DNA of 64,000 nt from Microbispora sp. NBC_01189. GTDB taxonomy: Bacteria; Actinomycetota; Actinomycetes; Streptosporangiales; Streptosporangiaceae. The translations under genes were made by a program, and so were the position numbers. The notes under the pieces are model-generated. The model made no database searches and was not told the DNA's origin. It saw nothing but the letters and a program-made list of their open reading frames with translations. This document shows positions 1 through 64,000 of this stretch, one piece after another. Location of the stretch: assembly GCF_036010665.1 (NCBI RefSeq), contig NZ_CP108581.1, forward strand, positions 1,332,001 through 1,396,000, in the 5' to 3' direction. Position 1 is the stretch's first letter. Every line of letters starts with the position of its first letter.

Positions 1-550
1 AGTCGGCGGCGGAGATCAGGCCCTTGGCGACCGAGGTGCCGAACTTCTCGTCGAAGAACAGCCGCTCGCCGTACCGCGCGATGAGGGTGTCGGGCGACCA
101 CGCCTCGTTGTCCACGATCCACACGCCGCCGGGACCGATGACGAGGTGGTCGATCGACGCCTCTCCGGGGACGGCCCGGCCGTCCATGACCCGGTAGCCG
201 TGCCGGCGCAGCATGAGGCGCAGCAGCCGGCCGGTGCGCACCTCGCCGCGGCGCTTGCCCCGCCACACCGCCGTGCGCTCGTACAGGCGCCAGGCGACGA
301 ACCAGTCGACGCCACCCGCGAGAGCGCCCAGCACGAGCCCCGCGGCGAACGGGTTCAACCCGAGCCGCGAGCCCAGCAGGTTGCCCGCGGCGAAGCCCGC
401 GACCGTGATGGCGGCCCGTATCCGGAGCCGGTTCTTGCGCCCCGCGAACCAGAACGTCACGTACAGGTTCTGCGGCGACGCGCCGGTGAACTTCTCGTCC
501 TTCGGCACATAGATGGAACCGTTCGGCACGCCAACCCCCACAGTCTGCAT
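1..550 (-). CDS. NERD-domain protein, C-terminus beyond window edge
   Basis: Frame is open from an ATG at 550 through the left edge, so 183 residues are visible and the C-terminus is missing. A GGGAG sits about 10 nt upstream of the ATG. Residues about 45-88 form two hydrophobic stretches, likely membrane segments, and from about 105 the sequence follows the NERD (nuclease-related domain) pattern, with GEVRTGRLL, then IDHLVIGPGGVWIVDN at 133-148. NERD proteins are predicted endonuclease-like enzymes; the role here is unknown. The more terminal catalytic residues cannot be inspected. The region 551-669 upstream holds only a short promoter-sized gap shared with the divergent TetR gene. Confidence 0.75.
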   Translation of the reverse strand, partial: MQTVGVGVPNGSIYVPKDEKFTGASPQNLYVTFWFAGRKNRLRIRAAITVAGFAAGNLLGSRLGLNPFAAGLVLGALAGGVDWFVAWRLYERTAVWRGKRRGEVRTGRLLRLMLRRHGYRVMDGRAVPGEASIDHLVIGPGGVWIVDNEAWSPDTLIARYGERLFFDEKFGTSVAKGLISAAD

Positions 551-669
551 GCGGCTTTCTCCCGGGATACCCGAGCGGGAATCCCAACCCTCCTAAGGTG
601 AGGGAAGTAATGCGATTCCGCCAGTCCTTGGCTGACTCATTACCCGGGCGGCACAGCCCCCAGGCGTCG

Positions 670-683
670 ACCGACCAGTCGGT
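670..683. promoter_or_regulatory. Palindromic operator upstream of TetR gene
   Basis: ACCGACCAGTCGGT is a perfect inverted repeat (6-bp arms, 2-bp centre) ending 29 bp before the ATG of the TetR gene. A 17-nt match with one change, ACCGACCAG[T/C]CGGTATGC, recurs at 6004-6020 before the acyl-CoA operon. Autoregulation by the adjacent TetR protein is inferred. Confidence 0.65.
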
Positions 684-712
684 ATGCTTGGGCCGTGACG
701 AAGGAGGTCAGG

Positions 713-1336
713 ATGTCCCGGCGTGCATCGAATCTCCCCGCGCCCGCCGGTCGCGGCGCGCCCGTGGAGGAGCCCGTACGGCGGCGCCTGCTCGCCGAGG
801 CGACCCGGCTGTTCGCCGAGCGGGGCTTCGAGAGCACCTCGGTCCAGGAGATCGTCGCGGCGGCCGGGGTCACCAAGGGCGCGATGTACCACTACTTCGG
901 GTCCAAGGACGACCTGCTGCACGAGATCTACGCCCGGGTGCTGCGCCTGCAGATGGAGCGGCTCAACCACTTCGCCGGCGCCGGGGGCCCGGTGGCCGAG
1001 CGGCTCCACGCGGCGGCGACGGACGTCGTCGTGACCACGGTCGACAACCTGGACGACTCGAAGATCTTCTTCAGGTCGATGCACCAGCTGGCCCCCGAGA
1101 CCCACCGGAGCGTGCGGGCCGAGCGGCGCCGCTACCACGAGCGGTTCCGCGGCCTCGTCGCCGAGGGGCAGCGCGACGGCGTCTTCCGCGACGACATCCC
1201 GGCCGAGATGGTGGTCGACTTCTTCTTCGGCTCGGTCCACCACCTCGGCACCTGGTATCACCCGGACGGCCCACTGACCGGCAAGGAGGTCGGCCGCCAC
1301 TTCGCCGACCTCCTGCTCGGCTCGCTGCGCCCCTGA
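713..1336 (+). CDS. TetR/AcrR-family regulator of acyl-CoA operon
   Basis: A 207-residue protein with an N-terminal TetR helix-turn-helix (SVQEIVAAAGVTKGAMYHYF, about residues 40-59) and an all-helical ligand-binding remainder, the usual TetR length. I chose ATG 713 because AAGGAGGT at 701-708 lies just before it; a GTG at 695 would add six residues but has no comparable ribosome site. The gene is tail-to-tail with a four-gene fatty-acid operon on the minus strand, and the same palindrome precedes both. It is therefore inferred to repress that operon and itself, with an acyl-CoA as the likely inducer. It is not obviously KstR2, whose known operator differs. Confidence 0.85.
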   Translation: MSRRASNLPAPAGRGAPVEEPVRRRLLAEATRLFAERGFESTSVQEIVAAAGVTKGAMYHYFGSKDDLLHEIYARVLRLQMERLNHFAGAGGPVAERLHAAATDVVVTTVDNLDDSKIFFRSMHQLAPETHRSVRAERRRYHERFRGLVAEGQRDGVFRDDIPAEMVVDFFFGSVHHLGTWYHPDGPLTGKEVGRHFADLLLGSLRP

Positions 1337-1353
1337 GAAGCGGCCCTGAGAGG

Positions 1354-2580
1354 TCAGACCGGCGCGGGGAGGTCCGCCGGCCCGGCGAGGGCCTCACGGT
1401 GGTCACCGGGGGTGCCGAGTGCGATCTGGTCGGCCTTGGCCCGCTTGAGGTACAGGTGCGCGGGATGTTCCCAGGTCATCCCGATGCCGCCGTGAAGCTG
1501 CACGCACTCCTCGGCGGCGTGGACGGCGACCGCTCCGCAGTGCGCCTGAGCCACCGCGACGGCCACCGCGATGTCCCCCGCGATCGGCGCCTCCGCGAGC
1601 CGGGCGGCCGCGTTCCGGGCCGCCGCCCTGGCCCCCGCGATCTCCAGCCACAGATCGGCCAGCCGGTGCTTGACCGCCTGGAACGACCCCACCGGCCGGG
1701 CGAACTGCCTGCGCTCCCTGACGTACGCGACCGTGGTGGCGAGGCACCACTCGGCGATCCCGAGCTGCTCGGAGGCGAGCAGCCCCGCGCCGCGCAGCAG
1801 GGCCTCCCGCACCCACGGCGTCTCAGGGCCGCCGGCGGTGGCGACGACGCGCGCGGGGGCCGAGGCGAACGACACCGTCGCGACCGGCCGGGTCAGGTCG
1901 AGCGAGGTGGCCGGGGTCACCCGTACGGGTCCCCGGACAGCTCCTCCGACGGCCCCTCCGGCAGCCCCTCCGAGAGCCGCAGCCGGGGACGCCTCCACCG
2001 CGCACAGGGCGGTGCCCCGCGTCAGCCGTACCGGGACGAGCAGGACGTCGGCGATCTCCGCGCCGATCACGCCGCCGGCGGTGCCGGTCACCGTGCCGTC
2101 CTCGCCGAGGGCCACCGCGGGGGCCGGCGGAGCGTACGGCGAGGCGGCGAACGGCACCGCGAGCGCGGCGGTCGCCTCCCCGGACGCCAGGCGGCCCAGC
2201 AGCTCGCCGGCCACCACTCCCCCCGCGTCTCCCCCCGCCGTTCCCCACGCCGACAGGAGCGCCTGGGTCGCGAGGACGGCGCTCGCGAGGAACGGCACCG
2301 GCGCCACGGCGCGGCCCAGCTCCTCCAGCACGACGGCGGCCTCACGGGCCGACGCCCCGCCCGCACCGGAGGCTGCGCCCCCGAGTTCCTCGGGCACCAG
2401 CAGCCCGCCCACGCCGATGTCGCGGGCCAGCGTCTTCCACAGCTCCGCGTCGTACGGCGTGCCGGACTCCACACCGGATTCGACGCGGCCCAGTACGGCG
2501 GACGGAGAGCACCGGTCGGCGAGCAGGTCGCGCACGGCGGCCCGCAGCTCCTCCTCCACCTCCGTGTAGAGCAGGGTCAT
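1354..2580 (-). CDS. Acyl-CoA dehydrogenase
   Basis: A 408-residue acyl-CoA dehydrogenase, the last gene of the operon. It would oxidise an acyl-CoA to the enoyl-CoA using FAD. The C-terminal half carries the family pattern LASEQLGIAEWCLATTVAYVRERRQFARPVGSFQAVKH (shown in part: YVRERRQFARPVG, about residues 280-292) and a late HGGIGMTWEHPAHLYLKR-like end typical of the family. The ATG at 2580 overlaps the upstream stop as ATGA, which favours it over the longer frame starting at 2598. The N-terminal half is alanine/glycine-rich and loosely conserved, so it may be one subunit of a heteromeric FadE pair with the neighbour at 2577-3749. Pairing of this kind is known in actinobacterial steroid FadE enzymes; applying it here is inference. 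Confidence 0.85.
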   Translation of the reverse strand: MTLLYTEVEEELRAAVRDLLADRCSPSAVLGRVESGVESGTPYDAELWKTLARDIGVGGLLVPEELGGAASGAGGASAREAAVVLEELGRAVAPVPFLASAVLATQALLSAWGTAGGDAGGVVAGELLGRLASGEATAALAVPFAASPYAPPAPAVALGEDGTVTGTAGGVIGAEIADVLLVPVRLTRGTALCAVEASPAAALGGAAGGAVGGAVRGPVRVTPATSLDLTRPVATVSFASAPARVVATAGGPETPWVREALLRGAGLLASEQLGIAEWCLATTVAYVRERRQFARPVGSFQAVKHRLADLWLEIAGARAAARNAAARLAEAPIAGDIAVAVAVAQAHCGAVAVHAAEECVQLHGGIGMTWEHPAHLYLKRAKADQIALGTPGDHREALAGPADLPAPV

Positions 2581-3749
2581 CGGGGGAGGTCCTTCCACGC
2601 GACGTCCTTGTCGGCACGCGGCTCGGCGGGCAGCCCGAGCACGCGTTCGGCGATGATGTTCCGCAGGATCTCCGAGGTGCCGCCCTCGATCGAGTTGCCC
2701 TTGGCCCGCAGGTAGCGGTAGCCCGCCTCCCGGCCGAGGAAGTCGACCGTCTCGGGGCGGCGGAAGGTCCAGTCGTCGTAGGCGAGGCCGTCCTCACGCA
2801 ACAGCTCGACCTCCAGGCCGGAGAGCTCCTGGTGCAGCCGGGCGAAGGCGAGCTTCATCCCCGAGCCCTCCGGCCCCGGGTGCCCGGCGGCGAGCTGCTC
2901 GCGCAGCCGTGCGGCCGTCAGGCGCATGACCTCCGACTCCACCCAGAGCCGCAGCAGCCGCTGGTGCAGGTCGTGGGTGCGCAGCTCGGGCCGGGAGCGC
3001 CACGTGTCGGCGACGACCTCCATCATCGTGCGGCGGACCGGCATGCCGCCGATGGCGACCCGCTCGTTCATCAGCGTGGCCTGCGCGACGCGCCAGCCGT
3101 CTCCGGCCTCGCCCAGCCGCAGCGCCTCGGGCAGGCGGACCCCGGTGAGGAACACCTCGTTGAACTCGGCCTCACCGGTGATCTGGCGCAGCGGGCGCAC
3201 CTCGACGCCCGGCGCGCGCATGTCGCAGACGAAGTAGGTCAGCCCGCCGTGCTTGGGCACGCCGGGGTCGGTGCGGGCCAGCAGGAGACCCCAGCGGGCG
3301 GTGTGCGCGCTCGACGTCCACACCTTCTGGCCGTCCACCACCCATTCGTCGCCCTCGCGTACGGCGCGGGTGGCCAGGGTGGCGAGGTCGGAACCGGCGC
3401 CCGGCTCGCTGAAGAGCTGGCACCACACCTCCTCGCCGGTCCAGAGGGGACGCAGGAAGCGCCGCTTCTGCTCCTCGGTGCCGAAGGCGAGGATCGTCGG
3501 GGCGGCCATGCCGAGGCCGATGCCGATGCGGCCCGGCTGGTTGTCGGGCGTGCCCCTCAGCTCCCGGTCGGCCACCGCCTGCAGCTCCCGGGGCGCGCCG
3601 AGGCCGCCGAGGCCCTCGGGGAAGTGCACCCAGGCGAGCCCGGCGTCGAACCGGGCGCGCAGGAACGCCAGGCGGTCCACGGCCGCCGGGTCGTGCTCCG
3701 CGAGGAAGGCCGCGGCGCGCCGGGCGACCGACGCCTCGTCCCATGTCAC
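2577..3749 (-). CDS. Acyl-CoA dehydrogenase
   Basis: A 390-residue acyl-CoA dehydrogenase with the well-kept flavin and substrate motifs WCQLFSEPGAGSDLA (about residues 111-125) and VWTSSAH (about 144-150), and an EGGTSEILRNIIAERVLGLP end (about 355-374). The latter region contains the loop where the catalytic base lies in many family members. It is translationally coupled to the next gene by ATGA at 2577-2580 and follows the upstream dehydrogenase after 7 bp. The tight spacing indicates one transcript. Substrate chain length or steroid specificity cannot be read from sequence. Confidence 0.9.
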   Translation of the reverse strand: MTWDEASVARRAAAFLAEHDPAAVDRLAFLRARFDAGLAWVHFPEGLGGLGAPRELQAVADRELRGTPDNQPGRIGIGLGMAAPTILAFGTEEQKRRFLRPLWTGEEVWCQLFSEPGAGSDLATLATRAVREGDEWVVDGQKVWTSSAHTARWGLLLARTDPGVPKHGGLTYFVCDMRAPGVEVRPLRQITGEAEFNEVFLTGVRLPEALRLGEAGDGWRVAQATLMNERVAIGGMPVRRTMMEVVADTWRSRPELRTHDLHQRLLRLWVESEVMRLTAARLREQLAAGHPGPEGSGMKLAFARLHQELSGLEVELLREDGLAYDDWTFRRPETVDFLGREAGYRYLRAKGNSIEGGTSEILRNIIAERVLGLPAEPRADKDVAWKDLPR

Positions 3750-3756
3750 CGGAAGA

Positions 3757-4974
3757 TCACCCCATGTGTCTCTTGAGCTCGCGGCGGGCCAGCGACCGCT
3801 TGTGGACCTCGTCGGGGCCGTCGGCGAACCGCAGGGCCCGCGCCCCCGCCCACAGCGCGGCGAGAGGATAATCCTGGCTCAGCCCGGCGGCGCCGTGGGC
3901 CTGGATCGCCTTGTCCAGGATCCACTCCACGGTCGCGGGTGCGGCGATCTTGATGGCCTGGATCTCGGTGTGCGCGCCCCGGTTGCCGGCGGTGTCCATC
4001 AGCCAGGCGGTCTTGAGCACCAGCAGGCGCAGTTGCTCGATGCGCACCCGCGACTCGGCGATCCAGTCCTGGATCACCCCCTGCCGGGCCAGCGGCCCGC
4101 CGAACGCCTCGCGCGACAGCACCCGGCGGCACGTCAGCTCCACCGCCCGCTCGGCCATGCCGACGAGCCGCATGCAGTGGTGGATCCGGCCGGGCCCGAG
4201 CCGCGCCTGGGCGATGGCGAAGCCGCCGCCCTCCTCGCCGACCAGGTTGCCCACGGGCACGCGTACGTCCTCGAACACCACCTCGGCGTGGCCGCCGTGG
4301 TCGGCGTCGTCGTACCCGAAGACGGTCATGCCGCGCCGTACGGTGAGACCGGGGGTGTCGCGCGGGACGAGCACCATGCTCTGCTGCCGGTGCCTGGGCG
4401 CCTCGGGGTCCGTCTTGCCCATCACGACGAAGACCCGGCAGTTCGGGTCCATCGCGCCGGTGATGTACCACTTGCGGCCGTTGACGACGTACTCGTCGCC
4501 GTCCCTCGTGATGGAGGTCGCGATGTTCGTCGCGTCGGAGGAGGCCACCTCGGGCTCGGTCATCGCGAACGCCGACCTGATCTCCCCGGCCAGCAGCGGC
4601 TCCAGATACTCCGCGCGCTGCCGCGTGCTGCCGAACTCCGCCAGCAGTTCCATGTTGCCGGTGTCGGGGGCGGCGCAGTTGGTCGCGGGCGGCGCGATGG
4701 CCGGCGACCTGCCCATGATCTCGGCGAGCGGGGCGTACTGGAGGTTGGTCAGCCCCGCGCCCTGCTCTCCTGGAAGAAAGAGGTTCCACAGGCCGCGCGA
4801 GCGGGCCTCGGCCCTGAGGTCCTCCAGCAGCGGCGGCGGGCCCCAGCCGCCGGCCGCCCGGACCACGGCCGCCTGCTCGTGGAAGGCGCGCTCGGCCGGG
4901 TGGACGCACTCGTCCATGAACGCGAGCAGCCGGGCCCGCAGCTCCTCCGTCCTGTCGTCGAACGCGAAGTGCAT
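3757..4974 (-). CDS. Acyl-CoA dehydrogenase (ACAD10/11-like)
   Basis: A 405-residue acyl-CoA dehydrogenase. It shows SAFAMTEPEVASSDATNI (about residues 133-150) and NGRKWYITGAMDP (about 165-177) in the flavin-binding region, and AAPATVEWILDKAIQAHGAAGLSQDYPLA near the C-terminus. Its ATG abuts the stop of the phosphotransferase gene (TGAATG). A phosphotransferase next to this type of dehydrogenase mirrors the fusion in animal ACAD10/ACAD11, which handle 4-hydroxy acyl-CoAs by phosphorylation followed by elimination. The equivalent role here, acting on hydroxy-acyl-CoAs, is inference from that association. Confidence 0.88.
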   Translation of the reverse strand: MHFAFDDRTEELRARLLAFMDECVHPAERAFHEQAAVVRAAGGWGPPPLLEDLRAEARSRGLWNLFLPGEQGAGLTNLQYAPLAEIMGRSPAIAPPATNCAAPDTGNMELLAEFGSTRQRAEYLEPLLAGEIRSAFAMTEPEVASSDATNIATSITRDGDEYVVNGRKWYITGAMDPNCRVFVVMGKTDPEAPRHRQQSMVLVPRDTPGLTVRRGMTVFGYDDADHGGHAEVVFEDVRVPVGNLVGEEGGGFAIAQARLGPGRIHHCMRLVGMAERAVELTCRRVLSREAFGGPLARQGVIQDWIAESRVRIEQLRLLVLKTAWLMDTAGNRGAHTEIQAIKIAAPATVEWILDKAIQAHGAAGLSQDYPLAALWAGARALRFADGPDEVHKRSLARRELKRHMG

Positions 4975-5991
4975 TCAGACCTCCATGAGCCCGCGAGCGA
5001 CGAGCGGGGCGACCTGCTCGCCGATCCCCGCGAAGCCCTCCCCCACCGTGAGGCCCATCGCGTGGCGGAAGTGGATGCCCTCGGCGATCACCGCGAGCTT
5101 GAAGCAGGCGAGGCCGACGTACCAGCCGAACCGGGACAGGTCGCGCCCGGACGCCTCCCCGTAGCGCGCGGCGAGCTCCGCGCCCGCTTCGATCGGCAGG
5201 AGCGGCGCCGCGCCGTCCGCCTCACCCGCCGCACCGGTCGCGCCGACCGCGCGGCCCGCGGCGGGGTCGAGCGCGGCGACCTCGCCGTACAGGAGGAACA
5301 GCGCCAGGTCGGTGAGCGGGTCGCCGAGCGTGGACATCTCCCAGTCGAGCACGGCCCGCACCTCGCCGCCGGCGACCAGCGTGTTGCCGAGCTTGAAGTC
5401 GCCGTGCAGGATCGCCGGAGCGGCCCGGTCGGGCGGCGGCTCGGGTACGTCGCGGATGAGGCGTTCGCACAGGTCGTCGAAGCCGGGGACGTCCCGGCTG
5501 CGGGAGGCGTCGAGCTGCCGCCTCCACCGGGTGACCTGCCGCTCCAGGAAGCCCTCGGGCCTGCCGAAGTCGCCGAGCCCCACGCTCCCGGGAGTGATCG
5601 AGTGCAGCGCGGCCAGCACGTCCACCAGCGCGTGGGCCAGGGTGGGGGTGAGCGGCGGCTGCCCGCCCTCGACGTGCTCCATCACGAAGAAGGGCGCGCC
5701 GATCACCTCGGTGTCCCGGCACAGGTGGAACGTGCGCGGCACGGGGACCGCGGTGTCGCGCAGGGCGCTCATCACCCGGTGCTCCCGCGCCATGTCGTGT
5801 GCGGTGGCCAGAACGTGCCCGAGCGGCGGCCGGCGCACGACGTACGTCCGCTCGGCGTCGCGGACCACGTACGTGAGGTTGGACCTCCCGCCGACGATCA
5901 GCTCGGCGGTGAGCGGCCCTTCGGTCAGGCCCGCGCGCCGGAGGTGCCCGGCGAGGCGGGCGAGATCGAGGCCGGGCGGGTCGGCGTACAC
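4975..5991 (-). CDS. APH-fold phosphotransferase family protein, first gene of acyl-CoA operon
   Basis: A kinase-like protein of the aminoglycoside-phosphotransferase fold. It has LILHGDFKLGN-type catalytic loop (AILHGDFKLGNTLV) followed by VLDWEMSTLGDPLTDLA, the Brenner and DxE/D metal motifs. In ACAD10/11-like pathways such a domain phosphorylates 4-hydroxyacyl-CoA; here that is inferred from the adjacent dehydrogenase. Start choice is uncertain: the frame is open to a GTG at 6081, with further GTGs at 6030 and 5991. I prefer 5991 (338 residues) because the TetR-type palindrome at 6003-6018 would otherwise lie inside the coding region and because the 6081 GTG sits in a short local duplication. 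A start at 5991 implies a very short leader. Confidence 0.8.
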   Translation of the reverse strand: MYADPPGLDLARLAGHLRRAGLTEGPLTAELIVGGRSNLTYVVRDAERTYVVRRPPLGHVLATAHDMAREHRVMSALRDTAVPVPRTFHLCRDTEVIGAPFFVMEHVEGGQPPLTPTLAHALVDVLAALHSITPGSVGLGDFGRPEGFLERQVTRWRRQLDASRSRDVPGFDDLCERLIRDVPEPPPDRAAPAILHGDFKLGNTLVAGGEVRAVLDWEMSTLGDPLTDLALFLLYGEVAALDPAAGRAVGATGAAGEADGAAPLLPIEAGAELAARYGEASGRDLSRFGWYVGLACFKLAVIAEGIHFRHAMGLTVGEGFAGIGEQVAPLVARGLMEV

Positions 5992-6002
5992 CCCGTGAGC
6001 GT

Positions 6003-6018
6003 ACCGACCAGCCGGTAT
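6003..6018. promoter_or_regulatory. Palindromic operator before the acyl-CoA operon
   Basis: TACCGACCAGCCGGTA has 5-bp perfect arms (TACCG/CGGTA) around a 6-bp centre. Extended to 6020 it matches the site before the TetR gene at 670 in all but one position. It lies 12 bp upstream of the favoured GTG start at 5991. Confidence 0.6.
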
Positions 6019-6067
6019 GCGTGTCGACACGGCGCCCGCCCGGAAGGGCGGTTCGAGGCGGCGCTCA

Positions 6068-6121
6068 GCCGCGTCACTCACCGCGGAGGAACAGCCGCGT
6101 CACTCAGCTGCGGAGGAACAG
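6068..6121. repeat. Local tandem duplication of about 26 bp
   Basis: The block GCCGCGTCACTCA followed by GCGGAGGAACAG occurs twice back to back (6068-6093 and 6094-6121), the copies differing by a small change in the middle. It covers the last codons of the TetR gene that ends at 6104 and duplicates them into the upstream end of the phosphotransferase frame, so the start at 6081 may be an artefact of the duplication. Confidence 0.6.
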
Positions 6122-6679
6122 GGTCATGAGGTCCTCGCAGGCCGCGCGCAGGTCCTCGGGGGACGGGGTGCCGCCCGCGCCCGCCACCGCGTCGAACAGC
6201 AGGCCGTCGACGTAGGCCACCATCTGCCCGCCCCGGCGTTCGGGGTCGGGTGAGCCCGCGGCGGCCAGCATGGCGACGGCGGGCTCGCGGATGCGGCGGC
6301 CCAGTTCGTCGTACAGCCTGCGCAGCTCCGGCCGGCGGGTCGCCTCCAGCGCCAGTTCGTACCGGGCGACGGTGGTCTCCCGGTGCTCGGTCATCGCCGC
6401 GTACACGAAGGCGGCGAGGAGGTCCGTCAGGTCGGCGGCGCCCCCCTCGCCGAAGGGGAGACCGGACACCACCGTGGAGAGTGCCGCCGCCTCGCGCTCC
6501 GACAGCCGGGCCAGCGTCAGCTCCAGCAGCGCCGCACGGGTGCGGGCGCAGTTCGACGTGGACCCGGGAGGGAGGCCGGCGGCCTCGTCGACCGCCCGGT
6601 GGGTCAGCCCCCGCATGCCGCGCTCGGCCAGGATCGCGATGGCCGCGTCCGCGACGAAGAGCGCCCGCTGACTGTTCAC
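6104..6679 (-). CDS. TetR-family repressor of divergent monooxygenase
   Basis: A 191-residue TetR-type protein beginning at GTG 6679. The N-terminus holds AIAILAERGMRGLTHRAVDEAAGLPPGSTSNCARTRAALLE-like helices, where the recognition segment reads GLPPGSTSNCARTR, a variant common in actinobacterial TetR proteins. The remainder is helical. The 70-bp gap to the divergent flavin monooxygenase contains two near-identical operators (6700-6713 and 6722-6735). It is therefore inferred to repress both genes; the ligand is unknown. Ribosome site before the GTG is weak (GGGG). Confidence 0.85.
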   Translation of the reverse strand: MNSQRALFVADAAIAILAERGMRGLTHRAVDEAAGLPPGSTSNCARTRAALLELTLARLSEREAAALSTVVSGLPFGEGGAADLTDLLAAFVYAAMTEHRETTVARYELALEATRRPELRRLYDELGRRIREPAVAMLAAAGSPDPERRGGQMVAYVDGLLFDAVAGAGGTPSPEDLRAACEDLMTLFLRS

Positions 6680-6698
6680 GGCCCCAATCGTACGGGCG

Positions 6699-6736
6699 CA
6701 CTACAGGCGTAGTAGTTTGTGACTACACCTGTAGTG
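6699..6736. promoter_or_regulatory. Paired TetR operators in divergent promoter
   Basis: Two 14-bp palindromes, ACTACAGGCGTAGT (6700-6713) and ACTACACCTGTAGT (6722-6735), lie 22 bp apart centre to centre, two helical turns. Together the 15-bp outer blocks form a larger inverted repeat with one mismatch. The position between divergent regulator and enzyme supports binding by the TetR protein encoded at 6104-6679. Confidence 0.7.
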
Positions 6737-6749
6737 AAGGAGGCCGGAC

Positions 6750-7934
6750 ATGGCGCAGGCAGTGGTGGTCGGAGCGGGCATCGGCGGGCTGACGACGGCG
6801 CTGGCCCTGGCGCGGAACGGCTGGCAGGTGACCGTCCTGGAGCAGGCGGCCTCCATCGAGCCGGTCGGCGCGGGGCTCGCGGTCGCGCCCAACGCGCTGC
6901 GGGCCCTCGACATGATCGGACTCGGGGACGAGGTCAGGAAGCTGTCGGCGATCCAGGGCGAGGCGGGCCTCCGGCGGCCGTCCGGCCGCTGGCTGTCGCG
7001 GACCACCGCCGAGGAGTCCGCCGCCCGGTACGGCGACTCGATCGTGCTGCTCACCCGGTCGGCGCTGGTCGGCATCCTCGCCGCGCGCCTGCCGGAAGGC
7101 GCCCTGCGGCTGGGCACCCGGGCCGAGTCGGCCGACCCCGGGACGGGCCTGGTCACCCTCGCCACCCCGGCAGGCGGCACGGCAGGCGGCACGGAGACGA
7201 TCCGGGCCGATCTCGTCGTGGCGGCGGACGGGATCCGGTCGCGGACCCGCGCGGCGCTGTTCCCCGGTCATCCCGAGCCCGTCTACGCGGGCGTGACGAG
7301 CTGGCGGGCGATCATCCCCTACGCCGGAACGGTCGGCGCGTCGGAGACCTGGGGGGCGGGCCTGGTGTTCGGAGTCATGCCGCTGGCGGGCGGCCAGGTC
7401 TACTGCTACGCCACGGCGCCGGTCGCGGCGGGCCTGCGCGCGGAGAGCGAGAAGGAGGAGCTCGTCCGCCTGTTCGGCCGCTGGCACGACCCGATCCCCG
7501 GGCTGCTGGCCGCCGCCGGCCCGGGCGCGGTGCTGCGCCACGACATCTACTCGCTCGACACCCCGCTGCCCGCGTTCCACTCCGGGCGGATCGCACTGCT
7601 GGGCGACGCGGCGCATCCCATGACGCCCAACCTCGGGCAGGGCGCCTGCCAGGCGATCGAGGACGCCGTCGTGCTCGCCCGGCACGTCTCGCCGGGCGGC
7701 GACCCGGCCCCGGATCCCGCTGCGGATCTCGCTGCGGGGCTCGCCGCGTACAGCCGGGAGCGGTTGGCCCGGACCACGCCGATCGTGCGGCGGTCGCGGC
7801 TGGTCGGGCGGATCAGCGGCTGGCGCGACCCGCTCGCGGTCGCCCTGCGCGACGGCGCGGTGCGCGCGGCGGGCCTGCTCGGCCCCGCCGTCGCGGTGCG
7901 CCAGTTCGACGACGTCTTCCGCTGGCCGGGCTGA
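6750..7934 (+). CDS. FAD-dependent group A monooxygenase
   Basis: A 394-residue flavoprotein with the N-terminal dinucleotide fold GAGIGG (residues 8-13), the second conserved block VVAADGIRSRTR (about 155-166) and the flavin ribityl motif GDAAHPMTPNLGQG (about 287-300). These are the three hallmarks of the class A aromatic/FAD hydroxylases related to salicylate and 3-hydroxybenzoate hydroxylases. GAAGGAGG just upstream of ATG 6750 is a strong ribosome site. It is divergent from a TetR gene with two operators between, so it is probably inducible by its substrate or a xenobiotic; the substrate is not deducible. Confidence 0.9.
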   Translation: MAQAVVVGAGIGGLTTALALARNGWQVTVLEQAASIEPVGAGLAVAPNALRALDMIGLGDEVRKLSAIQGEAGLRRPSGRWLSRTTAEESAARYGDSIVLLTRSALVGILAARLPEGALRLGTRAESADPGTGLVTLATPAGGTAGGTETIRADLVVAADGIRSRTRAALFPGHPEPVYAGVTSWRAIIPYAGTVGASETWGAGLVFGVMPLAGGQVYCYATAPVAAGLRAESEKEELVRLFGRWHDPIPGLLAAAGPGAVLRHDIYSLDTPLPAFHSGRIALLGDAAHPMTPNLGQGACQAIEDAVVLARHVSPGGDPAPDPAADLAAGLAAYSRERLARTTPIVRRSRLVGRISGWRDPLAVALRDGAVRAAGLLGPAVAVRQFDDVFRWPG

Positions 7935-7966
7935 GAGTGGTTCCCCGCGCTGAGCGACGCCGGGGA

Positions 7967-8860
7967 TCAGGCCGCCTCGGGCGTCGCCGCGCTCACCGGC
8001 TCCTCGCGCGGGCCCGGCTCGCCGCGTACGACGGCGGTTTTGGACTGGTCGGGGGCCAGTCGGCCCAGGGTGACCGTCCCGGCGATCAGCAGGGCGGCGG
8101 CCAGCAGCGCGGGAACCACCTTGCCGGGCCCGGCAGGCAGCGACTCGCCCAGCAGCACGGCCCCCGCCGTCACCGAGGTGAGGGGATCGACCACCTGCAC
8201 TCCGGCGTAGGCGATCCCGAAGTAGCCCACGGCGTACGACTTCTGCAGCAGCACGATGGCGCAGACCAGCAGCACCGGGATGGCCAGGGTGAACCAGTGG
8301 ACCAGCCGCCCGAGGTCTCCGTGGAGCCCGCCGCCGACCACCCGGACGAACGTGGACACGGTCGCGGTCACCGCGCCCGCGCCGACCGACATCAGCAGCG
8401 CCTTGAGCGGCCCCCGCAGGAGGCGCGCGGCGCTGAAGGTGACGGCGGCGACCAGGGCGACGCAGCCGATCAGCGCGACAGCGTTCACGTCCGACAGCAC
8501 GGGGGTCACGTTGTGCGCCGGGACCAGCAGCATCAGGCCGAGCAGGCCCACCGCCACCGCGATCGATCCGGCGATCTCGGCCTGCCGGGGGCGCCTGCCG
8601 TGCAGCGTGGCGGCGAGCGGCACCGCGAAGACCAGCGTCGCCACGCTCACCGGCTGGACGACGACGAGCGGGGCCACGCTGAGCGCGACGGCGTGCAGGG
8701 ACGCGCCGACGAGGCCGATCACCCCGCCGATCAGCCAGCGGGGCCGTCGCAGGAGCGCGAGCGTCGCCCCGCCGTGCACGGCTTCGAACTGCTGCAGCGC
8801 CGCGCCCAGCGCGTACCCGAGCGCCCCGACGAGGGCGATCGCCACTCCCGCCCAGATCAT
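7967..8860 (-). CDS. DMT/EamA-family multi-spanning permease
   Basis: About 297 residues with roughly nine to ten hydrophobic helices, for example WAGVAIALVGALGYALGAAL at the N-terminus and AVALIGCVALVAAVTFSAARLL in the middle, arranged as two related halves like drug/metabolite transporters. The C-terminal tail (RGEPGPREEPVSAATPEAA) is polar and probably cytosolic. I chose ATG 8860, which places the first helix at the N-terminus; a TTG at 8914 would add 18 polar residues without a ribosome site. It is convergent with the monooxygenase 32 bp away. Substrate unknown. Confidence 0.8.
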   Translation of the reverse strand: MIWAGVAIALVGALGYALGAALQQFEAVHGGATLALLRRPRWLIGGVIGLVGASLHAVALSVAPLVVVQPVSVATLVFAVPLAATLHGRRPRQAEIAGSIAVAVGLLGLMLLVPAHNVTPVLSDVNAVALIGCVALVAAVTFSAARLLRGPLKALLMSVGAGAVTATVSTFVRVVGGGLHGDLGRLVHWFTLAIPVLLVCAIVLLQKSYAVGYFGIAYAGVQVVDPLTSVTAGAVLLGESLPAGPGKVVPALLAAALLIAGTVTLGRLAPDQSKTAVVRGEPGPREEPVSAATPEAA

Positions 8861-8975
8861 GCGCGCCGGCCGGGGTGCCGGGAGCCGGCGGTGTGTCCAG
8901 ATATCACCACGCAAGTTTAGGGGGAGTGGGCCCGCGCCACGGGAACCCGCGACTCTCAGCCCGTTTCAGAACCTT

Positions 8976-9332
8976 TCAGGACCTCTCCGGGCAGACGCAG
9001 AAGAGGTGTCCCTCCGGGTCGGCGAGCACGACCCAGTCGCCCGGCTGGAACTCCGGCTTGGTCGCCCCGAGCGCGACGTACTCCTCCACTGCCTTGGCGA
9101 GGTCGGGCACCCGGAAGTCGAGGTGGAACTGCTTGTCCGCGCCGGGCCAGGACGGCGCCTTCCAGTCGGGCACCCGCTGGAAGTAGACGGCCGTCGTGTC
9201 GTCGCCGATGCCGGCGTACTCCTCTTCGGCATACTGCACCGGCAGGCCGGTGATCTGAGAGTAGAAGTCGGCGAGCCTCTTCGGCTCGGCGCAGTCCATG
9301 GTCACGGCGATGAGCTTCGCGATCGTTGTCAT
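8976..9332 (-). CDS. VOC-family (glyoxalase-like) protein
   Basis: A 118-residue single-unit vicinal-oxygen-chelate protein. It opens with LIAVTMDCAEPKRLADFYSQITGLPV, the typical first beta-alpha-beta of the fold, and ends GDWVVLADPEGHLFCVCPERS, with PEGHLF being the family signature near the C-terminus. Members act as dimers on small molecules (dioxygenases, antibiotic resistance, lyases); no specific reaction can be assigned. It is divergent from secA2, and an inverted repeat at 9349-9377 lies 17 bp upstream of its ATG. Confidence 0.85.
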   Translation of the reverse strand: MTTIAKLIAVTMDCAEPKRLADFYSQITGLPVQYAEEEYAGIGDDTTAVYFQRVPDWKAPSWPGADKQFHLDFRVPDLAKAVEEYVALGATKPEFQPGDWVVLADPEGHLFCVCPERS

Positions 9333-9348
9333 ACGGCCATGCTGCCGC

Positions 9349-9377
9349 GCGTACCTGTCAGGGAGTGTCAGGTACGC
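9349..9377. promoter_or_regulatory. Inverted repeat between VOC gene and secA2
   Basis: Arms GCGTACCTG (9349-9357) and CAGGTACGC (9369-9377) are perfect, with an 11-nt spacer. The spacer region also holds a direct repeat TGTCAGG at 9356-9362 and 9366-9372. The layout resembles an operator, perhaps for a MerR-type factor, but no such gene is in the window. Confidence 0.45.
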
Positions 9378-9456
9378 TCACCTGTCGCGCCCCCGATAGT
9401 GGGACCATGAACCGGGCATGCGGAACCAGTCGGACCCAAGAGTCGTTGGAGCGGAT

Positions 9457-11757
9457 GTGACGCGGGTAGGTCGATGGATCAGGCGGTTCCTGGAGAAGCC
9501 GGGAAGCGTCGATCTCGCCCCCTTCCAGCGGGTCGCGGCGGAGGCGGCCGGGCGTGCGGCCGAGGCCGGCCGGCGCGACGAGCTTCGCCCCGCCGTCGTC
9601 GACCCGGCCTGGGTCGGCACCGCCGACTTCTGCGCGGTGATGCGGGAGGCGGCCCACCGCGCGCTCGGCCAGCGGCCGTACGACGTGCAGCTCGCGGGCA
9701 TGCTGGCGCTGCTGGAGGGCCACGTCGCGGAGATGGCCACCGGCGAGGGCAAGACGCTGGTCGGGGCCATGGCGGCGGCCGGGTACGCGCTGCGCGGCGC
9801 CCGGGTCCACGTGGTCTCGGTCAACGACTACCTCGCCCGCCGCGACGCCGAGTGGATGGGCCCGCTGTACGAGACGCTGGGCCTGACGGCCGGATGGGTC
9901 GCCGAGACCTCCACGCCGGAGGAGCGCAGGAAGGCGTACGCGTGCGACGTCACATACGCGGCGGTGAGCGAGCTCGGCTTCGACGTGCTGCGCGACCGGC
10001 TCCGCACCGACCCGGCCGAGCTGGTCGTGCCGGCCCCGGAGGTCGCGCTCGTCGACGAGGCCGACTCGGTGCTGGTGGACGAGGCCCGGGTGCCCCTGGT
10101 GCTGGCCGGCGCGGCCGACGCGGGCACGGCCCTGCCCGAGATGGCGGCCCTCGTACGGCGGCTGTCGCGCGGCTACCACTACACGATCGACGAGGAGGGC
10201 CGGGCCGTCTTCCTCACCCCCAAGGGCATCGACACGGTCGAGAAGGCCCTCGGCGTCGACATCTACGAGCACCCCGGCGTGGTGACGCAGGTCAACCTCG
10301 CGCTGCACGCCCACACGCTGCTCACCCGGGACGTCGACTACATCGTCAGGGACGGCAAGGTCGAGCTCGTCAACACCTCGCGCGGCCGGGTCGCGGCGCT
10401 GCAGCGCTGGCCGGACGGGCTGCAGGCCGCCGTGGAGGCCAAGGAGCACCTGCAGGCGTCGGAGACGGGCGAGATCCTCGACTCGATCACCGTGCAGGGT
10501 CTCGTCCACCGCTATCCCCGCGTGTGCGGCATGACCGGCACCGCCGTCGCCGTGGGCGAGCAGCTCCGCGAGTTCTACGACCTCTCCGTCGTGGTCGTCC
10601 CGCCCAACCGGCCCTGCGTACGGGTGGACGAGCCCGACCGGATCTTCGCGACCGCGGAGGACAAGGAGGGGGCGCTGCTGGACGAGATCGAGACCCGGCA
10701 CGCCACCGGGCAGCCGATCCTCGTCGGCACGCTCGACGTCGCCGAGTCCGAGCGCCTGGCCGGGGCCCTCGCGGCCAGAGGCCTCGCGGCGACCGTCCTG
10801 AACGCGAAGAACGACGCCGAGGAGGCGCAGATCATCGCGCGGGCCGGGCGGCGCGGTGCCCTTACGGTCTCCACCCAGATGGCCGGGCGCGGCACCGACA
10901 TCCGGCTCGGCGCGGGCGGCCCCGGCGAGGAGAACCCCGGCGAGAAGGACCCCGGCGAGAAGGAGAAGGAGGTCGCCTCGCTCGGCGGGCTCTACGTCAT
11001 CGGCACCGGCAGGCACGACAGCAGCAGGCTGGACGACCAGCTCCGGGGCCGGGCCGGGCGGCAGGGCGACCCGGGCGGCTCGGTCTTCTTCGTCAGCGGC
11101 CAGGACCCGCTCCTGACGGTCTACGCGCCGGACCAGTCGCTGCCGCCCGCCGACGCCGACGGCGCCGTACGGAAACCCGAGGCGCACGCGCTCGTGGCGC
11201 ACGCCCAGCGGGTGGCCGAGGGCGTGAACCTGGAGATCCACCGCAACACGTGGCGGTACACCCGGCTGCTGGAGCGCCAGCGGGCGGAGGTGCTCGAACG
11301 GCGCGACCGGGTCCTGCGCGGCGACACCGGGGCGCGGGCGCTGGAGTCGGCCTGCCCGGAGCGCTACCGCGAGCTGTGCGAGACGGCGGGCGAGGAGGTG
11401 GTCGGGCGGGCCGCCCGGCAGATCGTGCTCTACCACCTCGACCAGTGCTGGACCGAGCACCTCGGTTTCCTGTCCGACCTGCGCGAGGGCATCCACCTGC
11501 GCGCGCTCGGGCGGCTCAACCCGCTGGACGAGTTCAACCGCGAGGCCGTCCCCGCCTACCGGGCGATGCTGGACGAGGTCGAACGGCGCTCCCGGGAGAC
11601 CTTCGAGAAGGCCGACGTCACCCGGGATCTCGCGGACCAGGGCCTCAAGCGGCCCACGGCGACCTGGACCTATCTGGTGCAGGACAACCCGTTCGGCTCC
11701 GAGTGGGACCGGGTGTTCAACCGGGTGGCGGGAGCGCTCCGGGGCCGCAGGAAGTAG
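9457..11757 (+). CDS. secA2: SecA2-type accessory preprotein translocase ATPase
   Basis: About 766 residues, the length of actinobacterial SecA2 rather than the longer SecA1. It carries Walker A EMATGEGKTL (about residues 92-101), ALVDEADSVLVDEARVPLVL (DEAD box, about 197-216), VCGMTGTA, STQMAGRGTDIRLG and QLRGRAGRQGDPGGS, the SecA helicase motifs in order. The zinc-binding C-terminal tail of SecA1 is absent; the protein ends WDRVFNRVAGALRGRRK. It would drive export of a subset of proteins with SecYEG. GTG 9457 is preceded by GGAG; an ATG at 9418 would add 13 residues. No accessory Sec genes (SecY2, Asp) are adjacent. The neighbour downstream, on the other strand, encodes an exported RlpA-like protein. 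Confidence 0.88.
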   Translation: MTRVGRWIRRFLEKPGSVDLAPFQRVAAEAAGRAAEAGRRDELRPAVVDPAWVGTADFCAVMREAAHRALGQRPYDVQLAGMLALLEGHVAEMATGEGKTLVGAMAAAGYALRGARVHVVSVNDYLARRDAEWMGPLYETLGLTAGWVAETSTPEERRKAYACDVTYAAVSELGFDVLRDRLRTDPAELVVPAPEVALVDEADSVLVDEARVPLVLAGAADAGTALPEMAALVRRLSRGYHYTIDEEGRAVFLTPKGIDTVEKALGVDIYEHPGVVTQVNLALHAHTLLTRDVDYIVRDGKVELVNTSRGRVAALQRWPDGLQAAVEAKEHLQASETGEILDSITVQGLVHRYPRVCGMTGTAVAVGEQLREFYDLSVVVVPPNRPCVRVDEPDRIFATAEDKEGALLDEIETRHATGQPILVGTLDVAESERLAGALAARGLAATVLNAKNDAEEAQIIARAGRRGALTVSTQMAGRGTDIRLGAGGPGEENPGEKDPGEKEKEVASLGGLYVIGTGRHDSSRLDDQLRGRAGRQGDPGGSVFFVSGQDPLLTVYAPDQSLPPADADGAVRKPEAHALVAHAQRVAEGVNLEIHRNTWRYTRLLERQRAEVLERRDRVLRGDTGARALESACPERYRELCETAGEEVVGRAARQIVLYHLDQCWTEHLGFLSDLREGIHLRALGRLNPLDEFNREAVPAYRAMLDEVERRSRETFEKADVTRDLADQGLKRPTATWTYLVQDNPFGSEWDRVFNRVAGALRGRRK

Positions 11758-11789
11758 ACCCCGCTCCTCCCGCCCGGGTCCGATGGCCC

Positions 11790-12800
11790 CTACCGGGCCT
11801 CGTCGCCGCTCGACCGGCGGGTGACCCGGCTGTGCACCACTTTCGCGCTCACCGCGACGAGCGCGCACACGACGATCGCGGCGGAGACGGCCGGAGCGGC
11901 GTCGTCGCGGCCGGACGGGTCGCCGGTGGCGGACACGGGGGTGACGGCCTGGACCGACGCCGTACCGGCCGCGGCGGCCGTGGCGGCCGTCGGGGTCTCG
12001 GCTCCGTCCGCCCGCGCCGTCGGGGCCGCGCCGCCCGCCGCGTCCTGCCCGCCGGCGAAGGGGGCCATGGCCGCCGCGGCGGCCTCGGCCTGGGCGGCGG
12101 GAGCGGGAGAAGACGACCCCTGAGCCGACTCCTGCGCCGGCTTCTGCGCCGGGGCCGCCTTGGCCGCCGGCGTGGAGGCGGTGGTCTGCGACTCCACGGA
12201 GGGGGCGGGAGCCGAGGTCGGGCAGGGAGGCGGCGGCGCGGCCTGGTCCCGCACGCCGTACGCGCCGGTGGAGAACGGCTTGGGCGCGCCCGTCTTGCCG
12301 CGCCCCTTGCCCCACTCGGTGATGACGTACTGCACGGGGATGTGGCCGAGCCCGCCCGCGCCCTCGACGGTGAGCGAGTCACCGTCCCAGGTGCCGCCGG
12401 TGAGGTCGGCGAACGTCTTGCCGTCGAGGTCGAGCATGACCCCGCTGCTGGAGGGAACGCCGGGGCCGCGGTCACCGACGAAGAAGTCGGCCGTCCTGCC
12501 CTGGTAGATCACATAGCCCTTGGTGCCCATGGGCCAGCTCGGGCTGGCCGCGAGGCCCTTCTGCATCGGCTCGCCCGACGCGGGGGCTCCGGTGTCGCCG
12601 TTGATGCCCGATCCGTCGTCCCAGAAGTAGGACGCGGTCGTCTTGCCGGCGTAGAGCACCGTCCGGCCGCCGGCGGTGGGACAGCCGACCTCGGGAACGG
12701 CCGGGGCCCCGGCCGCCCCGGCGGTGCGTGTGGGGAGGGAGACCGCCGCGAGGGAGACGGCGGTCGCGTGCTGCTCATGGGGGTCCGCGTAGCTGGAAAT
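11790..12800 (-). CDS. Exported RlpA-like double-psi barrel protein with C-terminal TM anchor; start unresolved
   Basis: The frame holds a double-psi beta-barrel domain like RlpA: LYAGKTTASYFW, then APASGEPMQKGLAASPSWPMGT and the hallmark GDRGPG with LDLDGKTFADL. A long Ala/Pro-rich linker follows, then a C-terminal helix (SAAIVVCALVAVSAKVV) and RRSSGDEAR tail. The first ATG/GTG in frame is GTG 12659, inside the domain and lacking any export signal. Upstream the frame is open to a stop at 12819-12821 and encodes a signal-like stretch (ATAVSLAAVSL, AGAAGAPA). AGGAGA at 12807-12812 precedes an ATT codon at 12800, a rare but known start. Alternatively an ATG at 12778 in another frame plus one missing base would give a normal signal peptide. 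I give the ATT version. Confidence 0.6.
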   Translation of the reverse strand: MSSYADPHEQHATAVSLAAVSLPTRTAGAAGAPAVPEVGCPTAGGRTVLYAGKTTASYFWDDGSGINGDTGAPASGEPMQKGLAASPSWPMGTKGYVIYQGRTADFFVGDRGPGVPSSSGVMLDLDGKTFADLTGGTWDGDSLTVEGAGGLGHIPVQYVITEWGKGRGKTGAPKPFSTGAYGVRDQAAPPPPCPTSAPAPSVESQTTASTPAAKAAPAQKPAQESAQGSSSPAPAAQAEAAAAAMAPFAGGQDAAGGAAPTARADGAETPTAATAAAAGTASVQAVTPVSATGDPSGRDDAAPAVSAAIVVCALVAVSAKVVHSRVTRRSSGDEAR

Positions 12801-12876
12801 GGGGGATCTCCTGACTGGTCACGGTCGAGTAACCGGACACTAAACCAGGAAGACCCCAAATCTCGACATTAAGGAT

Positions 12877-12891
12877 GAAAGTTTTACTTTC
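12877..12891. promoter_or_regulatory. GAAAGT-TTT-ACTTTC palindrome
   Basis: A perfect 6-bp-arm inverted repeat in the AT-rich stretch upstream of the RlpA-like gene and downstream of the cellulase terminator. It resembles GAAA/TTTC operators reported near actinomycete polysaccharide-degradation genes, but no regulator is adjacent; role inferred only. Confidence 0.35.
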
Positions 12892-12931
12892 TGGACGAAC
12901 ACCCCATTGCGTGGCAAAGTCAGACGTGGAC

Positions 12932-12970
12932 GTGCCCTCCTCCCCGGGGGCCGGATGGGGAGGAGGGCAC
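12932..12970 (-). terminator. Strong hairpin after the cellulase gene
   Basis: Perfect 14-bp arms (GTGCCCTCCTCCCC at 12932-12945 and its complement at 12957-12970) flank an 11-nt loop, 18 bp beyond the cellulase stop. No T-run follows, as is usual for GC-rich actinobacterial terminators. Confidence 0.8.
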
Positions 12971-12988
12971 GCGAAGCACGAGAGAAGA

Positions 12989-14569
12989 TCAGGACGACAG
13001 CAGGCGCGTCCGCAGTCCCGCCCCGAACCCGGTCGGGGTCCCGTTGTAGTCACTGATCAGGGACGGCCCGGTGGAGCAGTCCCAGGTGTTCCAGGTCCAG
13101 CCGAGGTAGGACAGCCCCTTGGCGTCGAACCAGTTCATGACCTGGTCGATGAACCCGTGGGAGCACGTGTTCTCCCCGATCTCCCCCGCGACCAGCGGAA
13201 CCTGGGCGGCCACCGGCGCGAGCTGGCTGTCCCAGCACGAGGCGCTGACGCAGGTGTTGAAGTTGTACACGTGCCACGCGGCGGCCAGGTTGCCCCGTGA
13301 GTCCGTGGGCTTGTACTGCAGCCACTGCGTCAGGTCGTTGGAGTAGGCCAGGCCGCCCAGCAGGATGATGTTCGTCGCGCCGGTGGCCCGGACGGTGTTC
13401 ACCAGCGACTGGAACCCCGCCACCTGGTAGGGGATGCCGGGGCAGGTGCCGCCGTCCCGCCAGCAGGTCCACCCCGACGTCGCGCCGCCGGTCGCCCGCT
13501 CCGGGTAGGGCTCGTTGAACAGGTCGAACACGACCTCGTCCCGGCCCTTGAAGGCATTGGCGACGCCGGTCCAGAACTGCGGCGCGTACTGCGCGTCCGG
13601 CATCGGCTTCTGGCAGGAGGCGTGCACGTCGGAGCAGCCGGAGGAGTTGCCGGTGTACTGGCCGTAGTTCCAGTGCATCTCGACGATCGGGGTGATGCCC
13701 TTGGCGACCAGACGGTCGACGTACGACTTGACCTCGTTCTGGTAGGCGGCGCCGCCGTACGACGCCTGGATGTTGCTCAGGCCGAGCCAGCACTCCTCGT
13801 TCAGCGGGATGCGGACGGCCCTGACCTTCCAGGTCTTCATCACGTCGATCGCCGCGTTGTCGACCGGGCCGTCCCAGAAGCCGCGCCCCTGGACGCACAT
13901 GAACTCGCCGCCCGAGCGGTTGACCCCCAGCAGCCGGTACGCCGCGCCGGTCGAGGCGTTCACGATCTTGTTGCCCGACACCTTCAGCTTCGGCGCCGCG
14001 CCCGTCTGCGGGCTCGGCGACGCCGAGGGGCTGGCAGAGGGTGACGGGCTGGGTGACGGGCTGGGTGACGGGCTGGGCGAGGGAGATGCGCTCGGCGAAG
14101 GGCTGGGCGACCGCGTGGGCGAGGCCGACGGGGAGGCCGACGGGGACGCCGATGGAGACTGCGGGGTGCCGTTGCAGGAGACGCCGTTCAGCTTGAAGTC
14201 GGACGGCGCCGGGTTACTCCCGGACCAGGTGCCGTTGAAGCCGATGCTCGTCGACGCGCCGGCGGCCAAGGATTTGTTCCAGTCCAGCGCGGCCGCGCTC
14301 ACGGCACTGCCCGACTGGCTCCAGGTCGCCGACCAGCCCTGCGTGACCTTCTGGCCGCTGTTCGGGAACGTGAACGTGAGCGTCCAGTTGTTAACCGGAT
14401 CACCCAGGTTCTGGATGCTGAGATTGGCGGACATGCCGCCCTGCCACTCGCTGGCTGTGTAGGTCACCTTGCACGCCACGGCGGCCTCGGCCGCCGTCGT
14501 GTGTCCCAAGGCGAGCCCGCCCGCGGCCACCAGGCCGAGAACGGTGAGGATGACGCCTCTGCGTCGCAT
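12989..14569 (-). CDS. Secreted CBM2-GH5 endoglucanase-type glycoside hydrolase
   Basis: A 526-residue secreted enzyme. Residues 1-30 are a signal peptide (MRRRGVILTVLGLVAAGGLAL..AEA). Residues about 31-135 are a CBM2 cellulose-binding module (CKVTYTASEWQGGMSANLSI, NWTLTFTFPNSGQKVTQGWS). A linker of SPSPSP repeats follows, about 140-185. The rest is a GH5 barrel with the acid/base glutamate in FDLFNEPYPE (about 350) and the nucleophile in VAGEIGEN (about 462). It should cleave beta-1,4-glucan or mannan outside the cell. ATG 14569 is preceded by GGAAGGAC and opens the signal peptide; a longer frame to 14635 has none of this. Divergent from the fructosamine-kinase-like gene. Confidence 0.92.
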   Translation of the reverse strand: MRRRGVILTVLGLVAAGGLALGHTTAAEAAVACKVTYTASEWQGGMSANLSIQNLGDPVNNWTLTFTFPNSGQKVTQGWSATWSQSGSAVSAAALDWNKSLAAGASTSIGFNGTWSGSNPAPSDFKLNGVSCNGTPQSPSASPSASPSASPTRSPSPSPSASPSPSPSPSPSPSPSPSASPSASPSPQTGAAPKLKVSGNKIVNASTGAAYRLLGVNRSGGEFMCVQGRGFWDGPVDNAAIDVMKTWKVRAVRIPLNEECWLGLSNIQASYGGAAYQNEVKSYVDRLVAKGITPIVEMHWNYGQYTGNSSGCSDVHASCQKPMPDAQYAPQFWTGVANAFKGRDEVVFDLFNEPYPERATGGATSGWTCWRDGGTCPGIPYQVAGFQSLVNTVRATGATNIILLGGLAYSNDLTQWLQYKPTDSRGNLAAAWHVYNFNTCVSASCWDSQLAPVAAQVPLVAGEIGENTCSHGFIDQVMNWFDAKGLSYLGWTWNTWDCSTGPSLISDYNGTPTGFGAGLRTRLLSS

Positions 14570-14776
14570 GGTCCGTCCTTCCGTGTCGCCCGCTCCGCCG
14601 TCGGGGCGCCCGCGTCGCCGGTCGTGCCTCCCCACCCGTCGAACGGGTCCAGGCCGGCGGCGCGCCCCTCCGGCGCGCGGAGTGAGAAAACCGCAGCGAA
14701 GCGTCGTGAACTCGACCGGTTAAGTCAAAGGGTGACGGAGGCGCCGCTCCGCCGACCTGCGTGGACGCGGACCGCA

Positions 14777-14793
14777 AGGTGAAAATTTCACCT
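14777..14793. promoter_or_regulatory. 17-bp perfect palindrome before kinase gene
   Basis: AGGTGAAA-A-TTTCACCT has 8-bp perfect arms around one base, 25 bp upstream of the GTG at 14819 and about 210 bp from the cellulase start. It is AT-richer than its surroundings and is a likely repressor site. The gap 14570-14818 otherwise holds only divergent promoter space and one small GC hairpin near 14660-14678. Confidence 0.55.
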
Positions 14794-14818
14794 GCGACCA
14801 GCAGACAGGAGCACACCC

Positions 14819-15715
14819 GTGACAGACGCGACGTCCTTCCTGCTCGAACGCCTGCACGCGGCCGGTCTGACCGACGTCGTCGCGGTCGAGCCGGCCACCG
14901 GAGGCCTCGCCGCGATCGCGGGGCTCGCGCGCCGCGGTGACGGCACGCCGGTGTTCGTCAAGGCGTTCGGCGAGCCGCCGTCGGACGCCTTGACGAACGA
15001 CGCCTTCGCCGCGGAGGCCGAAGGACTCACCGTGCTCCGCGAGACGGGCGGCGTCGCCACGCCCGAGATCATCCTCGCGGACCGCGACCTGCTCGTACTG
15101 TCCGCGCTGTGGCCCCGGCCGGACGCCGAGGCCTTCTGGGAGCAGCTCGCGCACACGCTCGCCCACCTGCACACCACTACGCGGCACCCCCGATTCGGGT
15201 GGCATCGGGACAACTGGCTGGGCCGTCGCCGGCAGGTCAACACCTGGGACGACGACGGGCACGAGTTCTTCGCCCGGCACCGGCTGCTGCGCTGGCTCGG
15301 CGAGCGTCGCGTCCGGGAGGCGCTCGACGCCGCGGACCGAGCGGCGCTGGAGCGGCTGTGCGACCGGCTGCCCGAGCTGCTGCCGGTCAGGCCCGCGTGC
15401 CTGACGCACGGCGATCTGTGGGCGCTGAACGTCATGGCCACCCCCGGCGGGCGGCCCGCGCTGATCGACCCGGCCGTGTCGTACACGTGGGCCGAGGTCG
15501 ACCTGGCCCATCTGTGGACGACGGCGCCGCCGCCCGAGGCGCACGTGTTCTTCGAGCTGTACGCCGAGCTGACCGGGCTCGACCGCGACTGGCGCGAACG
15601 CATGCCGATCATCCAGCTGCGCCAGCACCTGGCCGTGATCGCCCAGTTCGATCCCGACTGGGGCGCCGCCGATCTCGTGCGCGCCACGCTCGCCCCGTTC
15701 CGGCGACGGCCCTGA
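14819..15715 (+). CDS. Fructosamine kinase family protein
   Basis: A 298-residue member of the fructosamine-3-kinase/ketosamine kinase family. Family motifs are FVKAFGE (ATP-site lysine), HPRFGWHRDNWLG (about 120-132), DDDGHEFFARHRLL, and the catalytic loop CLTHGDLWALNVM (about 194-206) followed by LIDPAVSYTWAEVDLA. Such enzymes phosphorylate sugar adducts on amino groups and so start deglycation. GTG 14819 follows an AGACAGGAGCA stretch. The gene lies behind a strong palindrome and is divergent from a cellulase, which could mean sugar-responsive control; that link is inference. Confidence 0.85.
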   Translation: MTDATSFLLERLHAAGLTDVVAVEPATGGLAAIAGLARRGDGTPVFVKAFGEPPSDALTNDAFAAEAEGLTVLRETGGVATPEIILADRDLLVLSALWPRPDAEAFWEQLAHTLAHLHTTTRHPRFGWHRDNWLGRRRQVNTWDDDGHEFFARHRLLRWLGERRVREALDAADRAALERLCDRLPELLPVRPACLTHGDLWALNVMATPGGRPALIDPAVSYTWAEVDLAHLWTTAPPPEAHVFFELYAELTGLDRDWRERMPIIQLRQHLAVIAQFDPDWGAADLVRATLAPFRRRP

Positions 15716-15722
15716 GATCAGC

Positions 15723-17090
15723 TCAGGCGTCGCCCTCGCGCAGGACGGCGGCGGGCACCGGGATCGCCGGGAACGGGTTGTCCGGCAGGAGGATCAGGCG
15801 GCGCGGGCCACCCCCTGCGGAACCTCCCGCCGCGTCCCGGGCGGCGTCCTCTGTAGCGTCCTCGGTGGCGGCGAGGTGCAGCAGCGCGGTCCCGATCCCC
15901 GCGGCGCCGACCATGTAGCCGGTGTCGGCGGTGAACTCCTCCGGACGCAGCCGGCGGTACGCCTGGTACCAGCGGAACCCGTCCTCCTCGTCCCCGGCCG
16001 CGCGGCCGATGAGGTCGGCGGCGAGGGTGCGGGCGAAGGCGAGGTACGGCTCCCGCCCGGTGGCGGCGTACAGGCCCGTGAACAGTTCCAGCAGCCCGGC
16101 CGTGCCGCAGCACAGGCAGGCCACGTCCCAGTGACCCGGCGGGGTGCGCTCCGGCAGCCCGCTCTGCACGATCCCGTGGGCGAGACGCTCCACCCAGTCC
16201 AGGTCGCCGGGGTCGCCGGTGACGCGGTGCAGCTCGTGGAACATCCGGGCCACCCCGGCCGCGCCGGAGCAGAAGCCGAGGTAGTGGAGGCGGCGCCCCT
16301 GCGGCAGGTGGTGCGGGATGCGGGCGCACCTGTCGGTGACCACGCTGACCGTGCGGACGAAGTCGGCCCCCCGGCGGGCCGCCGCGAGGAACCGCGCGTC
16401 GCGGGTCACGCCGTGCAGCCGGGCGAGCAGGAACGCGGCGCCCGCCGTCCCCGACAGGAACCCCGGCGTGACGGCGTCCACGGGCAGGTCGGGGCAGGCT
16501 TTCCCGCCGAAGCGGTGACCGGGCACTGCCAGGGCCGCGACGCGCCCGCCCGCCTCGACGGCCACCTCCTCGTACGCCGACACCCCGAGGAGGCCCGAGG
16601 CGTGCAGCAGCGCGAGCACGATCCCCCCGTCGCCGCGCAGCGCCGGGTCCCCGGTCCAGCCTGCGCCGTCGTCGAACCGGCGGACGTCGCGCACCAGGCC
16701 GTCGGCGGCGGCGCGGGCCGCCTCGTGGACCTCCTCGTCGCCGGTCGCCCAGCCGGTCTCGGCCATCGCGAAGAGCATCCCCGCCCGGCCGTGGTAGAAG
16801 GTCGGGTCGCGCTGCTCCCGCCACGTCGCGGCGAGCCGCCGCGCCCCCGCGAGCGCGTCGTCCAGGTACGTCCGGTCACCGGTGGCGGCGGCGGCCTCCA
16901 GGAAGAACAGCACGACGCCGGCCGCCCCCGCGTAGAGAGAGGAAGGGTTCCCCGCGCCGGCCGACCGGCCCCGGGGATCGGGATTGGCCAGCCAGTGCCG
17001 TCCGAGGGCGTCGTCGACGGCCGCCGACCTCACCCAGCGCGCGGCCATGACGGCGGCGGTGGTCGGCGTCTCACATGGCCAGGTACTCAT
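15723..17090 (-). CDS. LanC-like lanthionine-synthetase-C family protein with CCG zinc motif
   Basis: About 455 residues with the GxxG repeats of LanC alpha/alpha-barrels: SLYAGAAGVV (51-60), FYHGRAGMLF (98-107), GFLSGTAGAAF, FCSGAAGVARMFHEL and CLCCGTAGLLELF. In LanC enzymes zinc is held by Cys, Cys and His (CHG). Here the expected sites are C274 and C327-C328, so the motif reads CCG, as in three-cysteine LanM cyclases of the ProcM type. No dehydratase, lanthipeptide precursor, protease or transporter is adjacent, so it may act alone or on another substrate. ATG 17090 follows GGGAGAA; a GTG at 17126 starts inside a tandem repeat. Convergent with the kinase gene. Confidence 0.82.
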   Translation of the reverse strand: MSTWPCETPTTAAVMAARWVRSAAVDDALGRHWLANPDPRGRSAGAGNPSSLYAGAAGVVLFFLEAAAATGDRTYLDDALAGARRLAATWREQRDPTFYHGRAGMLFAMAETGWATGDEEVHEAARAAADGLVRDVRRFDDGAGWTGDPALRGDGGIVLALLHASGLLGVSAYEEVAVEAGGRVAALAVPGHRFGGKACPDLPVDAVTPGFLSGTAGAAFLLARLHGVTRDARFLAAARRGADFVRTVSVVTDRCARIPHHLPQGRRLHYLGFCSGAAGVARMFHELHRVTGDPGDLDWVERLAHGIVQSGLPERTPPGHWDVACLCCGTAGLLELFTGLYAATGREPYLAFARTLAADLIGRAAGDEEDGFRWYQAYRRLRPEEFTADTGYMVGAAGIGTALLHLAATEDATEDAARDAAGGSAGGGPRRLILLPDNPFPAIPVPAAVLREGDA

Positions 17091-17098
17091 CGCCCGAT

Positions 17099-17138
17099 TC
17101 TCCCACGAATCCGGTAGGTCTCCCACGAATCCGGTAGG
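17099..17138. repeat. 20-bp perfect tandem repeat upstream of the LanC-like gene
   Basis: TCTCCCACGAATCCGGTAGG is present twice without spacer (17099-17118, 17119-17138), starting 9 bp before the ATG of the LanC-like gene. It spans the likely leader or promoter and could duplicate an operator or ribosome site (GGGAGA on the minus strand). Confidence 0.7.
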
Positions 17139-17204
17139 AAATTAAGGCTACCGTCTCCCAGGAGAAGCCTACGGCGAGGTGCGACCCGATCACACTCATC
17201 CTGG

Positions 17205-17609
17205 TCAGGTGGGATGCGGGGTGAAGGACCGGGGATCGCGCCGCAGCGGATGACCCTCGGGGATCTCGACGAGCACGATCGGCAGGCCGTCGGGATCCTC
17301 GATCCACATCTCCACCAGCCCCCAGGGTTCCAGCCGCGGAGGGTGCGACACCCGCACCCCCGCGGCGGCCAGCCGGTCGTGCTCCCGCCGGACGTCGCGG
17401 ACCTGCAGCCAGAGCGCCGGGCTCTCCCGCGCGCCGCCGCCGTGCGAGGAGATCTCCAGGAATCCGGCCCCGAGGAAGAACACCACCCCGGGGTCCTCGG
17501 CCGGCCCGAACTCCCGGCTCACCGCCAGGCCCAGGACGTCCCGGTAGAAGCGGCGGCTCGCGGCCCGGTCGGCGGAGCGCAGAAGCACCCGGCCGCTCAG
17601 CACCTCCAT
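17205..17609 (-). CDS. VOC-family protein
   Basis: A 134-residue single-domain vicinal-oxygen-chelate protein. Its N-terminus GRVLLRSADRAASRRFYRDVLGL matches the glyoxalase/bleomycin-resistance fold, and the C-terminus has EMWIEDPDGLPIVLVEIPEGHPL, with EDPDG the usual turn before the last metal-site strand. ATG 17609 is preceded by a GAGG. The frame stays open far upstream but that extension is proline/arginine-rich and not protein-like. No specific substrate. Confidence 0.82.
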   Translation of the reverse strand: MEVLSGRVLLRSADRAASRRFYRDVLGLAVSREFGPAEDPGVVFFLGAGFLEISSHGGGARESPALWLQVRDVRREHDRLAAAGVRVSHPPRLEPWGLVEMWIEDPDGLPIVLVEIPEGHPLRRDPRSFTPHPT

Positions 17610-17804
17610 CAGGGCCTCGCCCGTCGATCGGCGTGTGGCGGTCCGTCCGGTCTCATCACAGTGTCCCTTCTGTGGTGGTGATGAAGGGGGGTCCCTCCCC
17701 GTGGCGCTCCCCGGCGGGAGCCACGTGACGGTGGTGCCCATCTGGGGCATGCGACTAAAGGAGGGATTACGGCAAACGACGGCCAAGGGAGGAGACGTGG
17801 CCAA

Positions 17805-17818
17805 GGGCCTTTCGTCCC
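17805..17818 (+). promoter_or_regulatory. DosR/DevR-like box before PNPOx gene
   Basis: GGGCCTTTCGTCCC agrees with the mycobacterial DosR consensus GGGACTWWAGTCCC at 12 of 14 positions and lies 127 bp upstream of the ATG at 17946. The 336-bp gap 17610-17945 otherwise has a GGCCAAGGG direct repeat (17781, 17799) and no gene that I can support. Confidence 0.55.
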
Positions 17819-17945
17819 CCGGAACGTGACGGACGGCGGTGCCGCCGCCGGCGCCGGGGACGCGATGCTGGTCTGGTGCCGGCCGCGCGCCGAACGAGGC
17901 CGTACGACCCGGCTGTGAAGAATCGACTGTGAAGAAGAGGAACGC

Positions 17946-18371
17946 ATGAGTGAGAACACCGCACCCGCCGGCCTGCCGCATCTGGAGAAGCTGGACCGCG
18001 ACGACTGCCTGCGGCTGATCTCTCCCGGCGGCGTGGGCAGGATCGCCTTCACCCACCCCGGCGGCCCGGTGATCCTGCCGGTCAACTACACGGTGGAGCA
18101 GGGCGCCGTGCTGTTCCGCACGGCGCTCGGCGGCCCGATGGACGCCGACCTGCGCACAGGCGTCTACGGGGCCGACTTCATGGTCGCCTTCGAGGTCGAC
18201 CACATCGACGAGAGGACGCGGGAGGGCTGGAGCGTGCTCGTCCGCGGCGGGGCCCACCACGTGACCGGCGACGTGCACAAGGAGGTCGAGACGTGGGCGG
18301 GCGGCGAACGCCCCCTCTACATCCGGATCGAGCCGGTCGAGATCAGCGGCCGGCACATCCGGCACGGCTAG
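17946..18371 (+). CDS. Pyridoxamine 5'-phosphate oxidase-fold protein
   Basis: A 141-residue split-barrel flavin/F420-binding type protein ([64 protein letters not shown]). Many such small proteins belong to the DosR/DevR regulon of actinobacteria. The gene is the first of a pair with the alcohol dehydrogenase, two nucleotides downstream, and has AGAGGA before its ATG. The DosR-like box at 17805 fits induction under low oxygen or nitric oxide. Whether it binds FMN, F420 or haem is not readable. Confidence 0.85.
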
Positions 18372-18373
18372 CC

Positions 18374-19378
18374 GTGGACGCCTGGGTAGTGGCCCGGCCG
18401 GGGCCGGTCGCGTCGCGGCCCCTGGAGCGGGCCGAACTGCCGGACCCCGTGCCCGGACCGGGGGAACTGCTGATCCGCGTCGAGGTGTGCGCCGTCTGCC
18501 GCACCGACCTGCACCTCGCCGAGGGCGATCTCCCCCCGAGACGCCCGCGTACGGTCCCCGGGCACGAGGTGGTGGGGCGGGTGGCGGCCCTCGGCCCGGA
18601 CACGGCGGGGCCGCCGCCCGGTTCGCGGGTGGGCGTGGCGTGGCTGCGCTCGACCTGCGGCCGGTGCCGCTACTGCCTGCGGGGCGCGGAGAACCTGTGT
18701 CCGGCGTCCGCCTACACGGGCTGGGACGCCGACGGAGGCTACGCCGAGCTGCTGACCGCCCCCGCCGCGTACGTCTACCCGTTGCCGGAGGACACCCCGG
18801 CCGAGACGCTGGCGCCGCTGCTGTGCGCGGGGATCATCGGATACCGGGCGCTGGTCCGCGCCGATCTGCCGCCGGGCGGCCGGCTCGGGATCTACGGCTT
18901 CGGCGCCTCGGCGCACCTGACCGCGCAGATCGCGATCGCCGAGGGCGCGACCGTACACGTGATGACGAGGTCGGCGGCGGCCCGGGACCTCGCGCTCCGG
19001 CTGGGCGCGGCCTCCGCCGCCGGCAGCGCCGACCCGCCGCCGGAGCCCCTGGACGCGGCCATCCTGTTCGCCCCGGTGGGCGACCTCGTGCCGGTCGCCC
19101 TCGCCGCGCTCGACCGGGGCGGGACGCTCGCGGTCGCCGGGATCCACCTGACCGACATCCCGGTGCTGAACTATCAGCGCCATCTGTTCCAGGAGCGCAC
19201 GCTGCGCAGCGTCACGGCCAACACCCGCGACGACGGCCGGGAGTTCCTCCGGCTGGCGGCCCTCCACCACCCCCGGGTCACGACCACGCCCTACCCCTTC
19301 CCGGCCGCCGACCGGGCGCTGGCCGACCTCGCCGCCGACCGCGTGGAGGGGGCGGCCGTCCTGCTCATGGGCGGGTGA
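18374..19378 (+). CDS. Zinc-dependent alcohol dehydrogenase
   Basis: A 334-residue MDR-type alcohol dehydrogenase. Catalytic zinc ligands lie in [13 protein letters not shown] and PGHEVVG, the structural zinc is held by the four cysteines of [15 protein letters not shown], and the NAD site is GIYGFGASA (about residues 175-183). It resembles the actinobacterial AdhA-like enzymes that co-occur with DosR targets. GTG 18374 starts two bases after the TAG of the PNPOx-like gene, so the two are one operon. It would interconvert an alcohol and aldehyde and may help redox balance under hypoxia (inferred). Its 3' end overlaps the convergent CBS gene by 14 bp. Confidence 0.9.
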
Positions 19379-20030
19379 CGGGCGGGGTCACCCGGCCGAG
19401 GTCGTCGACCTCGTACGAGATGTCGGAGTCGACGTCCACCACGCCGTCCACCCGCCAGACGGCCTCCAGCAGCGCCCTCAGCTGGGAACGCCGCTCGACG
19501 GTGCCGTCGAGGTAGACGATCCCGTCCTCGACCCGCAGCGAGCACCGCCCCGAGCAGGGCCCGATCACGTCGAGGACGTCGTCGCGGATGTCCTGCGCGG
19601 AGCGGCAGAACACCCTGATCAGGTCGGACTTGCGGACCAGCCCGGTGATGCGCCCGGTGGCCGCGTCCACCACCGGGAGGTCCTTGATCCGGTTGCGGTG
19701 CATGAGCCAGGCCGCCTGCCGCACCGGGGTGTCCTCGGTGACCGTGATCGCGGGAGTGCTCATGAGATCGCGGACCCGCCGGCCGGCCGCCTTCCTCCGC
19801 TCCCGGTGGCGCGAGGGCCCCTCGAAGAGCAGGTCGCCCATCCGCCGGTCCATGTCCTTGAGCAGCAGGTCGTCCTCGCTGACCATGCCCAGCACCCGCC
19901 GATCGCCGTCCACGACGGGAACCGCTCCGACGTGGAACCGGCACATCGCGGTCACCACCTCGCCGAACGAGGCCTCCGCCTCGACCGCGACCACGAACCT
20001 GTTCATGACGTCCCGGACGGTCATGGGCAT
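19365..20030 (-). CDS. CBS-pair plus BON domain protein
   Basis: A 221-residue protein with two CBS motifs ([24 protein letters not shown], about 3-60; [23 protein letters not shown], about 85-140) forming one Bateman module, then a BON domain ([23 protein letters not shown], about 160-205). CBS pairs bind adenosine nucleotides; BON domains bind membranes or proteins. Soluble CBS-BON proteins are typical of dormancy-type regulons. GGGAAGGAAG precedes ATG 20030. It diverges from the receiver-flavoprotein gene across a region with two DosR-like boxes. Confidence 0.88.
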
Positions 20031-20084
20031 GATTTCTTCCTTCCCGTCCCTTTTCAGACTTCGTCATACCCACCGGTGGGGCGA

Positions 20085-20120
20085 GCGGCGAACGTCCCCG
20101 TGGCATGGGACCTATGGCCC
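20085..20120. promoter_or_regulatory. DosR/DevR-like boxes in divergent promoter
   Basis: GGGACCTATGGCCC (20107-20120) fits the DosR pattern at 11 of 14 positions, and a weaker copy, GCGGCGAACGTCCC read on the other strand, lies at 20085-20098. Both are between the CBS-BON gene and the receiver-flavoprotein gene. Confidence 0.5.
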
Positions 20121-20165
20121 CCCGGGACGAACCGGATTTCGCACATCGCCCAGTACCGTGGAGAG

Positions 20166-21824
20166 GTGCAGAACGCCGCGATCCTCACCGTCGACGACGA
20201 TCCCTCTGTCTCGCGTTCGGTGGCACGCGACCTACGCCGCCGGTACGGCGACCGCTACCGCGTGATCCGGGCGGAGTCCGGGTCCACCGCGCTGGACGCG
20301 CTGCGCGAGATCAAGCTGCGCGGCGAGCAGGTCGCCGTGCTCCTGGCCGACTACCGGATGCCGGGGATGAACGGCATCGAGTTCCTCGAGGCCGCCATGG
20401 ACGTCTTCCCGCTGGCCCGGCGCGTGCTGCTCACCGCGTACGCCGACACGGACGCGGCCATCAACGCGATCAACATCGTGGATCTCGACCACTACCTGCT
20501 CAAGCCGTGGAACCCGCCGGAGGAGAAGCTCTACCCGGTGCTGGACGCGCTGCTGGACGCGTGGCTCACCACCCCCGCCGTGACGATGCCGGAGACCAAG
20601 GTCGTCGGGCACCGCTGGTCGGCGCGGTCGTTCGCGGTGCGCGACTTCCTGGCCCGCAACCTCGTGCCGTACCGCTGGCTGCGGGCGGACGAGGCCGAGG
20701 GCGCGCGACTGCTCGCCGCGGCCGGGCTCGGCGAGGCGGACGTGCCGGTCGTGATCACCACGGACGGCAAGGCCCTGGCCCGGCCCACGGAGACCGACCT
20801 CGCCGCGCACGTCGGCATGGCCACCACCCCCGCCTCCGACCTCTACGACCTCGCCGTGATCGGCGGGGGCCCGGCCGGGCTCGGCGCGGCCGTGTACGGC
20901 GCGTCCGAGGGCCTCCGGACCCTCCTGGTGGAGCAGCGGGCGACCGGCGGCCAGGCGGGGCAGAGCAGCCGGATCGAGAACTACCTGGGCTTCCCCGACG
21001 GCGTCTCGGGCGCCCAGCTCACCGACCGCGCCCGCAGGCAGGCCCAGAAGTTCAACGCCGAGATGCTCACCACCCGCGAGGTCGTCGGCCTCGAACGGCA
21101 GGACCCGGTCACCCTGCTCCGGTTCTCCGACGACACGGCCGTCGCGGCGCACACGGTGGTGCTGGCCACGGGCGTGTCGTACCGCCTCCTGGACGCCCCC
21201 GGCCTCGCCGACCTGACCGGCCGCGGCGTCTTCTACGGCTCGGCCGCCATCGAGGCCCCGAACTGCTCGGGCGAGGAGATCTACATCGTCGGCGGGGCCA
21301 ACTCCGCGGGCCAGGGGGCGGTGTACTTCTCCCGCTTCGCCCAGAAGGTGCACATTCTCATCCGGGGCGACGACCTCACCCGGTCGATGTCGCGCTACCT
21401 GATCGACCAGATCGAGGGGATCGCGAACATCGAGGTCCACCCGAACACCGAGGTCGTGGGGGGCGAGGGACGCGACCACCTGGAGCGGCTGACCCTATGC
21501 GACCGGAGGTCCGGCCGGGTCGTCACGGTGCCGACGTCGTGGCTCTTCGTCTTCATCGGCGCCGAGCCGCGCACCGACTGGCTCGGCGACGTGGTGGCCC
21601 GCGACGGCAACGGATACGTGCTGACCGGCTCCGACCTGCTCGCCGACGGACTCCGCCCGGCCGGGTGGGCGCCGTCCAGAGACCCCTATCACCTGGAGTC
21701 GAGCATGCCGGGCGTCTTCGCCGCCGGCGACGTGCGGGCGGGCTCGGTCAAGCGCGTCGCCTCGGCCGTGGGCGAGGGCGCGATGGCGGTCTCACTCGTC
21801 CACCGCTACCTGGAGGGCCGATGA
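20166..21824 (+). CDS. Response-regulator receiver fused to thioredoxin-reductase-like flavoprotein
   Basis: A 552-residue fusion. Residues about 1-125 are a receiver domain with the acidic cluster TVDDDP, the phospho-acceptor in LLADYRMPGMNG (about 61) and the lysine in LLKPWNPP. Residues about 225-552 are a pyridine-nucleotide flavoprotein with LAVIGGGPAGLGAAVYG, an internal IVGGANSAGQGA and GVFAAGDVRAGSVKR. The redox CxxC of thioredoxin reductase is replaced by IEAPNCSGEE, leaving one cysteine, so it is not a standard TrxB. It is translationally coupled (ATGA) to a histidine kinase, its likely partner. GTG 20166 gives the receiver its normal N-terminus. Confidence 0.88.
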   Translation: MQNAAILTVDDDPSVSRSVARDLRRRYGDRYRVIRAESGSTALDALREIKLRGEQVAVLLADYRMPGMNGIEFLEAAMDVFPLARRVLLTAYADTDAAINAINIVDLDHYLLKPWNPPEEKLYPVLDALLDAWLTTPAVTMPETKVVGHRWSARSFAVRDFLARNLVPYRWLRADEAEGARLLAAAGLGEADVPVVITTDGKALARPTETDLAAHVGMATTPASDLYDLAVIGGGPAGLGAAVYGASEGLRTLLVEQRATGGQAGQSSRIENYLGFPDGVSGAQLTDRARRQAQKFNAEMLTTREVVGLERQDPVTLLRFSDDTAVAAHTVVLATGVSYRLLDAPGLADLTGRGVFYGSAAIEAPNCSGEEIYIVGGANSAGQGAVYFSRFAQKVHILIRGDDLTRSMSRYLIDQIEGIANIEVHPNTEVVGGEGRDHLERLTLCDRRSGRVVTVPTSWLFVFIGAEPRTDWLGDVVARDGNGYVLTGSDLLADGLRPAGWAPSRDPYHLESSMPGVFAAGDVRAGSVKRVASAVGEGAMAVSLVHRYLEGR

Positions 21825-23284
21825 CAGAGACGCCGATGACCGGGACGCCGATGACCGGGACGCTGCCGCCGCACGAGCTGCGCACGCTGTTCCTCTTCGA
21901 GTCGCTGGACGACGGCCAGCTCGCCGCCCTGTCGGCGGCGGGCCGGGTGGAGACGCGCGCCGCCGGCACTCTCGTCTACGGCGAGGGCGAGCCCGCCACG
22001 TGCTTCTTCGTACTGCTCAGCGGCACGGTCGCGATGAGCAGGCGGGTGCAGGGCGACGAGGTCGAGGTGAGCCGCACCGCCCAGCGCGGCGTGTACGGCG
22101 GCGCCACCCAGGCGTACATCAGCGGCGAGCAGCACCAGCTCTACCTGAACTCGCTGCGCGCGGTCACCGACGCCGAGTTCTTCGTGCTGCCGGCCGAGGT
22201 GATCGCCGAGTGCGTGCGCGAGTGGTTCCCGATGGCGATGCACCTGCTGGAGGGGCTGTTCATCGGCATGCGCGCCACCCAGACGGTCGTGGGCGAGCGG
22301 GAGCGGCTGCTCGCGCTCGGCTCGCTGTCGGCCGGGCTGACGCACGAGCTGAACAACCCGGCGGCCGCCGCCGTGCGGGCCACGTCCGCGCTGCGCGGGC
22401 GGGTGGCGGGCATGCGGCAGAAGCTCGCCATGATCGCCGACGGGCGGCTCGACGGCAGCCAGCTGCACGATCTGGTGGAGCTCCAGGATGACGCGGTCAA
22501 GCGCGCCGCGTCCGCCCCCGAGCTGTCCCCGCTGGCACGGTCTGATGCCGAGGACGCCATCGCCGACTGGCTGGACGACCACGACATCGTCGGCGGCTGG
22601 GATCTCGCGGCCACACTGGTGGCCGGGGGCGTCGACGTGGACTGGCTCGGCCAGATCGCCGGCGCGGTGGGCGAGGAGAACCGGGAGGCGGCGGTGCGGT
22701 GGCTCACCTACACCGTCGACACCGAGCTGCTGATGGGCGAGATCGACGACGCGGTGAACCGGATCTCCAGCCTGGTCGGCGCGGCGAAGCAGTACTCCCA
22801 GCTCGACCGGGCCCCGTACCAGACGATCGACGTGCACGACCTGCTCGACGCCACGCTGACCATGCTCCACGGCAAGATCCCCCCGGGGGTGCGCACGGTC
22901 AGGGAGTACGACCGGTCGCTGCCGCCGATCCCGGCGTACGCGGCGGAGCTGAACCAGGTGTGGACCAACCTCATCGACAACGCGCTCGGCGCGATGAACG
23001 GCGAGGGCACGCTGACCATCCGCACCCGGCGGAAGGACGGGCACCTGATCGCGGAGATCGGCGACACCGGGCCCGGCATCCCGCCGGAGGTCCGGCCCCG
23101 CATCTTCGAGCCGTTCTTCACCACCAAGCCCGTCGGTGAGGGCACCGGCCTGGGCCTGGACATCTCCTACCGGATCGTCGTGAACAAGCACCACGGGGAC
23201 ATCCGGGTGGAGTCCACGCCCGGGGACACCCGGTTCCGGGTCGTCCTGCCCATCATCCAGGCGCCCCGGGACGACGGCCGATAG
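21821..23284 (+). CDS. Cyclic-nucleotide-binding-domain sensor histidine kinase
   Basis: A 487-residue kinase. A Crp-like cNMP-binding domain occupies about residues 15-135 (LFLFESLDDGQLAALSAAG, GTLVYGEGEPATCFFVLLSGTVA). The dimerisation/phosphorylation helix is LSAGLTHELNNPAAAA (His about 174). The ATPase has NQVWTNLIDNALGAM, GDTGPGIPPEV and GTGLGLDIS. No membrane segment is present, so it is cytosolic. The start overlaps the receiver-flavoprotein stop. The first codons contain three 15-bp repeats (21821-21865) encoding MT-TP-like units. It should phosphorylate the neighbouring receiver domain in response to a small ligand or gas. Confidence 0.9.
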   Translation: MTETPMTGTPMTGTLPPHELRTLFLFESLDDGQLAALSAAGRVETRAAGTLVYGEGEPATCFFVLLSGTVAMSRRVQGDEVEVSRTAQRGVYGGATQAYISGEQHQLYLNSLRAVTDAEFFVLPAEVIAECVREWFPMAMHLLEGLFIGMRATQTVVGERERLLALGSLSAGLTHELNNPAAAAVRATSALRGRVAGMRQKLAMIADGRLDGSQLHDLVELQDDAVKRAASAPELSPLARSDAEDAIADWLDDHDIVGGWDLAATLVAGGVDVDWLGQIAGAVGEENREAAVRWLTYTVDTELLMGEIDDAVNRISSLVGAAKQYSQLDRAPYQTIDVHDLLDATLTMLHGKIPPGVRTVREYDRSLPPIPAYAAELNQVWTNLIDNALGAMNGEGTLTIRTRRKDGHLIAEIGDTGPGIPPEVRPRIFEPFFTTKPVGEGTGLGLDISYRIVVNKHHGDIRVESTPGDTRFRVVLPIIQAPRDDGR

Positions 23285-23315
23285 GGCGTCCCCAGAGCCC
23301 CGTACAGTGAGGGGC

Positions 23316-24179
23316 ATGGGCATGGTCAGCACCGTCGGTCTCGTCCTGCACCCCGAGCGCGACTCGAAGGAGGCGATCGACACCATCGTCGAGTGGGCGC
23401 GCAACCGGGGCTGCCCGGTGCTGGGCCTGCCCGACGAGGTCGGGCGCATCGACTGCAGCGCGGTCGCGGTGGACGCCCAGACGCTGGTGCGGCAGGCCGA
23501 CCTGCTGGTCAGCCTCGGCGGCGACGGCACGATGCTGCGCACCATGCGCCTGATCGCCGGGCGGCCGACGCCCGTCCTCGGCGTCAACCTGGGCCGGCTC
23601 GGCTTCCTCGCCGAGATCGACGTCGCGGACCTCGCGCCCGCGCTGTCGGCGATCGACGAGCACCGGTACACGGTCGAACCGCGCATGGCGGTCCGGGCGA
23701 CCCGCCCCGACGGCCGGACGGTGACCGCCTTCAACGACATCGCGCTCGTCCGCATCCCCGGCGACGGGCTCGCGGCCGTGTCCGTCTCGGTGTACGGCGA
23801 GCCGTTCGTCCGGTACGCCGCCGACGCGGTGATCGTCTCGACCGCCACCGGGTCGACGGCGTACAGCTTCTCGGCCGGCGGCCCGATCGTCTCCCCCACC
23901 GTCGAGGGCTTCATCGTCGTCCCGGCCGCCGCGCACTCGGCGTTCAACCGGGCGCTCGTCCTGTCCGCCGACGAGGAGGTGACACTCGACGTGCTCCCGA
24001 CGAGCGGACAGCTCGCGATGGAGGTCGACGGCGCCATCGGCGGCCACCTGGGCCCGGGCGACCGGCTCACCGTGGCGGCGCTGCGCGCCGCGGCCCACGT
24101 GGTGCGGCTGGGGACGACGACCTTCTACGACCGGGCCCGCCGCAAGCTCCGGGTGAACGGCAGCGCCGAGGTCGACTAG
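23316..24179 (+). CDS. nadK: NAD kinase
   Basis: About 287 residues. It phosphorylates NAD to NADP with ATP. Signature motifs are LLVSLGGDGTMLR (GGDGT, about 65-77), GVNLGRLGFLAEI, ADAVIVSTATGSTAYSFSAGGPIVSP and LPTSGQLAMEVDG. ATG 23316 follows GAGGGG; ATG 23322 and GTG 23307 are alternatives. It starts 31 bp after the histidine kinase gene and could be read from the same transcript, but it is a housekeeping gene. Actinobacterial nadK usually sits with recN and tlyA; here it does not, so this may be a second copy (inference). Confidence 0.92.
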   Translation: MGMVSTVGLVLHPERDSKEAIDTIVEWARNRGCPVLGLPDEVGRIDCSAVAVDAQTLVRQADLLVSLGGDGTMLRTMRLIAGRPTPVLGVNLGRLGFLAEIDVADLAPALSAIDEHRYTVEPRMAVRATRPDGRTVTAFNDIALVRIPGDGLAAVSVSVYGEPFVRYAADAVIVSTATGSTAYSFSAGGPIVSPTVEGFIVVPAAAHSAFNRALVLSADEEVTLDVLPTSGQLAMEVDGAIGGHLGPGDRLTVAALRAAAHVVRLGTTTFYDRARRKLRVNGSAEVD

Positions 24180-24180
24180 A

Positions 24181-25185
24181 TTAGGCCGCGCCTAGCAGGT
24201 TCTCGATGTCGGCCAGCTCCTCCGGGGTGAGCGGCGGCGCGGCCAGGGCGGCGGCGTTCTGCTCGAACTGCTCCACCGAGCTGGCCCCGACCAGCACGGA
24301 TGTGACCCGCCGATCGCGCAGGATCCACGACAGCGCGAGCTGCGCGAGCGACTGGCCGCGCGCCTGGGCGATCTTGTCGAGGCCGCGCAGGGTGTCCAGC
24401 AGCGCGGGGGTGAGCCGGTCGCGCGTGAGGAAGTGGCCGATCGCCATCCGCGAGTCCGCCGGCACCTCACCGTCGAGGTAGCGCCCGGTCAGCAGGCCCT
24501 GCGCCAGTGGCGAGTAGGCGATGCAGCCCGCCCCGGACCGCTCCAGGACGTCGAGCAGCCCGTCCTCCGCCCAGCGGTCGAGCATCGAGTAACGCGGCTG
24601 GTGGATCAGGAGCGGGGTGCCCAGGTCGCGCAGCACGGCGGCGGCCCGCTCGGTCTCCTCCGCCGAGTAGTTCGAGATGCCCACGTAGAGCGCCTTGCCG
24701 GAGCGCACCGCCGTGTCGAGGGCGCCCATCGTCTCCTCGATCGGGGTGTCCGGGTCGGGGCGGTGGGAGTAGAACACGTCGACGTAGTCGAGGCCCATCC
24801 GGCTCAGCGACCGGTCGAGGCTCGCCAGCAGATACTTGCGCGACCCCCACTCGCCGTACGGGCCCGGCCACATGTCGTAGCCCGCCTTGGTCGAGACGAA
24901 CAGCTCGTCGCGGAAGGGCCGGAAGTCGGCCCGCAGGTGGCGGCCGAAGTTCTCCTCCGCCGAGCCGTACGGCGGACCGTAGTTGTTGGCCAGGTCGAAG
25001 TGCGTGACACCACGGTCGAAGGCGCGGCGCAGGACGGCGCGCTGCACGTCGAACGCGTGGCCGTCGCCGAAGTTGTGCCACAGGCCGAGGGAGATCTCGG
25101 GAAGCAGCACGCCGCTCCTTCCGCTGCGCCGGTACCGCATGTCGTCGTACCGGGCGGGGGCGGGGACGTAGGGGTGCGGGATCAT
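24181..25185 (-). CDS. Aldo/keto reductase, L-glyceraldehyde-3-phosphate reductase type
   Basis: A 334-residue aldo/keto reductase close to the YghZ/Gpr group: MRYRRSGRSGVLLPEISLGLWHNFGD, FDLANNYGPPYGSAEENFG (catalytic Asp and Tyr), VSTKAGYDMWPGPYGEWGSRKYLLASLDQ-like (lysine in STKAG) and YVDVFYSHRPDPDTPIEETM. It would reduce aldehydes with NADPH. The start at ATG 25185 gives the family N-terminus; a downstream ATG at 25140 is possible. It is convergent with nadK with one base between stops. The space 25186-25296 before the next gene shows nothing notable. Confidence 0.9.
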   Translation of the reverse strand: MIPHPYVPAPARYDDMRYRRSGRSGVLLPEISLGLWHNFGDGHAFDVQRAVLRRAFDRGVTHFDLANNYGPPYGSAEENFGRHLRADFRPFRDELFVSTKAGYDMWPGPYGEWGSRKYLLASLDRSLSRMGLDYVDVFYSHRPDPDTPIEETMGALDTAVRSGKALYVGISNYSAEETERAAAVLRDLGTPLLIHQPRYSMLDRWAEDGLLDVLERSGAGCIAYSPLAQGLLTGRYLDGEVPADSRMAIGHFLTRDRLTPALLDTLRGLDKIAQARGQSLAQLALSWILRDRRVTSVLVGASSVEQFEQNAAALAAPPLTPEELADIENLLGAA

Positions 25186-25296
25186 CCGTGACCTTTCGCT
25201 CGTGCGGCCGGGACCGGTCCTTCACCGGCGCCTTCTCCAAGGACTACCAGGAAACCGCACGTGTCGACGGCCGCTCGCCCCCGGGGCCGCCCGCCC

Positions 25297-26082
25297 TCAG
25301 ATCGGGTCCCAGGGAACCGACTCGTAGACCTCGGACAGCGTCCGGGCGAAGTCGTCGTCCACGGGGAGGGCGACGTCGCCGACCCGCCCGACGGGCGCGA
25401 CGCCGCGGGAGTTGGCCACGAAGACCGACCGGTACGACGGCAGGTCGGCCAGCCGCACCGGCCCGCGCCGCGACCCGATCCCGGCCGCCGGGAGGCGGTC
25501 CTCCAGCAGTGCCATGGTGACGCCGCCGAGGCTGGGCGCGTCGGGCCAGAGGACGGACGAGCCGTCGAAGAAGCCGATGTTGGTGACGCCGCCCTCGGCG
25601 ACGGTGCCGTCCGGGCCGGTGAGCAGGACGTCGTCGAAGCCCTCGCGCTCGGCGACCTTCCGGTGGTAGAGCTGGCCGAACCCGCCGACGTGCTTGACGT
25701 GCGCGACGGGCCGCTCGTACGGCACCGGCTTCAGGCGCTGCCACCCGGACGGCGGGGGCGCGGGCGGCAGCACCGCGACGAGGAGGCGCACCGCGTCGCG
25801 GTCCTCCGGCCAGTAGGCCATCACCCGCACCGAGGCGTCGCGCGCGTCGTCGGCGAGAGCGTGCCGGACGCGCTCGCGCACCAGGTCGCCGTCGAGGCCG
25901 GCGCCGAAGAGCTCACGGTTGGCGGCGTCGAGCCGGGCGAGGTGCAGGCCGAGCCCCTGAGTGCGGCCGTTCCTGACCTGCAGGGCGGTGAAGTGGCCGT
26001 AGTTGACGAGTGCGGGATGCCATAGCGCCTCGGCCGTGGGTGGGCGGCCGTCGATCTCGACCCGGAGGAACACGATCTCCAC
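25297..26082 (-). CDS. Class IV PLP-dependent aminotransferase
   Basis: A 261-residue fold-type IV protein of the branched-chain aminotransferase / aminodeoxychorismate lyase group. The PLP lysine is K130 in AHVKHVGGF, and the PLP-stacking glutamate is E163 in VAEGGVTNIGFFDG. SLGGVTMALLEDRL and VFVANSRGVAPVG match the phosphate-binding C-terminal part. It starts at GTG 26082. Neighbouring genes give no pathway clue, so whether it acts as an aminotransferase or lyase is open. Confidence 0.85.
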   Translation of the reverse strand: MEIVFLRVEIDGRPPTAEALWHPALVNYGHFTALQVRNGRTQGLGLHLARLDAANRELFGAGLDGDLVRERVRHALADDARDASVRVMAYWPEDRDAVRLLVAVLPPAPPPSGWQRLKPVPYERPVAHVKHVGGFGQLYHRKVAEREGFDDVLLTGPDGTVAEGGVTNIGFFDGSSVLWPDAPSLGGVTMALLEDRLPAAGIGSRRGPVRLADLPSYRSVFVANSRGVAPVGRVGDVALPVDDDFARTLSEVYESVPWDPI

Positions 26083-26133
26083 GCTACAGGGCCGCCGCCG
26101 GCGGCAGAGGAGGGGACCCGCGGGCGCGCTCCG

Positions 26134-26760
26134 TCAGCGGACGCCCCGGGGGCGGAACTGCACGCTGATCCGGGCGCCGGTCACCGTGGACGACTTCGGG
26201 ACCGCGTGCTCCCAGGTGCGCTGGCAGCTTCCGCCCATGACGACGAGGTCGCCGTGGCCCAGTTCGTGACGCAGCGCCGTGCCCCCGCCGCGCGGGCGCA
26301 GCAGCAGCGGGCGCGGCGTCCCGAACGACAGGATCGCGACCATCGTGTCCTCCACGCTCCCCCGCCCGATCGTGTCGCCGTGCCAGGCGACGCTGTCCCG
26401 GCCGTCGCGGTAGAGGCACATGCCCGCCGTGACGAACCGCTCGCCGAGTTCCTGCTCGTAGTGGACGTTGAGCAGGTCCCTGGCCTCGGCCAGCACCGGG
26501 TCGGGAAGCTCCTCGCCCTCGTCGTAGAACTTCAGCAGCCGGGGCACGTCCACGACCCTGTCGTACATGTGGACGCGTTCGGCGTGCCACGGGACTTCGT
26601 CGCGCAGCCTCTCGAAGAGCGCGTCGGCGCCCTGGACCCAGTGCCGCCGTACGTCGACCCAGGCGCCGCGCTCAAGCGGAGTGCGCCGCACCGAGGCGCC
26701 GAGCGGCCCCATGTGAACATCCTCGCCCCAGTCCAGCAGTGAGGCCTGAAAAGCCGTCAT
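26134..26760 (-). CDS. alkB: AlkB-type 2-oxoglutarate/Fe(II) dioxygenase
   Basis: A 208-residue AlkB-family protein. Iron ligands are H127 and D129 in WHGDTIG and H185 in WEHAVPK; the 2-oxoglutarate arginines are in ARISVQFR (197, 203). These enzymes oxidatively remove alkyl groups from DNA or RNA bases. ATG 26760 lies six bases after TACAAT on the minus strand, so the transcript is probably leaderless. The gene stands alone between an aminotransferase and a membrane protein, without ada or alkA next to it. Confidence 0.9.
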   Translation of the reverse strand: MTAFQASLLDWGEDVHMGPLGASVRRTPLERGAWVDVRRHWVQGADALFERLRDEVPWHAERVHMYDRVVDVPRLLKFYDEGEELPDPVLAEARDLLNVHYEQELGERFVTAGMCLYRDGRDSVAWHGDTIGRGSVEDTMVAILSFGTPRPLLLRPRGGGTALRHELGHGDLVVMGGSCQRTWEHAVPKSSTVTGARISVQFRPRGVR

Positions 26761-26765
26761 GACTC

Positions 26766-26771
26766 CATTGT
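26766..26771 (-). promoter_or_regulatory. -10 hexamer of a probable leaderless alkB promoter
   Basis: TACAAT (minus strand) ends six bases before the ATG at 26760, placing the likely transcription start on the ATG. A clear -35 is not seen; the area to 26789 is unusually AT-rich for this window. Confidence 0.45.
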
Positions 26772-26789
26772 ATTAGAACAGTCATTCGA

Positions 26790-27422
26790 TCATGATCGGC
26801 TCGCCCGCCACAGGGCGACCGCGAGCCAGGCGCCGCCGATCGCCAGCAGCAGGCCGTGGGCGACCCGCACCGCCGGCGAACCGAAGAACTGGGGGATGAA
26901 CAGCGCCATGCCCGCGGCCAGCGGGGCGCCGCTCCACCGGGGCAGGGTCCCCGACCGTCCGGCGGCGACGGCGGCCAGGACGGCACCGGCGCCGAGCAGC
27001 ACGAGCCCGGCCGCGAACATCGTGATCGCCACCGGACCGAAGCGGAACTCGTCCACCAGCGCCAGCAGCGAGACGTCGTTGTCCCGCACCGCCCGCGCGC
27101 CGATGACGTTGAGCCCGAAGTCCTCCGCGCCGTAGTACGGCAGCGTGAGGCCGGCCCCGATCCAGGTCACCACCGCCGCCCGCAGGGCGAGGGGACGGCC
27201 GAGCACCAGGTGGAGACCGAGAGCCCCCAGCGCGAGCAGGACGAACCCGAGCATCCCGAACAGGTGCGCCGCGACCCAGGCGGGCGACGCCATCGTCGCG
27301 GCCCCGGACAGCGCCGTCTCGTCCCCGTACGGCCGGACCAGCGGATAGAGGAGGAACAGGATTCCGGCCACGAGAAAGGACAGCCCGGTCAATCGGGCAC
27401 GGGCAGGCAGGGCGGCGTTCAT
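26790..27422 (-). CDS. Multi-spanning membrane protein, function unknown
   Basis: A 210-residue protein with about six hydrophobic helices (LTGLSFLVAGILFLLYPLV, LFGMLGFVLLALGALGLHLVL, ITMFAAGLVLLGAGAVLAAVA, GLLLAIGGAWLAVALW). ATG 27422 is preceded by GGAG at a spacing of seven; the frame extends to 27476 without a better start. I do not recognise a named family. A perfect palindrome 47 bp upstream (27469-27483) suggests repressor control, although no regulator gene is adjacent. Confidence 0.7.
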   Translation of the reverse strand: MNAALPARARLTGLSFLVAGILFLLYPLVRPYGDETALSGAATMASPAWVAAHLFGMLGFVLLALGALGLHLVLGRPLALRAAVVTWIGAGLTLPYYGAEDFGLNVIGARAVRDNDVSLLALVDEFRFGPVAITMFAAGLVLLGAGAVLAAVAAGRSGTLPRWSGAPLAAGMALFIPQFFGSPAVRVAHGLLLAIGGAWLAVALWRASRS

Positions 27423-27468
27423 GGGGGGGCTCCATCGGCGAGCAGAGATTGGGACATCGCTCCGTTTC

Positions 27469-27483
27469 GAGAGCAATGCTCTC
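27469..27483. promoter_or_regulatory. Palindrome GAGAGCA-A-TGCTCTC
   Basis: Perfect 7-bp arms around one base, upstream of the membrane protein gene at 26790-27422. The form is typical of TetR-type operators. Confidence 0.5.
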
Positions 27484-27850
27484 TCTTACAACTGCCGATG
27501 TCAACACAGCCTTCTGCTCTCGAATCCCGCTCGACAGCTGTCAGGAGCGCCCATACCGGGCGCGGCCAGGTGGAGCCCGTGCCGCCGACCACCACCGCAC
27601 TGGGCAAGACCCCGTGCGCTCCCCCACGCGGAGAGGCCGGGCCGACAGCACGTCGTGTCTCGTCTTTCGAGGACGCGACCCTCAGGATATTTCCCAATAA
27701 AGCACCATATGGATTGACTTGTCTGCGCGGCCTCCGTTGCCGAATAGATATTCACGGTTGCAACCATTCGGAAGCGCACACGCGCCCAACACCGTTACAC
27801 CAGTGACCAGGAAACGGTTACGCGCCCCCCACGAAGAGACGGTGCACTTG
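27484..27850. other. Intergenic stretch without a supported gene
   Basis: About 370 bp with lower GC than its surroundings between 27680 and 27790 (for example GGATATTTCCCAATAAAG). It probably holds divergent promoters for the membrane protein and the HsdR-N-like gene. Open frames here have poor third-position GC and no recognisable content. Confidence 0.5.
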
Positions 27851-28639
27851 ATGAGTGATCAAACGTCCGAGGCCCTCGCCGCATCGGAGACATCCGCCTC
27901 CGTCATCGGCCACGCGAGCGACGCGCGCGAGGCCCGGAAGTCGTCCCCGGCACCCAGGACCATGCCGAAATGGGAATCCGAGGCGCGCAATCGCATTCGT
28001 ACGGCGATCCGCCGGTACGGCAAGCCGCTCAGCGACCTCATTGCCCGCGACGCCAACGAGGGTGACACCCGTCTGCTCGTCACCGACTTCCTCTGCGAAG
28101 GCCTGGGGTACGACAAATACGAAGACCTCACGACGGAATACCAGGTGAAGGGAGAATTCGCCGACTACGGCATACGCGTGGACAAGCAGCTCGCCGCGTT
28201 CATCGAGGTCAAGCGGTGCACGCAGAAGCTGGGCGTCAAACATCTGCGGCAGGTGCAGATGTACGCGGTGAACGAGGGCGTCGAATGGATGGTCCTGACG
28301 AACGGACAGGTGTGGCAGGTCTATCACCTGACCGGCGGCCTCCCGGTCGTCGTCGACCTGGCCCTGGATGTCGACCTCCTCGACGAGGGCGGGTCGGCCG
28401 GGAAGGCCGACGCGCTCTTCTACCTCAGCAAGGAGGCGTTCAAGCGCCGCCTCATAGACGACCTGTGGAAGGCCCGCGCGGCGACGGCCCCGAAGTCCCT
28501 CGTGCGAGTCCTCCTCACGCCGGTGATCCTCGACGCCGTACGGAAGGAACTGCGGCGGCAGACGGGACACAACGCGGACGAGAAGGAGATCGAGCGCATC
28601 CTCCAGGCAGAGGTCCTTCGCTCCGATCTCCTCGTCTGA
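27851..28639 (+). CDS. Stand-alone HsdR-N-like PD-(D/E)xK nuclease-domain protein
   Basis: A 262-residue protein. Residues about 45-165 follow the N-terminal nuclease domain of type I restriction HsdR subunits: RLLVTDFLCEGLGYDKYEDLTTEY, then D105 in FADYGIRVDKQLAAFIEVKRC with E119 and K121 completing PD-(D/E)xK, and LRQVQMYAVNEGVEWMVLTNG. There is no helicase motor and no HsdM/HsdS partner nearby. It could be a nuclease or a DNA-binding remnant. Residues 1-40 are polar and probably disordered. ATG 27851 has only a weak ribosome site. It opens a 19-kb accessory stretch rich in regulators and conflict-type domains. Confidence 0.8.
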   Translation: MSDQTSEALAASETSASVIGHASDAREARKSSPAPRTMPKWESEARNRIRTAIRRYGKPLSDLIARDANEGDTRLLVTDFLCEGLGYDKYEDLTTEYQVKGEFADYGIRVDKQLAAFIEVKRCTQKLGVKHLRQVQMYAVNEGVEWMVLTNGQVWQVYHLTGGLPVVVDLALDVDLLDEGGSAGKADALFYLSKEAFKRRLIDDLWKARAATAPKSLVRVLLTPVILDAVRKELRRQTGHNADEKEIERILQAEVLRSDLLV

Positions 28640-28667
28640 CGGCACGGCCGCCGATTGCGCCTCCCGA

Positions 28668-29027
28668 TCACCCGGCGGTGGTGGAGTCCGCGGCGATCGG
28701 GGCGAGGTCTGCGACGATTTCGGCGGTCACCTCCTCCTGGGCGGTCAGGGCGGCGGCGAGGCCCTCGGGGTCGTCGGCGTCGAGCGTCATCGCACACCCC
28801 CTCCGGATGGCTTCCAGATCGACCGCCCCGCGCCTGGTGGCCCACCAGCGGCCGGCGTCCGACCGCCAGATGATCCAGCCGGCGTGGACTCGCGCGATGT
28901 CCTCCAACGTGGTCATGTCACCCATCTCCAACGGCTGCTCGCGGAAGTGGGCCAAGTCAAGCGCGTCGGCGAGGGAGGCGGTATCAGCCAGGGGACGTCC
29001 AATCACAGCCAGTAGCCGCGCGAACAC
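28668..29027 (-). CDS. Small WRSDAGRW-motif protein, divergent from XRE regulator
   Basis: A 119-residue protein if read from GTG 29027, which has GGGAG five bases upstream; ATG 28916 would give 82 residues. The core HAGWIIWRSDAGRWWATRRG is shared with the protein at 62273-62515 (YAGRWSVWRSDAGRWYATR), and both continue with a leucine/methionine-containing segment and an L..L..QE end. I know no function for this family; small acidic partners of XRE regulators are common in actinomycetes, and this one is 85 bp from such a gene on the other strand. Partnership with that regulator is inference. Confidence 0.65.
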   Translation of the reverse strand: MFARLLAVIGRPLADTASLADALDLAHFREQPLEMGDMTTLEDIARVHAGWIIWRSDAGRWWATRRGAVDLEAIRRGCAMTLDADDPEGLAAALTAQEEVTAEIVADLAPIAADSTTAG

Positions 29028-29112
29028 GGAAACTCCCGTAGTGTCAGCGTGTCATGCCGACGCAGCGTGCACGCGGTCGCGCGAGAAGCGGTCATGCGAG
29101 GAGGGGTGCGAC

Positions 29113-30453
29113 ATGCCGGCCAGCCACCGTCATCCGCCGAATCGCCGGCTCGCATGGGAACGCCTGCAGCGCGGGTGGTCCTACGAGGAAGTGTGCGAAC
29201 GCATCCGTACGGCCATGCGGTCGTGCGGGGAGAAGGACACGGGCCTGACGGCGAACACCGTCCGCCGGTGGGAGACCGGCGAACGGTGGCCGGACCCGCG
29301 CTACCGCAAGCATCTCGTGACGATTTTCGGCATGTCCGCGAGCGAACTGGGACTGCTCACCTCCGACGAGATGGCCATGCGGCCGGTGACGGATGTGGTG
29401 GACGAGATTGGGAGGCTGCTGAGCATGATCACCGCAGACGGCATCGACCGTTCCACGTTCCTGCGGAACCTCTTCGGCGCGGGCGTGCTCGCCCCGCTGC
29501 TCGGCGAGGGCGGCGAGCGTCTCCCGGCGGCGGTGGAGCGCGGGCGCGGGGTCGACGCCGAGTCGGCCGAGGCGTTCGCCCGGGTCGTCGACCGGCAGGC
29601 CGCGCTCTACTGGACCTCGCCCCCGGAGGAGATCTTCCAGGCGTCGGTGGCCCACACCCGGCTCGGCACGAGCCTGTTGCGCGCCGCTCCGGAGGGAGCG
29701 GTGCGGCAGACGCTCGCCGAGGCGGCCGCGCGCTCGGCCCTGCTGTCCGGCCGGGTGGCCTTCTTCGACCTGGAGGAATGTCACACGGCCGCGCGGCTGT
29801 TCCGGCTGGCCCTTTCGGCGACGCGGGAGTGCGGAGACCACCAGCTCGCCGCCGCCGTGCTCGCCCACGCGGCCTTCGTCCCCGGCTTCGGCGGCCGCCG
29901 CTCCGACGCGCTGGGGTTACTCGACGCGGCGTTCGCGCACGCCTGGCACGGCGTCGGCCCGCTGACCAGGGCGTGGCTCCACTGCGTCGCCTCGGAGATC
30001 ACCGCCCGGTGCGGCGAGCCCAAGGAGTGCATGCGGCACATCGACCGGGCCGACCAGATGGTCGACACGAGGGGGGAAGACCCTCCCTGGCTGGACTTCT
30101 TCGAGCGCGCCCGGCTCGACGGCTTCGCCGGATACAGCGCGCTCACCGCCGGCCAGCACGAGGAGGCGGCCCGCCGGCTGCGCACGGCGCTCGATCATCT
30201 CGGACCGAACGGCGGCAAACAGCGCTCGGTGCTGTTCGCCGACCTCGCCGCCGCACATGCCCCGGCCGACGGCGACCAGGCCGCCGAGCACCTCAGGCGG
30301 GCCGTCGACGCGCTGGAGGAGCACTGGTACGCGATCGGCCACGAGCGCGTCCGCGGGGTCCTGGACGCGCTGCCGCCCGCGGCGGCGACGCGGCAACTCG
30401 GCGAACGGCTGACGGACCTCGGCCGCGCCAGGCTCCCCGAGCTCACGATGTGA
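29113..30453 (+). CDS. XRE-family HTH regulator with TPR-like C-terminal region
   Basis: A 446-residue protein. Residues about 10-75 are an XRE-type helix-turn-helix (NRRLAWERLQRGWSYEEVCERI, TANTVRRWETGERWPDPRYRKHL). The rest is an alpha-helical repeat region with TPR-like pairs (AARLFRLALSATRECGDHQLAAAVLAHAAF, HEEAARRLRTALDHLG, AAEHLRRAVDALEEHW). This layout is common in Streptomyces regulators linked to small DUF397-like partners. ATG 29113 follows GAGGAGGGG. It is divergent from the WRSDAGRW gene. The C-terminal region probably senses a ligand or peptide. Confidence 0.82.
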   Translation: MPASHRHPPNRRLAWERLQRGWSYEEVCERIRTAMRSCGEKDTGLTANTVRRWETGERWPDPRYRKHLVTIFGMSASELGLLTSDEMAMRPVTDVVDEIGRLLSMITADGIDRSTFLRNLFGAGVLAPLLGEGGERLPAAVERGRGVDAESAEAFARVVDRQAALYWTSPPEEIFQASVAHTRLGTSLLRAAPEGAVRQTLAEAAARSALLSGRVAFFDLEECHTAARLFRLALSATRECGDHQLAAAVLAHAAFVPGFGGRRSDALGLLDAAFAHAWHGVGPLTRAWLHCVASEITARCGEPKECMRHIDRADQMVDTRGEDPPWLDFFERARLDGFAGYSALTAGQHEEAARRLRTALDHLGPNGGKQRSVLFADLAAAHAPADGDQAAEHLRRAVDALEEHWYAIGHERVRGVLDALPPAAATRQLGERLTDLGRARLPELTM

Positions 30454-30469
30454 CCGGCGGGCTGAGCCG

Positions 30470-31123
30470 TCAGTCGCCGTTGTGCTTGCGGACCAGGGCG
30501 GGTAACTCGTCGAGTGAGTCGACGCGGAACAGGCACGCCCGGGTCACCTTCTCGTCCCGGACGACGTGCCCCCAGGGGCCTCGCTGCACGAGGGCGGTGC
30601 GCAGCCCGGCCCGCTGGGCGGGCCGGATGTCGTTGTCGAGCCGGTCGCCCACGTAGAGAACCGACTCCGCGGGGCAGCCGGCCTCCGCCACCACGCGCTC
30701 GAAGAAGGCCGGGGCGGGCTTCTCCACGCCCCAGCCGTCGGAGGTGCCGATCACGTCCACGGGCAGGCCGAGGGTGCGCAGGATGCTTTCGGCGCGGGAG
30801 GTCTGGTTGCCGGCGAGCCCGACGCGCAGCCCCATCTCCCGCAGTTCGGCGAGGCACGGCCGCGCGTCGGGATAGAGGTTCTCCTCGCCGAAGGTCTCGG
30901 CGTGCCCCTCCCGGGCCCGGCGCTCCCGCTCGGCGTGGAGGTCGAACCCCGGCCGGAAGTGCTGGAAGGTCTCCCGGTAGTCCCCGCCGCGGGCGATGAC
31001 GGCGCCGAACACGGCGGAGAAGGTGTGCCGCGGCACTCCGAGCCAGTCGGCCCAGGTGCCGTACTCCCGGGTCTCGTCCACGAGGGTCTCCCCGACGTCG
31101 AAGAAGACGGCCTCCAGCCGCAT
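30470..31123 (-). CDS. HAD-superfamily hydrolase
   Basis: About 217 residues with HAD motif I FFDVGETLVDE (first Asp kept, second acidic position replaced by Gly as in the FDVGGTL subgroup), motif II GLAGNQTS, motif III lysine in VEKPAPAFF and motif IV YVGDRLDNDIRPA. It is a predicted phosphatase of HAD subfamily IA. ATG 31123 is preceded by GGAGGTGCCG, better than GTG 31129. It is convergent with the XRE regulator gene, 16 bp apart. Substrate not predictable. Confidence 0.87.
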   Translation of the reverse strand: MRLEAVFFDVGETLVDETREYGTWADWLGVPRHTFSAVFGAVIARGGDYRETFQHFRPGFDLHAERERRAREGHAETFGEENLYPDARPCLAELREMGLRVGLAGNQTSRAESILRTLGLPVDVIGTSDGWGVEKPAPAFFERVVAEAGCPAESVLYVGDRLDNDIRPAQRAGLRTALVQRGPWGHVVRDEKVTRACLFRVDSLDELPALVRKHNGD

Positions 31124-31129
31124 CGGCAC

Positions 31130-31455
31130 CTCCAGTCACTCGCGTTTCGAGAACGATACGCGGACGCCGGGGTTTCACTGCCCTCGTACGAGGACCGGAA
31201 GCACCACAGGGCGCCGCCAGTACGAGGCGCGGATAGCGAAGAACGTCACGGAGGGTGGCCGAGTTGTGCGAAAACTGTGACGGCTGGCGCTTGATCGGCC
31301 AAACTGGATGCCGCACAACCCCCAGAAAAGGCGATGGGGAGAGGCCCTTCCGGGCGACTCCCCTGCCTAAGTTCTCTTGAGATTACTTCCCCTGCGCGCT
31401 GTGCGCAACCAGTAACGCGGCGGTCACGCGGCCGAACCGAAAGGATCGGACACCG
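31130..31455. other. Intergenic region with an interrupted hairpin
   Basis: No supported gene. At 31336-31363 the sequence folds as GGGGAG / GCCC with a TTCC loop and matching GGGC / CTCCCC, separated by a 2-nt internal bulge on each side. It precedes the frameshifted HEPN gene by about 90 bp and may be a terminator or leader element. Confidence 0.45.
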
Positions 31456-32676
31456 ATGCGAGCCGCCACCGCAAGACCGGAGACCGGCACCCTGGTCAAC
31501 GCCCGGGTGCAGGAACTGCTGGAGTCCTGGCGGCCCTGGCATCGCCGGCTGTGGGATGTGGGCACCGTGCTCGCGCTGCGCGAAGCCGTGGAGGCGGCTG
31601 AGTGGGTGGGACGCCATGTTCTCTCGCAGGGCTCCCTGGCCTGGTACGCACGCGAGTCGCTGCTGCGGAGACTCAAGACCGACAGTGCGCTGGGCGACGG
31701 GCAGATTCGCCGGATTTCCTCCGCCAGGAGATCAAGTCGCGGCTGGACGCGTCGGCCGGCTCGGTGGACCTGATCGATCTTCTCCTGGACCTGGAGTCAC
31801 GTGGCGATCAGGAGTACGAGGGGCTGATCGTCATCCAGGACAAGGTGCCCGCCCCGCAAGTGGCGAGCAAGTCGCCCCATTGGTTGTCGAGAGAAGAGGT
31901 CAGCCACCGGCTGGGAACCGCTTACCCGCACGTCGAGCATGTACGAGCAAGTGGAGGGCTGCTCTTTCGCGTACGGGCGCGTGACCATGTCTCGGCGGTG
32001 CAGCAGGTGACCGAGCTGTTCGACCGGGTGCGCAACAGGGTGCGGTACCGGCGCGGGCAGACGGCGCTGGACGTCTATCCCCAGGTGTTCCTCACCGGCC
32101 TGGCGGAGCCTCAGGACTTCCGGCGGGGCGATCCGGCGGTCACCGTGCTCTCCCTGGAGCGGGTGGGCGTGCTCTACGACCTGCCCGACTCCGGCGCCCA
32201 CGGCCTGCTGCTACGACCCCCGCATCCGTGAGGGTGACCCGCGCCTACGGCGCGACCTCGACGCGATCGGCGGCAACAACCGGGAACGGGTACGGCGCAT
32301 GGTGCGGTGGCTGGCCGCCGACCCGGTCGTCCACCTGGACGATCCGGTGACGACGGCGGCCCTCGGGCGGATGCGTGAACTGGCCGCCGCGCCGTCCGTG
32401 ACGCTCAGCCGCGTGCAGCGTTATCTGCGCGGCTGCTTCCGGCGCCTCTATCGCCAGCGCAACATCGTGCTGCACGGCGGATCGACACGCTCGATCGCGC
32501 TGCCGTCGACCGTACGGACGGCGGGGCCGCTCGTCGGGGCCGCGCTCGACCGGCTCGCGCACGGCCACGCGGTCTCCGGTGTGGCGCCGCTCGACATGGC
32601 CGGCCGGGCGGAGCTGGCACTGCGGGTGGTGGAGGACGCCGACGGCTGGGGCCTGCACGAACTGCTCGGCTCCTGA
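31456..32676 (+). pseudogene. HEPN-type protein gene with two compensating frameshifts
   Basis: Three consecutive frame segments read as one protein of about 405 residues: 31456 to about 31700 in frame 1, about 31700 to 32215 in another frame (DFLRQEIKSRLDASAGSVDLIDLLLDLESRGD), then back to frame 1 to 32676 (REGDPRLRRDLDAIGGNN onward). The likely breaks are a missing G at the GGG run 31699-31701 and an extra C in the C5 run 32217-32221. The last segment contains RQRNIVLHGG (RNIVLH at 32458-32475), the R-x4-H signature of HEPN RNases. If intact it would be a candidate RNase or abortive-infection-type protein; the breaks may be real decay or sequencing error at homopolymers. Confidence 0.65.
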
Positions 32677-32801
32677 GACCGCCATGAGGCCGTCTGACCA
32701 TTTACTTCAGGGAATCGACCAGATTAAATCTTTATTTCCAGATCCATGGTGGTCTGGGGCACAAGCGGTGTCGTGCCAGAGCGTACGAGGAGTGGTGCCC
32801 G

Positions 32802-33002
32802 GTGATGCTCGCACTGGTGAAGCGGATGGCCTGCGCTCTCGGCCGGGGGTTCGTACGGCTCGGGCGATACTGGGCCGCCCAGTTCGGCGTACCCGGCGCC
32901 GTACTGTGGTCTCCCGAGCCCGGCCCGGTACGGGAGACGGACGAGGCCGAGCACTGGGACTGGTCGATCCCCTACCTCTGGTACGAAGCCTCCCAGCACT
33001 GA
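32802..33002 (+). CDS. Small hypothetical protein
   Basis: A 66-residue frame with strong third-position GC, GTG start at 32802 (or ATG 32805) and GAGGAG nine bases upstream. The sequence is Trp-rich near the C-terminus (HWDWSIPYLWYEASQH). No family is recognised. The last 15 bp including the stop are duplicated in tandem (32988-33017). The upstream gap 32677-32801 is AT-rich and probably carries its promoter. Confidence 0.5.
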   Translation: MMLALVKRMACALGRGFVRLGRYWAAQFGVPGAVLWSPEPGPVRETDEAEHWDWSIPYLWYEASQH

Positions 33003-33017
33003 GCCTCCCAGCACTGA
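32988..33017. repeat. 15-bp tandem duplication over a stop codon
   Basis: GCCTCCCAGCACTGA occurs twice in direct succession, once ending the small gene at 33002 and once just after it. Confidence 0.7.
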
Positions 33018-33072
33018 CCCGGGCCCTGCCGGCGCGGCCGACGGCCGCGTGCGGAAGCACCGCGGCAGGTGG

Positions 33073-33243
33073 TCAGGTGCGGTGGCCGCTGATCTCCGCC
33101 TGGTAGCGGATCTCCCCGAAACCGGCGCCGCCGTACCCCACGACGTCGACGCTGCCCGAGATGTCGCCGTCGTCGTCGATTGTGATCGACAACTGCGGCC
33201 CGGTGGCGAGCGCCGCGGACTCGCCGGCCGCCGTTCTGAGCAC
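33073..33243 (-). CDS. Small 56-residue hypothetical protein
   Basis: GTG 33243 to TGA 33073. The product reads ATGPQLSITIDDDGDISG then SVDVVGYGGAGFGEIRYQ, a protein-like, beta-rich acidic sequence with good codon usage, unlike the arginine-rich alternatives in other frames. The ribosome site is poor for this GTG. An ATG at 33248 in a neighbouring frame has a good GGAGG, so a single-base shift may have separated start from body. It is divergent from the Ter-type operon at 33459. No family recognised. Confidence 0.4.
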   Translation of the reverse strand: MLRTAAGESAALATGPQLSITIDDDGDISGSVDVVGYGGAGFGEIRYQAEISGHRT

Positions 33244-33458
33244 AGGTCATGACCGAGGCCTCCTCGTTCACACGTGCCGTCCGTCAGCCGGTCGGTCAGC
33301 GGGTTGTCGCGCTCGCGGAGCGGGCGTACCTCGCGGTGGCTTATCCCGGGACCACCGCAACCGAAAACCGGATTTATGGGGTGTCTCGCACGCCTGCCTC
33401 CCGCATGCTGAGACCTGATCGAGCCAGACGGCACCGTGAAGGGAGGGGTCACGGCCAA

Positions 33459-34256
33459 ATGGCGAAGGAAACGGACCCCGGGCAGGCCGGGGAGGCCAGG
33501 GAGGCCATCACCTGTGAGAAGGCCCGGCGAGCCGGCGTGGCCGACGGAGAGAAGACGGCGTACTTCAAGATTTTCATTGAGGACCCCGCGTTCGAGCCTC
33601 CCGCCGTTCGGTGCATTTTCGAGCAGTTCGAAATTCAGCAGTCGGAGCTTCTGAACGAGCGGGCGAAGGCCCTGGGGCTGATCGAACAACAGGCGCAGGG
33701 CGCCCTGGTGACCCTGAGCCGGCAGGTGAGCGAGGTTCAGGCGATCAGCGCCGGCCTTAACCCCGACATCCTCGCGTTGGAACGTGCCGGCGCGCCCCAT
33801 CGGGGCGAGTCGTGGGACGAGGTGCGGTTCCTGACGCCGGAGGAGGCCGTCCGGATGCGGCTGGAGCAGAAGATCCGGAAACACAACGCGGACATCGAGG
33901 GTCACGTGACCCTGCTGACCACCGCGGACAGCAACTGGCTGCAGACGTGGTGGCGGTACAAGGAGGAGGCGCGCAAGGCGCTGCACGCGGCCGAGACCCT
34001 GGTCATCTGTTACCGGGACGGTCTCCTGAGCACCCACGAGAACGCCGGTGAGATCGCCCGGAGGTGGCGGCCCCGGCGGTTCGAACTGCTCGACGACTGG
34101 TTCGAGGACCCACAGGCCCGGCTCCGGGCCGCGATGCCGAGAGGCGTCCGCGACAGCGCCGACCAGGCCTGGGAGCAGTGGCTCGACCTGTGGCGGCGTG
34201 ACATGAACCCTCGCTCGATCGAGAGCGGCGACCACAACCACCACCCGGATCGGTGA
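33459..34256 (+). CDS. Helical protein of unknown function, first gene of Ter-type operon
   Basis: A 265-residue, mostly alpha-helical soluble protein (IFEQFEIQQSELLNERAKAL, ALVTLSRQVSEVQ, EAVRMRLEQKIRKHNADI, WWRYKEEARKALHAAETLV). I recognise no domain. ATG 33459 is preceded by GGGAGGGG; a longer frame to 33249 looks non-coding. Its end overlaps the lipoprotein gene (GTGA), so the two are coupled. By position it may be the cytosolic partner of the membrane and TerD-like proteins that follow. Confidence 0.7.
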   Translation: MAKETDPGQAGEAREAITCEKARRAGVADGEKTAYFKIFIEDPAFEPPAVRCIFEQFEIQQSELLNERAKALGLIEQQAQGALVTLSRQVSEVQAISAGLNPDILALERAGAPHRGESWDEVRFLTPEEAVRMRLEQKIRKHNADIEGHVTLLTTADSNWLQTWWRYKEEARKALHAAETLVICYRDGLLSTHENAGEIARRWRPRRFELLDDWFEDPQARLRAAMPRGVRDSADQAWEQWLDLWRRDMNPRSIESGDHNHHPDR

Positions 34257-34984
34257 ACACCGTGAACACTCCTCCCCGGCGCTCCCGCGCGGCACTCGCG
34301 GCCCTCGCCCTCGCCACCCTGTCGGCCGCGGGCTGCTTCGCCGACGACAGACAGACGGCGTCCTGCGGCGTAGTCATGGACATCACCGGATTCCGTGGCT
34401 ACGAGGTCTCGAAGTCCATCGTCGACCGGAACCTGCCCGCGTTCCTGGACGGCTGCGGATGGGTGGCCTACGCCGCGATCACCGGAAACTCGGAGGGCTC
34501 CCCGTGCCAGGAGGCGCCCATACCGCTCTACGCCGACACGAACAACGAACTCACCGACAAGAGAGTCCACCAGAAGCTGCTCCAGGAGGCCGCGGCACGA
34601 GCCGAACGCCTGCGGACCTGCGCCCTGGACGACGCCAGGGGGTCCGACGTCCTGGGCGGGCTCCGCGTCATGGCCGACCGGCTGGCCGCCGCGCCCGACT
34701 CCGGCGGGGAACGCAGGATCGCCGTGTTCAGCGATCTGATGAGCAATACCGGGGGTCTCGACCTGAGCGCGTGCGACGTCGGCGCCGAGTCCGCCCGTAC
34801 GAGCATCGTGACCGGGTTGAAGGAAAAGGAGCTGATCGCCGATCTCGGGGGCTCGGCGATCGACGTCTACGGCTTCAACCTGCTGTCCGAGCGCCGGCCG
34901 GAATGCGTCCCCCCGCTCGAGTCCCTGTGGAAATTGATCTTCGCCACGGCCGGCGTCGGCGCGTCGAACCTCACCATCCATTAG
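34253..34984 (+). CDS. Lipoprotein, possibly with a degenerate von Willebrand A-like fold
   Basis: A 243-residue protein with a type II signal peptide (RRSRAALAALALATLSAAGC; lipid-modified Cys about 28). The mature part has SCGVVMDITGFRGYEV near the start and RRIAVFSDLMSNTGGLDL later, spaced like the first and last strands of a vWA domain (DxT then a D in the fourth strand), though the MIDAS motif is incomplete. It is anchored outside the membrane. GTG 34253 overlaps the upstream stop; GTG 34262 is an alternative. The four-TM protein follows after 32 bp. Confidence 0.72.
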   Translation: MNTVNTPPRRSRAALAALALATLSAAGCFADDRQTASCGVVMDITGFRGYEVSKSIVDRNLPAFLDGCGWVAYAAITGNSEGSPCQEAPIPLYADTNNELTDKRVHQKLLQEAAARAERLRTCALDDARGSDVLGGLRVMADRLAAAPDSGGERRIAVFSDLMSNTGGLDLSACDVGAESARTSIVTGLKEKELIADLGGSAIDVYGFNLLSERRPECVPPLESLWKLIFATAGVGASNLTIH

Positions 34985-35016
34985 CGATCCCCGCATCCCT
35001 CCCCGGAGGAGTCTCC

Positions 35017-36288
35017 ATGCCCATGGCCGTGAAATCTCTCACCCGCACCCGGCAGGACGCGCACGACGTGACCGTTCCCCCGGCCAGGTGGCGGCCCGCC
35101 CACGTCCGCCTGCCCGACTGGGCCGCGCTGCGGAGCCGCGCGGAGTCCAGGGGCGCGGCGGACGCCGGAAGCAAGGCTCTCGACACGGTCACGATCAAGA
35201 CGCAGGGCTTCGAACCGCAGCATCTCCTCGTCCTCGACGCCGAGCGGCAACTGGCCCTTGAGGATCTCAACGCGCAGTTCCAGGAGCAGGAGCTGGCCGC
35301 ACGGTCCGCGCAGGCGGCCCACGTCAGGCACTCCGAGGCCGTCCAGGAGCAGTACGTCCGCGACCGCACCGCCTACGAGATGGCGCACGGACGGGTGGAG
35401 CGCCTGGAGCTCGGGCCGTCCCGGTGGGTGGGAGACGGCAGGCCCAGCTCGATCGCCCTCGGCGGCGGCCTGCGGGAGATGCTCCGCGTGTGGGGCGTGC
35501 CGGTGCTGCTCCTGCTCGTGCTGCTCACCATCGAGGTCCCCATCTACTACGCGACGTTCCTCGCCTGGGGCGACGCGACGATCATGACGTACGCGCTGGC
35601 CGTGGGCGCGATCTTCGTCTTCGTCTTCGGACCGCACATGTACGGCCGCAGCTTCCGCGAGTGGCAGGAACACCGCGGGCGGCGCGGGCGCCGGGCCGAG
35701 GACGACGAGGAGGGAGAAGGCGGACGTGGACGCCGGCGCGGCCTCGCCGGCCGCCCGGTCATCCTGTTCCTCATCCCGGTGATCTGGCTCGCCGCCATCG
35801 GCGCGGTCGTGTCGCTGCGGCTGGTGGCGATCTCCGGGACCACCGAGATCAGGCTGTCGGGTACGACCATCACGATCCCTCCGGCGACCGAGGGCTGGAA
35901 GCTGTTCGCCACCGTCGTCCTGTTCCTGGCATTGATGATCTTCACTGCTTTGATCGCCACGGAGCTGGGGCGCCGTACGGGCAACCCGAACGACCGGGAT
36001 CTGAAGGAGCAGCGGATGAAGCTGCACCGTGCCGTGCAGGCCCTGGAGATCGCGCAGGCACGTCAGGAGGAGTCCGACAGGTACGGCGCCGAGCTCGGCG
36101 ACTACCTGGCGACCCTCAAGCAGAAGCGGGACGTGTACACGGCGCAGATCGACGGCGGCTTCGACCATGTGGAGGCCATCTACATGGACGCGCTCATAGG
36201 CGCGCTCGACGATCCGGACGCCTCACGGTACGGGCCGGCGATCCTCGACCGGCACCAGCGCCGTCATTACACCCAGGCGGATTCCTGA
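35017..36288 (+). CDS. Four-TM membrane protein of the Ter-type operon
   Basis: A 423-residue protein. Residues 1-150 are cytosolic with a coiled-coil-like stretch (LEDLNAQFQEQELAARSAQAA). Four membrane segments lie at about 157-180, 190-211, 246-268 and 293-315, with a charged loop RRGRRAEDDEEGEGG between the second and third. A cytosolic C-terminal coiled coil follows (QRMKLHRAVQALEIAQARQEES). GGAGGAG precedes ATG 35017. I do not recognise a named family. Context suggests the membrane core of a Ter-like stress complex, which is inferred. Confidence 0.75.
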   Translation: MPMAVKSLTRTRQDAHDVTVPPARWRPAHVRLPDWAALRSRAESRGAADAGSKALDTVTIKTQGFEPQHLLVLDAERQLALEDLNAQFQEQELAARSAQAAHVRHSEAVQEQYVRDRTAYEMAHGRVERLELGPSRWVGDGRPSSIALGGGLREMLRVWGVPVLLLLVLLTIEVPIYYATFLAWGDATIMTYALAVGAIFVFVFGPHMYGRSFREWQEHRGRRGRRAEDDEEGEGGRGRRRGLAGRPVILFLIPVIWLAAIGAVVSLRLVAISGTTEIRLSGTTITIPPATEGWKLFATVVLFLALMIFTALIATELGRRTGNPNDRDLKEQRMKLHRAVQALEIAQARQEESDRYGAELGDYLATLKQKRDVYTAQIDGGFDHVEAIYMDALIGALDDPDASRYGPAILDRHQRRHYTQADS

Positions 36289-36298
36289 AGGACGTCAG

Positions 36299-36859
36299 AT
36301 GAGTGTGAACCTCTCGAAGGGCGCCGACGCCCCGATCTGCGACCTGACCAGGATCCTCGTCGGTCTCGGCTGGAAGGCCGCGGGCGAGGACGCCGACCTC
36401 GACGCCTCGGCGCTGCTGGTGAGCGGAGCCGGCCGGGTGCTGACCGACAAGCACTTCGTCTTCTACCACAACCTGACCAGCCCGGACGGCTCGGTCGAGC
36501 ACACCGGCGACGACCGGACCGGATCGAGCGGCGGAGACTGCGAGGTAATCCGGGTCGACCTCGCGGAGGTTCCCGGCCGCTGCGCGCGGATCGTCTTCGC
36601 CGTGTCGATCTACGAGGGCGAGGTCCGCGGGCAGACCTTCGGCCAGGTGCGCGACGCGTACATCCGGGTGGTCGACGAGACGACCTCCGCCGAGCTGATC
36701 CGCTACGACCTCACCGAGGAGGCGTCGGCGTACCCTGCCGTGATCTTCGGTGAGCTCTTCCTGCACAGGACGGGGTGGCGCTTCCGGGCGATCGGCGAGG
36801 GCCACAGCGGCGGGCTTCGCGCTATCGCGACCGTCTTCGGTGTGGACGTGGCCTCGTGA
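36299..36859 (+). CDS. TerD-family calcium-binding stress protein
   Basis: A 186-residue TerD-domain protein: MSVNLSKGADAP start, VGLGWKA, then the calcium-site pattern DADLDASALLV with GDDRTGSSGGDCEVIRVDL (about residues 60-80) and IVFAVSIYEGE. TerD proteins bind calcium and take part in tellurite, phage and stress responses. ATG 36299 lies ten bases after the upstream stop, and the end overlaps the next gene as GTGA, so all belong to one operon. Confidence 0.92.
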   Translation: MSVNLSKGADAPICDLTRILVGLGWKAAGEDADLDASALLVSGAGRVLTDKHFVFYHNLTSPDGSVEHTGDDRTGSSGGDCEVIRVDLAEVPGRCARIVFAVSIYEGEVRGQTFGQVRDAYIRVVDETTSAELIRYDLTEEASAYPAVIFGELFLHRTGWRFRAIGEGHSGGLRAIATVFGVDVAS

Positions 36860-37944
36860 TCCTCCGCATCTTCCGCTGGCCGCTCGGCGTGACGGCGTTC
36901 GGCCTGCTGACCGCGCTCGTGCTCGGCGGGCCGAAGGCGTTCGTGCTGGTGGCCGTCCTGGCGATCCTGGAGATCTCGCTGTCGTTCGACAACGCGGTGG
37001 TGAACGCGCGGGTGATCGAACGGATGAGCCCGCTCTGGCAGCGGATGTTCCTCACGGCCGGCATCGTGATCGCGGTGTTCGGGATGCGGCTGTTGTTCCC
37101 GCTGCTGGTCGTCGGGATCACCGCCCGGATGAGCCCGGGCGAGGCGATCGGGCTGGCGGTGAACGACGCCGCCGAGTACGGCAGGCGCCTGCACGAGGCG
37201 CACCCGCTCATCGCGGCGTTCGGCGGCGTTTTCCTTCTCATGATCTTCCTGGACTTCATCTTCGAGGAGCGCGAGTTCGCGTGGCTGGCCTGGCTGGAGC
37301 GGCCGCTCGCGCGGATCGGCAAGCTCGACCAGCTGTCCGTCGTGGTCGCCCTGGTCGTGCTGGTCGCGACCACCACCTACCTCGCTCCGGAACCCGGGCC
37401 GGCGCTCGTCGCCGGAGCTCTGGGGATCGTCACGTACCTGCTGGTCAACAGCCTGGGGAAGTTGTTCGAGGCGGAACAGCGGGAGGAGGACCCGCGACGG
37501 CCGCCGGGCCCGGTCGCCGCCGCCGGCCGGGCCGGCCTGTCCCTCTTCCTCTACCTGGAGGTGCTGGACGCCTCGTTCTCCTTCGACGGGGTCGTGGGCG
37601 CCTTCGCGATCAGCGACGAGCTCCTGATCATCACCCTCGGCCTGGGGATCGGCGCGATGTACATCCGTTCACTCACGATCTTCCTGGTCCGCCGGGGCAC
37701 GCTGGACGAGTACGTCTACCTGGAGCACGGCGCCCACTGGGCGATCGGGGCGCTGGCCGCGATCATGCTGATCGGCCTCGGCCGCTCCGTACCGGAGATC
37801 CTCACCGGCCTGGTCGGGCTCGCCTTCATCGGTACGGCGACGGCGTCCTCGGCCCTGCGCAACCGGCGCGAGAACGCCGGTCGGGACGCCGCCCCGGCCG
37901 GGGCGGCGCCGTCGCGAGGAACGTCACGCACAGATGAGAGGTGA
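36856..37944 (+). CDS. DUF475/TerC-like integral membrane protein
   Basis: A 362-residue membrane protein with about nine helices. The TerC-type repeats are seen as EISLSFDNAVVNARV (about residues 34-48) and LEVLDASFSFDGVVGAFAIS (about 232-251), each with the conserved FD in a helix, thought to bind metal. It matches the DUF475 branch of TerC relatives. GTG 36856 overlaps the TerD stop, and the end overlaps the next gene. TerC works with TerD in a proposed membrane metal-sensing complex; function here is inferred. Confidence 0.9.
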   Translation: MILRIFRWPLGVTAFGLLTALVLGGPKAFVLVAVLAILEISLSFDNAVVNARVIERMSPLWQRMFLTAGIVIAVFGMRLLFPLLVVGITARMSPGEAIGLAVNDAAEYGRRLHEAHPLIAAFGGVFLLMIFLDFIFEEREFAWLAWLERPLARIGKLDQLSVVVALVVLVATTTYLAPEPGPALVAGALGIVTYLLVNSLGKLFEAEQREEDPRRPPGPVAAAGRAGLSLFLYLEVLDASFSFDGVVGAFAISDELLIITLGLGIGAMYIRSLTIFLVRRGTLDEYVYLEHGAHWAIGALAAIMLIGLGRSVPEILTGLVGLAFIGTATASSALRNRRENAGRDAAPAGAAPSRGTSRTDER

Positions 37945-38570
37945 AGACGGTGCCGGACAACCACAGAGGGCCGGACGACCACAGAGGGCCAGACGACTAC
38001 AGGGTGGTCCTCACCAAGGAAGCGCCGAGGATGTCGATCCCGCGCGGGGGCGGGCAGATGCGGATCAACCTCGACTGGAGATCGTCGGAGACGGTCCCCG
38101 TCGACCTGGACCTGTGCTGCCTGTGGGAGCTGACCGACGGCAGCCGGGGCTGCGTCCAGGCGCTCGGTGACAAGTTCCGGGTGCCGAAGGACGGCGCCGA
38201 TCCGGTGATCATGCTGGACCGGGACGAGCGGCGGGGCGGCAGCGGCGGCGAGAACATGATCGTCGACATGGCGCAGGTCCATCTGATCCGCCGGATCCTC
38301 GTCTTCGCGCACATCTTCGACGGGGTGCCCAACTGGGCCGCGGCCGGGGCGGTCACCACGGTGTTTCCGGTGAGCGGCCCGCCCATCGAGGTCATGCTGG
38401 ACGACGCCAACCCGCGGGCCCGGGTGTGCGCGGTCTTCATGCTCCACAGGGTGGGCGAGGAGCTCGGCATCCGCCGTGAGATGAGCTACTTCAGCCGGGG
38501 GCACCGGGGCATGGACGCGGCCTACCAGTGGGGCCTCACCTACCGGGCGGGGCGCAAGACGTACCACTAG
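37941..38570 (+). CDS. TerA-like TerD-superfamily protein
   Basis: A 209-residue protein with a TerD-like beta-sandwich: VDLDLCCLWELTDGSRGCVQALGD (about residues 53-76), DPVIMLDRDERRGGSGGENMIVDM and RRILVFAHIFDGVPNWAAAG. This is the TerA variant rather than TerD itself. The first 20 residues contain two HRGPDD units from an 18-bp repeat. It starts by GTGA overlap with the DUF475 gene and is the last gene of the operon, closed by the hairpin at 38584-38611. Confidence 0.85.
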   Translation: MKTVPDNHRGPDDHRGPDDYRVVLTKEAPRMSIPRGGGQMRINLDWRSSETVPVDLDLCCLWELTDGSRGCVQALGDKFRVPKDGADPVIMLDRDERRGGSGGENMIVDMAQVHLIRRILVFAHIFDGVPNWAAAGAVTTVFPVSGPPIEVMLDDANPRARVCAVFMLHRVGEELGIRREMSYFSRGHRGMDAAYQWGLTYRAGRKTYH

Positions 38571-38583
38571 AGAGTGTCCGAAA

Positions 38584-38611
38584 GGAGCGCCCCGGTCACC
38601 CGGGGCGCTCC
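38584..38611. terminator. Bidirectional hairpin between Ter-type and CHAT operons
   Basis: GGAGCGCCCCGG and its perfect complement flank a 4-nt loop (TCAC), 13 bp past the TerA-like stop and 30 bp from the stop of the convergent cyclase-like gene. Confidence 0.85.
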
Positions 38612-38641
38612 GGTGTTCCCGCCTTCAGGCCGGCGAGCGCG

Positions 38642-40045
38642 TCAGGAGCCCCCGGCCCGGCGAACGGGAGGCGGCACCAGGATCCACGCGGTCTCCTCGA
38701 AGCCCTTCTCCGGCAGCTTGGCACTGACCTGCTGGAAGTCGTCGGGGTCCAGATCACCGCTCCCCTGTGCGACGACCTCCATGAAGACGGAGTCCGAAAC
38801 GGCGATGACCATCGTCGCCGTCTCCTCGTTCGCGAGCGCGGCGCGGACGGACGGCGCGTCGAGCACGCGGTGGACCGCGATGACCGTCCGGCCGACGTAT
38901 CCGTTCGCGCCGCGCCGGATCGAGCCCCGGCACATGGCGACCCGGAGCCGGAGCATCGCGTCCCTGTTCAGCTCGGCGTTGACGTCGTGCAACTCCAGTC
39001 GCAGCGCCCGCACGAGGTCGGGGATGACCCGCCTCTCCTCGATGTCCGGCGGCAGCGCCGCGAACTGACCGTCGCCCTGCTCCTGCAGGTCGACGCGGGA
39101 CTCGTCGATGCCCGCCCGGCGCCGGGCGGCGGCCAGCACGGTCACCAGCCGCTTCTGCGCCCGCAGAGCGGCCTCGTCGTCGGTGAACCTGCTGTACTTC
39201 TCGATGTCCGTCGCGACGCACAGCCGCACGGCGGCCCCGCCGGTCTTCTGCCGCGCCCCCGCGTGCGGCCTCTCCGGCGCGGCAAGCGGCTCGCCGAAGG
39301 TCTCGGCCGTCGCCAGCGCGGCTTCCAGGAGATCCGAGCGCGTACGGCGGACCCGGCTGATCGTGGTGCCGACGACGAGGCTGCCCGCGAGGTCCGGAAC
39401 GTCGCCGGGCAGTTCGAGCAGCACGCGCAGGCCGTACGACCGGCGGGTCAGCGGACGCCCGGGCTCGGCCGACAGGGTGAACCCGAACGACGGGCGCCCC
39501 GCGCCGAAGACGCGCGGCTCCGGGTCGCCCGGCACGTCGCGCAGCCGGTTGAGCAGCCGCCGGTACCGCCCTTCCGCGCCAGCCGGAGCACCCGGCGACG
39601 CGGCCGGCGGCCCACTGCTCGGCCACGGGCCCAGGACGTCGTCCATCAGCGTCTCGCCCACCCCGAGACGCAACGCGACCGCGTCGTCGTCGACGAGGCG
39701 CACCTCGAACCGCACTCCCGTGTAACGGCGGTCGGCGGGCAGTTCCTCCAGGTCGAACGCGAACAGCGCCTCGTAGTGCCGTACGCCCATGGTCTCGGCG
39801 CGGCCGCGCAACACCGGGGAGAGCGTCTCGTCCGGCACCGGGTGAACGAAGGGCCGGGCGATGTCCACCCCGGACTCGCGCGGGCGCTGCGTCCCGTGGC
39901 CGAGCAAATGCTCCGCCCCGTACAGGTCGGAGCGGGCGAGCAGTTCCCCGGAGGGGAAGCCGTCCGGCGCCTCGGACGGTGCCTCGGACGGTGCGTCGTC
40001 GGCCTGCCCGTACGGACCGGGGAGGGCGGCTGTCTGGTCGGTCAT
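38642..40045 (-). CDS. Class III nucleotide-cyclase-like protein with N-terminal unknown domain
   Basis: A 467-residue protein. Residues about 272-425 follow a class III cyclase fold: RLCVATDIEKYSRF puts D280 at the first metal-aspartate position, QEQGDGQFAAL gives GDG with D325 at the second, and NGYVGRTVIAVHRVLDA keeps the arginine (393) but has Ile 389 where the catalytic Asn is expected. Residues 85-235 are a separate beta-rich region I do not recognise. Such domains occur with NTPase and protease effectors in actinobacteria. The ATG overlaps the CHAT gene stop as ATGA. It may make or sense a nucleotide signal; activity is uncertain because of the missing Asn. Confidence 0.72.
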   Translation of the reverse strand: MTDQTAALPGPYGQADDAPSEAPSEAPDGFPSGELLARSDLYGAEHLLGHGTQRPRESGVDIARPFVHPVPDETLSPVLRGRAETMGVRHYEALFAFDLEELPADRRYTGVRFEVRLVDDDAVALRLGVGETLMDDVLGPWPSSGPPAASPGAPAGAEGRYRRLLNRLRDVPGDPEPRVFGAGRPSFGFTLSAEPGRPLTRRSYGLRVLLELPGDVPDLAGSLVVGTTISRVRRTRSDLLEAALATAETFGEPLAAPERPHAGARQKTGGAAVRLCVATDIEKYSRFTDDEAALRAQKRLVTVLAAARRRAGIDESRVDLQEQGDGQFAALPPDIEERRVIPDLVRALRLELHDVNAELNRDAMLRLRVAMCRGSIRRGANGYVGRTVIAVHRVLDAPSVRAALANEETATMVIAVSDSVFMEVVAQGSGDLDPDDFQQVSAKLPEKGFEETAWILVPPPVRRAGGS

Positions 40046-42993
40046 CTCGGTGTCGCCTCTCTTGCCTGCGCCGTCGGAGCTTCACCCGCGGCGCGCGTGA
40101 CGGAGCCCAAGCCGAAGAACGTGAACGCCGCCCACAGGTGCGGCTCCTGCGCGGTGACCCGCTGGGCCGAGGCGGCACGGGCCTGTGCGTGCCGGAGAGC
40201 GCTCACCGGCTCCAGCCCGTCGAGCAGCCAGGACTCGTGGAAGTCGGCCATCAGGTAGAAGCCGGCGTGCTGGCCGACCGGGTAGAGGGTCGTGATCAGC
40301 CCGGTGGGCCCGGAGGTGAGGAACGCGCGGCTCAGTCCGATGACGCCGTCCGCGGTCGCCGTTCCGCCACCGGTCTCACAGGCCGCGAGGATCACCAGGT
40401 CGGCCGCGAGGCCGAGCCCGGGCACCTCCAGGGGGCGCAGGTACCCGTCGTGACCGGCGGAGGGCGCGAGCACGAGGTACGACATCATCGGGTCGCTGTG
40501 GGCCTCGGTGACCGCGCGGCCGTGGGTGCCGAAGTACAGGACCGTCCCGGTGCCCGCGACCTCGCGCAGGGTCGCGGCGGTGGCCTTCTCCTCCGTGTAC
40601 AGCCGGACGGGTTCGCCGTACAGGCCGGCGATGTCGCCGAAACGTTCCTGCGTCCAGTCCAGCTGCTCCCCCTCGGGGAGCGGGCGCGGATTGACCAGCG
40701 CCACCAGTTCGGGAGGGGCGTTCGCGGGCCGTCCCGGTCGCGGCGCGGTCAGATCGGGGATCATGGCCAGCGCGGGCAGCACCCGGATCGCGTGGCGCTG
40801 GACGAGGTACGTCCCGGACGCGTCGCGGAGCGCGGCGAACGGCACGTGGAACAACTCGAGGTGCGGAACGACCGTGACCGGTTCGTCCGGATCGGCGGGC
40901 AGCAGGCCGGCCGGGACGACATCCCACAGCACCTCGCCGAGCCGGCGCAGTGCGGCGGCCATCGCCGCCCGCGACGCCGCGTCGTGCCGCGGCATCCGCG
41001 CGAGCCGGCCGAACTCCTTCACCGTCTCCTCCAGCCCGGCCCGGTCGACGCGGCGGGTGACCCGTGTGAGCGGGCCCCCGCGCGGCCAGACCCAGACGGT
41101 GAGCAGGTCGCCCGCGAGGAAATACTCGACGACGACGGCGTCGTGGCGGGTGAGGATGTCCCTCAGCCCCTCGCGGCTCACCGGCGGGGCGCCGCCCAGC
41201 CCCCGGGCCGGATCGCCGGGTCCGGCCCGGTTCTCGCGCAGCGTGTCGCCGAAAGCGCGGGCCCGGGCCATCTCGGAGGCCACCAGGGCGTCCTCGGGCG
41301 CGTCGAGATCGAGCAGCAGCGTCACCATCCGCTCGTAGAACGGCAGTGCCTGATCAGTTGAGATGATCTTTTCCCAGTGGGAGTCGAGCAGGGCACGCCA
41401 CACCTCGACGTAGCCGGCGGTGACACCGGCCGCCTCACGGGCCTGGTCCAGCACGAATCTCGCCGCGGCCGCGGGGGCCGACCGGGCGAGGCGGTCACGC
41501 ATGAGAGCGAGCGCGTCGGCGCCGCCGCGTGCGGACAACAGCACCAGTTCACCCGCCGACCCGGGCTCGGGCGCCCCGTGGGCGGCCAGCGCGTCCGCCG
41601 TCTCCCGCATCGCGTCCTGACCGGCGGCCAGGGCGTGGTCCACGCGCGCCGCCGACGACTCGATCGTCTCCGGGCCGTCCGACGGCGATCCCGTCGAGCG
41701 CAGCACGCCGCACACGGTCTCGGCCGCCTCCGCGCATTCGGCCGCGGCGGCGGCGAGGCCGGAGGACGACGGGCCAGCACCCGCCAGATCCGCGATCCGG
41801 CGCAACGACTCACCCAGCGGTTCGGCCGTGTCCCGAAGGAACCGGAGCGTGTCGAGCCAGGGGGTGAAGGCCCCGGGCCCGAGCGTGATCTCACGCCGTA
41901 CGTCCGCCGCGGCGACCAGCGCCTCGGGCAGGACGGCGAAGCGGGATCCGGCGAACGCGCAGCGGATCCGCGCGTCGCACAGCCCGAGCAGGTCGATCAC
42001 GCGGCCGGTGCTCGTGGACGCCTCGCCGCCCGCGGACAACTCGGCCGCGCGGTCGAGGATCGGCGCGGCCTGACCGAACCTCCCGGCGGCCAGCAACTCG
42101 ATGCCGAGACGGCGCAGCGCCGCCCCGTCTTCGATCCTGTCTCCCACCCCGAAGAGGGTCGGCGGGGGCGCGTCCGCTCTCGCGAGGACCACGAGTTCCC
42201 ATCCGGCGCCCGGAGCCGCCGGCGCCAGGCCGACGGCGACGTCCGGGCCGCGCGCCAGCCGGAGGAACCCTCCGCCGTGCTCCGCGAACGCGCTCGCGGA
42301 GGAGACGGTCACGGTCGTGCCGTACGCCGGGCCGGCGACGACCCGCCACCGGCCCCGGAGCGACGCGGCGTCGAGCAGCGCACGAAGGGCCTCCAGGGAG
42401 GCGGGCCGCGGGGACGTGACCGGCTCCATCGCGCCGGGGCGGGGTTCGCGGGCCGGAGCGGACGCGACATCAGGAACCCGAGCGGACGCGACATCAGGAA
42501 CCCGAGCGGACGCGACATCAGGAACCCGAGCGGAGGCGACATCAGGAGCCCGAGCGGCGCCGGGCCCCAGCATGCGGAGGTGGCCCCGGGGCGTGAAGCG
42601 CTGTCTCACGCGGGCGACGACGGCACTCCCCACCCAGCCGGGGCCCGTGTAGACGGCGTCGAACCACCAGCCGCCGGCGTCCTCCGAGAGGTACCCGTCC
42701 AGGGTGCCCGTTCCGTCCGGCCACGAGGTCGACACCAGCGGAAAGGGCCCGTCCACCCGCCAGGAGCCGGTCAGCGGCTCCCCCGACGCCAGGCGCGCCT
42801 CGGCGGCGCCGCCGGGACGCAGCCACAGCTCGCCGTGGGCGAACAGCCGGAGCAGGAAGGAGTCCCGCGGTCGTGGCGGCACCTCACGCCACTCGGCGAG
42901 CCACCCGTCCGTCCGGTACACGGGCTCGGCGAGCAGGACCGTGGCGGGCTCGCCGGCGAGCGCCGCTCCGTCCCCGCTCACCTCCCCGTTCAC
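40042..42993 (-). CDS. CHAT-domain caspase-like protease
   Basis: A 983-residue protein. The C-terminal 350 residues are a CHAT domain: VPHLELFHVPFAAL, LYFGTHGRA (catalytic His about 824), VILAACETGGGT (catalytic Cys about 868) and GLITTLYPVGQHAGFYLM. The middle is helical and TPR-like (GIELLAAGRFGQAAPILDRAAELS, ALVASEMARARAFGDTL). The N-terminal 150 residues form a beta-rich module, followed by four 8-residue repeats (RVPDVASA type). CHAT proteins cleave partner proteins in conflict and death pathways. GTG 42993 overlaps the upstream cyclase-like stop, and its own stop overlaps the next start, so the three are translationally coupled. Confidence 0.88.
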   Translation of the reverse strand: MNGEVSGDGAALAGEPATVLLAEPVYRTDGWLAEWREVPPRPRDSFLLRLFAHGELWLRPGGAAEARLASGEPLTGSWRVDGPFPLVSTSWPDGTGTLDGYLSEDAGGWWFDAVYTGPGWVGSAVVARVRQRFTPRGHLRMLGPGAARAPDVASARVPDVASARVPDVASARVPDVASAPAREPRPGAMEPVTSPRPASLEALRALLDAASLRGRWRVVAGPAYGTTVTVSSASAFAEHGGGFLRLARGPDVAVGLAPAAPGAGWELVVLARADAPPPTLFGVGDRIEDGAALRRLGIELLAAGRFGQAAPILDRAAELSAGGEASTSTGRVIDLLGLCDARIRCAFAGSRFAVLPEALVAAADVRREITLGPGAFTPWLDTLRFLRDTAEPLGESLRRIADLAGAGPSSSGLAAAAAECAEAAETVCGVLRSTGSPSDGPETIESSAARVDHALAAGQDAMRETADALAAHGAPEPGSAGELVLLSARGGADALALMRDRLARSAPAAAARFVLDQAREAAGVTAGYVEVWRALLDSHWEKIISTDQALPFYERMVTLLLDLDAPEDALVASEMARARAFGDTLRENRAGPGDPARGLGGAPPVSREGLRDILTRHDAVVVEYFLAGDLLTVWVWPRGGPLTRVTRRVDRAGLEETVKEFGRLARMPRHDAASRAAMAAALRRLGEVLWDVVPAGLLPADPDEPVTVVPHLELFHVPFAALRDASGTYLVQRHAIRVLPALAMIPDLTAPRPGRPANAPPELVALVNPRPLPEGEQLDWTQERFGDIAGLYGEPVRLYTEEKATAATLREVAGTGTVLYFGTHGRAVTEAHSDPMMSYLVLAPSAGHDGYLRPLEVPGLGLAADLVILAACETGGGTATADGVIGLSRAFLTSGPTGLITTLYPVGQHAGFYLMADFHESWLLDGLEPVSALRHAQARAASAQRVTAQEPHLWAAFTFFGLGSVTRAAGEAPTAQAREATPR
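42461..42556. repeat. Four in-frame 24-bp repeats in the CHAT gene
   Basis: Units begin at 42461, 42485, 42509 and 42533; the first three are identical and the fourth differs at two positions. They encode eight-residue repeats in the linker after the N-terminal module. Confidence 0.85.
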
Positions 42994-43547
42994 GTCGCCT
43001 CGCCGTACGCGTAGACGTACGCCGGGACGTGCCTGCCCTGCGCGGTCGCGGTGACCCGGCGGAACTGCTCCCGGTGCAGGCCGGTCGACTCCGGATAGGC
43101 CAGTTCGTCGAGGAGCCGGGCACTGAGGATCAACGCCAGATCGTGTTCGGCGCTTTCCAGCAGGGCCGCGCGGAGGTCGTCGCTGCCGCACAGGTCGCGG
43201 GCGACCCGCACCGCCTGTCCGTCGAACCCCTCGTCGGTCAGCCGGACCAGCCCCTGGTGGAAGGAGATCCGGCAGCGCAGGCGGTGCGCGCCGGACAGCC
43301 GCCGGTTCCGCCGCCACAGCGCGTTGCGCAGTTCCCGGCTCAGATCGGAGACCACGCGCGCCTCGTTGACCCCCGAGCTCAACACGAGCAGGAGGCCCGA
43401 CGGCAGGACCTGAAGAGCGATCTGGTCGACCCCGGCCGCCGCGCTCGCGCTCTCGACGACGTCGGCGACCGGGGAGTACGGATGGTCCACCGGGCCTTCG
43501 GCCTCCACCACCGCGCACAACCGCCGCACCGGGTCCGACCCGTCCAT
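42990..43547 (-). CDS. Degenerate nucleotide-cyclase-like domain protein
   Basis: A 185-residue protein that aligns by eye to the cyclase-like domain of the gene at 38642: LRNALWRRNRRLSGAHRLRCRISFHQGLVRLTDEGFDG resembles the R..R..MH.G.V....G..G segment, then AVRVARDLCGSDDLRAAL and LILSARLLDEL. The metal-binding GDG is replaced by PSG (49-51) and the first aspartate is not present, so it should be inactive, perhaps a binding or regulatory partner. ATG 43547 follows GGAGGG. It begins 39 bp after the Crp-like gene and overlaps the CHAT gene (GTGA). Confidence 0.65.
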   Translation of the reverse strand: MDGSDPVRRLCAVVEAEGPVDHPYSPVADVVESASAAAGVDQIALQVLPSGLLLVLSSGVNEARVVSDLSRELRNALWRRNRRLSGAHRLRCRISFHQGLVRLTDEGFDGQAVRVARDLCGSDDLRAALLESAEHDLALILSARLLDELAYPESTGLHREQFRRVTATAQGRHVPAYVYAYGEAT

Positions 43548-43586
43548 TCGCCCTCCGCCCACCCAGCCGCCCACACAGCGTCCTCG

Positions 43587-44363
43587 TCAGTCCTCCTCAC
43601 TGTGCGGGCCCGGCGGCGGCCAGACTCCGTATTCCGGCGGGATTTCGCTGATTCCCGCCGCGTCGCACAGAGCCTGCCTGTCTCTGATCAGGATCCTTCC
43701 GTACCGCGTCTCGATCACCTTGCGGGCCTTGAGCTCCCGCAGGATCTTGTGCACGCTGTTCTCCCGGGAGCCGATCATGGCGGCCAGTTCCTGCTGCGTC
43801 AGGGACGCGATCAGCACGCCCTCGCGCGTCGCCTCGCCGTACCGGGTGGCGAGGTAGAGCAGCATCCGCACCGCGCGGACGGGCACGGGGGAGGTCCCGA
43901 TCTCGATGCGCTGCCAGGTGGCGTGGCGCAGCTTTCCCACCACGGTCACGTTCACCGCGAGTGCCGCGCCGGGATGCCGGGCGAGGAAGTCGAGGAAATC
44001 GCGCTGACCGATCCTGCGCACGAAGCACGGGCCGACCGTCACCACCGACGCGACCCGGGGGCTGCCGTCCAGCGCGGCGAACTCCCCGACGAGGTCTCCC
44101 CCCGCGCGGATCGCGAGCAGGGCCACCTTGCCGTCCGCACTGTTGCTCAGGACTTTCACGTATCCCTGGATGATGAGGAAGACGTGCCTGGTCCTCCTGT
44201 CACCCTCCATGACGATCGTCTCTCCGCTGGCCACCTGGAGCGGATCACCGGCCGAGAGCATCTCGTCTCGCGTCACCGGGTCAAGCGAACCGAGAAAGGT
44301 ATTGGGAGGCCATGACCCCACCCGCCGGGGGCCGTGTGAAGGTTCTGGCGTCGATGCGGCCAT
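43587..44363 (-). CDS. Crp/Fnr-family regulator heading the CHAT operon
   Basis: A 258-residue regulator. The cNMP-type sensor domain spans about residues 20-150 (LQVASGETIVMEGDRRTRHVFLIIQGYVKVLSNS, shown by VMEGD and GDLVGEFAALDGSPR), and the C-terminal winged helix has LTQQELAAMIGSRENSVHKILREL. The phosphate-binding arginine region of CAP reads EFAALDGSPRVAS, so cyclic nucleotide binding is plausible. GGGAG lies six bases before ATG 44363. As first gene of the operon with cyclase-like proteins, it may sense the nucleotide they make; that is inference. Confidence 0.88.
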   Translation of the reverse strand: MAASTPEPSHGPRRVGSWPPNTFLGSLDPVTRDEMLSAGDPLQVASGETIVMEGDRRTRHVFLIIQGYVKVLSNSADGKVALLAIRAGGDLVGEFAALDGSPRVASVVTVGPCFVRRIGQRDFLDFLARHPGAALAVNVTVVGKLRHATWQRIEIGTSPVPVRAVRMLLYLATRYGEATREGVLIASLTQQELAAMIGSRENSVHKILRELKARKVIETRYGRILIRDRQALCDAAGISEIPPEYGVWPPPGPHSEED

Positions 44364-44493
44364 TTACGCTCCCTGGATTCACCACGGGATCAGATTTTTT
44401 CGATTTATAGCGCAAACTCCGCGAAAAGGCTGGATCGTTCCCAAGAAACAATGTCACGATCTGTCGGCGTCACCTCGACCCCGTGGAGGACCC
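44364..44493. promoter_or_regulatory. AT-rich divergent promoter region
   Basis: The 130 bp between the Crp-like gene and the divergent peptidase gene contain the most AT-rich run nearby (TTTTTTCGATTTATAG near 44395). The minus strand has TATAAA near 44405. It probably drives both directions. Confidence 0.5.
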
Positions 44494-46821
44494 GTGGACA
44501 CGGTCGCATTCTGGTCCAGGCGCCTCGCCGAACATCTCGTTCCGGCCGAGGCCGCCTCGGCCGGACGTGTGGGCGAGGCGTATGTGGCCGGTGGCCGGCG
44601 GCGCCGCGACCTCCTGCGCGCCGCCGCCGCCGAACCCGGGGGCTTCGGCGGCGGCGGCGCCGGGGAACTGCCGATCATCCTCGACGCGCTCCGCGTCGTC
44701 TCCGGCGACCTGCTCGGCCTGCTGGCCTCCCATCCGCTGGTCAATCTGCTCATGCTCCTGGCTCTCCGTTCGGGGCGGCCGGCCGCCGGCTTTGGCGTCC
44801 CTCCGCGCGCTCCCCGGCCCGGCCCCGCTGCCTCACCCGACCCCGCTCCCGTGCTCGACCAGACCATCGCCGGGCTCCGGAACCGGCTGCGGGCCCAGGG
44901 CGTCGCCGGCGACCGCGCGGAGTCGCTCACCTACGACACCCTCAAGCTGGTCTTCCAGCAGGACCGCGACCCCGCCGAGATCGAGGCGTTCCTCCGGGCG
45001 CTTTCCGGCAGCCCACCCGCGGGGCCTCCGGCCGGGCCGGCGACCACGCGGGCGCTCGCCGGAAGAGGCGGTGACTCCTCCGACTGGCTGCTGCCGCCAT
45101 GGCTCTGGTTCTACTTCCTCGGGGTCCTCGCCCCGGGCGTGCCCGGGGCGCTGGACGGCCTCCGGCAGGACGCCGACGGCATGACGGTGCTCGTCGGCTC
45201 CCTGCTGACCAACGCCGAGCGTGGCGCGGCGGCGCTCCTGACCGCGACCGGGGCCCTGGAGTTCCTCCCCGCGCTGCTCCTGCTGGCCGGGATCGCCGGG
45301 GTGCTGTTTCCGGGGGCGCGCGGGCGATGGGCCGAACACCGGCACCGGCTGCTGCCCAGCGACGACCCGGTGATCGAGGCGATGACGGCCTTCGTCCGGA
45401 GCCACGCCCCCGCCGCCGGTGTCCGCCTCGGCGAACGGCACGACCGGCTGGCCCGGGTCTATCCGGTCGGCTGGCGGGAGGCGCGCGTCGCGGTCTACCC
45501 CCCGCTGGTGAGCCTGTGGAGCCGGGACCGGGAGGCGGCCCGGGCCGTGCTGCTCCACGAGGTCGCCCACCTGCGCCAGGGAGACCACCTGATCGTCGGT
45601 CTCGCCGGCCCGTTCGCCTGGGTCGTCAGGATGTGGGGCGCGGCCCTCGCCGTACTCACGCCGGTGTCGGCGGTGTATCTCGTCGCGGACGGCGCCGGAG
45701 GGTCGTCGCTGTTCGCGGCCGTCCTGAAGGTCGTCGCCGCGCTCCCGATCACCCTGATCCTGCCCGTGGCGGGCCTCTGGGCCGCGGAGCTCAGCGCGGA
45801 CCGTTACGCGATGAGCGCCGTCGGGCCCGCCGCGCTGGCCCGCGCCCTCGGCCCCGCCCGCCCGCGGGCGCACCCCGTCCTGCGTGCCCTCGCGCTGCTG
45901 AGCCATCCTCCGCTACGGCTCCGCCTGTGGGCCGCGCGCCTGTGGCCCGGCGGTACGGCGGCCCTGGCCGCTCTCTGGCCCCTGGCGATCGTGGTGCGCA
46001 TCGCCGCGATCGTGGTCTTCCAGCTGATCGCCCTGAACCTCACCGGGTCCTCCTTCGGCGAGTCGGTGCGGACGGTGATCGGGTGGCTGCCCGAGCGGTT
46101 GTCGCCGGCCCGGACCCAGCTCACCGAGATCACCGCCCTCCTCGTCGCCTGGCCCCTGATCGCCCCGCTCTGGCTCCGCGTCTGGACGCCGGTCCACGCG
46201 TCCCGGCAGCGCTTCGCGCCCTACCTGGTCTCGGCCCTCGTCCCCGGCCTGCTCGCCTCGGGAAGTCTCGGGGCCGGCCCGTCGACAGGCTCCGGACCTG
46301 CCGGTCCGGTCCCCGGCGCCACCGCCACAGTCACGGCCGTGGTGACGACCGCCGCACCGCAGGCGACGGCGGACCGGACCGGCCTGATCGACGACCGGCC
46401 GTGGACCGGCCAGGAGCTTCCCGTCGACCTGCGCATCCAGGCTCCGTACCGGAAACTCGAACAGCACGGCGACGACCCGGAGTGGCGGAGCGTCGCGGCG
46501 GGGTGGCTCGGCGCGGGCGCCTGGCGGGCCGAGCGCGACGGACGGCTCGCCTTCTCCGACCTGGCGAAGCGGCCCGGCCTGCGACCGACGGAGGGCGGCT
46601 GGCTGCGGATCGGCGACACGGTGACCTTCTGGCTGCCCGTCGAGCGGGACGCGGCCGGCGAGACAATGATCATCGAGATCAACGGGACCATCGACCTCAG
46701 CGGTGGTCAGGCGGTCATGGACGCGCTGTGGGCGCGCAAGCCCGACGGCTCCGCGGCGGATCTGGGCTCTTTCCCCGACCTGGAGTTCACCGCCGTCCTC
46801 GACGTCTCCACCGCGCCCTGA
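44494..46821 (+). CDS. Membrane-bound HEXXH (M48/M56-type) metallopeptidase
   Basis: A 775-residue integral membrane protein. The zinc site is VLLHEVAHLRQGDHLI (HEVAH about 354-358), with the third ligand probably in AAELSADRYAMSAV (about 431), as in M48 peptidases. At least seven hydrophobic helices surround it, and a C-terminal soluble domain (about 640-775) ends SFPDLEFTAVLDVSTAP. GTG 44494 follows GGAGG at five bases. It is divergent from the Crp > CHAT operon and shares its promoter region, so a functional link, such as signal release at the membrane, is plausible but unproven. Confidence 0.8.
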   Translation: MDTVAFWSRRLAEHLVPAEAASAGRVGEAYVAGGRRRRDLLRAAAAEPGGFGGGGAGELPIILDALRVVSGDLLGLLASHPLVNLLMLLALRSGRPAAGFGVPPRAPRPGPAASPDPAPVLDQTIAGLRNRLRAQGVAGDRAESLTYDTLKLVFQQDRDPAEIEAFLRALSGSPPAGPPAGPATTRALAGRGGDSSDWLLPPWLWFYFLGVLAPGVPGALDGLRQDADGMTVLVGSLLTNAERGAAALLTATGALEFLPALLLLAGIAGVLFPGARGRWAEHRHRLLPSDDPVIEAMTAFVRSHAPAAGVRLGERHDRLARVYPVGWREARVAVYPPLVSLWSRDREAARAVLLHEVAHLRQGDHLIVGLAGPFAWVVRMWGAALAVLTPVSAVYLVADGAGGSSLFAAVLKVVAALPITLILPVAGLWAAELSADRYAMSAVGPAALARALGPARPRAHPVLRALALLSHPPLRLRLWAARLWPGGTAALAALWPLAIVVRIAAIVVFQLIALNLTGSSFGESVRTVIGWLPERLSPARTQLTEITALLVAWPLIAPLWLRVWTPVHASRQRFAPYLVSALVPGLLASGSLGAGPSTGSGPAGPVPGATATVTAVVTTAAPQATADRTGLIDDRPWTGQELPVDLRIQAPYRKLEQHGDDPEWRSVAAGWLGAGAWRAERDGRLAFSDLAKRPGLRPTEGGWLRIGDTVTFWLPVERDAAGETMIIEINGTIDLSGGQAVMDALWARKPDGSAADLGSFPDLEFTAVLDVSTAP

Positions 46822-46847
46822 CGCGCTGATCGGATCACGTCGACCGC

Positions 46848-46899
46848 GATGGTGAACGGCGGTGGTGAACGGCGGTGGTGAACGGCGGTGGTGAACCGC
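46848..46899. repeat. Four 13-bp tandem repeats beside tRNA-Lys
   Basis: GGTGGTGAACGGC-type units begin at 46848, 46861, 46874 and 46887; the first and last differ by one base each. The array lies between the peptidase stop and the 3' end of the tRNA gene. Confidence 0.75.
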
Positions 46900-46907
46900 T
46901 GTGGTGG

Positions 46908-46981
46908 TGCGCCGCCAGGGACTCGAACCCCGGACCCGCTGATTAAGAGTCAGCTGCTCTGACCAACTGAGCTAGCGGCGC
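46908..46981 (-). tRNA. tRNA-Lys (anticodon CTT)
   Basis: A complete 74-nt cloverleaf on the minus strand: acceptor GCGCCGC pairs with GCGGCGC, D arm GCTC/GAGC, anticodon stem GCTGA/TCAGC around loop CTCTTAA (anticodon CTT), variable GGGTC, T arm CGGGG-TTCGAGT-CCCTG. CCA is encoded at 46905-46907. Confidence 0.97.
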
Positions 46982-47116
46982 CCGCACGACAAGGGTAGCG
47001 GCGTCCGGGGTCGTCCCGCGTCACGACGCGGCCGGACCCTGTCCTGCTCTTACGTCGTCGGGGTATTCCCATTCCGCGCTCCGGGATAGGTGAATGACGA
47101 CGAAGGGAGAGTCACA

Positions 47117-47482
47117 ATGACACCGGATCTCTGGTCGTATCCCGACACCGTTTACGGCACCGGAGGGCAGATGGACGTCGTCGGGTACGACGTCCAGGCC
47201 GTGGACGGAAAGATCGGGTCCGTGGACGAGGCCACCTACGAGGCCGGCCAAAGCTACATCGTCGTCGACACGGGCCCCTGGATCTTCGGTAAGAAGGTCA
47301 TGCTCCCCGCGAGCGTGGTGAAGAGCATCGACCGCGAGGATCGCAAGATCTTCGTCAGCAGGACCAAGCAGGAGATCAAGAACGCACCGGAGTACGACGA
47401 GGCGGCGGTGATGCAGCCCGAGTACCGGGACCGCCTGGCCGACTACTACGGGCGCTTCCCTCACAGCAGCGAGACCCTGTGA
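47117..47482 (+). CDS. PRC-barrel domain protein
   Basis: A 121-residue protein with a PRC-barrel: VVGYDVQAVDGKIGSVDEATYEAGQSYIVVDTG, shown by DGKIGSVDEA and VDTGPWIFGKKVMLPASVV, then IDREDRKIFVSRTKQEIKNAP. These small barrels are common in stress-induced soluble proteins and RNA-processing factors. AGGGAGAG precedes ATG 47117. It stands alone, closed by a hairpin at 47505-47535. Function unknown. Confidence 0.88.
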   Translation: MTPDLWSYPDTVYGTGGQMDVVGYDVQAVDGKIGSVDEATYEAGQSYIVVDTGPWIFGKKVMLPASVVKSIDREDRKIFVSRTKQEIKNAPEYDEAAVMQPEYRDRLADYYGRFPHSSETL

Positions 47483-47504
47483 CGGCATGACGGAGTGACG
47501 GAGC

Positions 47505-47535
47505 GAGGGGCCGCGCCGCCACGGCGTGGCCCCTC
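47505..47535 (+). terminator. Hairpin after PRC-barrel gene
   Basis: 14-bp arms (GAGGGGCCGCGCCG and near-complement, one G-T wobble) around a 3-nt loop, 22 bp after the stop. Confidence 0.75.
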
Positions 47536-47601
47536 ACCACGTGTCCGCCCGGCCCACCGCCTTGCCGGACGGGCCCGCACGTCAGACCGGTACGGCCGGC
47601 T

Positions 47602-48198
47602 TCATGGCCAGGTGGTGTCGGATGTCGGATTCGTAGGGGCGACGATGCGCAGTTTCTCCAGCAGTGTGACGAACGTCGAAGCATACGGCGACGGGGCCAC
47701 GACCGACGCGACCCTGTCCCAGTCCACCTGTTCGCGCATCGCCCGGACCATCGGCAGCAGCGAGCCGTAGTCGCAGACGTGCTCGGACAGCGGCATGATC
47801 CAGGAGATCACCAGGTCGGTGGCTTCGAGGACGGGAAGGCTCAGCGCGGCGACGTTGATCGGCTCGGCCCGGGCCAGCATGACCTCGGTGACGGGCCGCT
47901 CGGCGAGCGAGAAGATCAGATCGACGAGCACACCCTCCTCGTCGAACGCCTTGACCAGCCAGTCCTCCGGTGGTCTCGCGGTCCGGAAACCCAGGCCCTC
48001 CAGGGTCTTCAGCGCGAGCGGGACGTCTTCCTCCAGCAGAGCGAAGTCGACGTCGTGCAGCGATGGCGCGGCGCCCCTCGCGTACCCGGCGCAGCCCCCG
48101 GCCAGGGCGAAACGCACCCCGGCCTCCTTGAGCCCGGAGCCGGCGCGCTTGAGCGTGTCGAGAATCGCGTCGGTGACTTCGTGACTGTGACTACCCAC
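47602..48198 (-). CDS. Nucleotidyltransferase-fold protein
   Basis: A 198-residue protein with the polymerase-beta-type nucleotidyltransferase pattern: FALAGGCAGYARG, then SLHDVDFALLEED (DxD at about residues 49-51) and VLVDLIFSLAERP giving a third acidic residue. Similar proteins are often toxin-like or antibiotic-modifying enzymes. Its last residues (APTNPTSDTTWP) are unremarkable. It is divergent from the DUF1360 gene. No antitoxin-like partner is seen. Confidence 0.75.
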   Translation of the reverse strand: MGSHSHEVTDAILDTLKRAGSGLKEAGVRFALAGGCAGYARGAAPSLHDVDFALLEEDVPLALKTLEGLGFRTARPPEDWLVKAFDEEGVLVDLIFSLAERPVTEVMLARAEPINVAALSLPVLEATDLVISWIMPLSEHVCDYGSLLPMVRAMREQVDWDRVASVVAPSPYASTFVTLLEKLRIVAPTNPTSDTTWP

Positions 48199-48253
48199 TC
48201 ACGTCGCTTGCCCAGCAATGTTCGCCGCAAACAATCGAGGGTAGGGCGCGCTC

Positions 48254-48754
48254 ATGACCGAGACCCTGCAGGAGATCAAGCGCGCCTACGAGGGCGAGGA
48301 GAACCGTCCGCTCGCCTCGTACACACGGGTTCTCGCGGTGTACGGCGGGGCCGTTTCCGCGTTGCTGGCCACGGCCAGGCTGACCGGCCGGAAGCCGCCC
48401 GAGAAGATCAGCCCGATGGACCTCATGCTCATGGGCCTGTTCACGCACCGGCTCTCACGGACGCTGGCCAAGGACCCGGTGACCAGCCCGATACGCGCCC
48501 CCTTCACCCGCTATGAGGGCGTCTCCGGCCCGGCCGAGCTGAGCGAGAAGGTCCGCGGTCACGGGCTGCGGCACGCCGTGGGCGAGCTGCTGACCTGCCC
48601 GTTCTGCCTGTCCCAGTGGGTGGCGACCGGCTACGCCGCGGGCACGGTGTTCTTTCCCCGCCTGACCCGGCTCGCGGGCGCCACCATGGCGGCCGTGGCG
48701 ATCTCCGACTGGCTCCAGTTCGCCTACGCCCGGCTCATGAAGGCCGCGGAGTGA
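48254..48754 (+). CDS. DUF1360 membrane protein
   Basis: A 166-residue protein with the DUF1360 features: MDLMLMGLFTHRLSRTLAKDPVTSPIRAPFT (in part LMGLFTHRLSR and KDPVTSPIRAPF), the CPFC motif in LLTCPFCLSQWVATGYAAG, and terminal hydrophobic helices. Bacillus relatives are spore- or membrane-associated. It is coupled by GTGA overlap to the next membrane protein. Function unknown. Confidence 0.88.
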   Translation: MTETLQEIKRAYEGEENRPLASYTRVLAVYGGAVSALLATARLTGRKPPEKISPMDLMLMGLFTHRLSRTLAKDPVTSPIRAPFTRYEGVSGPAELSEKVRGHGLRHAVGELLTCPFCLSQWVATGYAAGTVFFPRLTRLAGATMAAVAISDWLQFAYARLMKAAE

Positions 48755-49260
48755 GCGAAGTGCTCGAACCCCTGGAGAACGCCGACGAGAGCCCGAAGGA
48801 GCGGGTCGACCGCGAGCTCGGCGAACTGCTGCAGGGTCTGCGGGTGGCCGCGACGGGCGTGCAGGTTCTTTTCGCGTTCCTGCTGACACTGCCGTTCTCC
48901 TCCGGTTTCAGCAAGGTCGACACGACCGGGAACTGGTTGTTCTACCTCGCCGTCATCAGCGCGGCGTTCGCCTCGATCTGCACGATCGCTCCGGCGACCC
49001 AGCACCGCATCCTGTTCCGGTCGGGGCTCAAGGAACCGCTGCTGCGCCGCGCCAACCGGCTGGGCGTGGCCGGGGCGCTGGCCCTGGCCGTCGCCATGGC
49101 CTGCTCCACCGCTCTGGTCGTGGACGCGCTGACCAGCGCCTGGCCCGCCGCGGTGGTCGGGACGGGAGTTGCGCTGCTCTGCGCCTGGCTGTGGTTCGTC
49201 CAGCCGCTGCTGTCACTGCGCCTCGTCAGAACCGACACCCTGACGACCAACGACGCCTGA
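48751..49260 (+). CDS. DUF6328-type four-helix membrane protein
   Basis: A 169-residue protein starting at GTG 48751. The soluble N-terminus (ESPKERVDRELGELLQGLRVA) precedes four helices (VLFAFLLTLPFSSGF, WLFYLAVISAAFASICTIAP, VAGALALAVAMACSTALVV, AAVVGTGVALLCAWLWFV). This is the pattern of the actinobacterial DUF6328 family. It shares an operon with the DUF1360 gene and ends before the UUCG hairpin at 49272-49305. Confidence 0.8.
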   Translation: MSEVLEPLENADESPKERVDRELGELLQGLRVAATGVQVLFAFLLTLPFSSGFSKVDTTGNWLFYLAVISAAFASICTIAPATQHRILFRSGLKEPLLRRANRLGVAGALALAVAMACSTALVVDALTSAWPAAVVGTGVALLCAWLWFVQPLLSLRLVRTDTLTTNDA

Positions 49261-49271
49261 GAACGCCTGAA

Positions 49272-49305
49272 GGAGCGCGACCTCGGTTCGCCGCGGCCGC
49301 GCTCC
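49272..49305 (+). terminator. UUCG-loop hairpin terminator
   Basis: 15-bp arms (two mismatches) around TTCG, 12 bp after the DUF6328 stop. Confidence 0.7.
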
Positions 49306-49476
49306 CTTCGCGCTCGGTGCCGATCCCCGGGCGGAACCGCATCCGAAAGTGGTCATGTATCCCCACATGCCCGATTCAGGTCAAGCAAACGTAACGATGT
49401 TCGCTATGGCCGCAAATTCAATCGGGCCCAGGACTGGATGATGTTACGTGCCCCCTCGCGAGGGCAGTGGAGGGCC

Positions 49477-49626
49477 ATGGCTACTCTGCTTTGGATCATC
49501 GCCGTGGTACTGGTCGTCGCCGGGATCTACGTCATCCTGGCCCGTCGGGACATCCTCTGGGGGATCGTCCTCATCGTCCTCGGGTTCCTCATCGGCCCCG
49601 GGGGTGTCAGCATCTTCAATCCCTAG
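49477..49626 (+). CDS. Small two-helix GPGG membrane protein
   Basis: A 49-residue protein: LLWIIAVVLVVAGIYVILARR then GIVLIVLGFLIGPGGVSIFNP. It matches the small actinobacterial membrane proteins ending in GPGG with two hydrophobic helices. ATG 49477 is chosen for the GGAGGG six bases upstream; an in-frame ATG at 49438 adds 13 polar residues. It ends before a 48-bp palindrome. The preceding gap 49306-49476 carries its promoter. Confidence 0.8.
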   Translation: MATLLWIIAVVLVVAGIYVILARRDILWGIVLIVLGFLIGPGGVSIFNP

Positions 49627-49651
49627 CCGCGTACACCCTGAACTCTGACCT

Positions 49652-49699
49652 GACACGGAACGGCGACCGGTTTCGCGAAACCGGTCGCCGTTCCGTGTC
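49652..49699. terminator. 48-bp perfect palindromic bidirectional terminator
   Basis: Positions 49652-49675 are the exact reverse complement of 49676-49699, allowing a stem of about 22 bp with a CGCG-centred loop. It lies between the GPGG gene and the convergent metallophosphoesterase gene. Confidence 0.9.
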
Positions 49700-49757
49700 C
49701 GGTGGACGTCCGCCGGACCAGCCGTCCGCTCGCCGGCGGTGATTCGGCGGCGGCCGC

Positions 49758-50486
49758 TCAGCAGTCGTCGCCGTTGAGGCAGTAGACGGTGTAGGCGTGC
49801 TTGATGACCGGCAGGGCCACGTTGCGCACCCGGATGCCGCCCGGGGTGACGCCCTTCTCCGTGCCCGCGTGCGCGTGCCCGTGGATGAACAGGTCGGCGC
49901 CCTCCGCGTCCGCCGCCTCGGCCAGCATGTAGCTGCCGAGGAAGGGGTAGATCTCCGGAGGCTCGCCCATCAGCGTGTCCTTGACCGGGGAGTAGTGGCT
50001 GAGCACGATCTTGTGGTCGGCATCCAGCTCCTTCAGCGCCCGCCGCCATCTCTCGGCGATGTCCTTGGTGTGCCGGACGAACGCCTTCGTCTCCGGCTCC
50101 CCGAAATCGCTGGCGCACTTCCCGGCGAAGCCGCCGCCGAAGCCCTTGCCGCCGGCGACGCCCAGCCGTACGCCGTCGACTGGGACGACGGTGCCCTCGT
50201 CGTCCAGCACGGTGATCCCCGCGTCCCGCAGCAGGTCGACGATCTCCTGGTTGTGGTCGGAGTGGTAGTCGTGGTTGCCGAGCACGGCGACGACCGGAAT
50301 CGGCAGGCCGCTCAGCTCCTCCGCGACGACCCGGCCCTCGGCGATCGTGCCGTGCCTGGTGAGGTCGCCCCCCACGAGCAGCACGTCGGCCCGGCGCTCG
50401 ATGCCCTCGATCTTCTTGCGGTAGTGGCCGCGCAGGTCCTCGCCCAGATGGATGTCCGCTACGGCCGCGATGCGCAACTCCTTCAC
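49758..50486 (-). CDS. Calcineurin-like metallophosphoesterase
   Basis: A 242-residue phosphoesterase with all five motifs in order: AVADIHLG (DxH), VGGDLTRHG (GD), VLGNHDYHSD (GNHD), VLSHYSP (H) and FIHGHAHAG (GHxH). Two metal ions would activate water for phosphoester cleavage. It overlaps the upstream BON gene by four bases (ATGA), so the two are made together. Substrate unknown; many actinobacterial homologues are of the broad MPE group. Confidence 0.9.
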   Translation of the reverse strand: MKELRIAAVADIHLGEDLRGHYRKKIEGIERRADVLLVGGDLTRHGTIAEGRVVAEELSGLPIPVVAVLGNHDYHSDHNQEIVDLLRDAGITVLDDEGTVVPVDGVRLGVAGGKGFGGGFAGKCASDFGEPETKAFVRHTKDIAERWRRALKELDADHKIVLSHYSPVKDTLMGEPPEIYPFLGSYMLAEAADAEGADLFIHGHAHAGTEKGVTPGGIRVRNVALPVIKHAYTVYCLNGDDC

Positions 50487-50728
50487 AGATGTTCCTCCTC
50501 TCCCGGCTCCCGCACCTCCACCAGAGTGATCTCGTTGTGGACGTGCAGGCCCGGAGCCGCTTCGCGGGCGACGTTCTCGATCTGGTGCCGCCGCTCGTCG
50601 CAGGACACCTGCCCGCGCAGGTAGACCTGTTCTCCCCGCACGTCGACCCGGATGCCCAGCTCGGTGGTCCGTTCGTCCTCCGCGAGAGCCCGCTGCACGC
50701 GGGCCGCGACGTAGTGCGGCGTCTCCAT
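50483..50728 (-). CDS. BON-domain protein
   Basis: An 81-residue protein that is one BON domain: VAARVQRALAEDERTTELGIRVDV then EQVYLRGQVSCDERRHQIENVARE and HNEITLVEV. BON domains bind lipids or partner proteins. ATG 50728 follows a GGGGG stretch. Its pairing with a metallophosphoesterase by overlap suggests joint action. The longer frame upstream is non-coding. Confidence 0.82.
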   Translation of the reverse strand: METPHYVAARVQRALAEDERTTELGIRVDVRGEQVYLRGQVSCDERRHQIENVAREAAPGLHVHNEITLVEVREPGEEEHL

Positions 50729-51224
50729 CTCTGACCCCCTAGGCCTTTTAGATGAGCGCTGCCCGGACCTCCCCCGGCGAAACCATTGGCTCTTCCCGGC
50801 GAGGCCACTGGTTTGGCGGGCCCCAGGGGGGTTATGGTTAGTGATATTCCTGGTGCCTAAGACGCAGGTACCCCCTTGGCGTGAGCATGCCATGTTGGAG
50901 GAGCGTCTTGGGAACGTGCGACCGGTCTTCCCCCCGCCCTGAAAGAACCGCCGCGGGTACGGAACACATCGGCGTCGGCACCTGTCTCCCCCGCCTCTCC
51001 GACGGCTCCCACGCCGCGGCCTTCCTGACGGCCGCCCCCGGCGCCGCACATCCAGCGTGCGCTCTGCCGCTCACGGGCCCAGGGCCCGCCCTCCGCCCCT
51101 CGCCCGCAACGGCCCGCCGTACGCGACCCGCTCCTGACGCGGTCCCGGTCACCGGCCCCGTTCACCTGGACTCCCTGACCCCCGAGCCGGGTACCCGCCA
51201 CTGCCGCTCATGGAGGAACCCCCA
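50729..51224. other. 496-bp intergenic region
   Basis: No supported gene. Part (50780-50860) is less GC-rich and includes GGTTATGGTTAGTGATATTCC, a promoter-like stretch facing either gene. The rest leads to the glycosyltransferase GTG. I could not match it to a known riboswitch by eye. Confidence 0.5.
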
Positions 51225-52433
51225 GTGAAGATCGCCATGGTCTCGGAGCATGCCAGCCCACTCGCCACGCTCGGCGGGGTCGACGCGGGCGGCCAGAACG
51301 TGCACGTCGCCGCGCTCGCCCGCGAACTCGCCCGAGCCGGCCACGAGGTCACCGTCTACACGCGCAGGGACCGCGAGGACCTCGCGGAGACCGTCGCCTT
51401 CGCCCCCGGTGTGGACGTCGTCCACGTTCCCGCCGGCCCCGCCTCCGAGATCCCCAAGGACGAGATCCTTCCGTGGATTCCCCACTTCGGGAAATGGCTG
51501 CACGACCGGTGGCTGTTCGATCGGCCCGACGTCGTGCACAGCCACTTCTGGATGAGCGGCCTCGCGGCGCTCGCGGCGGCGGAGAAGCTGCGGATTCCCG
51601 TCGTGCACACCTACCACGCTCTCGGCAGTGTCAAGCGGCGCCACCAGGGCCCCGCCGACACGAGCCCGCGCGACCGCGTGGACGCGGAGGCCGAGATCGG
51701 GCGGCGCGTGGACGCCGTCGTCGCGACCTGCGGCGACGAGGTGGACGAGCTGATCCGCCTGCGGGTGCCGCGCCGGACCGCGCGCGTGGTCCCCTGCGGG
51801 GTGGACGTGACCGCCTTCAATCCCCACGTGCGGCCGCTGGAGCGGCCGGGCCGCCCGCGCCTGCTGTCCGTGGGCAGGCTGGTGCCGCGCAAGGGCGTGG
51901 AGACCACGATCCTCGCCCTGCAGTACCTCAGGGACGCCGAACTGGTCGTCGCGGGCGGCCCCCCGGCGGCCGAACTGCACCGCGACCCCGAGGTCACCCG
52001 GCTGCGCTGGCTCGCGGCCCAGGCGGGGGTGTCCGACCGGGTCCGCTTCCTCGGCCGCGTCGAGCGGGAGAAGCTCCCCGCGCTGATGCGCTCGGCCACC
52101 GCGGTCGTGTCCGTCCCGTGGTACGAGCCGTTCGGCATGGTGGCGCTGGAGGCGATGGCCTGCGGTGTCCCGGTCGTCGCCTCGGCCGTCGGGGGGCAGC
52201 GGGAGACCGTCGTCAACAACGTGACCGGCGTCCTCGTCCCGCCCCGCCGCTCCGCCGTGCTGGCCAGGGCGCTGCGCCGGCTGATCGACGACCCGGTGCG
52301 GCGCACGGCGTACGGCATCGCCGGGGCGGACCGCGCCCGGGCCAGGTACAACTGGAGCCGGATCGCCGGTGAGACGCTGGCCGCCTACGACCAGGTGCTG
52401 CCCACCCGCCACCTCGACCGGAGCGCGTCGTGA
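51225..52433 (+). CDS. GT4-family glycosyltransferase, MshA-like
   Basis: A 402-residue retaining glycosyltransferase of the GT4 type. The N-terminal half has SPLATLGGVDAGGQNVHVA and DVVHSHFWMSG (acceptor site), the C-terminal half VGRLVPRKGVETTI and the donor site PWYEPFGMVALEAMACGVPVVAS (E-x7-E). It resembles MshA, which makes mycothiol precursor, but the neighbours (GT9 genes, heptose kinase remnant) favour a surface-glycan role. GTG 51225 is placed after GGAGGA; ATG 51210 lies within that ribosome site. Confidence 0.88.
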   Translation: MKIAMVSEHASPLATLGGVDAGGQNVHVAALARELARAGHEVTVYTRRDREDLAETVAFAPGVDVVHVPAGPASEIPKDEILPWIPHFGKWLHDRWLFDRPDVVHSHFWMSGLAALAAAEKLRIPVVHTYHALGSVKRRHQGPADTSPRDRVDAEAEIGRRVDAVVATCGDEVDELIRLRVPRRTARVVPCGVDVTAFNPHVRPLERPGRPRLLSVGRLVPRKGVETTILALQYLRDAELVVAGGPPAAELHRDPEVTRLRWLAAQAGVSDRVRFLGRVEREKLPALMRSATAVVSVPWYEPFGMVALEAMACGVPVVASAVGGQRETVVNNVTGVLVPPRRSAVLARALRRLIDDPVRRTAYGIAGADRARARYNWSRIAGETLAAYDQVLPTRHLDRSAS

Positions 52434-52460
52434 GCCGCGTCGCCCCCCGGAGGTGAGCCG

Positions 52461-53375
52461 GTGACGTCCACGGCCCTCGTACTGCGCTCGGACGGGATCG
52501 AGGGTTTACTCGGCGTGGTGCCGGCGCTGCGCGCCCTGCGCCGGCACGGGCTGCGGGTGGTCCTCGCCTGCCCGCCGGAGCTGAGCGAGCTGGCGGCGCT
52601 CACCGGCGCCGTTGACCGCATCCTCCCCGCCCGCGGGTTCGCGCCGCTGACGTGGCCCGGGCCGGGTGAGGAGGACGCCGGGCATCCCCCGCTCCTGCCC
52701 GACCTCGCCGTGAACCTGCACGGCCGGGGCCCGCGCAGTCACCGCGTCCTGCTGAACCTGCGGCACGAGGGCAGGGGCGTCGACCGCCTGTGGGCGTACG
52801 CCAACCGGGACGTGCCCTGGGTCAGGGGGCCGTGGTGGCAACCGGGCGAGCACGAGGTGCTGCGCTGGTGCCGCCTGCTGCGGTGGTACGGCGTGCCGGC
52901 CGACCCGGAGGACACGACCCTGCCCACGCCGCTGACGGCCAGCCCGGCGCCGGGGGCCGTCGTGATCCATCCGGGAGCGGGCGGCGCGTCGCTGCGCTGG
53001 CCCGCGGAGCGCTTCGCCACGGTGGCGCGGAGGCTGTCGGAGGACGGCCTGCCCGTCGTGATCACGGGGTGCCTGCGCGAGCGGCCGATGGCGCTGCTGG
53101 TGGCGACCCGGGCGGTGCTGCCGCCGCAGATCGTGCTGGCGGGCCGCACGTCGCTGCGGCAGCTGTGCGCGCTGGTCGCCGGGGCCAGGCTGGTGATAAG
53201 CGGCGACGTCGCGCTGACGCGGCTCGCCGCGGCCTACCGGACGCCGTCGGTGCTGGTGTCGCCTCCGGACGGCCGCCGGCACCCGGTGCTGCACGAATCC
53301 GGCGACGTCGGCGCGATCTCGGCCGCCCAGGTGATCGACGCCGCCGTACGGGCCCTCGGGGCCGGAGTCCGCTGA
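52461..53375 (+). CDS. GT9-family glycosyltransferase
   Basis: A 304-residue protein with the GT9 (heptosyltransferase-like) pattern: VLRSDGIEGLLGVVPALRAL (N-terminal Rossmann part), PDLAVNLHGRG, VVIHPGAGGASLRWPAERFATVA and a variant of the nucleotide-site motif, ARLVISGDVALTRLAAAYRTPSV. The usual SNDTG reads SGDVA, so donor binding may be altered. It begins 27 bp after the GT4 gene in the same direction and is closed by the hairpin at 53395-53424. Confidence 0.85.
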   Translation: MTSTALVLRSDGIEGLLGVVPALRALRRHGLRVVLACPPELSELAALTGAVDRILPARGFAPLTWPGPGEEDAGHPPLLPDLAVNLHGRGPRSHRVLLNLRHEGRGVDRLWAYANRDVPWVRGPWWQPGEHEVLRWCRLLRWYGVPADPEDTTLPTPLTASPAPGAVVIHPGAGGASLRWPAERFATVARRLSEDGLPVVITGCLRERPMALLVATRAVLPPQIVLAGRTSLRQLCALVAGARLVISGDVALTRLAAAYRTPSVLVSPPDGRRHPVLHESGDVGAISAAQVIDAAVRALGAGVR

Positions 53376-53394
53376 CCGCCGCCCCATCCGGAGT

Positions 53395-53424
53395 GCCGCC
53401 TCGCCCGACGGCGTGCGAGGCGGC
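53395..53424 (+). terminator. Hairpin after GT9 gene
   Basis: GCCGCCTCGC and its perfect complement flank a 10-nt loop, 19 bp after the stop. It is followed by short GC repeats (CCTTCCGCGGCGG type) up to about 53460. Confidence 0.75.
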
Positions 53425-53485
53425 CCTTCCGCGGCGGCCCTTCCGCGGCGGCTCTGCCGCGACGGCTTCGCGAAGTGACAGGGGA

Positions 53486-54610
53486 TCAGGCGGCCCGGCG
53501 GCCGGCCCGGCGCCGGCGCCGGGCCGGCCGCCGCCCTGATCGCCTTGCCGGCCGCCGGGACGGCGCCTGGCGCAGGAGCGCGATGACGGCCTGCTCGACC
53601 GGTCCGTGGGTGGCGAGCCCGCCTTCGGCGTCCTCGGCCAGCCGTTCGAGGGGGATGGTCCGGCCCTTCTCGTACAGCGCGACGAGACGCGGGTCCACGT
53701 AGGAGGCGCGGCACACCGACGGGGTGTTGCCGAGATACTCCGACACCTCCCTCATCACCCTGGACACCGCGCGCCTGCGGCCGGCGCCGCTGCGCACCGG
53801 CCGGGAGACGGCGAGCCCGACGGCCGCGAGCACGGTGGCGTGCCAGGTGCGGAAGTCCTTGGCCGACACGTCGGTGCCGAAGGCGTCCTTGAGATAGGCG
53901 TTGATGTCGGCGCTGCGCACGTCGGCCCATGCTCCCTCGCCCGTCTCGCCCGTCTCGCCGGCGCGGTACCGCAGCAGCTCGCCGCGGTGTCCCTTCGACA
54001 GCGCGGTCAGGACCTCGCAGACCTCGGCGTCGGCGAGCACCTGCTCCCGCTCCTTGCGGCCCTTGGCGAGATAGCGGCACACGACCCTGCCGTCGCCGCA
54101 CTTCACGTGCGAGGTCTTGAGCGTGGCCAGGCCGTAGGAGTCGGTGTACTCCTCTCCGCCGACCCGGAAGAAGCCGATGTCGAGCATCCGGGCGGCCGCG
54201 GCCAGCACCCGTTCGCGGCCCAGCCCCTCGCCGCGAAGGTCCCGCGCGACCCGTTCCCGGAAGGCGGGGAGCCGCTCGGCGATCTCCAGCACATGGTCGA
54301 ACTTGGCCTCGTCCTGCTGCCTGCGCCACTCGTCGTGGTAGCGGTACTGCCGCCGGCCGGCGGAGTCGGTCCCCACCGCCTGCAGGTGGCCGTCCGGACG
54401 GGCGCAGATCCAGACGTCGGTCCAGGCCGGCGGGATCGCGAGGGTTCTGATCCGGAGCAGCGCGGCGCGGTCGCGCACGGGCCGGCCGGAGGCCCAGGTG
54501 TAGCTGAACCCGCGCCCCCGGCGGCGGCGCCTGATACCGGGCTCGGCCGGGTCGCTGGGCCGCAGCTCGACGGGCGGCGCCTGGAGCACCTCGGCCGCGG
54601 CCGTGCTCAT
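53486..54610 (-). CDS. DNA topoisomerase IB
   Basis: A 374-residue poxvirus-like type IB topoisomerase. Motifs include RIRTLAIPPAWTDVWI and GHLQAVGTDSAGRRQYRYHDEWR, the catalytic-core ATLKTSHV and KDFRTWHATVLAA, and the nucleophile in CRASYVDPRLVALY (Tyr about 304). It relaxes supercoils by single-strand cleavage without ATP. The tail is very basic (RRPARRSGRRPARRRRRAGRR). ATG 54610 overlaps the stop of the upstream GT9 gene (ATGA), an unexpected coupling of a topoisomerase to a glycan gene. Confidence 0.92.
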   Translation of the reverse strand: MSTAAAEVLQAPPVELRPSDPAEPGIRRRRRGRGFSYTWASGRPVRDRAALLRIRTLAIPPAWTDVWICARPDGHLQAVGTDSAGRRQYRYHDEWRRQQDEAKFDHVLEIAERLPAFRERVARDLRGEGLGRERVLAAAARMLDIGFFRVGGEEYTDSYGLATLKTSHVKCGDGRVVCRYLAKGRKEREQVLADAEVCEVLTALSKGHRGELLRYRAGETGETGEGAWADVRSADINAYLKDAFGTDVSAKDFRTWHATVLAAVGLAVSRPVRSGAGRRRAVSRVMREVSEYLGNTPSVCRASYVDPRLVALYEKGRTIPLERLAEDAEGGLATHGPVEQAVIALLRQAPSRRPARRSGRRPARRRRRAGRRAA

Positions 54611-55656
54611 CCCAGCAGGTCCCATGCCTGTTCGAGCACGTCGTCGACGCCGACGTCGGCGACCCAGGAGACGTCCCGGTGGCCGCACTCCCGCATGCCG
54701 TCCTTGGTCGCGCCCGCGCCGCAGACGGGGCAGCGCGACGTCCAGGAGATGAGCGGCCGGTGATGACCCCTGCTCAGCGGACCCCAGTTGATCATGTTGC
54801 CGCACCAGTAGACGCCGACCGTGGGCGTGCCGGTCGCCGCGGCCAGGTGCCGTGGCCCGGTGTCGTTGGAGACGAGCAGGTCGCAGGCGGCGTACAACGC
54901 GGTGAGCCCGCCGAGGGACAGCTCCCCGATCACGGCTCTCGCCGGTGCCTGCATCTGGGCGACGACCTTCTCTACGAGGTCGCGCTCCTCTTCGACGCCC
55001 GTCACCACCACCGGCCGCCCGAGCCGGTCGGCGACCTCCGCGAACCGCTCCGGGGGCCAGCGCCTGCGCCGGTCGCGCGCGCCGGGATGGATCGCCACCA
55101 GGCCCCGCGGCACCCTTCCCAGTGTGTGGCCGAGCTCGGCCCAGTCCTCCCTGACGACGTCGACCCTCGGTTCGATCTCGCTGGTCGCCGCGCCGAGCAG
55201 GCCCGCGACCTCCAGGTAACGCAGCGTCTCGTGCTGGTAGTGGACGTACGGCACCCAGCGGTCGAGCGGTTCGGCGTCAGGGGTGCGCAACCCGGCCGTC
55301 AGCCGCGCGCCGAGGCGGCGGATGAACGGGTTGGAGTTGCGCCCGCCGCCGTGCATCTGGACGGCCAGGTCGAACCTGCGCTCGCGCAGGTCCTCGTACA
55401 GCTCCTCGGGGGCGGCGGACCCGTCCGCCGGGGAGGAGACGCCGGAGATGGGCGGCAGGGGCACGACCTCGTCCACCGGGCCGGGCCGGCCCCGCAGGAA
55501 CTTCGCGTGCCACTCGCGCCCCAGCAGGGTGATCTTCGCCGCCGGGTACGCCCGGCGCAGCGCCCCGATCGCGGGCAGGGCCAGCAGCAGGTCGCCGAGC
55601 GCGTTGGCCCGCAGCACGGCGATCCGCTCGACTCCTTCGACGATCAGCGCGCTCAT
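54607..55656 (-). CDS. GT9-family glycosyltransferase (heptosyltransferase-like)
   Basis: A 349-residue GT9 protein. IAVLRANALGDLLLALPAIGAL is the N-terminal signature, with AVQMHGGGRNSN, VAIHPGARDRRRRWPPERFAEVADRL and LLVSNDTGPRHLAAATGTPTVGVYWCGN (the complete SNDTG donor motif). Four cysteines near the C-terminus (SRCPVCGAG, GMRECGHRDV) may bind zinc. It probably transfers a heptose-like sugar onto a surface polymer. ATG 55656 has a modest ribosome site; the frame runs on to 55707 without a better one. Confidence 0.88.
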   Translation of the reverse strand: MSALIVEGVERIAVLRANALGDLLLALPAIGALRRAYPAAKITLLGREWHAKFLRGRPGPVDEVVPLPPISGVSSPADGSAAPEELYEDLRERRFDLAVQMHGGGRNSNPFIRRLGARLTAGLRTPDAEPLDRWVPYVHYQHETLRYLEVAGLLGAATSEIEPRVDVVREDWAELGHTLGRVPRGLVAIHPGARDRRRRWPPERFAEVADRLGRPVVVTGVEEERDLVEKVVAQMQAPARAVIGELSLGGLTALYAACDLLVSNDTGPRHLAAATGTPTVGVYWCGNMINWGPLSRGHHRPLISWTSRCPVCGAGATKDGMRECGHRDVSWVADVGVDDVLEQAWDLLG

Positions 55657-55860
55657 GGGCACGGACCGCCTCTGGTTCCCCGCGTCCTCTCCTGGGCCAT
55701 CGGACACCCCCCATTCCGTCCGGCCCGCCGGCTGACCCCGGCGGGGCGCTCGTGTGGAGCGGTCTGCTCCCGGTTACCCCCGTGCCGGCCCGCCAAACCG
55801 GCCGGCCGGGCCTGGCGTGACCGTTGTTTTCCCTGCGTCCGCCGGGGTAGCCGCCCTGGT

Positions 55861-55986
55861 ATGACGGAAGAGACGCTGGGCCGCTTCGGTGAAGTCACAG
55901 CCGTCGTCGTCGGGGACGTGATGCTCGACTCGTGGCTGCGCGGGCGCACCAAGCGGACCGGAGCCGACGGTCGACGACCGCGATAG
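55861..55986 (+). pseudogene. N-terminal remnant of a RfaE/HldE-type heptose kinase
   Basis: Forty-one codons ending in TAG. FGEVTAVVVGDVMLDSWLRG followed by RTKRTG is the N-terminal signature of PfkB-type D-glycero-D-manno-heptose-7-phosphate kinases, which normally run past 300 residues. The frame then breaks off into ADGRRPR and the rest of the kinase is absent from the window. It faces the GT9 gene at 54607 and precedes a membrane protein. A deletion seems to have removed the gene body. Confidence 0.65.
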
Positions 55987-56016
55987 TGAACCGGATTCGA
56001 GGGTAGGGGGGCGTTC

Positions 56017-56265
56017 ATGACCGAAGAACAACGTTCGCCGACCGGAAAGCCCATGGTCGAGGCGACCCCGATGGACGTGATCTACGTCCGCATCGGGTCG
56101 TTCGCTCTGGTCTTCTGCTTCGCCGTGCTGGTGCTCTCCTTCGTCGGCCGCCTGTGGTGGCTGACGGGGGTCGTCGTGGTGATCATGGCGGCCGTCGGAG
56201 CCGTCATGCTCTTCGCCGTGCGCAGGCAGCGGAGACTCGGTGGCGGGCCCCGATCGAGAGGATGA
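56017..56265 (+). CDS. Small two-TM membrane protein
   Basis: An 82-residue protein with two hydrophobic helices ([39 protein letters not shown]) and a basic tail [22 protein letters not shown] precedes ATG 56017. It ends five bases before the SDR gene, so the two are likely an operon. No family recognised. Confidence 0.7.
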
Positions 56266-56269
56266 CGAG

Positions 56270-57268
56270 GTGAGCCTGCGGGACAAGGTCGTGGTAGTGA
56301 CCGGGGCGAGCGGCGGGGTGGGCCGCGCCGTGGTCAGGCGGCTCGGAGCCGAGGGCGCGAAGGTGGCCCTCATCGCGCGGGGGGAGGCGGGCCTGGCGGG
56401 GGCCGCCGTCGACGTCGGAGCCGAGGGCGGGACCGGGAAGGTCTTCGCCGCCGACGTCTCCGACTACGACCAGGTCCGCGCGGCCGCCCAGCGGGCCGAG
56501 GCCGAGCTCGGGCCGATCGACGTCTGGATCAACATCGCGTTCACGACGGTCTTCGCGCCGTTCCTCCAGATCACTCCCGAGGAGTACGAACGCGAGACCA
56601 AGGTGACCTATCTCGGCTACGTGTGGGGCACCCGCGTGGCCCTGGAGCTGATGAAGCCCCGGGACAAGGGCGCGATCGTGCAGGCGGGCTCGGCCCTCGC
56701 CTACCGGTCGATCCCGCTGCAGTCGGCGTACTGCGGGGCCAAGCACGCCATCAGCGGCTTCACCGAGTCGGTGCGCACGGAGCTGCTCGCCGAGGACTCC
56801 GGCGTGAAGATCACGATGGTGCAGCTTCCGGCCCTGAACACCCCGCAGTTCGACTGGGGGCTGAACCGCATGCGGCGCCACGCCCAGCCGGTGCCGCCGA
56901 TCTACCAGCCGGAGGTGGCGGCGCGGGCGATCGTCCACGCCGCCGAGCACCCGGAGCGGAAGGAGTACTGGGTCGGCGGGATGACCGCGGCCACGATCAT
57001 GGGGCAGCGGGCGGTGCCCGCCCTGCTCGACCGCTACCTCGCCAGGACCGGCGTGCAGTCGCAGCTCACCTCCGAGAAGGCGCCGACCGGCATCTCCAAC
57101 CTGTGGGAGCCCGCCGACGAGGACAAGGACTACGGCGCGCACGGCGGTTTCGACGGGCGGTCGCACAGCCGGAGCGTGCAGGTGTGGCTGTCGCGGCACC
57201 GCCGCCTGGTCGCCGCCGCCGCCCTCGGGGCCGCCGCCCTCGCCGGTGTCGGCCTGAGCCGCCGCTGA
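56270..57268 (+). CDS. SDR-family oxidoreductase with C-terminal TM helix
   Basis: A 332-residue short-chain dehydrogenase. [15 protein letters not shown] is the NAD(P) motif, NIAFTTVF takes the NNAG place, and the catalytic set is Ser in [10 protein letters not shown] with Tyr/Lys in YCGAKHA. An extra C-terminal part ends in a helix ([22 protein letters not shown]), so it is probably membrane-tethered. GTG 56270 follows GAGAGGAT. Actinobacterial relatives lie in glycan or lipid clusters like this one. Substrate unknown. Confidence 0.88.
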
Positions 57269-57316
57269 CTACTCGCTGACTACACAGCCGTCCCTGACGG
57301 GAAAGCACTGATATAT

Positions 57317-57357
57317 CGGGTACGCCCCATTTCTGGCGATATGAAGGGGCGTACCCG
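57317..57357 (+). promoter_or_regulatory. Perfect 12-bp-arm hairpin directly before transketolase gene
   Basis: CGGGTACGCCCC (57317-57328) and its exact complement (57346-57357) flank a 17-nt loop that includes GGCGATATGAA. The second arm ends 14 bp before ATG 57372, so the structure could be the SDR terminator, an operator or a leader element of the transketolase transcript. Confidence 0.6.
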
Positions 57358-57371
57358 GGTAGTCGAGGACG

Positions 57372-59198
57372 ATGGACGAGCTTGACTACCGGTTCCTGTG
57401 CGAACTCGCGTCCCAGCTCCGGGTGGACTCGGTGCGGGCCGCCGCTGCCGCCGGCTCGGGACACCCCACGTCCTCGATGTCGGCGGCCGAGCTGATGGCC
57501 GTACTGCTCGCGCGGCAGCTCCGCGTGAACGTCGAGAACCCGGCCGACCCGGCCAACGACCATCTGGTCTTCTCCAAGGGGCACGCCTCCCCCCTCCTCT
57601 ACGCCATGCTCAAGGCCATGGGCGTCGTGTCCGACGAGGAGCTGCTGACCTTCCGCAGGCGCGGCAGCCGTCTGGAGGGGCATCCGACGCCGGACGTGCC
57701 GTTCGTCGACGTGGCCACCGGTTCGCTGGGATTCGGCCTGCCCGTCGGCGTGGGGCTGGCGCTGACCGCGCGGCGGCTGGACCGCCTCCCGAACCACGTG
57801 TGGGTGCTGTGCGGCGACAGCGAGCTCGCCGAGGGATCGATGTGGGAGGCCGTCGAGCACGCCGGGCACGAGGGACTGAACAACCTCACCGTGATCGTCG
57901 ACGTGAACCGGCTCGGCCAGCGCGGCCCCACCCGGCACGGCTGGGACCTCGGCGCGTACGCCGCCAGGCTCGGCGCCTTCGGCTGGCACACGATCGAGAT
58001 CGACGGCCACGACCCCGGCCAGATCGACTACGCGCTCGCGGACGCCCGGGCCACCCGGCGCCGCCCCACGGCGATCATCGCCAGAACCTGCAAGGGCCGC
58101 GGGGTGTCGGCCGTGGAGGACCGCGAGGGCAAGCACGGCAAGCCGCTGCCCGACGCCGAGCAGGCGCTCGGCGAGCTCGGCGGCCCACGCTCGCTGACCG
58201 TGCCGATGACCCCGCCCGCCTCCCAGGGCGCGCCGTACCGGTACGCCGGCGGCCCGCTCGTCCTGCCGAAGTACGAGCTGGGCGAGGAGGTGGCGACGCG
58301 GACCGCCTTCGGCGAGGCCCTGGCCGCGCTCGGCACGGCCCGGGGCGACGTGGTCGCGCTCGACGGCGAGGTGGCCGACTCGACGAAGCTGGAGACGTTC
58401 GCCAAGGCGCATCCGGAGCGCTTCTTCGAGTTCTACATCGCCGAGCAGCAGATGGTGGCCGCCGCGACGGGCATGCAGGCACGCGGCTGGACCCCGTACG
58501 TCGCGACCTTCGCCGCCTTTCTGACCAGGGCGTACGACTTCGTCCGGATGGCCGCGGTGAGCCGGGCCGGGCTCTGCCTCGTCGGGTCGCACGGCGGCGT
58601 GTCCATCGGCGAGGACGGTCCCTCCCAGATGGGCCTGGAGGACCTGGCGGCCTTCCGCGCGGTGCACGGCAGCACGGTGCTGTATCCGTGCGACGCGAAC
58701 CAGACGGCCCGGCTGGTCGCGGACATGGCCGGCCTGGAGGGCATCCGCTACCTGCGCACCACCAGGGGCGAGACCCCGGTGATCTACGGCCCGGACGAGG
58801 AGTTCCCCGTGGGCGGGTGCAAGGTCCTGCGCACCGGCGGCCAGGCGACGATCGTGGCCGCGGGCGTCACCGTGCACGAGGCTCTCGCCGCGGCCGACCT
58901 GCTCGCCGGGGACGGCGTCTCGGTCACCGTCGTCGACGCCTACTCAGTCAAGCCGCTCGACTCGCCCGAACTCGTCACGATGGCCACCGCCACGGGGCGG
59001 GTCGTCACGGTGGAGGACCACTGGCCGGAGGGCGGCCTGGGCGACGCCGTGCTCTCGGCCCTCGCGGAGAGCCCGGTGCCGGTGCGCAAGCTGGCCGTGG
59101 CGCGGATGCCCGGAAGCGCGGGCGCCGCGGACCAGCTCCGCGACGCGGGCATCGACAGGACCGCCATCCGCGAGGCCGTCCTCGCCCTGCTCCCCTGA
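57372..59198 (+). CDS. Transketolase
   Basis: A 608-residue single-chain transketolase of the short type. Thiamine motifs are seen as HPTSSMSAAELMAVL, GSLGFGLPVGVGLAL, LCGDSELAEGSMWEA (GDG-like start) with the later NRLGQ, and the second half has YIAEQQMVAAATGMQARGW and GGVSIGEDGPSQMGLED. It transfers two-carbon units between sugar phosphates. Housekeeping tkt usually sits with tal and zwf; this copy is in a glycan cluster with a heptose kinase remnant and may supply sedoheptulose-7-phosphate (inferred). Confidence 0.92.
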   Translation: MDELDYRFLCELASQLRVDSVRAAAAAGSGHPTSSMSAAELMAVLLARQLRVNVENPADPANDHLVFSKGHASPLLYAMLKAMGVVSDEELLTFRRRGSRLEGHPTPDVPFVDVATGSLGFGLPVGVGLALTARRLDRLPNHVWVLCGDSELAEGSMWEAVEHAGHEGLNNLTVIVDVNRLGQRGPTRHGWDLGAYAARLGAFGWHTIEIDGHDPGQIDYALADARATRRRPTAIIARTCKGRGVSAVEDREGKHGKPLPDAEQALGELGGPRSLTVPMTPPASQGAPYRYAGGPLVLPKYELGEEVATRTAFGEALAALGTARGDVVALDGEVADSTKLETFAKAHPERFFEFYIAEQQMVAAATGMQARGWTPYVATFAAFLTRAYDFVRMAAVSRAGLCLVGSHGGVSIGEDGPSQMGLEDLAAFRAVHGSTVLYPCDANQTARLVADMAGLEGIRYLRTTRGETPVIYGPDEEFPVGGCKVLRTGGQATIVAAGVTVHEALAAADLLAGDGVSVTVVDAYSVKPLDSPELVTMATATGRVVTVEDHWPEGGLGDAVLSALAESPVPVRKLAVARMPGSAGAADQLRDAGIDRTAIREAVLALLP

Positions 59199-59281
59199 CG
59201 GGCGGGTACGGCGGCGCCGCTCTGACGGGCGGGGCCGGCGTAAGTCTGACGGGCAGGGCAGGCATCGGCCTGGACGTCGAA

Positions 59282-59321
59282 GCGCCGCCGGACCGGGCCC
59301 ATGCGGGCGGTCCGGCGGCGC
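59282..59321. terminator. Bidirectional hairpin after transketolase
   Basis: Perfect 14-bp arms (GCGCCGCCGGACCG and complement) with a 12-nt loop, between convergent transketolase and chaB-like genes. Before it, TCTGACGGGC-type direct repeats recur at 59210-59260. Confidence 0.8.
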
Positions 59322-59360
59322 GGTGTCCGTTTCTCGTCGGCTGTGCTCGGGCCGGAGCCG

Positions 59361-59753
59361 TCAGCGGGCCTTGGCGGTCGCCCTGCGGTTGGCCTTCTTG
59401 ATGGCGTCCACGAGCTCGTCCTTGGTCATCGTGGAGCGGCCCGGGATGCCGAGGCGGGTGGCGACGTCGTACAGGTGTTGCTTGGAGGCGTTCGCGTCGA
59501 CGCCCTCGGCCGTCTTGCCCGGCTTGGGGGTGCTCTTCTTCGCCTGCTCGTCCGACGGCCCGCGACCCTTCTTCTTCTCCCAGTGGTCGCCCACCTTCTC
59601 GAAGGAGTGCTTGAGCGCGGAGAACGCCGTGCGGTGGGCGCGCTCGCCCTCGCCGTACGTCTCGACGGCGGAGTCGTGCGCCTTGATCCAGGTCTCCTGG
59701 GCCTCCTTGGGCGAGCGCTCCAGGGTCGAGGGCAGTTCCTCACGTCCCGGCAT
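59361..59753 (-). CDS. ChaB-family protein with Rho-N-like end
   Basis: A 130-residue protein. Residues 1-65 are ChaB-like (REELPSTLERSPKEAQETWIKAHDSAVETYGEGERAHRTAFSALKHSF in part: LPSTLERSPKEAQETW and AHRTAFSALKHSFEKVGDHW). After a charged linker, residues about 90-130 read KQHLYDVATRLGIPGRSTMTKDELVDAIKKAN, a Rho-N/SAP-like nucleic-acid-binding module. Such ChaB-Rho-N fusions are common in actinobacteria and probably bind DNA or RNA. Confidence 0.88.
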   Translation of the reverse strand: MPGREELPSTLERSPKEAQETWIKAHDSAVETYGEGERAHRTAFSALKHSFEKVGDHWEKKKGRGPSDEQAKKSTPKPGKTAEGVDANASKQHLYDVATRLGIPGRSTMTKDELVDAIKKANRRATAKAR

Positions 59754-59807
59754 GTCCAGGCCTCCCTTCAGACCAGCAGAAGTCGGGCGGGGGGGTCAGA
59801 TGGGGTC

Positions 59808-60065
59808 TCAGATGGGGTCGTCGTAGCGCCGCTCCTCGTACACCCGGCGGTGGGTGGCGGTGGCGTCGACGGGGGTGGCGGCGGTGACGGTGGTCCGGCG
59901 GCGCAGCGTCGTCATGCGCCAGATCCCGAAGAGCAGCCCGGCGAGGCCGCCCACCATCAGGATCACCCCGATGACCTGGATGTCGAGACCCGCGATCGCG
60001 AAGTCGACCGCCCAGGTGAGGATGGCCCCCAACATGATGAGGATGATGCTTCCGGCGATGGTCAT
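59808..60065 (-). CDS. DUF6458-type two-helix membrane protein
   Basis: An 85-residue protein with two helices (GSIILIMLGAILTWAVDF, VIGVILMVGGLAGLLFGIW) and a basic, threonine-rich tail (RRTTVTAATPVDATATHRRV). AAGGAGGA precedes ATG 60065. It matches the small DUF6458 family of actinobacteria. It is divergent from the kinase-like gene. The longer open frame upstream is antisense to that gene and rejected. Confidence 0.82.
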   Translation of the reverse strand: MTIAGSIILIMLGAILTWAVDFAIAGLDIQVIGVILMVGGLAGLLFGIWRMTTLRRRTTVTAATPVDATATHRRVYEERRYDDPI

Positions 60066-60141
60066 GGCTTCCTCCTTCGCCTTCTGCTCTATCCCCTCCA
60101 CGGATTCCAAACGTCGCATGCCGGGGGGCGTATGGGGCAGC

Positions 60142-60693
60142 ATGGCGAACATGACCGATACCCCCGTCGTGGTCATGGGACTCATGGGCGCGGGCAAAAG
60201 CACCGTCGCACGGCTGCTCGCCGCCGCCCTCGACCGCCCCATGCGTGACAGCGACGCCGATCTCGAAGCCAGGTACGGCACGACCGCCGCTGTGATCGCG
60301 GCGGATCTGGGCCCTGACGAGTTGCACGCGCGCGAGGCGCTGGTGCTGCGGGACGCGCTGACGGACGACCGGTCCCCGGTGATCGCCGCCGCGGCCAGCA
60401 CGGTCGAGGACCCCGAGACGCGCAAGGCGCTGGCCCCCGCGTTCGTGGTCTTCCTCGACGGCCCGCCGGAGGTCCTCGCCGAGCGGATGAAGTCGAGCCC
60501 CCACCGGCCGCATTTCAAGCCCGACCTGGTGCGCATGCTCAGCGAGCAGCGCGACCTGCGGCTGCCGGGCTTCCAGGAGGTGGCGGACCTGACCCTCGAC
60601 CCCGCCGCGCACACCCCCGAGGAGATCACGGACGCCGTGCTGGCCCACCTGGACGGGGCACGGGTCTCCGGAGGAGCGTCCGAGGGACGGTAG
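60142..60693 (+). CDS. Shikimate-kinase-like P-loop protein
   Basis: A 183-residue P-loop kinase. Walker A is GLMGAGKST (13-21), followed by DSDADLEARYG, which matches the shikimate kinase D(S)D substrate site, then FLDGPPEVLAERM and a lid with HRPHFKPD. It lacks the full shikimate-binding pattern, and it stands away from aro genes, so the substrate is open. ATG 60142 (GGGGCAGC before it) or ATG 60151 may be the start. Confidence 0.8.
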   Translation: MANMTDTPVVVMGLMGAGKSTVARLLAAALDRPMRDSDADLEARYGTTAAVIAADLGPDELHAREALVLRDALTDDRSPVIAAAASTVEDPETRKALAPAFVVFLDGPPEVLAERMKSSPHRPHFKPDLVRMLSEQRDLRLPGFQEVADLTLDPAAHTPEEITDAVLAHLDGARVSGGASEGR

Positions 60694-60730
60694 GTCAGGG
60701 ACGGTGAGCGGGCGGCGAGGCGGCCGGGCG

Positions 60731-61198
60731 TCAGCAGACGGCGATGCGCGACTGGTGCGGAACGACGGGCAGCAGCGACCGGCTGCCCGTCCCGGCCAGG
60801 AACCAGACGGTCTTGCCGCCCCGGCCCGAGGCGGCCACGCCCCAGTCGTCGGCGAGCTCGTCCACGATGAGCAGCCCGCGGCCGCTCACCGACTCCGGGT
60901 CGGCGTCGCGCTGGGACGGCACCCCGTCGCCCTGGTCGAACACCTCGCCGTACACCCAGCAGCCGTTGCTGCCGAGCCGGAGAGTGAACACGTTGCCGCC
61001 GTGCCGTACGACATTGGAGGCGAGCTCGCTCACGATCAGGCAGCAGTCGTCGACCAGCGCGTCCAGACCCCATCGGCCGAGCTCACGACGTACGAGGGAG
61101 CGCGCGGTCGCCACACTCGCGCCGACGGCGGGCAGGAGGCACTCGGCGGTCCAGACGGGGGCCGGGTCAACCGGCGCGGCACCGAAGGGGAGAGACAC
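60731..61198 (-). CDS. Anti-sigma-like HATPase protein
   Basis: A 155-residue GHKL ATPase of the RsbW/SpoIIAB-like group. The N box is IVSELASNVVRHGG, G1 is VFDQGDGVPS, and G2 is GRGLLIVDELADDWGV. Such proteins act as anti-sigma kinases or as signalling switches in Streptomyces, where many stand alone. The start (61198) lies 18 bp after a perfect TGGGAGCGCTCCCA operator. No sigma factor or antagonist gene is adjacent. Confidence 0.88.
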   Translation of the reverse strand: MSLPFGAAPVDPAPVWTAECLLPAVGASVATARSLVRRELGRWGLDALVDDCCLIVSELASNVVRHGGNVFTLRLGSNGCWVYGEVFDQGDGVPSQRDADPESVSGRGLLIVDELADDWGVAASGRGGKTVWFLAGTGSRSLLPVVPHQSRIAVC

Positions 61199-61216
61199 GC
61201 GCGCCTCCTTAGGCTA

Positions 61217-61230
61217 TGGGAGCGCTCCCA
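61217..61230. promoter_or_regulatory. CebR-type operator
   Basis: TGGGAGCGCTCCCA is a perfect 14-bp palindrome identical to the consensus of the LacI-family cellobiose regulator CebR in Streptomyces. It lies 18 bp before the start of the anti-sigma-like gene. Confidence 0.75.
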
Positions 61231-61272
61231 CGACTCAAGATACGGTACGCACCGTGGTCGTGTGAATTCAAA

Positions 61273-61288
61273 GAAACAAGATTGTTTC
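61273..61288. promoter_or_regulatory. Palindrome GAAACAA-GA-TTGTTTC
   Basis: Perfect 7-bp arms and 2-bp centre in the AT-rich upstream part of the anti-sigma-like promoter, 42 bp beyond the CebR-type box. The rest of 61199-61538 has no supported gene; a 7-bp-arm hairpin at 61508-61530 may terminate the epimerase-like gene. Confidence 0.5.
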
Positions 61289-61538
61289 CGCTCGATGCCC
61301 GATCTGTGATGCGCGCGGAGCTCGCGGCGACCGCATGACCGGCCTCCGGGCGTCGTCGCCGCAGCTAGGGGTGTGGATCACGGGGGCGCGCGGCGGCCCG
61401 CCGCCGTACCGGGGTCCTCGCCGGCCTCACGAGCAGTCATGAAAGTAGCTGAAATCAGCCACATCCGTCTCTTCCGTTTGGCACGGACCGGAATCCGCCG
61501 TCCTGCTCCGGAGACGTGCGGCCTCTCCGGACGGCTGG

Positions 61539-62129
61539 TCAGGCACCGGCCGCGGGCAGGGCGGTGATCCCCCACCGGTGCGCGGCACGCTCGCCCGGCG
61601 CCAGGCGCAGCAGGCACTCGCCGGTCGCGAAGGCGTTCGGCGGGCAGCTCATCGGCTCGACCGCGACCCCCGAGCGCCGGTAGGGCGCGGCGAGCGTGTC
61701 GCCGGTGAAGACCTGGAGCCACTCGATGCCCGGCCCGCCCCACAGCTCCACGCTCCGGGAGCCGTCGGCGGTCCTGAGACGCGCCCGCACCCGGCCCCCG
61801 GCGGCGCCCAGGACCGTCCAGGGCAGCAGCCGGGTGAAGCCGTGCGCGGCGTTGCCGGTCCGCGGCTCGGTGATCGCGAGCTGTCTCGTCTCGCCGTCCG
61901 CGTCGTAGCGGCCGTTCCTGACCCGGTTCGGCCACGGGAGCAGCAACTGCCCGGCGCCGCCGACGGGTGGCTTGCCCTCCGGGTACGACATGACCAGCGG
62001 CCGGTCCCGGAACGTGAGCGCACGCAGGCCCGCACCCACCTCGGTGACGACCGCCCGGTAGCCGTGCGCGGCGATGACGTGCTGCGTACCGGTCGGGGGA
62101 ACGGGCCGGCGGACCTCCGGTTCTGTCAT
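61539..62129 (-). pseudogene. Aldose-1-epimerase-like gene with internal in-frame deletion
   Basis: The 196-residue product begins and ends like a galactose mutarotase: VVTEVGAGLRALTFRDRPLV, GGAGQLLLPWPNRVRNGRY, NAAHGFTRLLPW (His about 96), then ELWGGPGIEWLQVFTGDTL and VAVEPMSCPPNAF (base Glu about 158). Family members run near 300 residues. The stretch between strand WTVLG (about 108) and RVRARLRTADG (about 114) is missing, and with it the G-A-H-PY(F) motif that gives the catalytic acid His. The frame is unbroken, so it is probably expressed but inactive, perhaps only binding sugar. ATG 62129. Confidence 0.7.
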
Positions 62130-62221
62130 GAACCCGATCTTCCCACCCGTTTTCCCGATAATCCGCCCTTCCCGCACTGCCCGCACCCGCGCTGCCCACC
62201 CACCCTGGCCCCCACCTCGCC

Positions 62222-62269
62222 CGGCACGGCGGCACGGCGGCACGGCGTCACGGCGTCACGGCGTCACGG
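62222..62269. repeat. Six 8-bp tandem repeats (3 + 3 variant)
   Basis: Three units CGGCACGG (from 62222) are followed by three CGTCACGG (from 62246), with no spacers. The array lies between the epimerase-like gene and the stop of the WRSDAGRW gene at 62273. Confidence 0.8.
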
Positions 62270-62272
62270 CTG

Positions 62273-62515
62273 TCAGGGGGAGGGCAGCGGCTGGCTGCCC
62301 GCCAGGCCCTCCTGGACCATGAGTAGCGCGCGCAGTTCCTCCGCGCTCTCCCCGCAGGCGGTCATGATCAGGCCCCGGTCCATCTCGATCCTGGACAGCG
62401 ACCGCGTCATGCGGGTCGCGTACCAACGGCCGGCGTCGCTTCTCCAGACCGACCAGCGGCCGGCGTACTCGCTGCTCAGTTGACTGTACGCAGCGTCCTC
62501 GGCGGAGAACCGCAC
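62273..62515 (-). CDS. Second WRSDAGRW-motif small protein
   Basis: An 80-residue protein starting at GTG 62515, with GGAGG about nine bases upstream. The centre YAGRWSVWRSDAGRWYATR matches the protein at 28668-29027, and both continue with a predicted helix and an LxxLLxxQE-type end. No function is known to me. It lies without an XRE gene nearby and is divergent from a P450. It ends just before an octamer array. Confidence 0.75.
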   Translation of the reverse strand: MRFSAEDAAYSQLSSEYAGRWSVWRSDAGRWYATRMTRSLSRIEMDRGLIMTACGESAEELRALLMVQEGLAGSQPLPSP

Positions 62516-62898
62516 TCGTCACCACCTCCAGGCTCGGTGCCGGGAGACAACGATGTGCTCATCCGGACACGATTGGTAGTGAGAGGCCATCTCCCCCATC
62601 CGGAGGGCCCGCCACCACTGCCCGGGCGAAGATCTCCCCCGGGCTGCGGTGACTTCACCACCACCTGATCCCTGTTCCTTTCGCCCCATCCGTCCCATGC
62701 CACGCCCGGGCACGACGCTGACGTTCCGCGCTGGCGTTCCGCGGCGGCGTTCTGCGGCGAACCCGGAGGAACGGGGCGGTGGCCGGAGGCAAACGTCCGC
62801 TCTCCTGTCACACCGGACATGCTTTTACTACCTTGTCAGCCGTGCGGTCAGGGGGGAGATTCAAGTGGTCCACCTCTGTGCCGAAGGGAAGGTCGCCC
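62516..62898. other. Intergenic region before the P450
   Basis: 383 bp without a supported gene. It includes GGCGTTC-type short repeats (62720-62755) and a promoter-like GCTTTTACTACCTTGTCAG at 62821-62839. The frames here lack coding character. Confidence 0.5.
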
Positions 62899-64000
62899 AT
62901 GCCCGAACTGCCACGACTGCCGTTCGATCGGCCAGACATACTGGATATCTCGCCATATTTCGGCGAGCTGCGCACCAGCGCGCCGATCGCCAGGGTCCGG
63001 ACCCACACCGGGGACGAGGCGTGGCTCGTCACCGGCTACGACGAGATCCGGCAGGTCTTCGGCGACGACAGGTTCGGCCGCTCCCACCCCGCTCCCGAGA
63101 CGGCGGCCCGGCTGTCCAACAACGTCCTGCTCGGCGGCCCGACCGGCGACTACGCCACCGAGCGGATCATCCACAAGGAGATGCGGCGCCTGCTGTCCCC
63201 CGCGTTCTCGGCCCGGCGCATGCGCGCCCTGTCGGACGGCGTGCGGGCGCTCGTCGGGAACCTCCTCGACGGGCTCGCCGAGCAGGGTCCGCCGGCCGAC
63301 CTGCACGCGGGGCTGTCGCTTCCGCTCCCCATCCAGGTGATCTGCGAGCTTCTCGGCGTGCCGTACGAGGACCGGGACAGGTTCCGAGCCGTGGCCGAGG
63401 CGATGACCGACCTCACCGATCTCGCCCGCTCCGCCGACGCGCAGATGGAGCTGAACGCCTACACCTTCGAGATCGTGAAGGCCAAGCGAGAGAACCCCGG
63501 CGAGGACGTCTACACCGACCTGGCGAACGCCTCGCTGCCGGAGGAGGAGATCGCCAAGATCGCGGGCGGCCTGCTGTTCGCGGGCCACGAGACCACGGTC
63601 AACCAGATCGACTACGGCGTGCTGCTGTTCCTGCGCAACCCCGCCGAGCTCGACGCGCTGCTGCGGGATCCCTCCCTCCTCGACGCCGCCGTCGAGGAGA
63701 TCATGCGGTTCGGCGCGCCGAGCGAGCACGGGCTGATCCGTTACGCGCACGAGGACGTCGAGGTCGGCGGGGTGCGCATCCGCAAGGGTGAGCTGGTGGC
63801 GCTCGCGATCCACGCGGCCAACCGGGACGAGCGCGTCTACCCCGACCCCGAGAAGTTCGACATCCGCCGGCGCGATCCGCGGCCGCACATCGGCTTCGGC
63901 CACGGCCCGCACCACTGCCTGGGGTCGGGCCTGGCGCGGATCGAGCTCAACGCCGTCTTCGGCGCCCTGTTCGCGCGCTTCCCCGCACTCGCGCTCGCCG
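62899..64000 (+). CDS. Cytochrome P450, C-terminus beyond window edge
   Basis: Open from ATG 62899 (GGAAGG upstream) through the right edge, 367 residues visible. The oxygen-binding helix is GLLFAGHETTVNQI (about 228-241), the ExxR motif is EEIMRF (about 273), and the haem cysteine is in FGHGPHHCLGSGLARIEL (about 339). These are typical of bacterial class I P450s acting on natural products or xenobiotics. Only the last 30-40 residues should be missing. The redox partner and substrate are not in view. Confidence 0.9.
   Translation, partial: MPELPRLPFDRPDILDISPYFGELRTSAPIARVRTHTGDEAWLVTGYDEIRQVFGDDRFGRSHPAPETAARLSNNVLLGGPTGDYATERIIHKEMRRLLSPAFSARRMRALSDGVRALVGNLLDGLAEQGPPADLHAGLSLPLPIQVICELLGVPYEDRDRFRAVAEAMTDLTDLARSADAQMELNAYTFEIVKAKRENPGEDVYTDLANASLPEEEIAKIAGGLLFAGHETTVNQIDYGVLLFLRNPAELDALLRDPSLLDAAVEEIMRFGAPSEHGLIRYAHEDVEVGGVRIRKGELVALAIHAANRDERVYPDPEKFDIRRRDPRPHIGFGHGPHHCLGSGLARIELNAVFGALFARFPALALA

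What the first reader, a model, noticed from the sequence alone, without database searches (positions are those of the whole stretch)
38642..44363. Candidate nucleotide-signal/caspase operon: Crp, degenerate cyclase-like, CHAT, cyclase-like
Seen: four tightly coupled minus-strand genes with GTGA and ATGA overlaps. Knowledge: CHAT proteases, class III cyclases and Crp sensors each occur in conflict systems. Inference: the active-looking cyclase-like protein (D280, D325, but Ile at the Asn position) makes or binds a nucleotide sensed by Crp or the degenerate partner (PSG instead of GDG), which controls the CHAT protease. I know of no described system with exactly this composition.
Basis: partly seen in the sequence, partly recalled or inferred. 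Interest (0 to 1): 0.85.

Follow-up and report, generated by a model that had tools for sequence, protein, structure and literature searches.

The report
Crp–cyclase–CHAT protease signalling operon
Four neighbouring genes of a soil actinobacterium look like a small alarm circuit, with an enzyme that probably makes a cyclic-nucleotide signal, a protein that probably senses it and a caspase-like cutting enzyme, and relatives of the signal maker sit beside known anti-phage effectors although the model libraries tried do not recognise them.

Summary
In detail: four minus-strand genes encode Crp, a degenerate cyclase-like protein, a CHAT protease and a second cyclase-like protein. The order Crp>CYC>CHAT>CYC recurs in at least 7 of 249 genomes sampled. 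The last protein's C-terminal domain is a class III nucleotidyl cyclase: its family profile finds Ma1120 (E 1e-3), Foldseek E is 1e-7, and both metal Asps and the Arg are kept. Isoleucine at the Asn position is no sign of inactivity, because most relatives lack Asn and active Ma1120 has Ala there. The partner (PSG) has lost both Asps and the Arg: a pseudo-cyclase. Crp keeps the cNMP phosphate-binding motif; CHAT keeps its His and Cys. None of 30 family members scanned matches a cyclase model in Pfam or PADLOC. In 88 loci chosen for this domain, 48 have Crp directly upstream. Relatives pair with PycTM, SMODS-associated NUDIX (a CBASS/DRT effector domain), TIR and, independently, CHAT. The unit is largely co-inherited with a convergent Ter/vWA/membrane block. 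Best reading: a Pycsar-like cyclic-mononucleotide circuit with a CHAT effector, a new variant of a known kind. Product, trigger, CHAT activation and phage defence are untested.

The parts
43587..44363 (-). Crp-type transcription factor (258 aa): cNMP-binding domain + Crp HTH
   Evidence: Pfam PF00027 2.7e-17 and PF13545 2.1e-14; phosphate cassette GEFAALDGSPRVASV keeps Glu94 and Arg103; aligns with solved Crp/Fnr regulators over cassette and helix C
42990..43547 (-). Pseudo-cyclase (185 aa; 194 aa from GTG 43574)
   Evidence: Hits the family profile at about 1e-53; metal Asps replaced by Glu and Ser, Arg by Asp
40042..42993 (-). CHAT (caspase-like) protease, 983 aa, with an uncharacterised N-terminal region and a middle region predicted mostly helical in a low-confidence model
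   Evidence: Pfam CHAT 2e-42 over residues 681-961; His824 and Cys872 invariant in the 7 aligned orthologues
38642..40045 (-). Two-domain cyclase: N-terminal domain (beta-rich in the model, low confidence) + class III nucleotidyl cyclase domain (residues about 273-458)
   Evidence: Asp280, Asp325, Arg393 and Gln321 kept; family profile vs Ma1120 E 1.1e-3; Foldseek E 1.2e-7, TM by target 0.72
44364..44568 (.). Divergent intergenic region between Crp and M48 with conserved blocks AGATCGTGRCA, GGGAACGRTCCAG and TTGCGCTATAAA
   Evidence: Alignment of 5 orthologous regions; in the window the first two blocks bear the arms GATCGT and ACGATC; no sigma-70 consensus promoter was found here; candidate operator/promoter, not tested
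44569..46821 (+). Divergent M48-family peptidase, probably membrane-bound (read from sequence)
   Evidence: PF01435 6e-7 over cut-off; beside the unit in 6 of the 7 loci (not within the 20 kb of L040) and beside CHAT>CYC in L110 and L114
37941..38570 (+). Small convergent protein next to TerC; no Pfam hit; called TerD-like from its look only
36856..37944 (+). TerC / DUF475 membrane protein
   Evidence: PF04332 7.7e-122, PF03741 2.7e-19
36299..36859 (+). TerD domain protein
   Evidence: PF02342 1.6e-62
35017..36288 (+). Membrane protein by its look (MEM), conserved in the convergent block
   Evidence: No Pfam hit; profile comparison with the MEM protein of Crp>CYC>HEAT operons 83%
34253..34984 (+). 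vWA-related putative lipoprotein
   Evidence: No Pfam hit itself; profile comparison 97.4% with a family whose scanned member has OmpA over and VWA_2 below the cut-off; orthologues at 50% or more in the same 7 of 249 genomes as the pseudo-cyclase at 58% or more
33459..34256 (+). Uncharacterised 265-aa protein starting the convergent block
   Evidence: not homologous to the similarly placed protein of other Crp>CYC operons

Best explanation
The four genes are the signalling and effector core of an accessory, Pycsar-like cyclic-mononucleotide circuit. On an unknown trigger, probably read by its N-terminal domain, the two-domain class III cyclase (38642-40045) makes a 3',5'-cyclic nucleotide (inferred). 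The pseudo-cyclase (42990-43547) cannot catalyse and acts as a regulatory partner or nucleotide-binding subunit (loss of residues shown, role inferred). Crp binds the product through its intact phosphate cassette and switches the shared divergent promoter, driving its own operon and the M48 peptidase (motif shown, binding and regulation inferred). The CHAT protease, with intact His-Cys, is the executioner (inferred), in concert with the convergent TerD/TerC/vWA/membrane block. The most likely purpose is a counter-invader or programmed stress response.
For: Fold and residues: class III cyclase by family profile (Ma1120 1.1e-3, metal Asps aligned) and by model; Asp, Asp and Arg kept in most aligned rows. 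Crp cassette: 45 of 54 Crp genes keep Glu and Arg. CHAT His824/Cys872 invariant in 7 of 7. Linkage: Crp directly upstream of the cyclase on the same strand in 48 of 88 loci chosen for the cyclase; the other 6 of the 54 Crp genes found are one gene away from one. Two-domain cyclases: 12 in the gene calls, 9 with CHAT and 3 with SMODS-associated NUDIX within two genes; two more that my gene caller cut, L045 (NUDIX upstream) and the split L041 (CHAT), agree. Known defence effectors beside relatives: PycTM (PF18967 2.8e-7, over cut-off; PADLOC 7e-10) on a Streptomyces plasmid, NUDIX matching CBASS 2TM effectors and the DRT-associated RTasNUDIX (L042, L043), TIR and CHAT in one same-strand run with CYC>Crp>CYC in L098. 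Patchy co-inheritance: CHAT in 2 of 15 genomes of the genus and M48 at 91% or more in the same 2; the vWA and pseudo-cyclase orthologues share the same 7 of 249 genomes. Co-variation: of 186 cyclase columns, column 49 (the Ma1120 Lys101 position) is the one best associated with loss of the Crp Arg (45/0 vs 2/5, p 8e-6).
Against: No activity is shown. The base-selecting Lys and Asp of adenylyl cyclases are Gln321 and Gly382 (or Asn381, by a gapped alignment) here, so the product cannot be named. The co-variation was noticed before it was scanned, rests on two independent events and cannot reach significance on the tree; the simpler residue test gave p 0.64. CHAT carries no recognised nucleotide-binding domain. 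The CHAT model was too poor to use (pLDDT 43.5). P0003 gave no match in 50,697 phage records, which neither helps nor excludes defence. 23 of 88 cyclase loci had no listed partner within three genes by my gene calls (one of these, L045, does have the NUDIX). G063 keeps the pseudo-cyclase and Ter block without CHAT or Crp within the 20 kb seen.
Confidence: 0.5

Rival explanations
1. A stress or envelope-homeostasis circuit rather than immunity: the cyclase and Crp set expression of a TerD/TerC/vWA/M48 membrane stress module, and CHAT cleaves a host regulator during development or metal/envelope stress.
For: The convergent block carries TerD and TerC, the divergent gene is an M48 peptidase, and the block is co-inherited with the pseudo-cyclase.
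Against: In L040 the operon stands without the Ter block and M48 in the 20 kb seen. Relatives of the cyclase pair with PycTM, SMODS-associated NUDIX and TIR, which are defence effectors. Patchy presence within the genus fits accessory defence at least as well.
Confidence: 0.3
2. The two-domain cyclase is a nucleotide sensor that no longer catalyses, and Crp answers to cAMP from housekeeping cyclases.
For: Asn is missing at the transition-state site in nearly all members aligned and the Lys/Asp base pair is replaced. Catalytically inactive cyclase domains occur in related conflict systems (PMC7159879, passages seen).
Against: Both metal Asps and the Arg are kept in most members, which is not expected of a dead enzyme. 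Ma1120 is active with Ala for Asn, and putting Asn there lowered or abolished its activity (PMC4215837, passages). The pseudo-cyclase of the same locus has lost all three residues.
Confidence: 0.2
3. The four genes are neighbours by chance or by hitch-hiking and do not work together.
For: 23 of 88 cyclase loci have none of the listed partner families within three genes by my gene calls.
Against: Same order in at least 7 of 249 genomes down to 50-51% identity in CHAT and cyclase, gene overlaps, and CHAT beside the two-domain cyclase in other settings, L044, L110 and L114.
Confidence: 0.03

Closest known systems
Pycsar (PycC cyclase with PycTM or PycTIR)
   Same: Class III-type mononucleotide cyclase encoded beside a cNMP-binding (CRP-like) protein and an effector; relatives of this cyclase sit beside PycTM or TIR; window Crp matches the cNMP-binding part of the PycTIR model.
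   Different: No PADLOC PycC model hits any of 30 family members; none of the 11 window proteins scanned is PycTM or TIR; the likely receptor is a DNA-binding Crp and the effector a CHAT protease; a pseudo-cyclase is added; Pycsar base-recognition residues (Y50/D94/R97 or F100/R142/Q144; PMC11224242, passages) were not compared.
Class III adenylyl cyclase Ma1120 (Mycobacterium avium)
   Same: Best solved match by profile and fold; both have a residue other than Asn before the conserved Arg.
   Different: Lys101 of Ma1120 is Gln321 here; Asp157 is Gly382 by the ungapped alignment to the mutant 5d0g, Asn381 by the gapped one to the wild type.
NTP-dependent conflict systems of multicellular bacteria (Kaur et al. 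2020, PMC7159879; passages and one section seen)
   Same: cNMP cyclase domains, inactive cyclase versions, caspase-like peptidases, vWA proteins, TerD and CRP-like factors in bacterial, often actinobacterial, systems; TCAD9 (ternary complex associated domain) proteins lie beside relatives L044 and L046.
   Different: No MoxR or VMAP core among the 11 window proteins scanned; the word CHAT is not in its main text and the passages seen do not hold Crp>CYC>CHAT>CYC.
CBASS with 2TM-NUDIX effector
   Same: The NUDIX partners of relatives L042 and L043 match CBASS 2TM effector models.
   Different: No CD-NTase match in the four proteins; the nucleotide enzyme would be a class III cyclase.
Type III-E CRISPR Csx29 (Craspase)
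   Same: A CHAT protease as the cutting effector.
   Different: NCBIfam Csx29 E only 0.26, below its cut-off; no Cas family among the 11 window proteins scanned.

Membership tests
Class III nucleotidyl cyclase (P0003) | Class III catalytic-domain fold | tested here: met
   Profile vs PDB 1.1e-3; Foldseek 1.2e-7
Class III nucleotidyl cyclase (P0003) | Two metal-binding Asps | tested here: met
   Asp280, Asp325
Class III nucleotidyl cyclase (P0003) | Transition-state Asn-Arg pair | tested here: inconclusive
   Arg393 kept, Asn is Ile389; Ma1120 lacks the Asn and is active
Class III nucleotidyl cyclase (P0003) | Catalytic activity | not testable with these tools
   needs an assay
Class III nucleotidyl cyclase (P0001) | Two metal-binding Asps and Arg | tested here: not met
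   Glu, Ser and Asp at these positions
CHAT protease (P0002) | CHAT domain over the Pfam cut-off | tested here: met
   146 bits vs 24
CHAT protease (P0002) | His-Cys pair | tested here: met
   His824, Cys872
cNMP-binding Crp (P0004) | Phosphate cassette Glu and Arg plus Crp HTH | tested here: met
Pycsar | Cyclase recognised as PycC | tested here: not met
   0 of 30 members hit PycC
Pycsar | PycTM or PycTIR effector beside the cyclase | tested here: not met
   Not among the 11 window proteins of 33459-46821 scanned with Pfam; met only in relatives
Pycsar | cCMP or cUMP product and phage protection | not testable with these tools
   needs experiment
CBASS | CD-NTase (SMODS) | tested here: not met
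   No such Pfam or PADLOC hit in the four proteins
vWA-MoxR ternary conflict systems | MoxR ATPase and VMAP/iSTAND component | tested here: not met
   None among the 11 window proteins of 33459-46821 scanned; genes further out not scanned
Type III-E CRISPR Craspase | Csx29 model match | tested here: not met
   E 0.26, 10.1 bits vs cut-off 300

The most novel reading that the evidence does not exclude
A so far unannotated family of class III cyclases with Crp receptors is the hub of a modular actinobacterial immune network. It swaps effectors (PycTM, SMODS-associated NUDIX, TIR, HEAT/vWA complexes, tubulin-like proteins, CHAT). In this window it runs a cyclic-nucleotide-gated caspase-like pathway with a dedicated pseudo-cyclase and two outputs, transcription through Crp and proteolysis through CHAT.
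Probability: 0.4. Interest if true: 0.85.

Novelty: new variant of a known kind. Interest (0 to 1): 0.67.

Why it matters
If right, a cyclic mononucleotide would govern a caspase-like protease in bacteria, parallel to nucleotide-gated effectors of CBASS and Pycsar but through a Crp factor and a pseudo-cyclase. The cyclase domain is seen at E 0.001 or better in 164 of 249 genomes of one order sample, yet none of the 30 members scanned hits a cyclase model in Pfam or PADLOC, so a large set of candidate signalling loci may be hidden from annotation that rests on such models. It gives a direct test: does the product bind Crp, and does that release CHAT?

Tried and rejected
Type III-E CRISPR, CBASS and Pycsar membership were tested and not met (see Membership tests). 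The idea that Ile at the Asn position marks inactivity was rejected. The idea that Thr or Asn at the Crp base-contact position tells cAMP from cUMP was dropped: Asn lies there in PycTIR but also in solved actinobacterial Crp proteins 4cyd and 3h3u, which I recall as the cAMP-binding GlxR and Mtb Crp. The label SPFHl joins two unrelated families, so the protein at 33459 is not called SPFH-like here; even for the other family that name is a guess (no PDB hit). The labels VWA and MEM each join two groups that are only related by profile (97% and 83%).

Residue test: cyclase Asp-Asp vs Crp Glu-Arg gave 38/7/7/2, p 0.64, with gaps from gene-start truncation counted as losses. The column scan used 52 of 54 Crp genes (two dropped because the Arg column was a gap) and the most canonical cyclase of each locus, and was run after I had noticed the pattern.

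The CHAT model was unusable. N-terminal regions of CHAT and cyclase gave no meaningful PDB match. M48 relatives at 44-45% in four other genomes of the genus lie in settings without Crp, cyclase or CHAT as far as the sequences read. The other CHAT gene found in this genome is in a sigma/TPR setting (read from sequence). No sigma-70 consensus promoter was found in the operon region. Gene calls in fetched loci come from my own simple GC-frame caller, so gene starts and some lengths are rough and some genes are missed: in L045 it missed the NUDIX gene and cut the cyclase. The 88 loci are not independent: several come from one genome, and L043 and L146 overlap.
Full report
Observation. The four ORFs are as described. 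CHAT overlaps its upstream neighbour by GTGA and its downstream neighbour by ATGA. The Crp-to-second-gene junction is a short gap, not an overlap. Pfam gives cNMP_binding and HTH_Crp_2 for the first protein and CHAT for the third, and nothing for the two cyclase-like proteins. NCBIfam and PADLOC add nothing for those two. The window lies in a 7.37-Mb genome. G003, of the same genus, has a contig of the same length as the Microbispora amethystogenes record carrying the 87% match, so the genome is very probably a Microbispora.

What the cyclase-like proteins are. [quoted passage not shown] The AlphaFold model of P0003 is usable only for the C-terminal domain (ten-residue blocks of 51-91 pLDDT after residue 270; mean 57.7 overall), and Foldseek ranks Ma1120 first (1.2e-7, TM by target 0.72); an Anabaena uridylate cyclase is also in the list. 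In the 59-row alignment Asp is found at metal site 1 in 45 of 54 rows with a letter, at site 2 in 47 of 59, and Arg in 49 of 59. The Asn position is Ile in the window; of the 52 loci, Asn is found there in only two (L091, L094). Ma1120 itself has Ala there, and changing it to Asn lowered or abolished activity (PMC4215837, passages). The position of Ma1120 Lys101 is Gln321, kept in 52 of 59 rows. P0001 belongs to the same family (about 1e-53) but has Glu, Ser and Asp in place of Asp, Asp and Arg: a pseudo-cyclase. P0003 also has an N-terminal domain shared with the relatives; no known structure was matched by profile.

Conservation as a unit. Crp>CYC>CHAT>CYC is found in the window, L033 (Microbispora amethystogenes), L034-L036 (three Planotetraspora species), L041 and L040. 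Matching contig lengths show that L033, L034, L035 and L036 are places in G003, G147, G159 and G059, so the count is at least 7 of 249 sampled genomes. CHAT orthologues are 50-91% identical to the window's. Within the genus the CHAT gene is in 2 of 15 genomes and the divergent M48 gene at 91% or more in the same two (four more have a relative at 44-45%). The unit is accessory.

Larger system. Downstream lies a convergent block of six genes including TerD and TerC. Its vWA-related protein has orthologues at 50% identity or more in 7 of 249 genomes, the same seven that hold the pseudo-cyclase at 58% or more; weaker vWA matches occur in 28 more genomes. G119 (L040) has the operon without the block in the 20 kb seen, and G063 (L090) has the pseudo-cyclase and the block without CHAT or Crp in the 20 kb seen. 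In L176 two CHAT genes lie in one same-strand run with homologues of the 33459, vWA and membrane proteins, and in L177 a CHAT fragment does; the other 12 of the 14 vWA-chosen loci showed no CHAT. The region between Crp and M48 has three conserved blocks, a candidate operator; the sigma-70 scan found no promoter.

The wider family. P0003 matches at E 0.001 or better in 164 of 249 genomes of the order sample (at most 6 candidates per genome were scored). In 396 genomes of the phylum, 9 had a match to the two-domain profile, and only the window's own protein covered both domains (at most 4 candidates scored per genome, so lower bounds). I used 88 loci (the window and 87 fetched ones) chosen for the domain, not at random, and called genes myself. 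Of 105 cyclase-domain genes, 48 have Crp immediately upstream on the same strand; 54 Crp genes were found among 1412 genes, and the other 6 are separated from a cyclase by one gene. Partners within three genes include HEAT-like/SPFH/vWA sets and others; 23 of 88 loci had none of the listed partners. Twelve two-domain cyclases were called: nine have CHAT within two genes (six of window type, plus L044, L110, L114) and three have SMODS-associated NUDIX (Pfam-confirmed for L042 and L043, by my own profile for L046). L045, where my caller had cut the cyclase, also has the NUDIX upstream, and the split L041 has CHAT. L110 and L114 also carry M48 next to the cyclase. L098 has CYC>Crp>CYC>unknown>CHAT>TIR on one strand, with CHAT 5.9e-32 and TIR_2 3.4e-19 in Pfam.

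Links to known defence. On a Streptomyces plasmid (L183) the gene between Crp and the cyclase is annotated Pycsar system effector family protein and matches PycTM over the Pfam cut-off (2.8e-7) and in PADLOC (7e-10). The similarly placed genes of L126, L134, L143 and L145 match PycTM weakly in PADLOC (4 of 4 tested); of five tested in Pfam (these and L138) only L143 shows a PycTM hit, below cut-off. The sixth such locus, L051, has an unrelated gene there (read from sequence). The NUDIX partners of L042 and L043 match CBASS 2TM effectors and RTasNUDIX. TCAD9 proteins lie beside L044 and L046. None of 30 family members matches a cyclase model in PADLOC or Pfam. P0003 has no match in 50,697 phage records and partial matches in 8 of 72,556 plasmid records.

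Does Crp read the product? Crp keeps Glu and Arg of the phosphate cassette in 45 of 54 genes. A test of intact cyclase vs intact Crp gave p 0.64. Scanning all 186 cyclase columns, the one most associated with loss of the Crp Arg is column 49, the Lys101 position of Ma1120: 45 with Gln, none of them lacking the Arg; 7 without Gln, 5 of them lacking it (p 8e-6; next best 1e-3). On a tree both losses need two changes, the Arg losses inside the Gln-loss groups, so this is suggestive and cannot be significant.

Mechanism. Shown by sequence or prediction: fold, residues, linkage, co-inheritance, defence effectors beside relatives. Inferred: that P0003 makes a cyclic nucleotide, that Crp binds it, that P0001 regulates, that CHAT executes, and that the purpose is immunity. 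A stress role linked to TerD/TerC remains a serious rival.

Literature. Kaur et al. 2020 (PMC7159879; passages and one section) describe cNMP cyclase domains, catalytically inactive versions, caspase-like peptidases, TerD and CRP-like factors in conflict systems, but the passages seen do not hold this composition and the word CHAT is not in its main text. The eLife 2021 paper PMC8195603 (passages) mentions cNMP cyclase and caspase domains in related systems. PMC10952713 (passages) lists CHAT in Borvo and type III-E systems. PMC11224242 (passages) describes Pycsar cyclase and receptor residues. The listings of the ten text searches show no paper on this operon; the library lacks most subscription journals, and the 2012 Ter paper is not held.

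Noticed in passing
L111 1-11100, L113, L115, L106, L098: Crp>CYC pairs in operon-like runs with long proteins; those scanned are a vWA protein (L111) and tubulin-like proteins (PF13809; L111, L098), a combination not in the passages of the papers seen.
   Followed up: partly
L183 5399-13008 (Streptomyces plasmid NZ_CP107897.1): Crp, a divergent PycTM, this cyclase family and a 1750-aa TPR protein on a mobilizable linear plasmid beside IS elements.
   Followed up: partly
L051, L055, L056, L058, L099 (similar in L122): Recurrent operon Crp>CYC>711-827 aa protein (weak HEAT match in L051) >unknown>vWA-OmpA>membrane protein; the vWA-OmpA protein scanned (L051) matches ZorB in PADLOC over its OmpA part (5e-9), a hint at Zorya-like parts.
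   Followed up: partly
L042 8690-10619, L043, L045, L046: Two-gene pair SMODS-associated NUDIX > two-domain cyclase; in L046 it lies near radical SAM, TCAD9-APH and nucleoside deoxyribosyltransferase-like genes.
   Followed up: partly
window 42460-42530: Tandem repeat of RVPDVASA in the CHAT protein linker; length of this region varies between orthologues.
   Followed up: no
L041 9171-10999 (G081): The last cyclase gene reads in two overlapping frames; possibly broken or a sequencing error.
   Followed up: partly
L167 6003-10070 (own genome): Second CHAT gene of the genome, behind sigma-factor-like genes; a different setting.
   Followed up: partly
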